Assembly: GCA_029552825.1 (NCBI GenBank)
Contig: JAKPDL010000217.1
Coordinates: 1 to 43,164, forward strand
DNA: 43,164 nucleotides
Direction: 5' to 3'
Source of the DNA: Bacteroidota bacterium
Lineage (GTDB): Bacteria > Bacteroidota > Bacteroidia > Bacteroidales > VadinHA17
The notes beneath the pieces are model-generated. The model was not told the DNA's origin, made no database searches, and saw only the letters and a list, made by a program, of their open reading frames with translations. Below are positions 1-43,164 of this stretch, piece after piece; positions within the stretch are counted from its first letter, which is position 1, and each line of letters begins with the position of its first letter. A program made the position numbers and the translations under genes.

Positions 1-131
1 TCCAAGATATCCTGCATCATGGAAGGTTTCATGGTAGATAGCATCTGGCGATCCATGTAATTAAGCAAAGCCACTCCCCATAAAAGGGCAACAACAAGCC
101 ATGGGTACCAGGGTTTCTCTTTAAAACGCAT
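1..131 (-). CDS. nanT: MFS permease, N-terminal 43 codons only (probable sialic acid transporter NanT)
   Basis: Reading the minus strand from an ATG at 131-129 gives an open frame to the window edge. It begins MRFKEKPWYPWLVVALLWGV and continues into ALLNYMDRQMLSTMKPSMMQ. A first membrane helix followed by NYMDRQ is typical of the anion:cation symporter branch of the major facilitator superfamily, which includes hexuronate and sialic acid permeases. The start lies 12 nt downstream of the epimerase stop codon, so it is probably the distal gene of the same operon. In Bacteroides fragilis the permease follows the lyase and epimerase in the nanLET operon. The substrate is inferred from these neighbours, because the rest of the protein is outside the window. 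Confidence 0.7.
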   Translation of the reverse strand, partial: MRFKEKPWYPWLVVALLWGVALLNYMDRQMLSTMKPSMMQDIL

Positions 132-143
132 CAGGAATTCAAT

Positions 144-1322
144 TCAATTTTTCGCTTTTATTTTCTCAATTGTTTTCCATATCTGATACAATCCACGAGG
201 AACATGGTAACATCCTTTCCATTTACCTCCTTTTAAAGGAATCAATACTTCTCCCCTCCTGTCCAGATATCCCCACCATTCACCGTATCTGGGATCAGGA
301 AAATGTGACCATACATACTCGTGAAGCTTTATAAACCATTTTAAGCAATCCTCGCTCCCTGTATAATAATAACCTTTAATCAAACTAATAAGTGATTCAA
401 TATGTACCCACCATAGTTTCTGATTCCACTCCAGCTGCTGAAGAGGATATCCTCTCAAATCCATAAAATAATAAATTCCGCCATATTCTCTATCCCATGC
501 CATCTCAAGAGTATTAAGAACTATTTTTACAGATTTTTCTGAAAGTTGTTTATCATTATTTAATTCAGCAATATCCATTATAAACCACATTGCTTCTATA
601 CCATGGCCGGGATTTATTAATCTTCCTTCAAAGGTATTTGAAAAACTTCCGTCAGCACAAATGTTCTCTCTTATAATTCCAGCAACAGGATCATAAAATA
701 ATTCCATAATATTTTTAACATTTTTATATGCTAATTCATTCCTAAAATCCTGACTTATTAATTCGTCCATGATTAATATTAAATTACACAGGATCATAGG
801 AATAGAAAGGTTTTTTAAGTCACGGGTATCCCTTATGGATTTATTATAAATACCCTTTGGATTATCCAATCTTTTCAGTATGTTATTAAATGTATATGTT
901 GCTATTCTTTTGTATTTCTCTTTACTTGTGGCTTTATACAACTCTGCAAAAGCCATTGCTGCAAAACAATCAGAAAAAATATTGTATGGTGCAACAAGAG
1001 GTTTGCCTTCTCTGGTAAGTGAAAAATACCAGCTACCAGATTGATCTCTGCCATATTTTGTTAGAAATTCAGCACCATCTTCAGCAATCTTAAGCCAATT
1101 ATGTTTCTTTTCTACATTATTATATAGAAATGAAAACATCCATATTTGTCTGGCCTGGAGCCAAACAAATTTATCTGTATCGTAAACCTTGCCTTCTCTG
1201 TCGAGGCAAGTTAAAAAACCTCCATATTGATGATCAATAGAAAAATTCTCCCAAAATGGAATCACCTTGTCCAGAAGTTCATTTTTATATTGTTCTGAAA
1301 GTTGTTCCAGTTTTTTTTTCAT
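144..1322 (-). CDS. nanE: AGE-family N-acetylmannosamine/N-acylglucosamine 2-epimerase
   Basis: This 392-residue protein belongs to the N-acylglucosamine 2-epimerase (AGE/RnBP) family, an (alpha/alpha)6-barrel that interconverts ManNAc and GlcNAc. The visible family motifs are the [10 protein letters not shown] stretch (about 56-64), [11 protein letters not shown] with His240, LWWVHIES (303-310) and the C-terminal [11 protein letters not shown] with His373. The two histidines correspond to the catalytic acid/base pair of the family. No signal peptide is seen, so it acts in the cytoplasm. The start is 2 nt after the lyase stop codon, which indicates tight co-transcription. It should convert ManNAc released by the lyase to GlcNAc without phosphorylation, as in the B. 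fragilis nanLET pathway; E. coli uses a ManNAc-6-P epimerase instead. Other AGE members act on glucose, mannose or cellobiose, but the position beside nanL makes ManNAc the best assignment. Confidence 0.88.
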
Positions 1323-1324
1323 AA

Positions 1325-2251
1325 TTATATTTTACTAAATAAGTCATCCATTTCAAGATGTTCTATGTCTTTTAAGAATTCGACATATTTGCTTTCAACC
1401 ATATTTTTTACAGGCATTCTGAATTTTCCGCAATCGATACCAATGTATTTCATAAATACTTTACCAGTTGCAATACCTCCATATTTATTTAGGAGCTTTA
1501 TCAGATTAATTGACTTATGTTGTAAATTTCTTGCGGATTCAATATCCCCACTGTTAAATGCCTCAATAAGTTTATGATACAGTGGTGCAGCATAATTATA
1601 TGTACTTCCTACAGCACCTTTACAACCCAGTATAAGTGAGGATAAGAGACATTCATCTCTTCCCCACAACAAGTCATATTTTTTATTATTGTAGTTGAGA
1701 CATTCTAAAAAATCCATAAAGTCTTCATGAGTAAATTTTATGCCTGCAAAATTTGGGAGCATAACAGAAATTTTTTTAAGAAATTCAAACATACTGAAAT
1801 TTATTCCTGTAAAAGCAGGGATGTGGTAATAATATACAGGCATACCTGGTATCGCCTCACCGATTTTAGCCACATATTCAGCCAGATTATCAATATTACA
1901 TGGTTTGAAGAAATAAGGGCCAATAATTGCAACTGCTGATAATCCAATCTCATATGAATGAATTGCATTTTCAATACATTCCTTATAAGATGTACCTCCT
2001 ACCAGGTTGATTATTCGTACTTTACCTCCATCTCTTAAGCATTTTGCCCAGTTTTCTGCATTAATTTGCTTCTCTTTTTGTGTGAGTGAAGCTCCTTCAC
2101 CGGTTGTACCGTTAATAAATGCACCAACTATACCATTTTTTTCCAGGAATCTATAGTATTTCGGGATTAATTCAGTATTAAGATTATCATTTTGATCTAA
2201 TGGGGTAAATGGTGCTGCAACCAAACCTTCGTATTTATTTATCGTTATCAT
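1325..2251 (-). CDS. nanL: N-acetylneuraminate lyase (sialic acid aldolase)
   Basis: This 308-residue class I aldolase of the DapA/NanA superfamily cleaves N-acetylneuraminate to ManNAc and pyruvate. The substrate-carboxylate loop GTTGE is at 48-52. The catalytic tyrosine lies in [10 protein letters not shown] (Y142, just before HIP). The Schiff-base lysine is K172 in GIKFTHEDF. The YHIPAFTG wording is closer to NanA and animal NPL than to dihydrodipicolinate synthase. Length is normal and there is no signal peptide. The gene sits between the sialidase (113-nt gap) and the epimerase (2-nt gap), all on the minus strand, which supports sialic acid over other keto-acid aldolase substrates. The ATG at 2251 is the natural start. 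Confidence 0.9.
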
Positions 2252-2364
2252 AGGATACTAGTTTAAATCTGATAGTAAAAAAATCAAAAATTGTTACAAT
2301 AATCCAAATGAAAACTAATTCGATAAAAGTATAATGTTAATTGAAATTAAATATAACTTTTAAT

Positions 2365-3966
2365 TTATTTTATTCCCAATATATCTCTAATTGGTATTTT
2401 TTGAAAAAAAAGATCTTTTTTACCCTCGTAAATAATTCCTAATGTTTCTTTATCAATGAGAGTAAGGCATGAGTATCCAAAACATTCCGGACTATAAAGT
2501 TCAACCTCATATTCAGAAGGCCATGTCACTCCTTCATCAAGGCTTGCTTTAACAGTAATATTTTTTCTTTCTGTTCTGTTGTTGGGATTTGAAAAAAACA
2601 GAACTCTTACAATTTTTCCTTCGATATCAAGATCTGCAGATATAAGGCTAGCCATACAAACTGGTTCTGGAAGAGCATTATTTGATGAAGGGTGCATAAT
2701 CCATGTTTCACCAAGATCGTATGTAATTGCAACAGATCTTCCATTATTATAATCTTTTGCCGTTCTATTGCCATTATCCCGCATATTTAACATTATGCTA
2801 CCATCAGAAAGCTGTACACATTGTGCTTCTGTAGTATTAGCTTTGGCTCCCTTTCCAATGTTCCATGTATTACCATGATCTTTCGAATAAATTATTGTTG
2901 ACCATGGCATGCCTGTAGCATCTCTAAATTGTGCAGGAAAAACGAGGGTACCATCCTTTAATGTTATTCCACGTCCTGGACCCTGCAGAAGTAATCGCCA
3001 TTCAGGATCTTTTACCTGATTTGTAATATTTATTACTTCAGACCAAGTTAATCCATCATCTTCACTTCTTACCATTATTAATTGTCCTGTAACAGTAGGA
3101 TCCAGACCAGGTCCGGATGAATTCCATGCAAATTGATCAGGAAAGCCATGGAACCATAACGCCGCAACCCATATAGTACCTGTAACCTCATCTACGAATA
3201 TACAAGGGTCACCAACTCCATTTTGTTCCTGAGGTTTATCTCCCCAGTTGTTCATGTCAATAATTATTTTCATCGGTTCCCATGTCTGTCCACCATCAGT
3301 ACTTCTACTCATTCCAATATCAATATCTCCCTGAAGATCTTTACTGTTATTTCGCCTTACATCATAAACGGCAATCAATGTACCTTTTTTCGTTGTAACA
3401 AGACCAGGTATTCTGTAGGTGTCAACGCCCTCCTGCCCTGCACTTCGCAAGATTTTAGCAAATCTAATTAATTGATTATCTGATCCCGGATTAACAATTA
3501 AATTAGAATTATCACTGAAAACAAATGTTACATTTTCAATTTTAATTATAGACGTCAGATCTGCTTCTTTTTTAGCTTCAAAACCAATGATAAATTTATT
3601 TTCACCAGAATTAAGTTTTAAATTTCCACTGAGTAATGTTTGTTTAAATAATGATGAGGTTCTATCGAACAATTCATAATTAATAGTATTTCCAATTTTA
3701 ACTTCATGCAAAACATATACTGATTTTAAAGACAACAATGAACTGCTGCTGGTAAAGGATATAATAACTTTTTTTACCTTATGCGAAGAATTAGAACCTG
3801 AAACATTAAATTTAATTATGATCAGATCATTTTTTTCATAGTTGGTAAATATTGGTTTTATCTCATAAATAAATTCAGGCATTGAAATAATCCAATCCTG
3901 TTTTGGACTATGATTACATTTTGATATTAAGATTAATAAACTTATAAATATGAATGTTGATTTCAT
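2365..3966 (-). CDS. nanH: Exo-alpha-sialidase (GH33), secreted or surface lipoprotein
   Basis: This 533-residue sialidase removes terminal sialic acids from glycoconjugates. Residues 1-17 form a hydrophobic signal followed by Cys17, but Lys at -1 makes the lipobox atypical, so anchoring is uncertain. Residues about 30-165 form a beta-rich N-terminal domain like those preceding BNR sialidase propellers. The catalytic six-bladed propeller starts with YRIPGL (R185 of the Arg triad) and the likely acid/base D202 in AVYDVRR. Asp boxes are seen at 222-229 (STDGGQTW), 301-308, 361-368 and 475-482, with a weaker one at 415-422. Further likely active-site residues are E380, R396, R464 and the nucleophile Y498 in FGYSCL. 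It lies between susD and the lyase gene, so it should supply the substrate for the rest of the operon. Confidence 0.9.
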   Translation of the reverse strand: MKSTFIFISLLILISKCNHSPKQDWIISMPEFIYEIKPIFTNYEKNDLIIIKFNVSGSNSSHKVKKVIISFTSSSSLLSLKSVYVLHEVKIGNTINYELFDRTSSLFKQTLLSGNLKLNSGENKFIIGFEAKKEADLTSIIKIENVTFVFSDNSNLIVNPGSDNQLIRFAKILRSAGQEGVDTYRIPGLVTTKKGTLIAVYDVRRNNSKDLQGDIDIGMSRSTDGGQTWEPMKIIIDMNNWGDKPQEQNGVGDPCIFVDEVTGTIWVAALWFHGFPDQFAWNSSGPGLDPTVTGQLIMVRSEDDGLTWSEVINITNQVKDPEWRLLLQGPGRGITLKDGTLVFPAQFRDATGMPWSTIIYSKDHGNTWNIGKGAKANTTEAQCVQLSDGSIMLNMRDNGNRTAKDYNNGRSVAITYDLGETWIMHPSSNNALPEPVCMASLISADLDIEGKIVRVLFFSNPNNRTERKNITVKASLDEGVTWPSEYEVELYSPECFGYSCLTLIDKETLGIIYEGKKDLFFQKIPIRDILGIK

Positions 3967-3996
3967 ATATAATTGAGAATTATAAATTATCTAAAT

Positions 3997-4044
3997 AAGC
4001 AAAAGTTGCTCACAATATTAAAAATATCGAGGCAACTTTTGCTT
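3997..4044 (-). promoter_or_regulatory. Intra-operon stem-loop between susD and the sialidase gene
   Basis: The arms AAGCAAAAGTTGC (3997-4009) and GCAACTTTTGCTT (4032-4044) are perfect 13-bp inverse complements. The 22-nt loop contains a second small inverted repeat (ATATT 4015-4019 / AATAT 4023-4027). No strong T-run follows on the minus strand, so it is not a clean intrinsic terminator. Its place just after susD suggests an mRNA-processing or partial-termination element that keeps susCD transcripts more abundant than the downstream catabolic genes. That role is inference. Confidence 0.55.
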
Positions 4045-4082
4045 TCCTAAACTAAACCAACCTGATGACGAGTTTAACATTA

Positions 4083-5579
4083 TTAATCCTCATATCCTGG
4101 CGTCTGAGTAAGAAGCGGATTCCTTCCCAGCATATCTCTGGTAAGCGGATAAAGCAATTTATATGCATCGGTTGCAGGATTAAGGTATTTATTATTTGCA
4201 AAAACCCAGTTATCCCCTGCACGCCTCAAATCCCACCACCTCTTACCTTCAGCAATAAACTCGTACAACCTTTCATCGAGAATTACCGCTATATTTTGTT
4301 CTTTGGTACCATTCACATATTCATGACCGGGGAATTTATTGCCGTAAGCTCTTTGTCTGATGAGATTAATATAATAAGATGGATCTTCACCAAGCAAGTT
4401 TTTTGCTTCAGCCATCAACAGAATTACATCTGCAAATCTGTAAATAGGAACATCATCTGCCATTACTTGTGATCCTAGATTAACTGTACCCCAAAACTTT
4501 CTAAGCAACGATGCCACATAATTTGTTCCGTTAGGGTTTTTATAAAGCCTTATAAAAGTAGCATCGTTCCGTGTATCATCAAAATCATTCCATTTAGTTA
4601 ACAACTCGGTTGAAGGACCGTTTCTGTTACCACCATTGACAACTATGTTTGTTGTAGTTCCACCATCTCTGGTGTAAAGATTTAAAATATCATTCTTACG
4701 TGCGGTGAAATTTCCAAAAATATTTGAAGCCTGGTCAATTTCATACGAAAGTGCAAAAATAATTTCCTTATTATTTTTGTTTGTGTATGAGAAAACATCA
4801 GCAAACTTAGGCAACAATTGAAAAGTTGACGTTTGATTAATTACACTCTGGAGTGACTGTGTCGCTGTTATATAATCCTCATTCCCTCCGTTCATATGTG
4901 TGCCTGACCAGATGTAAACATCTCCTTTCAATGTAAGGGTTGCAGCTTTTGACCAATAAATTCTTTTATTGTTCAGAAAAGTGTTGTCATCTCCAAAATA
5001 TTCAAGTGACTTCTCAATATCTCCTTTTATTTGTTTCATTACTTCGCTTACAGGACTTCTTGGAATATATAGATTGTCAAAATCTATTTTTGTTGTAGGT
5101 TCTAGTACAATCGGAACGTCTCCCCATGTTCTAAGCATTGTATAATATATAAATGCCCTTATTCCATAAGCCTGACCTAATAAATAGTTCTTATTCTTTT
5201 CATTTGTAAACGGAACATCTGGTACATTTTTAATAATATCATTCACAAGATGCAAATAAGTGTAAAATCCAGCCCAATTTTGAGCAAAAGAGGGAACTTT
5301 TGTTGTCGAAATATCCTGCTGAATAACTTCCAGATCGAAACATGTTTCAATTGTATTACCGCCCCATATGTCACTTCTTATCTCACCAAGATACCATAAG
5401 TTACTATAATAATTCCTTAAGTTTGCGTGTAATGCAACTTGTGCTGCTTTTGCACCATCTTCGGAATTCCAGAAACTGCCGTAACCAAGTGAACTTTCAG
5501 GTTTTAACTCCAAAATTTTTTCACAAGACGTTAAAACAGTTACTACAATTATTAGCAGATAAATTAATTTCCTTTTCAT
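4083..5579 (-). CDS. SusD/RagB-family surface glycan-binding lipoprotein (NanU-like candidate)
   Basis: This 498-residue lipoprotein has signal MKRKLIYLLIIVVTVLTSC with a good lipobox (LTSC, Cys19). It is SusD-like throughout: the N-terminal SusD domain has the family YGSFWNSEDGA region, and the C-terminus has ILLMAEAKNLLG, INLIRQRAYG and RRWWDLRRAGDNW-type signatures. SusD proteins cap the extracellular face of the SusC barrel and deliver ligand to it. The gene follows susC after 36 nt. Because the next genes are a sialidase and sialic acid catabolic enzymes, the likely ligand is sialic acid or a sialylated glycan, as in the NanO/NanU system of Tannerella forsythia. That substrate is inferred from context, since SusD sequences do not reveal ligands directly. 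Confidence 0.92.
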   Translation of the reverse strand: MKRKLIYLLIIVVTVLTSCEKILELKPESSLGYGSFWNSEDGAKAAQVALHANLRNYYSNLWYLGEIRSDIWGGNTIETCFDLEVIQQDISTTKVPSFAQNWAGFYTYLHLVNDIIKNVPDVPFTNEKNKNYLLGQAYGIRAFIYYTMLRTWGDVPIVLEPTTKIDFDNLYIPRSPVSEVMKQIKGDIEKSLEYFGDDNTFLNNKRIYWSKAATLTLKGDVYIWSGTHMNGGNEDYITATQSLQSVINQTSTFQLLPKFADVFSYTNKNNKEIIFALSYEIDQASNIFGNFTARKNDILNLYTRDGGTTTNIVVNGGNRNGPSTELLTKWNDFDDTRNDATFIRLYKNPNGTNYVASLLRKFWGTVNLGSQVMADDVPIYRFADVILLMAEAKNLLGEDPSYYINLIRQRAYGNKFPGHEYVNGTKEQNIAVILDERLYEFIAEGKRWWDLRRAGDNWVFANNKYLNPATDAYKLLYPLTRDMLGRNPLLTQTPGYED

Positions 5580-5615
5580 GATTACTATAAATTTAAATTT
5601 AAATTAATCCAACTA

Positions 5616-8600
5616 TTAAAAAGTTACATCCAATCCAAAAGTATAAACCCTTGGAACAGGATATCTTCCAATATCTATTCCTCCCTGTTCAGGAGCCGGG
5701 CCTGAATATTTTGTAAAATACTTAAGATTTGATCCTGTAACATATATTTTTAAATTTTTGATATATTCTTTCAAAATTGTCGAAGGTAAATTATAACTTA
5801 ACGTAACTTCCCTAAGGCACAGGTAATCACCTTTTTCCCAGTATCTTGAATTTTGGCGGGGTTGATGTATAGCGCCATGATTATATCTAGGGTCTGTTAA
5901 ATCAAAACGTGGAACATCTGTATATCTATTTTCAGGTGTCCAAGATTCAAGCACTTCAGTTGTAGAATTCTGAGATCCCTGTACCTGTGTAATACCTCTG
6001 ACTCTTATATAACTATGTATTAAATGACCTATTGCATAATCAGTTCTTATAAACAAAGAAATATTTTTCCAGGAAAGGGATGAAGTAAATCCACCCATTG
6101 CTGAAGGTGTAGTCCGACCCACGAAAATTCTGTCCCGATAATCAATAGTATCATTCTTATCAATATCAAGCCATGCAGCATCACCCGGAAATCTAACAGT
6201 TCTTGCATTCGATGGATAATACATATCAACACGGGTTGCATGTTCTGCTACAGCTGCATCATCAGGATACACATATTCCATTTTATGAGCATAAACCTCA
6301 TCTAACCCTACTCGTTTGCCTTCCTGTAAACCACCTACCCAGACAACCTTTCCTGATTTCGGGTCAAATATCTGGGTTCCCCCCTGACGATTTCTTTCAA
6401 GACCGTTATCAGGTAATTTTACTACATAATTCTTTACAGTATAGAATGTTGCACCTATATCCCAGCGTACACCTTTGTTTATTACATTTGCTTTCATCTC
6501 GAGTTCAAATCCCTTGTTCCTCAGTACTCCGTTGTTTGTGGTAATCGATGAGAACCCAGTTTCAAACGGCAAATTATATGAGGCCAGTTTATCCTTTATA
6601 TCCCTGATGAAATAGTCTGCAATTAAATTAATACGGTTTTCAAATAAGCCTAAATCTACACCAACATCAAAAGTTACAGAACTCTCCCATTTAAGATTAA
6701 GCAAAGGCAGTGCGTTGTTATAATATCCTTTTTCATTATTATATATGCCTGTCAGAGCATAACCTCCAAATGCACCGAAATCCGACAGATTGTCAACATT
6801 TCCGTTCACACCATAACTCACCCTTGGTTTAAAATTGTTAACATATCTGCTTAATAAAGAATTCTTGAAAAAGCTCTCATTATGGAGATTCCATCCTAAT
6901 GAAATACCTGGGAAAAAGCCCCACTTATTTTCCGGAAGTTTTGAAGATCCGTCATATCTGAAATTTATGTTTACCAGGTATCTGGTATTAAAATCGTAAG
7001 TAATACGCCCAAGTATTGACAGAATTCTTGTTGCTGTAGTGCTTGAAGTTGGAACTCCAGAAGCCTCAGAGCCTGCATTCATTGTGTATATCAGATCTGT
7101 AGGGGAATTTTTTGTTGCCGCATACATATAAAAAGAATAATAATCATAATATTCTCCACCTAGTAATAAATTAAGATGATGATTTGCTCCAAAGGTATTT
7201 TTGTAGTTTAACAGAACATTATACTGTTGAGTTAGTGAACGTGAGTAGCTGGCACTTGCAATTCTGGCTGTGTTGAGACTTCCTCCTGAATAATATGATT
7301 TATTGAAAGATTCTCGATTTAGATGAACTGCAAATAAATTGCCTTTTAAGGTCAAGTTAAATCCTGGCAATATCTCATAATCGAGGTTGACACCTCCTGT
7401 TATTCTTTGTTCCAAACTTTTACGCAAAAATTTATCTTTATAATAAAGGGGATTCCCTATTGAAGTATTTACCCATGGATTGAGAGATCCATCAGAATTA
7501 TATATTCTTGCAGTTGGAGCAAATCCGGCTGCTCTTTCAAAAATTTGATTATAGCTGCCTTCATCATCAGTAAGGTAAGGATATTTAGGTGAGGAATGCG
7601 TGAAATTAAATATTGAATTTACAGATAATTTATTACTCAATTTATAGGAACTATTAAGATTTGCTGTAAATCGTTTAAGTTCCGAGCCAAGCACAATGCC
7701 CTGATCATATATATATCCAAGACCCAGAGAATAAAGTCCTTTATCATTTCCTCCCGAAAAAGAAATATGATGATCACTAAGATAACTATCCTGGTAAATA
7801 AGTTTTGAAAGATCTCTGTCTTGAAAAAGAATAGTATCATTTGGATTTATTGGGTCAATCATCCACTGCCATTCAGGATCATTAAGATATTGGCGGTTTT
7901 CTGATGTAACACGCTGTGTCGTAAATACTGAATTAATCATATTACCCCCGGTGCCCCAGCCAATTGAGGGTGACGTTGCAAAACCATCGAAATTAGTTTT
8001 TCCGGTTGTTGCTTTATAGTTCATTAAACCTAACCTGTTGTAATAAATATAATCCCTTGCGTTTAGATATTCATATGTTTCCCTCATGTAATTCCTTCCA
8101 TATTTATATGAATAATTTATCTCCGATTTTTGAACTTTTCCTTTTTTTGTTGATATAAGGATTACACCATTTGCTGACCTTGCGCCATAAATAGCAGTTG
8201 CTGCAGCATCCTTAAGAACATCTATTGATTCAATATCTTCAGAGTTCAAACCATAAAGTGAACTTACAACACCATCAACAATTACAAGCGGTGCTGAACC
8301 TCCACTCCAATCTGTACCACCACGGAGTAATATTTGAGGAGTCTGACCGGGCTGACCTGATGTGGTTGTCACTCTTAAACCTGCAATTGTTCCCTGCAAT
8401 GCGGTACCGACATTTGTGCGAGGAGCGTGCTCCAGTACTTTTGTATCAAGTTTTGAGACTGAAGTAGTCATAATTGATCTGGATTGTTCTCCATATCCAA
8501 CTACTACAACTTCCGACAACATCTGCACATTTTCCTCAAGAATTACATCAATTGATGTTCTATCATTTATTGGTATCGATTTTGGAAGATAACCAATAAA

Positions 8601-8831
8601 TGAAAAATCCAGGTATGCTACTTCTGATGGAACATTAATCTTATAACTTCCATCACCATCTGTCATTACACCAATAGTAGTGCCCTTTGCTACTACATTA
8701 ACGCCGCCAAGCGGTTGTCCATTGCTTGCACTTATAACTCTTCCGGTAATGAGTTTCTGTGCAAAAATGCCGTTGCTTAATAAAATACTCAATGTTATTA
8801 AGACAACTTTTAAAAAAACTTTATTTCTCAT
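5616..8831 (-). CDS. SusC/RagA-family TonB-dependent outer-membrane transporter (NanO-like candidate)
   Basis: This is a 1071-residue TonB-dependent receptor. Residues 1-25 are a signal peptide ending GIFAQ. Residues about 26-100 form a carboxypeptidase-regulatory-like beta domain (ITGRVISASNGQPLGGVNV). A TonB-box region with EVVVVGYG follows at about 107-114. The plug domain carries the SusC signatures LQGTIAGLRV, LLRGG, PLVIVDG and DVLKDAAATAIYGARSANGV. The remainder is the 22-strand barrel, ending GLDVTF with a terminal Phe. It imports ligand captured by the SusD partner using TonB/ExbBD energy. It is the first gene of the minus-strand operon, and a dyad at 8851-8870 lies in its 5' untranslated region. 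Sialic acid or a sialoside is the inferred cargo. Confidence 0.94.
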   Translation of the reverse strand: MRNKVFLKVVLITLSILLSNGIFAQKLITGRVISASNGQPLGGVNVVAKGTTIGVMTDGDGSYKINVPSEVAYLDFSFIGYLPKSIPINDRTSIDVILEENVQMLSEVVVVGYGEQSRSIMTTSVSKLDTKVLEHAPRTNVGTALQGTIAGLRVTTTSGQPGQTPQILLRGGTDWSGGSAPLVIVDGVVSSLYGLNSEDIESIDVLKDAAATAIYGARSANGVILISTKKGKVQKSEINYSYKYGRNYMRETYEYLNARDYIYYNRLGLMNYKATTGKTNFDGFATSPSIGWGTGGNMINSVFTTQRVTSENRQYLNDPEWQWMIDPINPNDTILFQDRDLSKLIYQDSYLSDHHISFSGGNDKGLYSLGLGYIYDQGIVLGSELKRFTANLNSSYKLSNKLSVNSIFNFTHSSPKYPYLTDDEGSYNQIFERAAGFAPTARIYNSDGSLNPWVNTSIGNPLYYKDKFLRKSLEQRITGGVNLDYEILPGFNLTLKGNLFAVHLNRESFNKSYYSGGSLNTARIASASYSRSLTQQYNVLLNYKNTFGANHHLNLLLGGEYYDYYSFYMYAATKNSPTDLIYTMNAGSEASGVPTSSTTATRILSILGRITYDFNTRYLVNINFRYDGSSKLPENKWGFFPGISLGWNLHNESFFKNSLLSRYVNNFKPRVSYGVNGNVDNLSDFGAFGGYALTGIYNNEKGYYNNALPLLNLKWESSVTFDVGVDLGLFENRINLIADYFIRDIKDKLASYNLPFETGFSSITTNNGVLRNKGFELEMKANVINKGVRWDIGATFYTVKNYVVKLPDNGLERNRQGGTQIFDPKSGKVVWVGGLQEGKRVGLDEVYAHKMEYVYPDDAAVAEHATRVDMYYPSNARTVRFPGDAAWLDIDKNDTIDYRDRIFVGRTTPSAMGGFTSSLSWKNISLFIRTDYAIGHLIHSYIRVRGITQVQGSQNSTTEVLESWTPENRYTDVPRFDLTDPRYNHGAIHQPRQNSRYWEKGDYLCLREVTLSYNLPSTILKEYIKNLKIYVTGSNLKYFTKYSGPAPEQGGIDIGRYPVPRVYTFGLDVTF

Positions 8832-8850
8832 AAAATCAATTTTTTAAAAA

Positions 8851-8870
8851 TATGTATTATGTATTACATA
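8851..8870. promoter_or_regulatory. Candidate operator: 20-bp dyad upstream of susC
   Basis: TATGTA (8851-8856) and TACATA (8865-8870) form a perfect inverted repeat around an 8-nt centre, and 16 of 20 positions are symmetric overall. The centre also contains a direct GTATTA repeat. It begins 20 nt upstream of the susC ATG and overlaps the start site predicted from the -7 element at 8874-8881. The divergent GntR/FCD gene is the obvious candidate binder, because this family uses short dyads of this size. Binding is inferred. Confidence 0.5.
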
Positions 8871-8873
8871 AAG

Positions 8874-8881
8874 CAAATTTA
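8874..8881 (-). promoter_or_regulatory. -7 promoter element for susC operon
   Basis: The plus strand reads CAAATTTA, so the minus strand reads TAAATTTG, an exact match to the Bacteroidota -7 consensus TAnnTTTG. No TTTG is found at the expected -33 position (about 8902-8905, A-rich), so the promoter may be weak or activator-dependent. Transcription would start near 8866-8869. Confidence 0.5.
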
Positions 8882-9008
8882 AATAAATATTTTTTAAAAA
8901 AAAATTTTTTGCCACATTTTTTATATATTTACAATCATTCTTATTAAGAAATTCACATTATAATATTGTTTAGATCAAAGTTTTGACTATCCAAATGTTG
9001 AATAAAAT

Positions 9009-9716
9009 ATGAGAGAGAATAATCTTAAAGAACTTATTACAGAAATAGACAATAGGAATCTCGTAGATAAAGCTGAAATGAAACTCATTGAAATCTTTAT
9101 TAAAAAAAAGTTAAAACCCGGAGACCCTATTCCAAAAGAAACTGAATTAGCCGAGGCTATGGGTGTAAGCCGAACTGTTATTAGAGAATCATTAAATCGT
9201 CTTAAAACAATTGATATTATTGAAACTAAAAAACATAAAGGCAGAGTTATTAAAAGTCCAAGCCTTTTCAATGTATTACAAAAAGTAATGCTACCTAATA
9301 TACTGGATAATGGAACTTTAAAAGATATTTTTGAATTCAGGCTTGTTATTGAAGTAGGAATAGCTGATTTCATAGTGCAGCGGGCAACACCAAAAGACAT
9401 TAAAGAACTATCTGAAATTGTAAAGAATGAACCAGAAAAATCTAACACAGTTCTTTTTGATATAAATCATGAAATAAAGTTCCACGGCAAGTTATATGAA
9501 ATTACGGGAAACAAAAGCATTATAGAATTTCAATCACTATTACTACCATTATTTAATTATGCATATGAAAGCGGTATAATCAATAAACCTATAAAAGTTA
9601 AAAGGTATGTATCCCACAAAAAACTTGTAGATATTCTTAAAACAAGAGATTCTGATAAATTTAGAGCCGCAATGCGGGCTCATTTAGACAATCACTTCAG
9701 ACGTATTATAGATTAA
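9009..9716 (+). CDS. GntR-family regulator, FCD subfamily (NanR-like candidate)
   Basis: This 235-residue protein has an N-terminal winged helix-turn-helix of GntR type (about 20-84; PIPKETELAEAMGVSRTVIRESL is the recognition region) and an all-helical FCD ligand domain (about 104-230). The usual FCD metal-ligand pattern is present as E155, H159 in KFH, H203 in VSHKKL and H225 in RAHLDNHF. Glu replaces the more common Asp at the first position. It is divergent from susC across a 177-bp A+T-rich gap that contains a dyad. E. coli NanR, which senses Neu5Ac, is also a GntR/FCD protein, so a local sialic acid repressor is the best guess. The family also includes regulators of uronate and organic acid use, so the effector is not proven. 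Confidence 0.85.
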   Translation: MRENNLKELITEIDNRNLVDKAEMKLIEIFIKKKLKPGDPIPKETELAEAMGVSRTVIRESLNRLKTIDIIETKKHKGRVIKSPSLFNVLQKVMLPNILDNGTLKDIFEFRLVIEVGIADFIVQRATPKDIKELSEIVKNEPEKSNTVLFDINHEIKFHGKLYEITGNKSIIEFQSLLLPLFNYAYESGIINKPIKVKRYVSHKKLVDILKTRDSDKFRAAMRAHLDNHFRRIID

Positions 9717-9846
9717 TATAAAACTAATTCTATTGATAAGTATTATTTCAGCCATGAAAATACATTTTTTTCAATAATGGTATTTTTCTTAAACACACCT
9801 GCCCGTTATTTTTCAATAAAGAATATTTTTAAAGCTTCAAAAACAG

Positions 9847-11031
9847 GTGACTGTGAAAAATTTATTAAGGACTGATACAGCAGTAAGGTTCGTTGTCCTT
9901 TTAGGTCTGGTGAGCCTTTTCTCCGACGTAACTTATGAAGCAGCAAGAAGTCTTAATGGTCCTTTCCTGAAAATCCTTGGCGCAAGCGGTACTACTGTAG
10001 GTCTTGTTGCCGGAGCAGGTGAATTAATAGGATATGGACTCAGGCTTCTTTCGGGTTGGCTTGCCGACCGAACGAAAAAGTACTGGCTGCTGATGATTAC
10101 AGGCTACGCTCTCAACCTCTTTTCAGTACCTCTTCTTGCTCTTGCCGGATACTGGGAGATAGCTGTTGTTCTGATGATTGCAGAACGCACTGGTAAAGCC
10201 ATCAGGACTCCCTCGCGCGATGCACTTTTATCATTCGGCACTCATAAAATTGGAAGAGGGTGGGGTTTCGGACTCCATGAAGCAATGGACCAGATTGGTG
10301 CAACGGTTGGTCCCCTGCTGGTAAGTTCAGTTCTTTTCTTCAGAAACCAGAACTATTCCCTTGCTTATGCAGTACTGGCAATACCTGCAGTGATAGCGTT
10401 TGCAATACTGCTCTTCTGCAAGTATCTCTATCCCGCACCCGGAGAACTGGAGATAAAAGTAAAAGCAGCCGACACAAAAGGATTTCCAGAGAAATACTGG
10501 ATTTATCTGCTTGCAGTAATTTTTGTTGCGGCTGGCTTTGCTGATTTTCCACTTATAGCCTTTCATTTCAAATCGAAAGCTCTTTTATCTGATCCTATAA
10601 TCCCGCTGTTTTATGCAGCTGCCATGGCAGCCGATGCAGTGGCCGCACTCGTTTTCGGTAAACTTTTCGACCGTATGGGGTTAAGGGTACTTCTTGCTTC
10701 AGTTATTCTTTCCTCCTTTTTTGCCCCGTTGGTTTTTTGGGGTAATTACGGAACAGCGCTGGCAGGGATGATTATCTGGGGCATTGGCATGGGAGCCCAG
10801 GAATCAATAATGAGAGCAGAGATTGCAGGCATGGTGCCACCTGAAAAACGGGGAACTGCTTTCGGAACATTTAATGCTGCCTACGGACTGTTCTGGTTTG
10901 CCGGCAGTGCACTGATGGGATTATTATATGATATATCACTGCACGGGCTCGTAATTTTTTCAATTACGGCACAGCTAGTCGCAGCAATAATTCTGACTTA
11001 CCTTATATCCGGCAAAAACAAGTTGAGTTGA
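9847..11031 (+). CDS. MFS transporter, substrate unknown
   Basis: This is a 394-residue major facilitator protein with about 12 hydrophobic helices. The loop 2-3 signature appears as SGWLADRTKKYW, and RTGKAIRTPSRDALLS resembles the matching mid-protein region of uncharacterised bacterial and archaeal MFS permeases. It starts at a GTG (9847); a second GTG lies two codons later, and there is no ATG before the upstream in-frame stop at 9817. Codons are visibly richer in G+C than in the genes on either side, more like the housekeeping genes later in the window. Nothing nearby fixes the substrate. It is separated from the regulator gene by 130 nt and probably forms its own unit. Confidence 0.8.
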   Translation: MTVKNLLRTDTAVRFVVLLGLVSLFSDVTYEAARSLNGPFLKILGASGTTVGLVAGAGELIGYGLRLLSGWLADRTKKYWLLMITGYALNLFSVPLLALAGYWEIAVVLMIAERTGKAIRTPSRDALLSFGTHKIGRGWGFGLHEAMDQIGATVGPLLVSSVLFFRNQNYSLAYAVLAIPAVIAFAILLFCKYLYPAPGELEIKVKAADTKGFPEKYWIYLLAVIFVAAGFADFPLIAFHFKSKALLSDPIIPLFYAAAMAADAVAALVFGKLFDRMGLRVLLASVILSSFFAPLVFWGNYGTALAGMIIWGIGMGAQESIMRAEIAGMVPPEKRGTAFGTFNAAYGLFWFAGSALMGLLYDISLHGLVIFSITAQLVAAIILTYLISGKNKLS

Positions 11032-11036
11032 GTTGA
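11022..11036 (+). repeat. Three tandem GTTGA units spanning the MFS stop codon
   Basis: The 5-nt unit GTTGA occurs three times in a row, and the MFS stop codon TGA (11029-11031) lies inside. Gain or loss of a unit would shift the frame and change the last residues only. Confidence 0.6.
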
Positions 11037-11441
11037 GCAGATTTTAAGAGAACCTTAAAAATGATTATTTTCTCCATTAATTGAAAATAAACTAACCTGA
11101 TGACTAAAACTTGCATAAATTTTTATTGCAACTAAAATTAACAAAACAAATTTGACTTGTTCGGTATTATTTTGTAAATTTGTTTAAGTCACATTTAAAC
11201 TGTTTGATCGTTCAAAAAGATACAATAAGAAAGGGGGAAGTTTATATCAAAATATTATATTGTTTCCATTGATGGAGAAAGGATTTATGGTCTCGGAGCT
11301 GTAATTATATTCCAAAAGATAAACATGATAAATCAATTTAAAGAAACATATTTTAAGAGTAAAAAAATTAAAAATGCTTGACTTGTATCGGGTTTGTATT
11401 TTAGTTCATAACATATAGTGCAATGATTAAAAAGACTTAAA
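11032..11441. other. A+T-rich intergenic region, 410 nt, with an orphan promoter and a gene-like remnant
   Basis: No convincing full gene is present. The region holds a strong promoter match (11151-11182). It also has a stretch (11238-11381) that stays open in one frame after an upstream stop and reads YYIVSIDGERIYGLGAVI in its middle, but it has no ATG before that part. It may be a decayed gene or chance. A short imperfect dyad (TTTGA and TCAAA within 11202-11215) lies just after the predicted start site. Confidence 0.45.
11151..11182 (+). promoter_or_regulatory. Consensus Bacteroidota promoter
   Basis: TTTG (11151-11154), a 20-nt spacer and TAAATTTG (11175-11182) match the TTTG / TAnnTTTG consensus exactly. 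Transcription would start near 11187-11190, about 250 nt before the next gene at 11442, leaving a long leader. Confidence 0.6.
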
Positions 11442-12089
11442 ATGGAAAAATTTTTTTTTATTATTATTTTTCTGGGAAACTTATCTAAGATTGCTTACGG
11501 ACAAAATGAAGAACCTATTTCCAAAGGGAATCTTCTTACAGGTGGCTCTTTCTCCTGTAATATTCAAAAAACAAAAGAATATGAACCAATCACCGGTACT
11601 AAACCCCGATTGATAAATGTAATAAATAATAAAGAATTTCATACTGAACTGAATTTTGGTTATTTTATAACAAACCACGTTGTTTCTGGATTGAAAACAG
11701 ATATTTTTATTCTTTTTAACAAGAATACATTTCCTCAGGATACATCTTTAATTTCAATAAAAAATCTGAATAGTAGCCTAACTGTAGGACCATTTATAAG
11801 ATATTATACTAAGTCAGGAATTTTTTTTGAAGGTTCTGTAACTATTGGACTTTTTAATCTTGAGGCTGATGATTATATAAAAAAGTGGAAAGGATACTCC
11901 TTATGTGTTGGAATTGGTTATAGCATATTTATTTCAAAATCAGTTGCAATCGAACCTGAAATTACTTATTTGCACTTGAACTACCCTTCTTATGGGATTT
12001 TAGAGAATAAAATAATATCAAGTGGATTAAGCTTTTCATTTGGATTTCAGGTCTATATTAACACAAAAAGCAAATTGCTTAGTGAATGA
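11442..12089 (+). CDS. Small outer-membrane beta-barrel-like protein
   Basis: This 215-residue protein has a signal peptide of about 20 residues (hydrophobic core FFFIIIFLGNLSKIAYGQ). The mature part alternates polar and hydrophobic residues in strands, for example GNLLTGGSFSCNI, HTELNFGYFITNHVVSGLKT, LTVGPFIRYYT and GIFFEGSVTIGLF. It ends with a strand, GLSFSFGFQVYI, before a short tail. This layout is that of small 8-strand outer-membrane barrels (OmpW/OmpX-like or PF13505-like). No specific family can be named. It is A+T-rich like its downstream neighbours and has a long leader behind a consensus promoter. Confidence 0.6.
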   Translation: MEKFFFIIIFLGNLSKIAYGQNEEPISKGNLLTGGSFSCNIQKTKEYEPITGTKPRLINVINNKEFHTELNFGYFITNHVVSGLKTDIFILFNKNTFPQDTSLISIKNLNSSLTVGPFIRYYTKSGIFFEGSVTIGLFNLEADDYIKKWKGYSLCVGIGYSIFISKSVAIEPEITYLHLNYPSYGILENKIISSGLSFSFGFQVYINTKSKLLSE

Positions 12090-12267
12090 TTTTTTTTAAA
12101 AAAACAGCCTAAGTAAAACCAAAATCTGGTATTTTCAAGTTGACTTTATAAAGTTATTTGGAAAGTATACCAGAAAATTAGATTTTGATAGAGAGTATAT
12201 ATTTGAAATCAATACCTTAAATAATAGATTTACAGTATTTTCGCTTTTAATTTGAAAATTTTTTGTT

Positions 12268-13527
12268 ATGAAAAAAATATTAATACTACTATTACCATTA
12301 ATAACACTTTTTAGTGTTTCTGCAAATGATATTATTTACCCTACAACTACGCATATTAATAGTGGAAATTTTTATGAGGAATATAAATGTCAGACAAATC
12401 ACAATGATTATGTATTTGAATATATTGCATTTAGAGTCACTAATTTGGAGTATGATAAAACCTATTTTATCCATAAGACATCACAGGAAGAATTAGATGT
12501 CTTTGAATCATTAGTCTATAAATCAAAATCAGAGTATTTTGAAATAATTGATAGTGAGCATTGGAGATGGAATTCTCAGACAAGCAATACTGATACTATA
12601 ATTGTTGAAGCTATGGGTTATTATCAGAATTTAGTGTTGGGATCCGAAGAAATAATTGAGTTTGGAGTATATAAACCTATCTACATACCTCCCTACTTAT
12701 ACCTTTATGGGAATACAGCAGCGATTAGTGTAAGAATTGTCACTTCAATGAATATTTCAGGATCACATTTAATTTGTACATCTGAGAATTATACGATAAA
12801 TTATCTTCCAGATTTCAGTAATATTGATTGGAGTAATGGTCCATATTTAACAGAAACTTCATCGCCAGGATCAAACCCGGCTACATTTTTTTCTACAGGT
12901 AATGGTAGTAGTTGGATAAGTGCAACAATTACAATTGAGAATGGGCAATGTCAGCTTTCTCCAGTAACAATACCTAACTATAATGTTTGGTCAGGAGTAC
13001 CACAGGTACAAGTAACAGGTCCTTCTGAAGGATGTATTGGCAATGAATACACATTCTATGCAAATTATTCACCATATTCGAATCCCTCCTCACTTGAGTG
13101 GTCAATTAGTCCCGAATATTATTGTAACACTATTTATGGTTACGATTGGTGGGCAAATGCACATTTTGATTGTCCTTATGAAGAATTATATCAGGTTCGT
13201 TGTACTCATCAAAATGCATGCGGCACAGGAAACACGGCTCATACTTATATTTACATATATGATTGTGGTTATGGGTATATGCTTTCTCCAAATCCCGCAT
13301 CAACAGAAGTAACTGTTACAGTTACAAGAACGGCTAACCTTAATGCTGCTGTAAATGCCATTTTTGATGTAAGTATTTATGATGGCTATGGAGTAAAATA
13401 TTTCCAGGGTCAATACTCAGGCGACAGGTTTACAATACCGGTCTATAATCTTAAAAACGGCAACTATATCTTTAAAATTGATAATGGGAAAAACATTGCT
13501 AATAAACAACTTGTTATTAAGCATTAA
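12268..13527 (+). CDS. Secreted T9SS cargo protein with Ig/PKD-like domains
   Basis: This 419-residue protein has a signal peptide (1-19, MKKILILLLPLITLFSVSA). Residues 20-160 are of unrecognised beta-rich type. About 163-240 and 245-333 look like two cysteine-containing Ig/PKD-like modules (SGSHLICTSENYTINYLPD and TGPSEGCIGNEYTFYANYS mark their starts). Residues 336-419 form a type A T9SS sorting domain: MLSPNPASTEVTV, then FDVSIYDGYG, LKNGNYIFKIDNGK and a final KQLVIKH. The protein should cross the outer membrane by the type IX system and be released or attached to the surface. No catalytic motif is seen, so an adhesive or structural role is possible but unproven. Confidence 0.75.
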   Translation: MKKILILLLPLITLFSVSANDIIYPTTTHINSGNFYEEYKCQTNHNDYVFEYIAFRVTNLEYDKTYFIHKTSQEELDVFESLVYKSKSEYFEIIDSEHWRWNSQTSNTDTIIVEAMGYYQNLVLGSEEIIEFGVYKPIYIPPYLYLYGNTAAISVRIVTSMNISGSHLICTSENYTINYLPDFSNIDWSNGPYLTETSSPGSNPATFFSTGNGSSWISATITIENGQCQLSPVTIPNYNVWSGVPQVQVTGPSEGCIGNEYTFYANYSPYSNPSSLEWSISPEYYCNTIYGYDWWANAHFDCPYEELYQVRCTHQNACGTGNTAHTYIYIYDCGYGYMLSPNPASTEVTVTVTRTANLNAAVNAIFDVSIYDGYGVKYFQGQYSGDRFTIPVYNLKNGNYIFKIDNGKNIANKQLVIKH

Positions 13528-13648
13528 TTATTTGCTTTTCAAATGATTACTCCTTAATACATATTGCTCCTAAAAAAAATTAATAAAAAGACTCATTTTG
13601 TTTAAAATAATGACACAATATAACATTATTGAAAATAATAACAATTTA

Positions 13649-14371
13649 ATGCATCAAATTAGAGTTCTATATCGAACTTCGAACAAGATAATCTGCATAA
13701 TAATTTCTTTTATATTAACAACCTGTTACGAAGAAACCAGTCCTAAAATATTTCCGGACTATACAGGACAAACTGATACAATCATTGATATTGAGGGGAA
13801 TGTATACCGGACAATCGAAATCGAGTCAAAGATATGGATGGCTGAGAACCTCAGGACGACAAAACTTAATAATGGCAGAGTTATCATTCAGGTAAAGGAC
13901 AATTATGATTTGCAATACAATAAAGCACCAGCATACTGCTGGTATAATAATGACTCAGTTAGTTTTTCGAATATTTACGGAGCACTATATAATTTTTATG
14001 CAGTAAGCACAGATTCTCTCTGTCTAACCGGCTGGCATGTGCCGACAGATTCGGACTGGGATGAATTGATTAATTTCCTTGGCGGACATAAAAAAGCCGG
14101 TGGTAAATTAAAGGATTATTACCGTCAGTTATGGAGTGAACCTAATCTTTGTTTTGCTAATAACTATGGTTTTTCAGCTCTCCCTGGTGGAATGAGACAA
14201 CATTATGAAGGAAAGTTCATTAATGTTACACTCCGGGGCTATTGGTGGACAAGTACTTCTATTAATTATTTTGAGGCGTATGCAATAGAAATGTACAATG
14301 AAAACGCCGAAATATTAAAATTCTATGGCTATAAAGGAGAGGGTTACAGTGTGAGATGTATTAAAGATTAG
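13649..14371 (+). CDS. FISUMP-domain lipoprotein
   Basis: The residues from about position 50 match the Fibrobacter succinogenes major paralogous domain (FISUMP). Signatures are DIEGNVYRTIEIESKIWMAE, CWYNNDS, YGALYNFYAV, GWHVPTDSDWDELINFLGG, GFSALPGGMR, YWWTSTS and a final GYSVRCIKD. Such proteins are secreted and of unknown function. The frame is open from a TTG at 13598. I chose the ATG at 13649 because it gives a compact 25-residue lipoprotein signal (KIICIIISFILTTC, Cys25), whereas the longer form puts a polar Asn-rich tail before it. The resulting protein has 240 residues. It is A+T-rich like the two preceding genes. Confidence 0.75.
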   Translation: MHQIRVLYRTSNKIICIIISFILTTCYEETSPKIFPDYTGQTDTIIDIEGNVYRTIEIESKIWMAENLRTTKLNNGRVIIQVKDNYDLQYNKAPAYCWYNNDSVSFSNIYGALYNFYAVSTDSLCLTGWHVPTDSDWDELINFLGGHKKAGGKLKDYYRQLWSEPNLCFANNYGFSALPGGMRQHYEGKFINVTLRGYWWTSTSINYFEAYAIEMYNENAEILKFYGYKGEGYSVRCIKD

Positions 14372-14507
14372 CAATAATTAACCAAGGTCACCGGGTGCTT
14401 GTTTCTGGTTCCAGCATTTTCCTTTGAGCATATAAAACTGATCCCATGTTGATTCTTACATTTAAAATGGTTTAAGTGCCCATTTTTTTCATTAATATAA
14501 AATAAAC

Positions 14508-14515
14508 TATATTTG
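14508..14515 (+). promoter_or_regulatory. -7 promoter element for eno
   Basis: TATATTTG matches TAnnTTTG. At the 20-nt-spaced -33 position (14484-14487) the sequence is TTTT, three of four to TTTG. Transcription from about 14521 would give a leader of roughly 55 nt. Confidence 0.45.
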
Positions 14516-14577
14516 GGCCTGATATCGTTTACGGGAAAAGAACAAAAAACTTTTTAATAACCAAAAACATAGAAACA

Positions 14578-15858
14578 ATGAAAATAATTGATGTATCAGC
14601 AATGGAAATTCTGGATTCGAGAGGGAATCCGACTGTTGAAGCTGTTGTAACTCTTGAAGACGGGACACAAGCCAGGGCTATGGTGCCCAGCGGTGCCTCA
14701 ACTGGCGAAAGGGAAGCATGTGAATTGCGCGATGGCGATAAAAAACGCTACAACGGCAAAGGTGTTCTTAAAGCAGTTGAAAACGTGAATAAGGTAATTG
14801 CAAAGGAGATTGTTGGCAAGGAATTTACCAGCCAGCGCCAACTCGACTATCTGATGATTGAACTCGACGGAACACCAAATAAATCGAAACTTGGTGCCAA
14901 CGCCATTCTTTCTGTATCGATGGCTTACGCGAGGGCTGAAGCTGAGAGTGCAGGCATTCCTATTTACCAATACTTAGGAGGCGCAAATGCACATCTTCTG
15001 CCAGTTCCATGCCTCAATATCATCAATGGTGGTAAGCACGCCGACAATAATGTTGATTTTCAGGAATTTATGATTGCACCACACAATGCTCCTTCATTTG
15101 CTGAATCAATAAGGATGGGAATTGAAGTTTTCCATTCACTTAAATCAGTGCTCAAAGGCAAAGACTACAGCACCGGAGTAGGCGACGAAGGAGGTTTTGC
15201 ACCTGATCTCAAATCGAATGATGAAGCAGTAGAGGTAATCCTCGAGGCTATCAACAAAGCTGGTTACAAACCGGGAACCGATGTGAGTATCTGCCTCGAC
15301 CCCGCTGCGAGTGAAATGTGGGAAGACGGGAAATATAAGCTTTTCAAAAGTACAGGTAAACTGCTCTCGAGCGATGAAATGATAAAACTGTGGGAAAGCT
15401 GGGTTAATCAGTATCCGATTGTGCTTATTGAGGACGGCCTTGCTGAAAATGACTGGACAGGCTGGGTAAATCTTACAAAGGTTCTTGGCAACAGAATTGA
15501 AATAGTAGGTGACGACCTGTTCTGCACCAATAAGGCAATTCTCGCAGAAGGCATCGCAAAGGGAGCTGCAAACTCAATCCTTATAAAACTGAACCAGATA
15601 GGTACCGTAACCGAAACGCTTGAAACGATTGAGCTGGCATACAAAAACAAATACAATGCTTTTGTATCACACCGGAGTGGAGAAACTGCCGATAGTTTCA
15701 TTGCAGACCTGACTGTTGCAGTCAATGCCGGCCATCTGAAGACCGGAAGCGGATGCCGCAGCGAAAGAATTGAAAAATTCAACCAGCTTATGCGCATTGA
15801 ACTTGAACTCGGCAAGTCTGGAAAATTCGCAGGCAAAAAAGCATTTAAAAATGCATAG
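14578..15858 (+). CDS. eno: Enolase (phosphopyruvate hydratase)
   Basis: This 426-residue enzyme interconverts 2-phosphoglycerate and phosphoenolpyruvate in glycolysis. Family signatures are [13 protein letters not shown] at the N-terminus, the mobile loop [28 protein letters not shown] with a catalytic Glu, metal-ligand acidic residues in [14 protein letters not shown] and VGDDLFCTN, the proton-abstracting Lys in [13 protein letters not shown], and SHRSGETAD near the end. Length is normal. It stands alone between its own promoter and a strong terminator (15878-15908), so it is probably monocistronic. Codon use differs clearly from the A+T-rich block upstream. Confidence 0.98.
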
Positions 15859-15877
15859 GTTCTAAATTTTCGCTTAT

Positions 15878-15908
15878 AAAAAATGCGGCATAAAAAGCCG
15901 CATTTTTT
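15878..15908 (+). terminator. Intrinsic terminator after eno
   Basis: The arms AAAAAATGCGGC (15878-15889) and GCCGCATTTTTT (15897-15908) pair perfectly around a 7-nt loop. The stem's T-rich right side doubles as the U-tract. It lies 20 nt after the enolase stop codon. Confidence 0.9.
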
Positions 15909-16031
15909 GTTTCTATATATTTTTTACCAATATTTTTTTAACATTTGAACTAAATAATAAATTAAATTCATTATTTTGCACGCCGAAACCGAATCCAGAC
16001 ATGGACGATTATCATTTATGTTGTTGAATTT

Positions 16032-16062
16032 TAACAGAGGTTTGCATAGTCAACCTCTGTTA
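16032..16062 (+). promoter_or_regulatory. Leader hairpin just upstream of corA
   Basis: TAACAGAGGTT (16032-16042) and AACCTCTGTTA (16052-16062) are perfect 11-bp complements with a 9-nt loop. It ends 9 nt before the GGAGG ribosome site of corA. Its right arm contains CCTC, which could pair either with the left arm or with that GGAGG, so a translational switch is possible. A tiny ORF (16001-16027, MDDYHLCC) ends just before it. No T-run follows, so it is not a terminator. Confidence 0.5.
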
Positions 16063-16071
16063 TAAAATAAT

Positions 16072-16076
16072 GGAGG
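16072..16076 (+). promoter_or_regulatory. Ribosome binding site that sets the corA start
   Basis: GGAGG at 16072-16076 stands 8 nt before the ATG at 16085. The frame-compatible ATG at 16070 overlaps this site and has no comparable signal before it, so 16085 is the better start. Confidence 0.6.
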
Positions 16077-16084
16077 CTTGTACT

Positions 16085-17008
16085 ATGAGAACTTTCTTTA
16101 AAAACTCAACAGGAATTGTTCCATGTGCAGAGTGGGAACCATACTGCTGGATACATATCGAATGCCCTGTTGCTGATGATAAAGAATATTTACAGAAATT
16201 CGATATTCCTCCATCATTCCTTAACGACCTTGAAGATATCGACGAACGACCACGTGTAGAATATGAAGAGGGATGGTTCTTTATAATTATTAGAATCCCT
16301 TACAGGAACGGAAATCCTAAAATACCATTTTCTACTGCACCCCTCGGACTTTTATTCAAAGATGAAATATTTATTTCAATATGCCACGTGGAAACAGAGC
16401 TGATAAAGGATTTCCTTACATATTCAGTACGAAAGAATATCAATTACAAAGATTATTTTGATCTGGTTTTTCGCCTCATTCTTAACTCGAGTGTCTGGTT
16501 TCTGAAATACCTTAAACAGATAAACCTGCATATAAAATCAGCCGAATCGGAACTTGAAAGATCTGTCAGAAACGAAGACCTGCAGAGATTATTTCAGATT
16601 GAAAAATGCCTTGTTTACTTTACAACTTCACTAAAAGGCAATGACATATTAATAAACCGGCTGAAAAATCTCAGAAACCAGAAAGAAAAGTATGATGAAG
16701 AACTTCTTGAAGATGTCGAGATTGAAACCAAGCAGGCACAGGAAACCACGCAGGTTTACAGCGACATTCTCAGCGGAATGATGGACGCGTATGCCTCGGT
16801 TATTTCCAATAACCTGAACATCATAATGAAAAGACTCACCTCCATCTCGGTTCTTCTTATGATTCCTACCCTCATTGCCAGCTTGTACGGAATGAATGTA
16901 CCTAACTTTATGGAAAATTCAAGAATCGCCTTTTTGCTTATTTTCCTTGTTTCTATGTTCTTCTCAGCAGTCGGAATGTTTTTCCTGAGAAAAAAAGGAT
17001 GGTTCTGA
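16085..17008 (+). CDS. corA: CorA-type magnesium/divalent cation channel
   Basis: This 307-residue CorA-family pentameric channel has a large cytoplasmic N-domain (about 1-235) that ends in a long helical, charged segment (EKYDEELLEDVEIETKQAQE), followed by two membrane helices. The signature GMN (269-271, in SLYGMNVPN) closes the first helix, and a lysine-rich C-terminus (LRKKGWF) follows the second, as in CorA. It should carry Mg2+ and perhaps Co2+ or Ni2+ inward. A zinc-exporting ZntB-type member is the alternative within the family. The start at 16085 is used on the evidence of the GGAGG site. The hairpin upstream suggests leader control. Confidence 0.9.
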   Translation: MRTFFKNSTGIVPCAEWEPYCWIHIECPVADDKEYLQKFDIPPSFLNDLEDIDERPRVEYEEGWFFIIIRIPYRNGNPKIPFSTAPLGLLFKDEIFISICHVETELIKDFLTYSVRKNINYKDYFDLVFRLILNSSVWFLKYLKQINLHIKSAESELERSVRNEDLQRLFQIEKCLVYFTTSLKGNDILINRLKNLRNQKEKYDEELLEDVEIETKQAQETTQVYSDILSGMMDAYASVISNNLNIIMKRLTSISVLLMIPTLIASLYGMNVPNFMENSRIAFLLIFLVSMFFSAVGMFFLRKKGWF

Positions 17009-17097
17009 GTTGTTTGTCAACCAGGCATGAATAAATCAAAAATTAACTAACTTTAGGTATTAAAATTGGGGCGGGGGCCTCTTACAAAACCATCGGG

Positions 17098-17748
17098 ATG
17101 GAAATATTTCTCCTGATAGTAATACTTATTCTGGCAGGTTACATTGCTTACCTGCATACAAAACTCATAAAAAGAGATCTTCAGTTTGAATCGCTCCTTA
17201 AAAAAATGGTCGTATCCGAAAGCCCGGCAAAATACGACGAATTAAGAAGCGAAAAAATTCTTGATGAAGATGTAATGAAATTTATGCTTGAATATGAAGA
17301 CAGGGCAAAAATTTATCTTCACTACACAAAATTCAAAAGCGATGCCGAAAACATACTAAAAGAAGGTTTCAGATTTGCGGAATCATTTTACAAGACGGCC
17401 TTTTCAGTAACCAGCGACAGGCTCGATCTGCTGGTAAAACACAACAGTAAAAGATATTACGGAGATTATGTGATAGTAATATGCATTTCAGACAGAATAA
17501 TCAAATATTACAACGACGAGATCGCAAAAGCAGGAATCAAAAACTGTAATTATGAAAATATCCTTACTGAAAGACCTCCCGAAAAAAATGACAACGCCGA
17601 CACCGTTTATGTTTTACCATCAAAATATATCAAAGGAATAATCAACCATCGTACAGGTGAAATAATAAAGAATCCTGATTTCGACCCTGATTATTCTTCT
17701 CCCTGGTTTGAAATCAACATTGAAAAAATGAAAACAATAAATCAATAA
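17098..17748 (+). CDS. Membrane-anchored protein of unknown function, possible ADP-ribosyltransferase-like fold
   Basis: The product is 216 residues. Residues 3-19 (IFLLIVILILAGYIAYL) are a single membrane anchor, followed by a polar helix to about 60. The rest is soluble. KIYLHYTKFKSDAENILKEG (71-90) resembles the H-x-T...A..Il..GF opening of ADP-ribosyltransferase and PARP-like folds. It is followed by a YKTAFSVTSD segment (98-107), strand YGDYVIVICIS (121-131) and TVYVLPSKYIKGIINHRTG (169-187). The match is by pattern only, and the catalytic Glu is not certain. It lies between corA and mscL on the same strand, 70 nt before mscL. I do not recognise a named family, so 'hypothetical membrane protein' is the safe label. 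Confidence 0.55.
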   Translation: MEIFLLIVILILAGYIAYLHTKLIKRDLQFESLLKKMVVSESPAKYDELRSEKILDEDVMKFMLEYEDRAKIYLHYTKFKSDAENILKEGFRFAESFYKTAFSVTSDRLDLLVKHNSKRYYGDYVIVICISDRIIKYYNDEIAKAGIKNCNYENILTERPPEKNDNADTVYVLPSKYIKGIINHRTGEIIKNPDFDPDYSSPWFEINIEKMKTINQ

Positions 17749-17817
17749 CAAGTAAAAACAACTTAAATTTTTATCTCACTAAATATTTTTAACTTTCCAT
17801 AATTAAAAATTATCACT

Positions 17818-18222
17818 ATGAAAATTATTGATGAATTCAAAGCCTTCGCAATGAAGGGCAATGTTGTCGACATGGCAGTAGGTATAATTATCGGAGCTGC
17901 CTTCGGCAAAATCGTATCATCCCTGGTGAGCGACATTATTATGCCTCCCATTGGTCTATTAATCGGCGGTGTAAATTTCACCGATCTGAAACTTGTTATG
18001 AAAGCTGCTTCGGACGGGAATCCTGCAGTTACATGGAATTATGGGAATTTTCTTCAGGTGTGCTTCGATTTTCTGATAGTTGCTTTTGCAGTATTTATGC
18101 TGATTAAAGCTATCAACACTCTCAGAAAAAAATCTGAAGCCCCTGCTGCTCCAGCTGCACCTCCTGAACCCCCTGCCGAAGTAAAACTACTTACTGAAAT
18201 AAGGGATCTGCTAAAAAAGTAA
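17818..18222 (+). CDS. mscL: Large-conductance mechanosensitive channel MscL
   Basis: This 134-residue protein carries the MscL N-terminus and first membrane helix ([20 protein letters not shown] then [20 protein letters not shown]). The second helix is [24 protein letters not shown] short Ala/Pro-rich linker (about 107-122) and the final amphipathic helix ([13 protein letters not shown]) follow. It forms a homopentameric inner-membrane pore that opens under high membrane tension and releases solutes during hypo-osmotic shock. Length is typical, and a clean terminator follows. Confidence 0.97.
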
Positions 18223-18228
18223 CAAAAT

Positions 18229-18265
18229 AAAAGGGTGAAATCAATGCATAGGATTTCACCCTTTT
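18229..18265. terminator. Bidirectional terminator between mscL and the convergent barrel gene
   Basis: AAAAGGGTGAAATC (18229-18242) and GATTTCACCCTTTT (18252-18265) are perfect 14-bp complements around a 9-nt loop. The A-rich left end and T-rich right end make it work in both directions. It lies between the stop codons of convergent genes. Confidence 0.9.
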
Positions 18266-18301
18266 ATTTCATTAATTAAAACATTCCTTAATCTGTAGCC
18301 A

Positions 18302-19498
18302 TCAGAAAGCTGCTACAAATCCAACACTAAATTTTCCATATTTATCACCTGGCTCATCAATATAAGAATACTCTGATATAAGTCTGACATTCCTTCTTAA
18401 GACATGTCCAATATGAAATGTAGCGGACTTATAATCAAGCATATCATAATCTGACTCCACCCAGTTTAGCAGTCCGGTAAAATACCACTTGCTTGCATCG
18501 CCGCGGGGTGTAAAAATTGCTTCAAGATATCCCCCCTGAGTGTCTATCCCGGTTCCCCATGTTCCAAGTGTTTCATCAAAAATTCTTGCATCAGTACGAA
18601 GAATATACTGGGCATTAATTATAAAATGCTCATTAAAGTTGGCTTTGATTACCGGTCCGATCATTTTTATATTGCTTGTTAAGGTTACTGGTGCCCCGCT
18701 TACAATTTCCTTACCGAGGTAGCCCATCAGACCAATTGTAAAGCTCCTTCCCAGAGGTTGTGAAATATATAGAAGCAGGTTCTTATATTTATCTTTATCG
18801 AAAAGAAGTTCTTCACCTCCGTTGCCAATGCCGTTCCCGTTAATCAATTCTACAACAACTCCCGTACCGAGTTTAGGTATTTCGTAATCAGCCATTATTC
18901 CCCTTTCATATTTAAGAGAAGCGTTGCAGGTGCCAGGGACAGAGGTTAATATAGCAATGTCCTCAAGAGTAAGCCTTATCTCTCTTTTATAGAAAGGATC
19001 GCATGCCTGGAACTGGCCGGCAGTAATATTTATTCCGGTGCCGAAAAGATTGCTGTAAGTCAGGAATGCATCCTCGATCCCCACTATTTCACCACCTTCG
19101 CTCATGAAGAAATAAAAATAGTACGACAGCTTGTCTGATAATTCACCGCCAGAAAGGAGTTTAACGCCTGATGGTGCTCCGAAATCGAATTTCCCGCTGT
19201 TTCCGCGGTTGTATGATGCAATACCATCTACACGAACAGCCAGAGGAACCTCACGCAGCAGTGACAGCTTATCGTCACCCGTGTTTATAAAATAGCGTGG
19301 CGACTCATATTCGGTCATCCTGTAACCGCTTGCGGCAAATTCTTCACCATAAGGTTTGAGCCGGGGTACTGGTGAATGGCACACCTGACAGCTTATCTGA
19401 TATTTACGTGCAAAAGCAGGAATTCCTGATGCTTCACCAGAAACAAATAAACCAACGAAACAAGAAACAAGTATCAAATGAATCTTATTTATCTTCAT
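18302..19498 (-). CDS. Outer-membrane beta-barrel with N-terminal monoheme c-type site
   Basis: This 398-residue protein has a signal peptide (about 1-24) followed at once by AFARKYQISCQVCHSPVPRL, with one CXXCH heme-binding motif at 37-41. LKPYGEEFAASGYRM follows, wording shared with other heme-headed porin-like proteins (FSRKYxxSCxxCH...LNxFGxxFRxxGY). The rest is porin-like: alternating strands, glycine-rich turns and a C-terminal Phe (KFSVGFVAAF). It lies 15 nt after the pentaheme cytochrome gene on the same strand. I infer an outer-membrane conduit protein whose heme sits at the periplasmic or plug side and receives electrons from that cytochrome. A simple porin with a structural heme is the alternative. 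Confidence 0.7.
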   Translation of the reverse strand: MKINKIHLILVSCFVGLFVSGEASGIPAFARKYQISCQVCHSPVPRLKPYGEEFAASGYRMTEYESPRYFINTGDDKLSLLREVPLAVRVDGIASYNRGNSGKFDFGAPSGVKLLSGGELSDKLSYYFYFFMSEGGEIVGIEDAFLTYSNLFGTGINITAGQFQACDPFYKREIRLTLEDIAILTSVPGTCNASLKYERGIMADYEIPKLGTGVVVELINGNGIGNGGEELLFDKDKYKNLLLYISQPLGRSFTIGLMGYLGKEIVSGAPVTLTSNIKMIGPVIKANFNEHFIINAQYILRTDARIFDETLGTWGTGIDTQGGYLEAIFTPRGDASKWYFTGLLNWVESDYDMLDYKSATFHIGHVLRRNVRLISEYSYIDEPGDKYGKFSVGFVAAF

Positions 19499-19513
19499 AA
19501 TTATATTTTTAGT

Positions 19514-20878
19514 TTAGGGTAAAATTGTTATCCAGGTAGAATGGTCGTTAACTGGAATTATTTCTGATTCATCAGCCGGTACGCCCAGAAAATCTGCTAC
19601 AGGTTTCACCAGAAGCTGGTAATTCAGTGTAGCGGTGACTTTCATTTTTCCCGGTGAAACATTTGACGGAATCCTGAAAGTAAATTTTTCTGTTTTTGTT
19701 TCACGCGGGCCGATGCGGTAATCTACACCCAGTTTGGCTGTATTCCATTGCATTATGGTCATGTTTCCATCTGGGTCGAGATAAGGCATACGGAATATCC
19801 TGTTGCCTGCGGGGATGCCGTCGCGTTGCAGCCCCTTAAAATCTTTTATTCCTTTTGGAATGCCCAGATCCTGATATGCCAGATAATCGCCCGATATTGT
19901 ATATTCCTCTCCTTCAAATCCTTTTTTGTCAACACTCAGATGGTAAACCTTACCTTTTGCATCTGTTGCCTCAACGTTCAGCCATAATATTCTGTCTTCA
20001 ACAGAGCCTGTTGGAAACTTATGACCTGTTTTAGCATTGAACAGAGCTACAGTGAATATGACTGTCTCGCCCGGTTCCGCTTCCCGCACATCGGGTTCGA
20101 TTCTTATTTCAACTGTTCCCCTTACCTTTCCCGGATCGTGTCCACCATGAAACAAATGCAGCCGTGCATCAGCATAAGGTTTACCCATTATTGCATTAAG
20201 ATATTGGCCCTTAGGCATATGGCAATCCTGACACGGGACTCCCTGTGCAGCATAGGGTCCCTCCTTCCATTCGAGCTGAGTACTTTTAACCCACACACCG
20301 AAAGGATTTTTTTCATTATGGCATATTCCGCAATATTCGGTAGTGTGGAATATATCTTTAGTAATGATTTTATGGGCAGGTGATTCCACTGAAGGCTGCC
20401 GTCCGGCGTATTTGGTTGTTCCCGGACTGATCACATAGCTAAAGTTGAATGGCGGGTCAGAATGAGTCTCCTGAATAAGATGGCATACCTCACATGAAAC
20501 AGATTCGTTAGCCATTGAATTTTCTGCAGGCCGTGGCGGAGGAAATTTGCCGTTCATATATGCGAGCGGGGTGTGGCATCCATTGCAGCCGTCAACAACT
20601 TCACGAAGCTGGGGCACTGCTGTGGCATGTGCTTCAGCAAGGTCGAAATACTCAATCTCATCCCAGTGATGAGTATATGCCTGCGACATCATTGCCTGTG
20701 ACCACTGCTCATATATCCCGGGATGGCATGTCCTGCATTTTTTTGCACTTTCAAATTCCTTAAAAGCATGTCTACCTTTAAGATCTGTTTGAGTAATTGA
20801 AACGTTCAGAGCCGAAATAAACAGTGCTATAATTAAAATTACTGCATAGATTCCTTTTTTGAACGGGATGATAATCAT
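19514..20878 (-). CDS. Pentaheme c-type cytochrome (cytochrome c554-like)
   Basis: The product is 454 residues. Residues about 8-30 are an uncleaved anchor or signal (GIYAVILIIALFISALNVS). Five CXXCH heme sites lie at 48-52, 98-102, 129-133, 183-187 and 216-220, arranged as in cytochrome c554-like multiheme proteins. About 245-454 is a beta-rich C-terminal region (VEIRIEPDVREAEPGETVIF, TGHKFPTGSVEDRILWLNVE) without heme motifs, perhaps an Ig-like module. Histidines for distal ligation are plentiful (AYTHHWDE, AHATA, FHTTEY). It should be periplasmic and move electrons, probably toward the one-heme barrel encoded 15 nt downstream. No nitrite, hydroxylamine or other reductase gene is nearby. 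Confidence 0.85.
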   Translation of the reverse strand: MIIIPFKKGIYAVILIIALFISALNVSITQTDLKGRHAFKEFESAKKCRTCHPGIYEQWSQAMMSQAYTHHWDEIEYFDLAEAHATAVPQLREVVDGCNGCHTPLAYMNGKFPPPRPAENSMANESVSCEVCHLIQETHSDPPFNFSYVISPGTTKYAGRQPSVESPAHKIITKDIFHTTEYCGICHNEKNPFGVWVKSTQLEWKEGPYAAQGVPCQDCHMPKGQYLNAIMGKPYADARLHLFHGGHDPGKVRGTVEIRIEPDVREAEPGETVIFTVALFNAKTGHKFPTGSVEDRILWLNVEATDAKGKVYHLSVDKKGFEGEEYTISGDYLAYQDLGIPKGIKDFKGLQRDGIPAGNRIFRMPYLDPDGNMTIMQWNTAKLGVDYRIGPRETKTEKFTFRIPSNVSPGKMKVTATLNYQLLVKPVADFLGVPADESEIIPVNDHSTWITILP

Positions 20879-20926
20879 AACTTTATAAATTATTTTTTAA
20901 ATTAATGAAATACAGAATATCTGTTT

Positions 20927-21571
20927 TCACTCTAAATCTTTCATAATTTCCTTTGCTTCCCTATTATAATCCCTCAGTAATTTTTCAGCTGCACTCTTTG
21001 TGGCCATTCCTGTAATTGTAAAGAGCACAAGGATAGCAGCAAGAACCCACATAATTATTTTTATTGTTCCGGGGGTTGCCTTCAGCGAACCAGTAAGTCC
21101 ATGATACAAAAGCCATAACGAATAGAGCCAGATAATCAGGTTGACAATTAAACCCAGTGTCAGGCTTATGCCACCCAGAAAACTCAGCAATGCAGAAACA
21201 GGCATAATTACCATCAGAGATGCAGAAACTCTCATGCAAGCTTCAAAATCGGTGCTGCCTTTACCGATTGCCGAGATAACCATTATTATAACTGCCCCGA
21301 TAAATAGTCCGATTATTGAACCAATGATTGCCCAAATCAATCCGACAAATCCAGCTGCACCACCCAGCAAGCTTCCTGCAGCCCCCAGATGAAATAAACC
21401 CCAAATCAGGTAAAAAATACCTGCTATCACACCATAAATGACAGCCTTAATAAGCGGTTCAACCATTCCACCGGCAGTCTTCATGGAAGAAAAATAGCTT
21501 TTCGGATTCAAAAGAGTCTCTTTTGATTCATTAATGAAAGCATTAAAATCGAAGGATGTTCCGTTGCTCAT
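20927..21571 (-). CDS. Yip1-domain membrane protein
   Basis: This 214-residue protein has a short soluble N-terminus (NESKETLLNPKSYFSSMK, the 'L..P..ff' opening of Yip1-domain proteins) and then five hydrophobic segments between about 35 and 192. It ends in a charged cytoplasmic tail (AAEKLLRDYNREAKEIMKDL). The family is found in bacterial inner membranes and has no agreed function. It precedes the cytochrome gene by 48 nt on the same strand, so it could be the first gene of a three-gene unit, though nothing in it points to electron transfer. Confidence 0.75.
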   Translation of the reverse strand: MSNGTSFDFNAFINESKETLLNPKSYFSSMKTAGGMVEPLIKAVIYGVIAGIFYLIWGLFHLGAAGSLLGGAAGFVGLIWAIIGSIIGLFIGAVIIMVISAIGKGSTDFEACMRVSASLMVIMPVSALLSFLGGISLTLGLIVNLIIWLYSLWLLYHGLTGSLKATPGTIKIIMWVLAAILVLFTITGMATKSAAEKLLRDYNREAKEIMKDLE

Positions 21572-21695
21572 AGTTCAGTAAATTTTAGTTTGACAAAAAT
21601 TACTTAAAAATGAAATATCATTCTGAGTAAAATTAATTCAGAAACGTTTGATTTCCTAATTTTACAAAAATTATTTCAATAATATTGGGTACAGA

Positions 21696-21718
21696 TGACA
21701 TAATAAATTAATATGTCA
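21696..21718. promoter_or_regulatory. 23-bp near-perfect palindrome upstream of the GH53 gene
   Basis: The arms TGACATA (21696-21702) and TATGTCA (21712-21718) are perfect inverse complements. The centre adds TAA/TTA symmetry, so 20 of the 22 non-central positions match. It lies 52 nt before the GH53 ATG, in a 199-nt gap between divergent genes. Its size and symmetry suit an operator for a dimeric regulator. The regulator is not in the window. Confidence 0.55.
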
Positions 21719-21770
21719 CCAATTTATATCTGATAATGGATGCAATTTAAACTTTTAAATTTTTATTGAG

Positions 21771-22829
21771 ATGAACCATAAAAATATTTTCCTGATCGGT
21801 CTTTTTTGCATTTTAGTATTTTCAGTTAATAGTGTTTATTCGCAGATTAGTAATTTTAATTATGCCATTGGGGCCGACCTGTCATTCCTGAAAAGTGCTG
21901 AGGATATGGGATTTAAATTTAAGGAAGATGGAGTGCCAAAGGATGGACTAAAGATTTTCAAAGATCACGGTTATGAATGGATCCGGTTGAGGCTTTTTCA
22001 CACCCCAACTCGACTTCCAAATAATCTTCAGTATACTATTGAGCTTGCTTCAAAAGCAAAAGCAATGGGATTTAAATTTCTTTTGAATTATCATTACTCC
22101 GATACCTGGGCTGATCCGGGCAAGCAATATACTCCAGCCGCGTGGGAAGGAAAGACTCATAAAGAGCTTGTTGAGGCAGTTTATGAATATACAAAATCCA
22201 CTATGGTAGCATTTCGTGAGGCTGGTTCTTTTCCCGAAATGGTTCAGATTGGCAATGAGGTTATTAACGGGATGCTCTGGCCTGATGGCAAATTGCCTGA
22301 TAACTGGGATAATTTCGCAGACCTTCTTAAAGCCGGAATACGTGGGGTGTATGATGCCTGTAATGAAACTGTTAAAAAGCCGCTGATAATGATTCACATA
22401 GATCAGGGAGGGAACAAAGAAAAGACCAGATGGTTCTTCGACAAAATCCAGTCGTACGGAATTGATTTTGACATTATAGGGCAATCTTATTACCCATGGT
22501 GGCATGGAACCCTGCTGGACCTCAGGGATAATATGATCTTCATGGCTGAGACATATAGAAAACCGATAATTCTTGTTGAAGTTGCATATTGTTCATCACC
22601 AACTGAGTACAAGGAACGCCCGGGTCCGTTTCCTGAAACCCCTGAAGGACAGAAAGAATTTCTGGAAGAAGTAAACAAAATAGTAACAACAGCTCCCGGA
22701 AAATACGGAGCTGGCGTATTCTGGTGGGAACCTGCCACCTATGGTGGCCGTTCAACCCGTGATTACTTTGATGAAGCCGGGAATGTACTTCCGGTAATTA
22801 CAGTTTTTGACAGGTACACCCGGCGTTAG
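21771..22829 (+). CDS. Arabinogalactan endo-beta-1,4-galactanase (GH53), secreted
   Basis: This 352-residue protein has a signal peptide (about 1-25, ending VYSQ) and then a complete GH53 (beta/alpha)8 barrel. Family features are IGADLSFL at the first strand, WIRLRLFHTP (70-79), LNYHYSDTWADPGKQ (105-119), the acid/base Glu163 in QIGNEVINGMLWP and the nucleophile Glu270 in IILVEVAY. GVFWWEPA closes the barrel. It hydrolyses beta-1,4-galactan side chains of pectin (type I arabinogalactan) to galacto-oligosaccharides. It stands alone behind a palindrome rather than in a susCD cluster. A GH127-type enzyme elsewhere in the window fits the same plant-polysaccharide theme. Confidence 0.92.
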   Translation: MNHKNIFLIGLFCILVFSVNSVYSQISNFNYAIGADLSFLKSAEDMGFKFKEDGVPKDGLKIFKDHGYEWIRLRLFHTPTRLPNNLQYTIELASKAKAMGFKFLLNYHYSDTWADPGKQYTPAAWEGKTHKELVEAVYEYTKSTMVAFREAGSFPEMVQIGNEVINGMLWPDGKLPDNWDNFADLLKAGIRGVYDACNETVKKPLIMIHIDQGGNKEKTRWFFDKIQSYGIDFDIIGQSYYPWWHGTLLDLRDNMIFMAETYRKPIILVEVAYCSSPTEYKERPGPFPETPEGQKEFLEEVNKIVTTAPGKYGAGVFWWEPATYGGRSTRDYFDEAGNVLPVITVFDRYTRR

Positions 22830-22851
22830 AACCAAATTCAATAGCAAACTC

Positions 22852-22965
22852 TCATTTGCCAGCCTTCTCTGCTTTTTTTGCTTTCTTTTCAGCCCTCTTT
22901 TCTTTCAGGGTTTTGGTTGGCTGTTTCTTCTTCTTGGCTTCACCTTTAGGTTTCTCGTGCGACAT
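22852..22965 (-). CDS. Lysine-rich 37-residue small protein
   Basis: An ATG at 22965-22963 opens a 38-codon frame ending in TGA at 22852. The product starts MSHEKPKGEAKKKKQPTKTL and ends EKRAEKKAKKAEKAGK. About half of its residues are Lys or Arg, with Glu and Ala between, so it is a very basic helix-former likely to bind nucleic acid or ribosomes. No Trp, Cys or membrane segment is present. It lies 101 nt after pgl on the same strand and converges with the GH53 gene (22-nt gap). Basic peptides with a TLKEKRAEKKAKK-like core are, as far as I recall, common in Bacteroidota. The function is unknown. Confidence 0.7.
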   Translation of the reverse strand: MSHEKPKGEAKKKKQPTKTLKEKRAEKKAKKAEKAGK

Positions 22966-23066
22966 AATCTTAATTATTTAGTTTAAAAGGCAGGATAAAT
23001 TTATAAAGATTAAATCTATTAACTGAAGATTATTTTCAACCAATTGTTAACAATAACATTATTTTT

Positions 23067-23804
23067 TTAAGCATACTGGCTTAACAGGGATGCTGCATCC
23101 AGATCCATATACCAGTATATTTTGCCGAAGTGAGGATTTACCATGCCAGCAGGATAATGTTTGGCATCCGGGTTATTAAGTATTTCAGCAACAATTTCAG
23201 CCTTATCTTTTCCTGAAACGAGAAAAATAATTCTTTCTGCATTATTTATCACTGGCAGGGTAAGTGTAATTCTTTTTTGTCCTGTTTCTGGATGTACTGC
23301 AACTTCACATGTTCTGACCGAACTAAGTACTTTCTCATCACCTGGAAATATTGATGCTATATGTCCGTCCGTTCCAAGCCCCAGGAAAACAATATCAAAT
23401 ACAGGAAATCCAAAACGAAATGGAACTTTTTTCTTGATTAGTTCAGAATATCTTATTGCTTCTGTTTGAGGATCATCTTCACCTCTGATTCTGTGAATTT
23501 TTCCAGCCTGTATCTTAATCCGTTCGAAAAAGTGTTCTCTTGCAACCCTGTAATTACTTTCCCTGTCACCGGGAGGGACGCAACGTTCATCGCTCCAGAA
23601 GAAATCAACTGCTTTCCATTCTGTACTAAGGGCATAATGTGTACCCAGAACTGAATAAAAGGTTCGCGGCGTATTGCCACCTGAAAGTGCAATGTTCAGG
23701 TGGTGGGAACGCCGGACTGCGTTATTGATAATAGCTGAAAGGTCTGCAGCAACTTCATGAGAGAGTGCCATTATGTTGTTCGATATCTTAATTATCCTGT
23801 CCAT
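23067..23804 (-). CDS. pgl: 6-phosphogluconolactonase
   Basis: This 245-residue enzyme hydrolyses 6-phosphogluconolactone in the oxidative pentose phosphate pathway. The DevB/glucosamine-6-phosphate isomerase-like fold shows in NIALSGGNTPRTFY near the N-terminus, WSDERCVPPGDRESNYR in the middle and FLGLGTDGHIASIFPGDE with the catalytic His. The frame stays open upstream to 23927, but that part overlaps zwf. I take the ATG at 23804 (MDRIIKISNNIMALSHEV) because it leaves a 4-nt gap to the zwf stop, the usual arrangement. It is the second gene of a zwf-pgl pair. Confidence 0.93.
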   Translation of the reverse strand: MDRIIKISNNIMALSHEVAADLSAIINNAVRRSHHLNIALSGGNTPRTFYSVLGTHYALSTEWKAVDFFWSDERCVPPGDRESNYRVAREHFFERIKIQAGKIHRIRGEDDPQTEAIRYSELIKKKVPFRFGFPVFDIVFLGLGTDGHIASIFPGDEKVLSSVRTCEVAVHPETGQKRITLTLPVINNAERIIFLVSGKDKAEIVAEILNNPDAKHYPAGMVNPHFGKIYWYMDLDAASLLSQYA

Positions 23805-23808
23805 ACTG

Positions 23809-25335
23809 TTAAAGTTCGCAAAAAGTTCCGTCATCAGCCAGATTTTTGCAGGGATAACGCCACTCAAGTCCATCGCCAATAATTTTTCCTGCCTCTTCAG
23901 GTCCCCATGTACCTGCAGGGTAACCATATATTTTTATGTCCCGGTTTTCAGCCCATGCTTTCTGAACAGGTTCAAGAAATTTCCAGGCTGTTTCGACAAT
24001 ATCATCGCGCGCAAACAACGTTGAATCGCCCATTATCACATCTCCGAGCAATCGTTCGTATGCCTCTGGGACTCTAACCTTTAAAAGATCTGAATAATGG
24101 AAATCCATACTAACATTCTCGACATTGAAACCGCTGCCTGGCTTTTTTATTCCAAATTTAAGCACAATACCTTCATCAGGTTGTATTCTTATAATAAGCT
24201 GATTTATGGCCTTATTCATATCATCTACATGAAACAGAAAATGTGGTGTAGGTTTAAAATTGACAACTATCTCAGTTACTCTGGTGGGCAGGCGTTTGCC
24301 GGTCCTGATAAAGAAAGGAACACCACCCCACCGCCAGTTGTTGATAAAAAATTTCATTGCCACATAAGTTTCGGTGCGAGAAGCCGGATTTACCCCGGGC
24401 TCCTGTCTGTAAGCAGGTATACATTGTCCCATTACCTTCGAAGCTGTATACTGCCCGCGGATTACATATTCTGGTACCTCTTCCTCCTTTAATGGCTGCA
24501 ATGATTGAAATACTTTCAGCACTTCATTTCTTATAGCATCGGGATGAATAGAAGATGGCGGTTCCATTGCAGTCAACCCCACCATCTGAAGCAGGTGGTT
24601 CTGAACCATATCACGCAGTGCTCCGGCCGAGTCGTAATATCCGCCTCTGTTTTCAACACCTATGCTTTCGGCAGAGGTAATCTGAATGTGGTGAATATAA
24701 TTGCGGTTCCACAAAGGCTCAAATAAACCGTTTGAAAATCTCATAACAAGAATATTCTGGACGGTTTCCTTGCCCAGGTAGTGATCAATCCGGTATATCT
24801 GTTTCTCAGAAAGAATCCGGTGAAGGTCTTCGTTCAACTTTCTGCAGGAAGCATACTCATATCCGAATGGCTTCTCAAAAACGAACCTTATGTATCCTTT
24901 GTCTTCCGAAGTAAGCCCTGCTTCATGTAACCTGAAAGGAATCACAGAGAACAGGTCGGGAGGTGTGGCAAGATAATATATACAGTTTATTGCACCACCT
25001 GATTCGTCTTCTTTCTTCTTGATCAATGATTTAAGATCTGTGTATCCTTCATGCGAAACCATGTCTGATTTGATATACAAGAAATGCTCAAGTAGCTCTT
25101 CTATAGAGCTATCTCTTATTTCACTTCTATAGGAAAACAATTTTATACCTTCACGCATTCTTGCTCTGAACTCTTCATCTGTTAAATTTTTTCTTCCAAC
25201 ACCCACGATATAAAACCTTTCAGGTATTGAGCCCTGGATATTAAGCGAATACAGTGCAGGAGCAAGCTTTCGGTAGGTAAGGTCGCCCGTGGCTCCGAAA
25301 ATTATAATAAAAAGAGTTTCACTTTGATTACTCAT
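23809..25335 (-). CDS. zwf: Glucose-6-phosphate 1-dehydrogenase
   Basis: This 508-residue protein oxidises glucose-6-phosphate and makes NADPH. Its Rossmann dinucleotide motif is IFGATGDLTYRKLAPALY (N-terminus). The active-site signature is RIDHYLGKE in the middle, followed by MRFSNGLFEPLWNRNYI. Family motifs MVQNHLLQM and FFIRTGKRLP follow. No transit or signal sequence is seen. It is first in a minus-strand operon with pgl, and is divergent from gltB across about 210 nt to the gltB leader. Together with the transhydrogenase genes further right it points to active NADPH supply for glutamate synthase and biosynthesis. Confidence 0.97.
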   Translation of the reverse strand: MSNQSETLFIIIFGATGDLTYRKLAPALYSLNIQGSIPERFYIVGVGRKNLTDEEFRARMREGIKLFSYRSEIRDSSIEELLEHFLYIKSDMVSHEGYTDLKSLIKKKEDESGGAINCIYYLATPPDLFSVIPFRLHEAGLTSEDKGYIRFVFEKPFGYEYASCRKLNEDLHRILSEKQIYRIDHYLGKETVQNILVMRFSNGLFEPLWNRNYIHHIQITSAESIGVENRGGYYDSAGALRDMVQNHLLQMVGLTAMEPPSSIHPDAIRNEVLKVFQSLQPLKEEEVPEYVIRGQYTASKVMGQCIPAYRQEPGVNPASRTETYVAMKFFINNWRWGGVPFFIRTGKRLPTRVTEIVVNFKPTPHFLFHVDDMNKAINQLIIRIQPDEGIVLKFGIKKPGSGFNVENVSMDFHYSDLLKVRVPEAYERLLGDVIMGDSTLFARDDIVETAWKFLEPVQKAWAENRDIKIYGYPAGTWGPEEAGKIIGDGLEWRYPCKNLADDGTFCEL

Positions 25336-25517
25336 TCAACGCATAATTATTATTGATTCTCTAATATAAAATTAAAACTATAAATGAAAAAACTACTCCT
25401 TAAGTTAAATTATATTTTGCCTGATGGTTATGGAAACTAAAAATGCTTAATTAAATTTTAAATAATTAATGTTAATAAATTTCTTTTTAATTTTTCTTAA
25501 ATATTTTAAGCAAATAT

Positions 25518-25525
25518 TATATTTG
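25518..25525 (+). promoter_or_regulatory. -7 promoter element for the gltBD leader
   Basis: TATATTTG matches TAnnTTTG exactly. The spaced -33 position (25494-25497) reads TTCT, a poor match. Transcription from about 25531 would start just before the leader ORF and give a leader of about 150 nt. Confidence 0.5.
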
Positions 25526-25543
25526 TACGAAAATTTTGAGGAA

Positions 25544-25606
25544 ATGGAGGCGAAAGGCCTTTTAATATTATCAGTAATCGTTCTCAGGAGGTTCAGCGAA
25601 GGCTGA
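25544..25606 (+). CDS. Leader peptide of the gltB attenuator, 20 codons
   Basis: ATG at 25544 to TGA at 25604-25606 encodes MEAKGLLILSVIVLRRFSEG. Eight of residues 6-14 are Leu, Ile or Val. Two AGG Arg codons follow and Glu19 stands just before the end. GAGG lies only 2 nt before the ATG, a short spacing, so initiation is uncertain. The last Ile/Val/Leu codons lie on strand A of the RNA structure, and the stop codon lies in strand B. This is the layout of amino-acid leader peptides such as those of trp, leu or ilv operons. The peptide itself is likely a by-product of regulation. Too short to be certain from sequence alone. Confidence 0.6.
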   Translation: MEAKGLLILSVIVLRRFSEG

Positions 25607-25664
25607 GAATGGTATTTTAAATTTATTATAAACCGTTCTCAGCCAGTGAGAACGGTTTTTTTTT
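25579..25664 (+). promoter_or_regulatory. Transcription attenuator with antiterminator and terminator forms
   Basis: Four strands are visible. A (25579-25587, CGTTCTCAG) can pair with B (25603-25611, CTGAGAATG). B extended (25601-25612, GGCTGAGAATGG) can instead pair over 12 positions, one a G-U, with C (25633-25644, CCGTTCTCAGCC). C also forms the left arm of the terminator with D (25648-25657). A:B plus C:D gives termination; B:C excludes both and gives read-through. Which form wins should depend on ribosome position in the leader ORF. It is a pattern-based prediction. Confidence 0.75.
25631..25664 (+). terminator. Intrinsic terminator in the gltB leader
   Basis: AACCGTTCTC (25631-25640) and GAGAACGGTT (25648-25657) form a perfect 10-bp stem with a 7-nt loop, and nine T's (25656-25664) follow. 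It ends 20 nt before the chosen gltB start, so gltB must be reached by read-through. Confidence 0.9.
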
Positions 25665-25683
25665 AATAAAAATGAGGTTAACC

Positions 25684-28600
25684 ATGAAAAGTACCAACAG
25701 AGGATTATACAGAAGTGATTTCGAACATGACAGTTGTGGAATTGGGTTTGTAGCTCACATTAAAGGGCGAAAATCACATTCCATTATTTCAAAAGGACTT
25801 GAGATCTTATGTAACATGGCTCATCGTGGTGCTGAGGGCGCAGATAGCCGTACGGGTGATGGTGCAGGAATAATGATCCAGATTCCTCGTGACTTTTACC
25901 TTATTCAGGGGTATGCTTTACCTCCTTCGGGATATTTTGGAACCGGAATACTTTTCCTGCCACAAAACAGCCATGAAGCAGATGAATGTTTAAAGATATT
26001 AGGAGAAGTGGCGGCAGAAGAAGGTGTTAAAACTCTGGGGTTTCGTGAAGTGCCGAGAAATAACAGTGTATTGGGAGAACTTGCATTGATGACTGAACCG
26101 GTGATGAAACAAATTTTCATGACTGCAGATACTGAACCTGAAGTTCTTGAAAGGAAACTATATATTATCAGAAAAATAACTGAAAAAAGAATCAGGGAAT
26201 CAAACCTTGGTCAGAAAGATTTCTTTTACATTCCGAGCCTTTCGACCCGTGTTCTGGTATATAAGGGAATGTTGACGTCATACCAATTGAAGGAATATTA
26301 TCTTGACCTGAAAGATGAACGGCTTCAGAGTGCAATAGCCCTTGTACATTCAAGATTCAGTACCAACACATTCCCAAGCTGGGATCTTGCACAGCCTTTC
26401 AGATTTATTGGCCATAATGGAGAGATAAATACAATAAGGGGAAACAGAATATGGATGGAAGCACGTGAATCCATTCTTAAATCGGAAGCGCTCGACGACC
26501 TGTCGAGAATTTACCCGATTATTGAGCCTGGTAAGAGCGACTCAGCTTCGCTCGACAATGTTGTGGAGTTTCTGGTTATGAGTGGTAAATCTCTACCATA
26601 TGCAATGTCTATTCTGATTCCTGAATCAATTAACATTAAAAATCCAATACCTCCAGAACTGAGAGATTTTTATCATTATCATGCAACATTTATGGAACCA
26701 TGGGATGGTCCAGCTTCCTTGATTTTTTCTGACGGAAGGTATATCGGAGGGATGCTCGATCGGAATGGACTGCGCCCATCAAGGTTTACAATAACTTCGA
26801 ATGACCTTATTATAATGGCTTCAGAAACAGGTGTTCAGGAATTTGAACCTGATGAAGTCGTTGCAAAAGGAAGACTAAGAGCTGGTAAAATACTTCTCAT
26901 CGACACTGAAGAAGGAAAAATATATTATGATGATGAAATAAAGACAAAACTGGCATCAGAATACCCTTATGGAAAATGGATTGAAGCAAATCAGGTTCTT
27001 CTTGAAGATATCGAAACCGGACAGCATTTTTCTCCAGCTTTAGATGGGGATTATGAAAAATATCTGGTGTCATTTAATTACTCATCAGAAGATATAGAAA
27101 AGATAATTACTGAAATGGCAGCAACAGGCAAAGAGCCTATTGCTTCAATGGGCCACGACACCCCTCTGGCAGTGCTCTCCGAAAAACCATACCGGTTATT
27201 CGATTATTTCAAACAACTGTTTGCTCAGGTTACAAATCCACCTATTGATCCTATCAGAGAGGAGCTTGTAATGACACTGTCAGGATACCTCGGGTCTCTT
27301 CAGAAAAATCTTCTTGACACCACTCCTGATCATGTGAAAATGGTTAAGTTCAAAATACCGGTTATATCAAATACTTATTTCAACATAATTAAAAACCTCA
27401 GATATAAAGGGTTCTCATGCTCAGTATTTAAAATGCATTTTGAAGTTTCAAAGGGAGCCGAAGGACTAAAAGAGGCTATTGAAAAACTTTGTTACGATTG
27501 CGAAAAGGCAGTTGATGAGGGAAAGAATTATATAATCCTGTCAGACAGAGGGATAGACCGGGAGCATGCACCTATACCATCGCTGCTTGCAGTTTCGGCT
27601 GTACATCACTATCTTGTTGAGAAACGCAAAAGGATGCAAATTGACATAATTGTAGAATCGGCAGAACCCAGGGAAGTTATGCATTTTGCACTTCTTTTCG
27701 GATATGGTGCAAGCGTGATTAATCCATATATGAGTTTTGCAATAATTGAGAAACTTGTTAAAGATAAAGTAATTCAGCTTGACTACAAAAAAGCGGAAGA
27801 AAATTACATTAATGCAATCAACAAAGGCCTTCTGAAGATAATGTCGAAGATGGGAATAAGTACTTTGAGGAGCTACCGCTCATCTCAGATTTTTGAAGCA
27901 ATTGGAATTAGCAGGGATGTGGTTGACAGGTATTTTAAAGGAACACCATCACGGATAGGCGGATTAGGTCTTGAAGAGATTACACAGGAAATTCTCATTC
28001 CACATAATAAGGCATTCAGTGAAGATTCAACACCGGAGATAATAAATAAAGGTATATACTCATTTAGAAAACATGGAGAGCATCATGCCTGGAATCCGGA
28101 TACGATTGCACTTCTTCAATGGAGTACAAGGGCTGGAGATTATTCGAAATATAAAGAGTTTAGCAGAAGGGTATCTGAAGAAAATTCACGACCGACCTTT
28201 TTAAGGGGTCTGTTCAAACTGAAAGAGGGCAATCCTGTGCCTCTTGATGAAGTGGAACCTGCTGAGTCAATAATGAAGAGATTTGTGACGGGTGCTATGT
28301 CGTTTGGTTCTATAAGCCGGGAAGCGCATGAAACTCTGGCTATTGCGATGAACAGGATTGGAGGAAGGAGCAATACAGGCGAAGGAGGAGAAGACCCTGA
28401 ACGCTTCAAACCCAGGCCGAATGGTGAAAATGCACGCAGCGCCATTAAGCAGGTTGCCAGCGGACGTTTTGGAGTAACAACAGAATACCTGGTAAATGCG
28501 GATGAAATACAGATTAAAATCGCACAGGGTGCAAAGCCTGGCGAAGGCGGACAGTTGCCGGGACATAAAGTTGATAAAATAGTAGCAAAAACAAGGCATT

Positions 28601-30207
28601 CTATTCCAGGGATAACACTTATATCACCTCCCCCTCACCATGATATTTATTCTATTGAGGATCTTTCTCAATTGATCTTCGATCTGAAAAATGTTAATCC
28701 CAGAGCAAATATCAGTGTTAAACTTGTTTCGGAATGCGGTGTTGGGACTATCGCTGCAGGAGTTGTGAAAGCAAAGGCCGACATAATAACCATCAGTGGT
28801 TTTGAAGGCGGAACAGGGGCAAGCCCCATTTCCTCAATAAGACATGCCGGATTACCTCTCGAACTTGGACTTGCTGAGACCCAGCAAACACTGGTAATGA
28901 ATAACCTGAGGAAAAGAGTGAAACTTCAGGTTGACGGACAGCTGAAAACAGGTCTTGATGTAATTATTATGGCCTTACTTGGTGCAGAGGAATTTGGATT
29001 TGCAACTGCAGCACTGATTGTGCTTGGTTGTGTAATGATGAGAAAATGCCATATGAATACATGTCCTGTAGGTATTGCGACACAGAATGAAGATCTTCGA
29101 AAAAGATTCACCGGAAAAGCTGATTATCTGGTTAATTATTTCAGATTCGTAGCTGAAGAGGTAAGGGAGCTTCTTGCCCAACTGGGCTACAGGTCGCTTG
29201 ATGAAATTATCGGCAGGGCAGACCTTCTGGAACGCAATTATGAAATTAATAACTGGAAGTCCAGGACACTTGATCTTTCACCAATTCTCACATTGCCCCC
29301 CGAGGCAAAAGTTAATCCTATTAAATGTGTAGAAAAACAAATTCATAACATAGACAATGTTCTTGATAGGGAACTGATTAATCTGGCAGATAAGGCAATA
29401 AACGAAAAAGAGCCAGTATTAATCGAGAAAAAAATAAAAAATACTGATAGGTCTGTAGGTGCAATGTTATCGGGAAAAATTGCCGGAATTTATGGACAGG
29501 AAGGTTTACCTGATGGAACAATTCGATGTATATTCAGAGGCTCAGCAGGTCAGAGCTTTGGCGCCTTTCTGATTAAAGGAATAGAGTTCAGGCTGGAAGG
29601 AGATTCAAATGATTACCTTGGTAAGGGATTATCAGGAGGCCGGATTATTGTTATACCTCCCGAAGGCTCGTTATTCGAACCTGACAAGAATATAATAACC
29701 GGTAATACTGTTCTCTACGGAGCTACAAGCGGAGAAGTCTATATTTCAGGAATGGCAGGAGAAAGATTTGCTGTAAGAAACAGCGGAGCAATTGCTGTAG
29801 TTGAAGGAGCAGGAAACCATTGCTGCGAGTACATGACAGGTGGCAGAGTGGTTGTTCTGGGTAGTACCGGTAACAATTTTGCAGCAGGTATGAGCGGTGG
29901 AATTGCTTATGTACTTAACGAAACCGGTAAGTTTGATTATTTCTGCAACATGGGTATGGTTGAACTATCACTTGTTGAAGATAGAAGCGATGTACATGAA
30001 CTCAAAGGATTGATTGCAAGACACTATTATTACACAGGCAGTAAAAAGGCAAAAATGATACTCGATGATTTTGATAAATATCTTGAAATGTTTATTAAAG
30101 TAATACCATATGAATACAAAAAGGTTTTGCATGAACAGAAACTTGAAGAAATCAAGAAGAAAATTGCTGACCTTGAGTTAGATGTGGAGTTTGTTAGAGG
30201 ATCATAA
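25684..30207 (+). CDS. gltB: Glutamate synthase, large (alpha) subunit
   Basis: This 1507-residue enzyme transfers the amide nitrogen of glutamine to 2-oxoglutarate. The N-terminal class II glutaminase begins after a short propeptide: Cys18 in HDSCGIGFVAHIKGRKS is the nucleophile. A central domain follows, and then the FMN-binding synthase barrel (motifs MSFGSISREAHETLAIAMNR, GEGGEDPERF, KPGEGGQLPG, ISGFEGGTGASP). The iron-sulfur cysteines are in CVMMRKCHMNTCPVGIATQ. The C-terminal beta-helix has GXGXG repeats (GLSGGRIIV, MAGERFAVRNSGA, MTGGRVVVLG). I use the ATG at 25684, 6 nt after GAGG; an in-frame ATG at 25672 overlaps that site. It leads the gltBD operon behind an attenuator. Confidence 0.97.
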   Translation: MKSTNRGLYRSDFEHDSCGIGFVAHIKGRKSHSIISKGLEILCNMAHRGAEGADSRTGDGAGIMIQIPRDFYLIQGYALPPSGYFGTGILFLPQNSHEADECLKILGEVAAEEGVKTLGFREVPRNNSVLGELALMTEPVMKQIFMTADTEPEVLERKLYIIRKITEKRIRESNLGQKDFFYIPSLSTRVLVYKGMLTSYQLKEYYLDLKDERLQSAIALVHSRFSTNTFPSWDLAQPFRFIGHNGEINTIRGNRIWMEARESILKSEALDDLSRIYPIIEPGKSDSASLDNVVEFLVMSGKSLPYAMSILIPESINIKNPIPPELRDFYHYHATFMEPWDGPASLIFSDGRYIGGMLDRNGLRPSRFTITSNDLIIMASETGVQEFEPDEVVAKGRLRAGKILLIDTEEGKIYYDDEIKTKLASEYPYGKWIEANQVLLEDIETGQHFSPALDGDYEKYLVSFNYSSEDIEKIITEMAATGKEPIASMGHDTPLAVLSEKPYRLFDYFKQLFAQVTNPPIDPIREELVMTLSGYLGSLQKNLLDTTPDHVKMVKFKIPVISNTYFNIIKNLRYKGFSCSVFKMHFEVSKGAEGLKEAIEKLCYDCEKAVDEGKNYIILSDRGIDREHAPIPSLLAVSAVHHYLVEKRKRMQIDIIVESAEPREVMHFALLFGYGASVINPYMSFAIIEKLVKDKVIQLDYKKAEENYINAINKGLLKIMSKMGISTLRSYRSSQIFEAIGISRDVVDRYFKGTPSRIGGLGLEEITQEILIPHNKAFSEDSTPEIINKGIYSFRKHGEHHAWNPDTIALLQWSTRAGDYSKYKEFSRRVSEENSRPTFLRGLFKLKEGNPVPLDEVEPAESIMKRFVTGAMSFGSISREAHETLAIAMNRIGGRSNTGEGGEDPERFKPRPNGENARSAIKQVASGRFGVTTEYLVNADEIQIKIAQGAKPGEGGQLPGHKVDKIVAKTRHSIPGITLISPPPHHDIYSIEDLSQLIFDLKNVNPRANISVKLVSECGVGTIAAGVVKAKADIITISGFEGGTGASPISSIRHAGLPLELGLAETQQTLVMNNLRKRVKLQVDGQLKTGLDVIIMALLGAEEFGFATAALIVLGCVMMRKCHMNTCPVGIATQNEDLRKRFTGKADYLVNYFRFVAEEVRELLAQLGYRSLDEIIGRADLLERNYEINNWKSRTLDLSPILTLPPEAKVNPIKCVEKQIHNIDNVLDRELINLADKAINEKEPVLIEKKIKNTDRSVGAMLSGKIAGIYGQEGLPDGTIRCIFRGSAGQSFGAFLIKGIEFRLEGDSNDYLGKGLSGGRIIVIPPEGSLFEPDKNIITGNTVLYGATSGEVYISGMAGERFAVRNSGAIAVVEGAGNHCCEYMTGGRVVVLGSTGNNFAAGMSGGIAYVLNETGKFDYFCNMGMVELSLVEDRSDVHELKGLIARHYYYTGSKKAKMILDDFDKYLEMFIKVIPYEYKKVLHEQKLEEIKKKIADLELDVEFVRGS

Positions 30208-30284
30208 ATACGTTATATCTGAACTGAGAATTAATAAGTAAAGTAATCAAAAGTAATCATATAAATTAAAAGAATATCAGAATT

Positions 30285-31709
30285 ATGGCTGACCCGACAG
30301 GTTTTTTAAAGGTTAGACGCAAGGAAGCAGGCAACAGGCCTATACATGAACGAATATGCGACTTCAGTGAAGTCGAGCAGGTACTTAACAGTGATGACCG
30401 TATGCTTCAGGCATCGAGATGTATGGATTGTGGCACACCCTTCTGCCACTGGGCATGCCCGCTCGATAACCTGATACCTGAGTGGAATGACCTGCTCTGG
30501 AGGGGAGAATGGAAAAGTGCCTATAACAGGCTTAACGCAACAAATAATTTTCCTGAATTCACCGGAAGGATATGCCCTGCTCCTTGCGAACATGCATGTG
30601 TTCTGAATATTAACGATGAACCTGTGACAATCAGAGAAAATGAAGTCGCTATTTCTGAACGAGCTTTTACAGAAGGTTATATCAAACCTAAACCTCCACG
30701 TAAAAGAACAGACAAGAGAGTGGCAGTTATCGGCAGCGGACCTGCCGGACTGGCAGCAGCAGACCTTCTTAATAAATGGGGCCATAACGTAACAATATTT
30801 GAAAAAAACAATAAAGCCGGAGGCCTTCTCAGATACGGAATCCCCGACTTTAAACTCAGTAAAGTCACAATTGATAGACGTCTTAATTTAATGACCTTTG
30901 AAGGTGTTGAAATAAGAACAGGAACTGAGATTGGTAAGGATATTCCTGGCAGGGTATTATTAAGCTCATACGATGCTCTATGTCTGGCAATAGGTGCCAT
31001 GAAACCCCGTGACCTCAACATTGAAGGACGGGATCTTAATGGAATATACTTTGCCATGGATTTCCTCACACAACAAAACAGAATAAATGACGGAGAAATA
31101 ATTCCTGCTCAAGAAAGAATATCCGCTGAAGGACTTAATGTAATTGTACTTGGAGGTGGCGACACCGGATCAGACTGCGTGGGTACTGCTATACGTCAAA
31201 AAGCAAAGAGTGTCACCCAGATTGAAATAATGCCAATGCCTCCACTGAAAAGATCGCCAAACAATCCATGGCCATATTATGCAAAAATCCTTAAAACATC
31301 AACTTCACACGAAGAAGGCTGTGTAAGGATGTGGAGTTTATCAACTAACAGATTTATAGGTGAAAATGGTTATTTAACAGGTATAGAAGTTGAAGATGTT
31401 GTTTGGGAATCATCCGGCGGACAACATATAATGAAACCACTCCCGGAAACACGAAGAATAATACCAGCTGATATGGTAGTGCTTGCTCTCGGTTTTATGC
31501 ATCCTGCTCTTGAAGGCCTTATTGAAGAACTGGGATTGGAACTTGATGACCGTAAAAACATCAAAACAGACAGAAATCTTCATACCAGTGTGCGGGGTGT
31601 TTTCGCTGCAGGTGACGCTGTATCTGGCGCAAGCCTTGTTGTTAATGCCATTGCTTCAGGAAGAAAAGCGGCAATGGCAATTGACAGGTATTTGCGCAAA
31701 GAATTCTAA
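30285..31709 (+). CDS. gltD: Glutamate synthase, small (beta) subunit
   Basis: This 474-residue protein passes electrons from NADPH through FAD and Fe-S clusters to GltB. The N-terminal cysteine-rich domain has CMDCGTPFCHWACPLDN and GRICPAPCEHACVL, eight Cys that hold two 4Fe-4S clusters. FAD binds at AVIGSGPAGLAAADLLNKWG and NAD(P)H at VIVLGGGDTGSDCVGTA. The C-terminal FAD motif is GVFAAGDAVSGASLVVNAIA. It follows gltB after 77 nt with no terminator between, so the two are co-transcribed under the same leader. Length and motif order are normal for bacterial GltD. Confidence 0.97.
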   Translation: MADPTGFLKVRRKEAGNRPIHERICDFSEVEQVLNSDDRMLQASRCMDCGTPFCHWACPLDNLIPEWNDLLWRGEWKSAYNRLNATNNFPEFTGRICPAPCEHACVLNINDEPVTIRENEVAISERAFTEGYIKPKPPRKRTDKRVAVIGSGPAGLAAADLLNKWGHNVTIFEKNNKAGGLLRYGIPDFKLSKVTIDRRLNLMTFEGVEIRTGTEIGKDIPGRVLLSSYDALCLAIGAMKPRDLNIEGRDLNGIYFAMDFLTQQNRINDGEIIPAQERISAEGLNVIVLGGGDTGSDCVGTAIRQKAKSVTQIEIMPMPPLKRSPNNPWPYYAKILKTSTSHEEGCVRMWSLSTNRFIGENGYLTGIEVEDVVWESSGGQHIMKPLPETRRIIPADMVVLALGFMHPALEGLIEELGLELDDRKNIKTDRNLHTSVRGVFAAGDAVSGASLVVNAIASGRKAAMAIDRYLRKEF

Positions 31710-31807
31710 TTCAGCACACTTATTTTAATTTCGTTGAACAGGTAAAAAACTGTAATTCTACATAACCCACCTTAGTGTCTTTACTTCAATATTACAATAG
31801 GTGAAGT

Positions 31808-31839
31808 ATTGGTAAAGTTTTCTTTTTATTGTAAATTTG
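31808..31839 (+). promoter_or_regulatory. Promoter for the S74-domain gene
   Basis: ATTG (31808-31811, three of four to TTTG), a 20-nt spacer and TAAATTTG (31832-31839) fit the Bacteroidota promoter. Transcription from about 31845 would leave a leader of about 105 nt. The rest of the 31710-31950 gap shows nothing else clear. Confidence 0.5.
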
Positions 31840-31950
31840 ATATAATATAATAAAGTAACTTCATCCATTAAGATACTTTATTTTCAAATGGTTTTTATAC
31901 AAACCTTTATCATATTATTTTGAATATCAATATATTAAAAATATTATGAT

Positions 31951-34086
31951 ATGAAAACTTTAAAGAAAACAACAAATCGTGCAATTTCAAATAAGAAAAG
32001 TGCATGTATCAGTAAAAAAATCCGGAGATGTATGATGTCATCTGTGTTGGCAATATTGATGTTATTATGGCATCATAACTCTTTTGCTCAAGTACCACAG
32101 GGATTTAACTACCAGGCTATTGCAAGGGATGCAGGAGGTAATCCGATTGCTAATACTGCAATGCCAGTGAAAATCACCATTCAGAGCGAACAAACAGGTG
32201 GAACAGTTTTCTGGGAGGAACTTCATTCTTCAGTATCTACAAACAATTTTGGCATGTTAACCGTGGTTGTAGGGCAGGGAGTTAAACAGTCAGGTACAGC
32301 AGCAACATTTGCTGATATTGACTGGAGTGTAACACCCAAATACATAAAAACTGAAATTTATTATGGTGGCTGGAAAGAGATGGGTGTAAGTCCATTATGG
32401 TCGGTGCCCTATGCTCATATGTCAAAAAGTTCTGAACAGTGGCAAAGTAGCGGTTCAAACCTTTACAGAACAACTGGCAATGTGGGGATAGGTACCAATT
32501 CACCAGCAGGGAAATTATCAATTCAACCACCTTCAAACTGGCCAGATGAACAACCATTGTTTGAGGTTAAAAATAAATTGGGTACCCCGGTTCTTGCTGT
32601 ATACAACAACGGAGTAAAAATTCTGGTTGAAGACACAGACGGAAAGGGGGTAAAAGGAGGATTTGCCATAGGAGGATTTGATCCTGCAAAAGCCGGAGAG
32701 GAAACAGTAAATCTGATGATCGTGACTCCCGATAGTATCAGGCTTAATATTGATAACACCCCAACCAAAGCAACAAAGGGTGGCTTCGCAATTGGCGGTT
32801 TCGATGCTTCAAAATCATTAAGTCCAAGAGAATTTATGTATGTAACACCCAAAGCATCAGCCAACGGTGAATATAATACTTTTATTGGCTATCAGGCTGG
32901 CTTCAGCAATACTTCTGGAACCAATAATGTTTTCCTCGGCTACCAGTCTGGATATAGAAATACAACAGGTTCAAGTAATGCATTTATTGGAACCCTGTCG
33001 GGTTATAACGTAACGACCGGCAAAAGAAATACATACATGGGTCATAAAGCAGGATATTCAAATTTAAGTGGATCAAATGGTTACAGCAATGTGTTTATTG
33101 GCGACAGTTCAGGATATTCAAACTATACTGGATATAGAAATGTCTTCATTGGTTCAGGTGTCGGACCAAGCAACACAAGCGGGTATAATAATGTATTCAT
33201 CGGTTACGAAGCCGGCTATGCAAACTGGGGAGGATATTCAAATACATTTATCGGAACTGAAGCAGGCCGTAATGCTACACTCGGTTACGACAATGTATAT
33301 ATCGGTTACAGAACAGGATATGCAGGCCATGGACAATATAACGTAATGATAGGACATGAGGCAGGCTTGAACAATAACGGCGGAAGTCTGAACACCTTTA
33401 TAGGAAAATCTGCAGGAAGAGAAAACACCGACGGAGATTACAATACTCTTATAGGATTGGAAGCAGGCAAAAATATTTCTACAGGCAATTATAATGTTGC
33501 TATTGGAAGTTTTGCAGGATACAACATTCAGGGAGGAAGCGGAAATATATTTATTGGCAATAACGCTGGTTATTTAGAAACAAATCCAAGCAATCAACTG
33601 CATATAGGCTCATTTCCTTTGATCTACGGAGAGTTTAATTCGATGGTTGTAATAATGGGGAAAAGTAATCCTAACTCAAATACTTTCTACGTAAACGGAT
33701 CAGCAGGCGGAACTTCAGGCTGGATTTCAGCGAGCGATATGAGAATGAAAACTAACATCATGCCGATTACCGATCCACTAAAAAAAGTATGCGCACTGCG
33801 GGGTGTCGAATTTGAATGGATAGACAAGGAGAAATATGACAGCAAGAAACATATCGGATTTATCGGACAGGAGGTATATGATGTTTTACCGGAAGTTGTT
33901 GATAACACAAATGACTTCTATTCGGTGCAGTACGGAGTGATAACCTCACTGCTTGTTGAAGCAGTAAAAGAACAACATAAAATAATCGAAGCCTCAAAGC
34001 TGGAAAATCAACAGCTTAAATCAGAACTTGAGGAACTCAGAAAGAAAATTGCTTCAATTGAAGCTTTGCTGACGGAAATAAAATAG
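31951..34086 (+). CDS. Large surface repeat protein with C-terminal peptidase S74 chaperone domain
   Basis: This 711-residue protein has a long signal peptide (1-46, ending SFAQ). About 48-165 is a beta-rich domain with QGFNYQAIARDAGGNPI, common at the start of Bacteroidota tail-fibre-domain proteins. A GNVGIGTNSPAGKLSI motif follows at 176-191, then two KGGFAIGGFD copies (236-244 and 277-285). At 309-548 there are about 14 repeats of 15-20 residues, most of 16-17 (NtFIGYxAGxxNtxG type), likely a beta-solenoid stalk. The C-terminus is a peptidase S74 (endosialidase-type intramolecular chaperone) domain with SDMRMKTNI; Ser595 and Lys600 match its self-cleavage dyad. A coiled coil ends it (ENQQLKSELEELRKKIASIE). 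Trimer formation and self-cleavage are inferred from the family. Its cargo or target is unknown. Confidence 0.8.
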   Translation: MKTLKKTTNRAISNKKSACISKKIRRCMMSSVLAILMLLWHHNSFAQVPQGFNYQAIARDAGGNPIANTAMPVKITIQSEQTGGTVFWEELHSSVSTNNFGMLTVVVGQGVKQSGTAATFADIDWSVTPKYIKTEIYYGGWKEMGVSPLWSVPYAHMSKSSEQWQSSGSNLYRTTGNVGIGTNSPAGKLSIQPPSNWPDEQPLFEVKNKLGTPVLAVYNNGVKILVEDTDGKGVKGGFAIGGFDPAKAGEETVNLMIVTPDSIRLNIDNTPTKATKGGFAIGGFDASKSLSPREFMYVTPKASANGEYNTFIGYQAGFSNTSGTNNVFLGYQSGYRNTTGSSNAFIGTLSGYNVTTGKRNTYMGHKAGYSNLSGSNGYSNVFIGDSSGYSNYTGYRNVFIGSGVGPSNTSGYNNVFIGYEAGYANWGGYSNTFIGTEAGRNATLGYDNVYIGYRTGYAGHGQYNVMIGHEAGLNNNGGSLNTFIGKSAGRENTDGDYNTLIGLEAGKNISTGNYNVAIGSFAGYNIQGGSGNIFIGNNAGYLETNPSNQLHIGSFPLIYGEFNSMVVIMGKSNPNSNTFYVNGSAGGTSGWISASDMRMKTNIMPITDPLKKVCALRGVEFEWIDKEKYDSKKHIGFIGQEVYDVLPEVVDNTNDFYSVQYGVITSLLVEAVKEQHKIIEASKLENQQLKSELEELRKKIASIEALLTEIK
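32875..33594 (+). repeat. Array of about 14 repeats of 45-60 nt in the S74-domain gene
   Basis: The translated array has units such as NVFIGYEAGYANWGGYS and NTFIGKSAGRENTDGDY, with I-G, A-G and N conserved at fixed places. One unit is longer by three residues (about 360-379). The units are diverged in DNA sequence, so it is an old array rather than a recent slippage product. Confidence 0.75.
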
Positions 34087-34130
34087 ATATCTCAGGAAAG
34101 TTATTATTTTTAAACCGGTGAACTGTTATT

Positions 34131-36116
34131 ATGATTTACCGGTTTATAACTATATTTTTCGTTACATTCAGTGTCCTTACGCAGGGACAAACAATTGATT
34201 CACTAAGTTACAGTATCAATCCCCGATACAGTTTTTTTTCACCGGGAGAAGATGCTGAACTGCTTCTCCACATACCACAAAACCATATTTACTCTGCAAT
34301 AAGCGTAAATGTCAAATTCAGGGGTGACACTATAAGTAAATGGAATGGAAAACCAGGAAAAAACATAATAAGGCTTAAGTTCGTCACTGATACATCATGG
34401 AAATCAGGAAAAGCTGAGGCAAAAATCCATGTCCAGGGACAGATGCAAAAAATGTATTATTGTTCCTGTGACATTATTTTCCTCAAACACAAACCAAACG
34501 AAGTAAAAATTGACAGGCTAACAGGCGGTCTGATTGTAAACGGTTTACCTTTCTTTCCGTTCGGATTTTACACCTATTCGCCTGTTTACCCCACCCTGCC
34601 TGAGGAAGAGGTTGTAAAAGGCTTCAACCTTATTTCTCCATATCAGCGACTTCTACCTGGATCCCTTGGCGAAAGGAAAAAATATATGGACCGCTGTACA
34701 CAGCTTGGAATGAAAGTAAATTATAACCTTGCATCGGTAGCCGGAGGAGGCGGGGTTGATTCAGGAACAAACGGAATGAGTGATGAAGAAAAACGTCAGG
34801 TCCTGATAAATGAAGTGAAGACCTTTATGGATCACCCAGCGCTTCTTTCATGGTATATTGCTGATGAACCCGACGGACACAGAATCCCTCCTGCCTATCT
34901 TGAAGAAATATACAAAACTGTCAAAGAGACAGACCCATGGCATCCGGTTACAATTGTCTTTATGACCCCGTTTACAAAAGCAAAAGACTATGCCGGAGCA
35001 ACAGATATAGTGATGGCCGACCCGTATCCTGTGCCTGTTTACCCGGTTACGATGACAGGCAATGCCACACGCATGCTGAAGAAAGAATTCGAAGGAAGAA
35101 AGCCTGTTTGGATAGTGCCTCAGGCATTCGGCGGAGGAGAACACTGGTTACGCGAGCCAACCATACAGGAAATCAGGTCGATGACGTGGCAGGCCATAGC
35201 TGAAGGTGCAACAGGAATCCAGTACTTTATCCGACAGGGACTGAACGCCTTCCCGAAATCAACTGCCACATGGAACGAGTGCGGTCGAATGGCAATGGAG
35301 GTTAATGCAATCGCACCCTGGCTCCTTTCGGATGAAGTAAGCATTCCCGCAACTTCATCCTCTTCAGACATAAGTGTAGCATCACGAATGTACAAAGGCC
35401 TGCTGATTGTAATTGCCGTAAACAAAACCTCCTCCCCCCGCCCTGTTCAGATATCAATAAACATAAATATCAATACACATGCAAGGGTTCTCTTTGAAAA
35501 CCGTACCGTTCAGGTAACCTCAGGTATAATAAATGATTACATTCAATCGTATGGTTCACAGGTATATAAAATCAATATCAATCCTCAAAAAGAGAGAATA
35601 ATTCCTTTCAGAAACAACCTCATCGTCGACCCTGGATTTGAAGACCTTTCAAGTCCGGGCATTCCTTCAGCATGCTATGCCCGGCCGGGGTCAGACCGAG
35701 GTGCCACATATTTTACTGATCCGCGTGTCGTCTTTGAGGGAAACTATTCACTGAGACTGGTTACTCCAACCGAAAACGGGAGTGTAACACTCAGGTTCTT
35801 CCCCTTCAAGGTTGTACCCGGTAAAACATATATGGTTTCTATCTGGGCAAAAACAGACCCCGACCAGAGATTTTTGCCCACACAGGACAATTCTGAAAAA
35901 GTCAAACTGCAACCACAATTCGTCGAAGCAGGTATTAATGGCTTTGCCACAGCAAGATTTATTCCTGAAAAAGACTGGAAACAGTTTGTTGCATTTATAA
36001 CTATCCCGAAGGATACAATACCTGAGATAAAGGCAAATGTGATACTAAGGATGCCGGGACAGGGGGTTGCATGGTTTGATATGCTTCAGGTGATAGAAGA
36101 TCCGTTATTTAAATAA
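34131..36116 (+). CDS. Putative glycoside hydrolase with C-terminal carbohydrate-binding-like domain
   Basis: The product is 661 residues. A signal peptide (about 1-19) ends TQGQ. Residues 25-118 form a beta-sandwich. About 137-400 looks like a TIM barrel: VNGLPFFPFGFYTYSP at the first strand, HPALLSWYIADEPDG (235-249) with Glu246 in the place of the acid/base, TDIVMADPYPVP, KPVWIVPQAFGGGEHW and ATGIQYFIRQG. This order is that of clan A beta-glycosidases (GH2/GH42-like), but I cannot name the family. A Greek-key strand region follows to about 500, and 505-655 is a jelly-roll like CBM4/9 modules (LIVDPGFEDLSS, GNYSLRLVTP, VVPGKTYMVSIWAKT). It precedes a GH127-type gene on the same strand. The substrate is unknown. 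Confidence 0.65.
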   Translation: MIYRFITIFFVTFSVLTQGQTIDSLSYSINPRYSFFSPGEDAELLLHIPQNHIYSAISVNVKFRGDTISKWNGKPGKNIIRLKFVTDTSWKSGKAEAKIHVQGQMQKMYYCSCDIIFLKHKPNEVKIDRLTGGLIVNGLPFFPFGFYTYSPVYPTLPEEEVVKGFNLISPYQRLLPGSLGERKKYMDRCTQLGMKVNYNLASVAGGGGVDSGTNGMSDEEKRQVLINEVKTFMDHPALLSWYIADEPDGHRIPPAYLEEIYKTVKETDPWHPVTIVFMTPFTKAKDYAGATDIVMADPYPVPVYPVTMTGNATRMLKKEFEGRKPVWIVPQAFGGGEHWLREPTIQEIRSMTWQAIAEGATGIQYFIRQGLNAFPKSTATWNECGRMAMEVNAIAPWLLSDEVSIPATSSSSDISVASRMYKGLLIVIAVNKTSSPRPVQISINININTHARVLFENRTVQVTSGIINDYIQSYGSQVYKININPQKERIIPFRNNLIVDPGFEDLSSPGIPSACYARPGSDRGATYFTDPRVVFEGNYSLRLVTPTENGSVTLRFFPFKVVPGKTYMVSIWAKTDPDQRFLPTQDNSEKVKLQPQFVEAGINGFATARFIPEKDWKQFVAFITIPKDTIPEIKANVILRMPGQGVAWFDMLQVIEDPLFK

Positions 36117-36213
36117 TAATGACGAGAAACAGAGATAGGCACGCAAAACTCAAAGATTAATTGTTAAAAACAAAATTTCTTTGTGATTACTCTGTAGTTA
36201 ATAAAATGAAAAG

Positions 36214-38268
36214 ATGAAGAAATCAGTACTCATTTCAGCGCTGGTATTAGCGATGGTTCTGCTATCTTGCAGTGAGGGCAAAAAGAATTTACATTATCCA
36301 AACAATCCTGCGCCTCTTGTGCAGAATGCCTTTATAAAACTACCTCTCGGAGCGGTAAAACCTGAAGGTTGGCTGAAGCGTCAGCTCGAGATACAGGCTG
36401 AAGGGCTTACTGGCAACCTCGACGATTTCTGGCCCGACCTTGTCAATTCGGCATGGCGTGGTGGCGACGGGGAAGCATGGGAAAGAGGACCCTATTTCCT
36501 CGACGGGCTGGTACCTCTGGCCTACCTGCTTGAAGACGAAAGGCTTATTTCTAAAGTAAAAAACTGGATTGAAAGCATCATCTCCAGTAGTACCGATTCC
36601 GGATGGTATGGCCCGGCAAAGAATAAAGATCGCTGGCCCCTTGCTGTAGCAAACAAGGTACTTATGCAGTATTACGAAGCCACTTCAGACCAGCGTGCGA
36701 TGGATGTCCTTCTGAAATATTTCAGGTATTTGCACGACACTCCACCCGACTGGCCCGATAAAGATTGGAGAGGCGTCAGGGCAATGGAAAATGCTGTGAC
36801 AGGATACTGGTTATATAGAAAAACAGGTGAAAAATGGCTGCTTGAAACCATTGAATCCATTCAGAAAAACAGCCGCGACTGGACTGCCTATTATGAAACA
36901 TTCCCATGGGATTCAGCAGCATGGAGTGAAAAACGCATACCTCTCAACTGGGGTCCTGAAGGCCTGACTGCACATGTAGTCAATAATGCCATGGCAATAA
37001 AATACCCGGGATTGTGGTACCAGCAATCGGGAGATGAGAGATATAAGAATGCCGTTTTCGAAGGAATACGCAAATATGATCTCAATCATGGCCAGGTTGG
37101 AGGCAGGTTTTCAGGTGATGAGCACCTGTCGGGCAGGAGTCCTGACCGCGGTACAGAACTATGTTCCGTGGTGGAATATATGTTTTCTCTTGAGGAGCTA
37201 TATCAGATTTTCGGTGAAAACTCGCTTGCCGACAGGCTGGAACTGCTTACCTATAACTCCCTGCCCGGAACTACAACAGCCGATATGTGGGCGCACCAGT
37301 ACGACCAGCAGTCGAACCAGGTGCTGGTAAGTGTTGCAAAAAGGGACTGGAGCACTAACAGAGACCAATCGAACATTTATGGACTTATGCCAAACTTTGC
37401 ATGCTGCCTGGCAAACATGCATCAGGGATGGCCGAAATTTACTCAGAGCCTCTGGATGGCAACAAACGATAATGGACTCATTGCAGTTGCCTATGCACCT
37501 TCAAAAGTGACTGCTAAAGTGGGAAAAGGAACAGAAGTCATCATAAAAGAAGAGACTGATTATCCTTTCAGGGGTAAAATAACATTTACAATTTATACTG
37601 ATAAAAGCGTAAAGTTCCCTCTTTATCTCAGAATACCTGGATGGGCTGAAACGGTTACAATAAAATCCAAGGATAAAATGTCGACCGCTTTTGGAGGAAG
37701 TACAATCAGACTGGATGAAAAATGGAAAAACGGTGACACTGTTGAAGTTGATATTCCGATGGAATTAAGATTTGAGAGACGGTACAATAATTCGGTATCA
37801 GTTCTCAGGGGTCCATTATATTTCTCGCTCAGAATCGAAAAGGAATACCGGAAAACAAAGCTTAATTACGATAATTTTAGTTATAAAGGTAGTGTTGACT
37901 GGGAAATATACCCTTGTAGCAGCTGGAATTATGGCTTATTTGCTGATTTGAGCAAACCTGACATTTCTTTTGTTGTATATGAGAACCCGGTAAAGGAATA
38001 TCCGTTTGCTGACAGTGGCGACATGGTATGGTCGTCAGATTCGTCAAAATATGTTGTATGGCAATCTGATCCGCCAGTGATAATAAAAACGCGTGGGATA
38101 AAAATTCCTGAATGGGGAATGAAGAATAACTCAGCAGATATACCACCGCGTTCTCCTGTAAAAAGTACAGGAGAGCCTGAAATGATTACACTTGTTCCTT
38201 ACGGCTCTGCAAAACTCAGGATAACGGAATTTCCCTTAATAGATGTCGGGTTTATGGATAAACAATGA
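36214..38268 (+). CDS. Beta-L-arabinofuranosidase-type glycoside hydrolase (GH127/DUF1680-like) lipoprotein
   Basis: This 684-residue protein has signal MKKSVLISALVLAMVLLSC (lipobox LLSC, Cys19). An (alpha/alpha)6 barrel at about 45-430 bears FWPDLVNSAWRGGDGEAWERG. The metal-cysteine site typical of GH127 is present: Glu315-x-Cys317 in GTELCSVVEYMF and Cys397-Cys398 in NFACCLANMHQG. The second of these cysteines corresponds to the Cys nucleophile of known beta-L-arabinofuranosidases. The C-terminal beta-sandwich domains (about 430-684) carry FPLYLRIPGWAETVTI and VSVLRGPLYFSLRIEKEY, which are also family wording. Related families (GH146 and relatives) share this core, so the exact family is uncertain. 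It follows the GH-like gene after 97 nt. Arabinose-bearing plant glycans are the likely target. Confidence 0.85.
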   Translation: MKKSVLISALVLAMVLLSCSEGKKNLHYPNNPAPLVQNAFIKLPLGAVKPEGWLKRQLEIQAEGLTGNLDDFWPDLVNSAWRGGDGEAWERGPYFLDGLVPLAYLLEDERLISKVKNWIESIISSSTDSGWYGPAKNKDRWPLAVANKVLMQYYEATSDQRAMDVLLKYFRYLHDTPPDWPDKDWRGVRAMENAVTGYWLYRKTGEKWLLETIESIQKNSRDWTAYYETFPWDSAAWSEKRIPLNWGPEGLTAHVVNNAMAIKYPGLWYQQSGDERYKNAVFEGIRKYDLNHGQVGGRFSGDEHLSGRSPDRGTELCSVVEYMFSLEELYQIFGENSLADRLELLTYNSLPGTTTADMWAHQYDQQSNQVLVSVAKRDWSTNRDQSNIYGLMPNFACCLANMHQGWPKFTQSLWMATNDNGLIAVAYAPSKVTAKVGKGTEVIIKEETDYPFRGKITFTIYTDKSVKFPLYLRIPGWAETVTIKSKDKMSTAFGGSTIRLDEKWKNGDTVEVDIPMELRFERRYNNSVSVLRGPLYFSLRIEKEYRKTKLNYDNFSYKGSVDWEIYPCSSWNYGLFADLSKPDISFVVYENPVKEYPFADSGDMVWSSDSSKYVVWQSDPPVIIKTRGIKIPEWGMKNNSADIPPRSPVKSTGEPEMITLVPYGSAKLRITEFPLIDVGFMDKQ

Positions 38269-38282
38269 ATACTATTGTTTAT
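38258..38282. terminator. Weak A+T-rich stem-loop between convergent genes
   Basis: ATAAACAAT (38258-38266) and ATTGTTTAT (38274-38282) pair over 9 bp with a 7-nt loop and take in both convergent stop codons. Only two G-C pairs are present, so termination here is doubtful. Confidence 0.3.
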
Positions 38283-38569
38283 TTCGCGTTTCCTGGCTCA
38301 TTTCTGCGGCGTCTTGTTTTTTTCCTGTGAGTTGGAACTGACATTTTAACTACAATCTGACTGCCGTCGAGTTCAGTATTGTTAAGTTTCTCAATTGCTT
38401 CGTAAGCAGCCTGTTCATCGGGCATCTCAACGAAGCCGTAGCGTTTGGAGAAGCCAGTTTGTTTGTCGACGATAACTTTTGAGGAAGTTACTTCGCCAAA
38501 CTTGCTGAAGAGTCGCTCAAGGTCCTCGCTGCGAGTCTTTGAGCTGAGTCTGGCTACGAAAATGTTCAT
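38279..38569 (-). CDS. RRM-domain RNA-binding protein
   Basis: This 96-residue protein is one RNA-recognition motif. RNP2 is NIFVARL at the N-terminus and RNP1 is KRYGFVEM near position 46, with two predicted helices between the strands (EDLERLFSKFG and DEQAAYEAIEKL). A basic tail (THRKKTRRRRNEPGN) follows. Small single-RRM proteins of this type are common in Bacteroidota and cyanobacteria and bind single-stranded RNA; cold or stress roles are known for the cyanobacterial ones. It has its own excellent promoter and a leader of about 70 nt. Regulation of mRNA is the likely role; no specific target can be read from sequence. Confidence 0.9.
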   Translation of the reverse strand: MNIFVARLSSKTRSEDLERLFSKFGEVTSSKVIVDKQTGFSKRYGFVEMPDEQAAYEAIEKLNNTELDGSQIVVKMSVPTHRKKTRRRRNEPGNAK

Positions 38570-38645
38570 CTGAAAAAGTTTTTGTTAATAAAAAGTATAA
38601 CTTCCCGTTATTGCTTTCATACAGCAAGCGGTAGAGTCACTTATA

Positions 38646-38677
38646 CAAATTTAAGTACTTTTTTGAAAATCAGCAAA
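38646..38677 (-). promoter_or_regulatory. Consensus promoter for the RRM gene
   Basis: On the minus strand, TTTG (38677-38674), a 20-nt spacer and TAAATTTG (38653-38646) match the Bacteroidota consensus exactly. Start near 38640 gives a leader of about 70 nt. Confidence 0.65.
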
Positions 38678-38705
38678 CAATAAAAATTATTAAATAATGG
38701 CCTGC

Positions 38706-40127
38706 TTAAAGGTTTTTAATTTCCGCCACAAGGTTCTGTAGGGTGACCTTTGCATCTCCAAAGAGCATTCTTGTTTTATCGTGATAAAACAGAGGGTTTT
38801 CAATTGCAGCGTAACCTTTCCCCATTCCTCGTTTCATCACGATGATATTTTTTGCCTCTCGGACTCTTACAATTGGCATTCCGTAAATTGGACTGGAAGG
38901 ATCATCTTCTGCAGCAGGGTTTACAACGTCGTTAGCTCCTATAACAACCACAACATCTGTTTCAGGGAGTTCAGGATTAATTTCATCACTTTCTACCAGT
39001 TTGTCATATGGTACGTCTGCTTCAGCCAGAAGCACATTCATATGTCCGGGCATTCTTCCAGCGACAGGATGAATAGCATACTTAACCTCAACGCCCTTAT
39101 CTTCCAGAAGTTTATCCAGTTCATGGCATATATGCTGTGCCTGCGCAACTGCGAGCCCATAACCCGGAACGATGACAACCTTTTTTGAATAGCTAAGCAG
39201 AACGGCTGCATCGGCAAGGGTTATTTCCTTAATGGTTCCTGCAGTCTGGGCTCCGGCCGGCCCTCCACCGAATACTCCGGCAATAACATTAAGCAACGAC
39301 CTGTTCATTGCCCTGCACATAAGTACTGTAAGGATTGTTCCCGCCGATCCCACGAGGATACCACCGGTAAGCATAACCTGATTGTTGTAAAGAAAGCCTC
39401 CCATAGCAGCGGCAACGCCGGTAAAAGAGTTAAGAAGTGAAATAACAACAGGCATGTCAGCTCCACCGATAGGCATAACAAACAGCACACCGTAAACCAC
39501 TGCTGCACCAAACATTATATAAATGTATGGCATCAGTTCAGCACTCGCTGCAACCCTGCGTGTCATAATGAAAACTATGAATCCAATCAGGACAGCAAGG
39601 AGGGTAACGTTCACATATCTTAATGCTTTTATTCTCAGGTCTCCTATCCATCCATCCAACTTTCCGAATGCAATCATGCTTCCTGCCCAGGAGATAGTTC
39701 CTATCATGAGGCCTAGCAAAATAGCAAGCACGTGCCCGTTTGCCATACCGCTGCGGGCTATCAGTTCAGGACTTACATGAAGAAATTCCATCATAGAAAT
39801 AAGTGCCGCTGCCGCACCTCCCATTCCATTGAAAAACGATACAAGCTGAGGCATAGCAGTCATCTTAACCCTCTTTGCTATGACCCATCCTATAACTGTT
39901 CCGAGAGCCATCGCTGTAACAATCCATCCGATGTTGCCAATATGCTTCCCATCCTTTTCATGGAACAGAAGAGTTGCCAGAATGGCAAGCATCATTCCAA
40001 TGGCGGCAACAATATTTCCTCTGCGGGCTGTATCGGGATGGCTCAGCATCTTCAGCCCAAAAATAAACATTCCAGATGAAACAATATATGTGATCTCTAA
40101 AATTCCTGAAGTGAATGTATGACTCAT
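38706..40127 (-). CDS. pntB: NAD(P) transhydrogenase, beta subunit
   Basis: This 473-residue protein is the membrane plus NADP-binding subunit. About 1-270 has eight to nine membrane helices (ITYIVSSGMFIFGLKMLSHP first, then MGGAAAALISMMEFL and AMGGFLYNNQVML). About 300-473 is domain III that binds NADP(H): IVPGYGLAVAQAQ, HPVAGRMPGHMNVLLAEADV, VVVVIGANDVVNP and KRGMGKGYAAIENPLF. The enzyme uses proton-motive force to reduce NADP+ with NADH. It is the last gene in the pntAA-pntAB-pntB order, 22 nt after pntAB. Length is as expected. Confidence 0.96.
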   Translation of the reverse strand: MSHTFTSGILEITYIVSSGMFIFGLKMLSHPDTARRGNIVAAIGMMLAILATLLFHEKDGKHIGNIGWIVTAMALGTVIGWVIAKRVKMTAMPQLVSFFNGMGGAAAALISMMEFLHVSPELIARSGMANGHVLAILLGLMIGTISWAGSMIAFGKLDGWIGDLRIKALRYVNVTLLAVLIGFIVFIMTRRVAASAELMPYIYIMFGAAVVYGVLFVMPIGGADMPVVISLLNSFTGVAAAMGGFLYNNQVMLTGGILVGSAGTILTVLMCRAMNRSLLNVIAGVFGGGPAGAQTAGTIKEITLADAAVLLSYSKKVVIVPGYGLAVAQAQHICHELDKLLEDKGVEVKYAIHPVAGRMPGHMNVLLAEADVPYDKLVESDEINPELPETDVVVVIGANDVVNPAAEDDPSSPIYGMPIVRVREAKNIIVMKRGMGKGYAAIENPLFYHDKTRMLFGDAKVTLQNLVAEIKNL

Positions 40128-40149
40128 CAGTAAAAAAATTTGTTAGTGA

Positions 40150-40455
40150 TTATTTTTTCCTCTTCTTGAACATTTCAAGCATACGGTCGGTTACCACAAA
40201 ACCTCCCACTACGTTTAAAGTACCAAGAACCACTGCAAGAAACCCGAGTACCATGGAGCCTGTAGTTTCAGCATGTCCCATCACTATGATGGCTCCGATT
40301 ATCACAACACCATGAATGGCATTTGCACCCGACATCAATGGTGTATGAAGCACAGCAGGAACATGACTTATTACCTCAATTCCAAGAGAGATTGAAAGAA
40401 TCACAAGAAATATTGCTTCCCTGTGCACAAGAAAGAACTCAAATACCTTTTCCAT
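40150..40455 (-). CDS. pntAB: NAD(P) transhydrogenase, small membrane subunit (alpha part 2)
   Basis: This 101-residue protein corresponds to the membrane part of the E. coli alpha subunit. Three hydrophobic helices are seen (IFLVILSISLGIEVI, GVVIIGAIIVM, MVLGFLAVVLGTLNVVGGFVV), with the family sequence THTPLMSGANAI-like as LHTPLMSGANAIHGVV, and a basic end DRMLEMFKKRKK. It sits between the soluble alpha part (10-nt gap) and pntB (22-nt gap), the three-gene arrangement found in many bacteria. It helps form the proton path. Confidence 0.94.
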   Translation of the reverse strand: MEKVFEFFLVHREAIFLVILSISLGIEVISHVPAVLHTPLMSGANAIHGVVIIGAIIVMGHAETTGSMVLGFLAVVLGTLNVVGGFVVTDRMLEMFKKRKK

Positions 40456-40465
40456 CAGCTGTTAA

Positions 40466-41596
40466 TTATTGAAGATTTAGTAATTGTTTTATTCTCTGGC
40501 TAATATATTGACCGCCATGCACAGCGGTTGTTCCCGTTACAATTTCATCAGAAAAATCCAGAACAGGTTTCCCTTCCCTGTCTACGAGAATCTTAAGCAG
40601 GTTAACAATATTTGCCCCGAACATTTTACTTGCATCCGTCGGCATGTCGGAAGGATAGTCGGATTTACCTATAATTTTTACTCCGTTAACTTCAATCATT
40701 TTCCCGTTTTGAGTCAGTTCACAGTTTCCGCCCGTTGATGCTGCAAGGTCAATTATTACTGAGCCTGGCTTCATTTTCATCACTGTATCTTTAAGTATCA
40801 GAACGGGAGCTCTTTTGCCGGGTATCTGGGCTGTAGCTATAATTACATCAGCTGCAGCTGCATGTTTCTGAATCATCTCCTGCTGTTTTCTTTTATACTC
40901 TTCTGTCTGTTCGACAGCATATCCACCAGCCGATGCATCCTCGACTGCACCTTCAACCTCAATAAATTTACCACCAAGACTTTTTACCTCATCCTTAACT
41001 GCAGCTCTTACGTCAAAAACTTCAACCACGGCTCCGAGCTTTCTGGCTATTGCCAGTGCCTGCAATCCTGCCACACCTGCACCAAGTACAAGCACTTTAG
41101 CAGGTTTTATGGTACCTGCAGCCGACATGAACATTGGAAAAAACTTTGGCAGTAATGAGGCAGCATGTATTACTGCCTTATAACCTGCAACTGTCGCCAT
41201 TGACGAAAGTATGTCCATTGCCTGTGCCCTTGTGGTGCGGGGAATAAGATCAAGGGCAAAAACAGTAAGCCCCTGCACTCTTGCTTTTTCAAGCCACTCT
41301 CTGTTTTCAACAGGATTTACAATACAACAGAGTATCTGACCATTTTTGAAATCCGTTATCTTATCATCGATGGGAGGATTTACAGAAACAAGGAGATCAG
41401 ACTTCCCGATTATTTCATTCCTGTCGCCTGCAGTAGCTCCTGCTGAAACATAATCGCCATCAAAAGCAAAAGCCCTCTCTCCTGCCCCTCTTTCCACCAT
41501 AACTTCAATACCAAGCTTTCGAACTGCCTGTACTTCCCCGGGAAGCATCGCCACCCTGTTTTCGTTATTTTTTTCTTTTAAAATACCAATGATCAT
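40466..41596 (-). CDS. pntAA: NAD(P) transhydrogenase, soluble alpha subunit part 1 (NAD-binding)
   Basis: This 376-residue protein is domain I, related to alanine dehydrogenase. The N-terminus reads IGILKEKNNENRVAMLPGEV, and the dinucleotide motif is VLVLGAGVAGLQALAIARKLGA, followed by VEVFDVRAAVKDEVKSLGG. The GXXPGKRAPVLI loop (IPGKRAPVLILKDTVMKM) and VIIDLAASTGGNCELT match PntA rather than Ald. Active hydride transfer needs the NADP-binding subunit encoded downstream. It is first in the operon, with a -7 element 26 nt before the ATG. Confidence 0.96.
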   Translation of the reverse strand: MIIGILKEKNNENRVAMLPGEVQAVRKLGIEVMVERGAGERAFAFDGDYVSAGATAGDRNEIIGKSDLLVSVNPPIDDKITDFKNGQILCCIVNPVENREWLEKARVQGLTVFALDLIPRTTRAQAMDILSSMATVAGYKAVIHAASLLPKFFPMFMSAAGTIKPAKVLVLGAGVAGLQALAIARKLGAVVEVFDVRAAVKDEVKSLGGKFIEVEGAVEDASAGGYAVEQTEEYKRKQQEMIQKHAAAADVIIATAQIPGKRAPVLILKDTVMKMKPGSVIIDLAASTGGNCELTQNGKMIEVNGVKIIGKSDYPSDMPTDASKMFGANIVNLLKILVDREGKPVLDFSDEIVTGTTAVHGGQYISQRIKQLLNLQ

Positions 41597-41621
41597 AAAA
41601 TATTTTTATTTTTAAAAGTCA

Positions 41622-41629
41622 CAAATTTA
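41622..41629 (-). promoter_or_regulatory. -7 promoter element for pntAA-pntAB-pntB
   Basis: The minus strand reads TAAATTTG, an exact TAnnTTTG match. The -33 position (about 41650-41653) is TAAA on the plus strand rather than CAAA, three of four. A leader of roughly 20 nt is predicted. Confidence 0.45.
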
Positions 41630-41772
41630 ACAATGCTTAAAATATTAGCTTAAAAAAAATTCAATTCTAAATACCCTCACATCCATTAATTAATAATCAA
41701 CATTCGGAACATCTGCATCTCTGAAGCCTTATTCATGGAGATCAGCTCTGCTCCTACCAGTTCATTACTCCT

Positions 41773-43164
41773 TCATTTTCCGAAGAAAACAGAAAGCCAG
41801 AAATTGTTTCTTTCGTTTGAAGAGTGAACAGCCTTTGCTCCTCCCCAACCATGGCGTCCGTTTGGATAAAGCATAAACTGAAAAGTTTTGCCCTCATCCT
41901 GAAGTTTTGAAATCAGCCATATTGAATTTTGCATATGGACATTATCGTCCATGTCGCCATGAGTCATGTAAAGTTTCCCTTTGTAATTCTTTACAAATGT
42001 CAGCACAGAGCCTTCTCTGTATCCTTCGGGGTTATCCTGTGGTGTATCCATGTATCGTTCTGTATATATATCATCATAAAGTTTCCAATCGGTAACCGAT
42101 GAACCGGCAAAGCCGTGTGTCCAGTATTCGGCGCCTTTGGTTAGTGCCAGACAGGTCATATAACCTCCGTATGAGCTACCTGTGATGCCCATTCTTTCAG
42201 GATCGACATACGGTTTCTGTCTTAGCCATTTAACGGCATCAGCATAATCGAGTATCTCCCATTTTCCCAGATTACGGTGCATATAGTCAAGACCCTTTTT
42301 CCCAAAATGACCTGAGCCGCGATGATCTACCGAAAAAGTAATGATACCGTTCTGGGCATACCACGATGGATTGTATCCCTGCCATCTGTTGTTGACATTT
42401 TTAGAATCAGGTCCTCCATAAATTGTAAAGACCACAGGGTATTTTTTTGTTTCGTCAAAATTTACAGGGTATGTTATTATTGCCGGCATCAGAAATAGTC
42501 CATCTGATGTAGGAATTTTGACCATTTCTGACCTTGCGTGTTTTGCAGGGTCAAATTCGGGCTGTTCAAACTTGTGTATCTCCCTTATCTGTTTTCCTTT
42601 GCTGTCGTATGCAACTATAGCGCCCGGAGTGTTAATATTATTCCATGTATCAATGAAATATGTTCCTTTTGGCGAAATACTTACCGAATGTGTTCCAGGT
42701 CCCTTGGTAATCTGAATCATGCTCTTCCCATCCAGAGTGGCTACAAAAAAATGGCTATCTGTCGATTCCGGGCCTGTACCCGTAAAAAATACCTTCTTCG
42801 TATCCTCATCAACGCGCACAATACCTGTAACTCTCCAGTCGACATTTGTAATCTGCGAGATCAGTCTGCCATCCCATCCGTAGTAATAAAGGTTTTCCCA
42901 GTCGGTGCGGTAACTTCTCACGATGAAGCCTGTTCCATTTTTCATCACATAAATATCTTCATAGAAGTCGACCCAGGTTTTACGGGTTTCAGAATATATC
43001 TGAGAATATTCACCGGTATTTATATCGGCAAGAATGAACTTCATATCGTTCTGGTCGCGGTTAAGCACCTGTATTGCAAGTTTTGAGCCGTCGGGTTTCC
43101 AGAAAGGCCAGGCTATGTACTGGTCAATGTTTTCATCGGTTTTTACCCATACTATTGAAGAATT
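41773..43164 (-). CDS. S9-family (dipeptidyl peptidase IV-like) peptidase, C-terminal part
   Basis: The open frame runs to the window edge; a GTG at 43068 is internal, since the frame before it still reads sensibly (WVKTDENIDQYIAWPFWKPD). At least 463 residues are present. The upper part is the last blades of the DPP IV-type beta-propeller (TGTGPESTDSHFFVATLDG). The alpha/beta-hydrolase part has VVFTIYGGPDSKNV, HRGSGHFGKKG and the nucleophile Ser in GITGSSYGGYM (codon 42172-42174). The acid lies in GDMDDNVHMQ (Asp codons 41944-41949) and the His in NGRHGWGG (41851-41853). It cleaves short peptides, probably X-Pro or X-Ala dipeptides, in the periplasm. The N-terminus and signal peptide are outside the window. 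Confidence 0.9.
   Translation of the reverse strand, partial: NSSIVWVKTDENIDQYIAWPFWKPDGSKLAIQVLNRDQNDMKFILADINTGEYSQIYSETRKTWVDFYEDIYVMKNGTGFIVRSYRTDWENLYYYGWDGRLISQITNVDWRVTGIVRVDEDTKKVFFTGTGPESTDSHFFVATLDGKSMIQITKGPGTHSVSISPKGTYFIDTWNNINTPGAIVAYDSKGKQIREIHKFEQPEFDPAKHARSEMVKIPTSDGLFLMPAIITYPVNFDETKKYPVVFTIYGGPDSKNVNNRWQGYNPSWYAQNGIITFSVDHRGSGHFGKKGLDYMHRNLGKWEILDYADAVKWLRQKPYVDPERMGITGSSYGGYMTCLALTKGAEYWTHGFAGSSVTDWKLYDDIYTERYMDTPQDNPEGYREGSVLTFVKNYKGKLYMTHGDMDDNVHMQNSIWLISKLQDEGKTFQFMLYPNGRHGWGGAKAVHSSNERNNFWLSVFFGK

Follow-up and report, generated by a model that had tools for sequence, protein, structure and literature searches.

Glutamate synthase is a principal route by which many bacteria bring nitrogen into amino acids, and to our knowledge little is known of how it is controlled in Bacteroidota. 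The DNA analyzed here (the window, a 43,164-nucleotide stretch of a Bacteroidota genome) carries gltB behind a leader for which a preliminary description had proposed mutually exclusive hairpins and a terminator. The locus thus raises the question of whether this leader is a transcription attenuator and, if so, which amino acid it would sense.

Strands and Terminator of the gltB Leader

The leader sits in a divergent gap, with the glucose-6-phosphate dehydrogenase gene on the minus strand (23809-25335) and gltB and the probable gltD running forward. Its features are as follows.

25518-25525, forward strand: -7 box TATATTTG, fitting TAnnTTTG; predicted promoter of the leader transcript
25579-25587, forward strand: strand A CGTTCTCAG, as read from the sequence; pairs with B, as a putative anti-antiterminator or pause hairpin
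25601-25612, forward strand: strand B GGCTGAGAATGG, 5' arm of the antiterminator; contains the leader stop codon 25604-25606
25633-25644, forward strand: strand C CCGTTCTCAGCC, common to antiterminator and terminator
25648-25657, forward strand: strand D GAGAACGGTT, 3' arm of the terminator
25656-25664, forward strand: T-tract of nine T, intrinsic terminator
25684-30207, forward strand: gltB, glutamate synthase large subunit, the putatively regulated gene; Pfam GATase_2, Glu_syn_central, Glu_synthase and GXGXG
30285-31709, forward strand: probable gltD, glutamate synthase small subunit; Pfam Fer4_20 and Pyr_redox_2

Reading of the sequence confirmed the four strands and the nine T's where they had first been placed. 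The promoter prediction is based on TAnnTTTG, which we take to be the Bacteroidota -7 box consensus, and a similar box was seen by eye 5' of the leader ORF in relatives. The GltB start that agrees with relatives is ATG 25684, another in-frame ATG lying at 25672; 19 nt lie between the last T of the tract and ATG 25684, in keeping with the short distance first claimed. The downstream gene, in the same direction and 77 nt 3' of gltB, is provisionally named gltD from its domains and position. In a separate observation, f8-type gltB leaders (L007-L013, L017, L020, and L021) shared, ahead of the -7 box, a conserved stretch resembling TTTTGATTCGTAAT that may be a -33 element or a regulator site.

When only the named arms were allowed to pair, helix energies were -11.7 (A:B), -21.9 (B:C), and -14.7 kcal/mol (C:D), making B:C, which spans 12 positions, the strongest helix. 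The fold of 25532-25664 reached -41.6, whereas shuffles averaged -25.9 (z -5.0), and none of 200 shuffles was as good; with the complementary strands present, this bears out the proposal that A:B plus C:D and B:C are exclusive hairpins. A terminator scan of 25300-25800 returned two sites, including the one in the gltB leader, compared to a shuffle mean of 0.1.

Conservation Before gltB

The regions upstream of gltB in 21 relatives and in related genomes, among which GltB was matched in 44 of 60, had the arrangement TGAGAATGG ... CCGTTCTC ... GAGAACGG-TTTTTT, with a short ORF ending at B. Five genomes of the window's genus gave no GltB match in the related-genome search. A letter pattern for this layout was held by 49 of 51 loci, the other two being L034 (a GGATGG variant) and L038 (without an attenuator); a wrong-strand match in L004 was excluded, and 43 distinct leaders were left once six duplicates had been dropped. 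The first alignment and the covariance model R1 were built from the pattern-holding loci, and the invariance of the core letters is partly by construction.

Of the pair cells in the 43 distinct leaders, 93.5% were paired for B:C and 98.8% for C:D. Three C:D pairs were changed on both sides (shuffle mean 1.6; reached by 32 of 500 shuffles). Covariation of B:C within this alignment was no better than in shuffles, because B hardly varies. The check by conservation among relatives does not refute the attenuator, B, C, and D being conserved, although the letter covariation of B:C did not rise above shuffles.

A detector independent of the letters, which required a terminator stem of at least 7, a T-tract, and at least 6 pairs between B and C, picked out 49 of 148 gltB upstream regions, compared to 3 of the 148 reverse complements, and gave the same picture as the letter pattern. 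Further regions came from four family searches (5 genomes of f65, 23 of f43, 28 of f8, and 5 of f38), and five of the 124 GltB-bearing genomes (G229, G262, G294, G312, and G344) lay outside the upstream set. An attenuator preceded gltB in 31 of 32 regions (31 genomes) of the window's genus and in 31 of 34 in f1 as a whole, both f1 members from other genera being without one. It was also found in five other families of the order: f8 (20/24), f43 (18/21), f65 (4/5), f38 (2/5), and f15 (3/3, to which locus L019 was added on the basis of its leader). None of the other 36 of the 44 families in the first upstream set was positive with the letter-free detector, and single attenuator-like matches in f19 and f5 were rejected as spurious, having low scores and no fitting leader ORF. 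This recurrence before gltB supports the suggestion, made from the window alone, that the attenuator may control glutamate synthase. One genome of the genus, G006 (81% complete, 4% contamination), had two gltB genes on contigs C266 and C141, both with an attenuator, which could reflect a mixed assembly.

The least conserved part was A:B. The probability that B pairs with the leader was 0.90 in the window and 0.44 with shuffled leaders, and it was also above shuffled in the genus (0.61 vs 0.49), f8 (0.63 vs 0.37), and f65 (0.75 vs 0.53). It was no higher than with shuffled leaders in f43 (0.47 vs 0.46), f38, and f15, by which a role for A as a universal anti-antiterminator was rejected. The hairpin set first described is confirmed in the window, and B, C, and D are strongly conserved, but a strong A:B is shared with the nearest relatives and not with all. 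A different element, a conserved G-rich loop (like GGTATCGGATTAGGGATGA) between B and C, was seen in L028, L037, L040, L044, and others. It belongs to part of the genus only, is absent from the window, and persists even behind an in-frame stop; it could be a two-layer G-quadruplex or a site of RNA contact.

The Leader Reading Frame

A short ORF that had gone unmentioned in the preliminary description begins 19 nt past the -7 box, and its TGA (25604-25606) falls within strand B. The following features lie within it.

25544-25606, forward strand: leader ORF MEAKGLLILSVIVLRRFSEG, 20 codons plus TGA, from ORF reading; the proposed sensor, with its stop inside B
25559-25585, forward strand: nine-codon run, eight of them Ile/Leu/Val (LLILSVIVL); a possible second set of control codons
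25586-25591, forward strand: tandem Arg codons AGG AGG, the proposed control codons, 19 and 16 nt before GAGAATGG

With a frame test anchored on the letters of B alone, 72 of 79 gltB attenuators could be placed. Of these 72, 68 had a stop codon where B begins, mostly TGA, with TAG or TAA where the first letters of B differ, and four were without one. The frame of that stop was open for 16 codons in 64 of the 68, whereas the two alternative frames were open in 13 and 12. A separate count of 47 stops at B in 47 ORFs is weaker, as those ORFs were selected as open and the result is partly by construction. Judged from these sequences, the leader reading frame is under selection. With the exclusive strands conserved and a leader ORF that ends in B, the comparison first drawn with attenuators of the trp/his/leu type is upheld, and the gltBD leader is very probably a ribosome-mediated transcription attenuator of the trp/his/ilv type.

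Two smaller points concern the end of the ORF. At 25604-25612 of the window and in relatives, TGAGAATGG is more conserved than pairing requires, and its T is kept even where C has a C opposite (L079 and L273). An ATG lies 2 nt after the leader stop; a reinitiation or pause signal is conceivable.

The Codon 19 Nucleotides Before Strand B

Across gltB leaders, the codon 19 nt before B was Lys, Arg, His, Asn, or Gln in 71 of the 73 scored. In the window's genus all 31 scored leaders had an in-frame Arg codon exactly 19 nt away, always AGG and never AGA or CGN. Of 19 leaders of f8, 17 had Arg, Lys, or Asn and the other two Gly and Ile; all 15 of f43 had Lys, Asn, or Arg, all 4 of f65 had His or Gln, and Lys was present in both scored leaders of f38 (2/2) and of f15 (2/2). 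For the last four families together, 23 of 23 codons were nitrogen-rich against 7.9 expected, a result reached by 0 of 2000 dinucleotide shuffles, which is not a plain probability given that the residue class was named after data inspection and the sequences are related. The position itself had been chosen from the genus, and 12 of the 23 codons were known before the class was named. No other position up to 46 nt was above 0.57 nitrogen-rich in these families, and synonymous variants occurred there at 19 nt (AAT/AAC, AAA/AAG, and CAT/CAC).

Six of the 79 attenuators were unscored at 19 nt and were read by eye. Four had a nitrogen-rich residue at or near the position, namely L019 (His), G833 (Arg), G826 (Lys), and G403 (Lys at 18 nt; its leader does not stop at B); the two misses were G828 (Ser) and G815 (Ile/Glu at 17/20 nt).

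In the genus, AGG held its 19-nt distance to B even where the stop had moved 3-9 nt upstream, which fits a rule of ribosome position and not a peptide C-terminal motif. AGG is not a rare codon, since it makes up 122 of the 510 Arg codons in 25 window ORFs. Its exclusive use for Arg at this position could reflect an RNA-level constraint or a particular tRNA in the genus. Glu and Gln codons were scarce in the gltB leaders of the genus (0.026 vs 0.063 in shuffles), a depletion on which product sensing through these codons was rejected.

The position of the Arg codons was also considered in a stall model in which the ribosome was assumed to mask 11 nt beyond the A-site codon. Modeled stalls at the codons tried from 25559 to 25589 gave the B:C fold, with the exception of 25580, for which the full-length minimum has C:D, although until D has been made the energy is the same as for B:C. 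Stalls at codons from 25592 on gave C:D, and the two AGG codons are the last stall sites that would still leave B free. On balance, the control codons of gltB leaders are somewhat likely to be those of nitrogen-rich amino acids; the chances that Arg is the principal signal read by the window's leader appear about even.

Related Attenuators Before Other Genes

The covariance model R1, built from gltB leaders only, also matched attenuators before ilvD and leuA in other families when the order was scanned, and before ilvE, leuA, ilvD, ilvB, and asnA when the class was scanned. Its matches with weak E-values (96 of 393 genomes of the order at 0.01; 23 of 395 of the class at 0.001) included many plain terminators, and a match was counted as an attenuator only after its leader and gene had been read, for 30 order-scan and 22 class-scan loci. 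None of the 22 class-scan loci read lay before gltB. Ten downstream genes were typed with NCBIfam and the remainder were named from their translated starts. The typed genes encoded dihydroxy-acid dehydratase (L097, L126, and L079), 2-isopropylmalate synthase (L082 and L277), branched-chain transaminase (L273, plus L276 below the cut-off), acetolactate synthase (L282), aspartate-ammonia ligase (L274), and aspartate kinase (L098). A B strand of the TGAGAATGG type, together with leaders filled with Ile, Leu, and Val (I/L/V), preceded ilvD, leuA, and ilvE in other families.

The window's own genome carries two such elements. One lies before ilvD (L126; G000:C60, upstream of 23249), with the leader MNRFLLLTISIIIILLLFRR and a CCGG-type stem, and is common to relatives in the genus. 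The other precedes an aspartate kinase gene (L098; G000:C213:8146-8213) and has a leader with a Thr run, MINVLYTGTGTTTTTGTLLYRGCLAL. In another family of the class, an Asn-rich leader, MMNFYFNNNFNYATPPGGD, and an attenuator precede asnA (L274, about 1416-1620).

The pairing of B with C was assessed by swapping strands between gltB and ilvD, in place of the within-alignment covariation of B:C, which showed no signal. Within the genus, own B:C runs were 8-11 bp in 31 gltB leaders and 7-10 bp in 28 ilvD leaders, compared to only 3-5 and 4-6 bp for the swapped combinations (19 genomes with both). The letter differences between gltB and ilvD are thus matched within one genome, which supports both B:C and C:D.

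These loci also served as a calibration of the control position. All 28 scored ilvD leaders of the genus (30 looked at) had an I/L/V codon 18-19 nt before B, as did, at 18-20 nt, all 17 of the retained leaders of branched-chain amino acid (BCAA) genes in other families. The latter set comprised 25 loci, of which 6 were unscored and 2 of the 19 scored (L086 and L280) were dropped as being in the wrong register; its frame was picked by I/L/V content, which biases it to I/L/V, and the ilvD leaders of the genus are the cleaner calibration. The aspartate kinase leader of the window's genome had Thr at 17 and 20 nt, and the asnA leader had Asn at 21 nt.

Proposed Mechanism

Termination, stalling, the direction of the response, and the amino acid sensed are predicted in the model proposed here from the strands, their conservation, the ORF, and the codon pattern. 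RNA polymerase would make the leader while a ribosome translates the 20-codon peptide. With charged tRNA for the control codons plentiful, the ribosome would reach the stop in B and cover B, and C:D would terminate transcription before gltB. A stall at control codons upstream of 25592 would instead cover A, B:C would pair, C:D would be blocked, and gltBD would be transcribed. With no ribosome on the leader, A:B could form first and termination would be favored. The decisive control codon would be that about 19 nt before B, which is Arg in the genus and part of the tandem AGG AGG in the window. Glutamate gives nitrogen for Arg, His, Lys and, via glutamine, Asn and others; a shortage of a nitrogen-rich amino acid, as a proxy for nitrogen shortage, would then turn gltBD on. 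A second input may come from the I/L/V run seen in the window's genus. As a whole, an attenuator on gltBD with a nitrogen-rich control codon about 19 nt before B is probably the best explanation of these data.

A wider reading is that a single re-codable switch (TGAGAATGG / CCNTTCTC / terminator) stands before different Bacteroidota operons and is tuned by the codon at about 19 nt, to Ile, Leu, or Val for BCAA genes and to nitrogen-rich residues for gltBD; this could be right or wrong with similar probability. Much the same weight attaches to its corollary, that the amino acid (Arg, Lys, Asn, His, or Gln) has been exchanged between lineages with the switch unchanged. If this reading is true, gltBD would follow the overall nitrogen wealth of the cell through aminoacyl-tRNAs, and not its own product.

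Other readings of the same leader differ in what is sensed. The position table of the genus had nitrogen-rich codons at 19 (1.00) and 22 nt (0.52) and I/L/V codons at 16, 25, 28, and 40 nt (0.68-0.77), which is consistent with a multi-amino-acid attenuator: stalling could then occur both at Arg (19 nt) and at Ile/Leu/Val codons (13-16, 25-28, and 40 nt), and the leader would act as a general sensor of amino acids and nitrogen. The alternation of hydrophobic and basic residues could, however, reflect the peptide itself or chance within one clade, and this reading for the genus is held as a tentative, rather doubtful one.

It is unlikely that the attenuator instead senses BCAAs through the Ile/Leu/Val run, with gltBD in the BCAA regulon and the Arg codons incidental. 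Eight of ten codons in the window's leader are I/L/V, which was matched by 2 of 5000 shuffles, and these eight sit where modeled stalls would mostly free B; I/L/V codons are also enriched throughout the genus (0.340 vs 0.278 in shuffles, z 3.8), and the B strand is the same as in the ilvD, leuA, and ilvE attenuators of other families. This enrichment is nevertheless weak beside that of the ilvD leaders of the genus (0.562 vs 0.311, z 13.6), and 15 gltB leaders of other families were not I/L/V-rich (0.211 vs 0.220). Moreover, all 31 scored gltB leaders of the genus have Arg and none has I/L/V at 19 nt, whereas BCAA leaders have I/L/V there, and it was these 19-nt data that demoted BCAA sensing from the first-choice reading to a rival.

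Another alternative takes the invariant AGG as an RNA or ribosome-binding element, for example in the A hairpin, so that the attenuator would measure leader translation as such. That AGG is the only Arg codon used there in the genus, at a constant distance to B when the stop shifts by 3-9 nt, agrees with this view. However, a like B strand is accompanied by AAA, AAG, AAT, AAC, CAT, CAC, or CAG in other gltB leaders and by I/L/V codons in BCAA leaders, the 31 genus leaders all have AGG in frame, and a control codon would need a fixed distance to B as well, making an RNA element improbable. A protein- or ligand-binding leader (a PyrR-like site or a riboswitch) governing the terminator is highly improbable: a sub-threshold Rfam PyrR site match covers 25575-25665 and a gltD-associated riboswitch candidate has been described (PMC8632094), but the conserved parts are the reading frame, the stop codon, and the codon position, Rfam 15 gave 0 families at gathering score in the window, and the PyrR-like site (RF00515; 34.8 bits vs gathering 54) was rejected as a single sub-threshold match that was not among the matches at the loci of 8 relatives.

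Comparison With Known Systems

Enteric trp, his, leu, and ilv attenuators have a leader peptide with control codons, strands 1-4, and a stop at strand 2. The gltB leader resembles them in its control codons, its strands A-D, the stop at B, and the exclusive antiterminator and terminator. It differs in its target, gltBD, and in its control codon, which is Arg, Lys, His, Asn, or Gln and not that of the operon's own product. The usual, not strictly defining, trait of such attenuators, that the amino acid sensed is the product of the operon, was not found here, Glu/Gln codons being depleted. The attenuator of gltB is therefore of the peptide kind, with an unusual target and an unusual class of sensed amino acid. 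Classical attenuators report the product of their own operon; that of gltBD would report downstream amino acids that are costly in nitrogen, a different logic.

The Bacteroid-trp RNA (RF01692), which we take to be a trp leader, concerns another gene, and the window had no Rfam match at gathering score. It has been listed as a putative cis-regulatory RNA of Bacteroidetes (PMC2864571). In Flavobacterium psychrophilum, of the same phylum, there are clues of leader-peptide attenuation before amino-acid operons, in a report whose main text contains neither "gltB" nor "glutamate synthase" (PMC9723704). RNA control of glutamate synthase genes is represented by the gltD motif riboswitch candidate and the glutamine riboswitch (PMC8632094), which are ligand-binding candidates, unlike the gltB peptide attenuator; a hairpin of the gltD motif may occlude the ribosome-binding site, and the account of the motif given there mentions no leader ORF. 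Leader-like sORFs have been noted in Bacteroides (PMC7366714), an attenuator survey by Lopatovskaya et al. (2010) is cited in PMC4833913, and ilvB1 leader peptides of other bacteria are mentioned in PMC13236596. In the freely available main texts searched, a gltB peptide attenuator in Bacteroidota was not found, in line with the earlier statement that none was known, and prior mention elsewhere is possible.

The ilvD, leuA, and ilvE attenuators of Bacteroidota found here have the same layout, with about 19 nt from control codon to B and, in other families, TGAGAATGG; they differ in having I/L/V at the control position and, for ilvD in the genus, stems with a CCGG core. The rule of position 19 suggests a simple sequence readout of the amino acid sensed by Bacteroidota attenuators.
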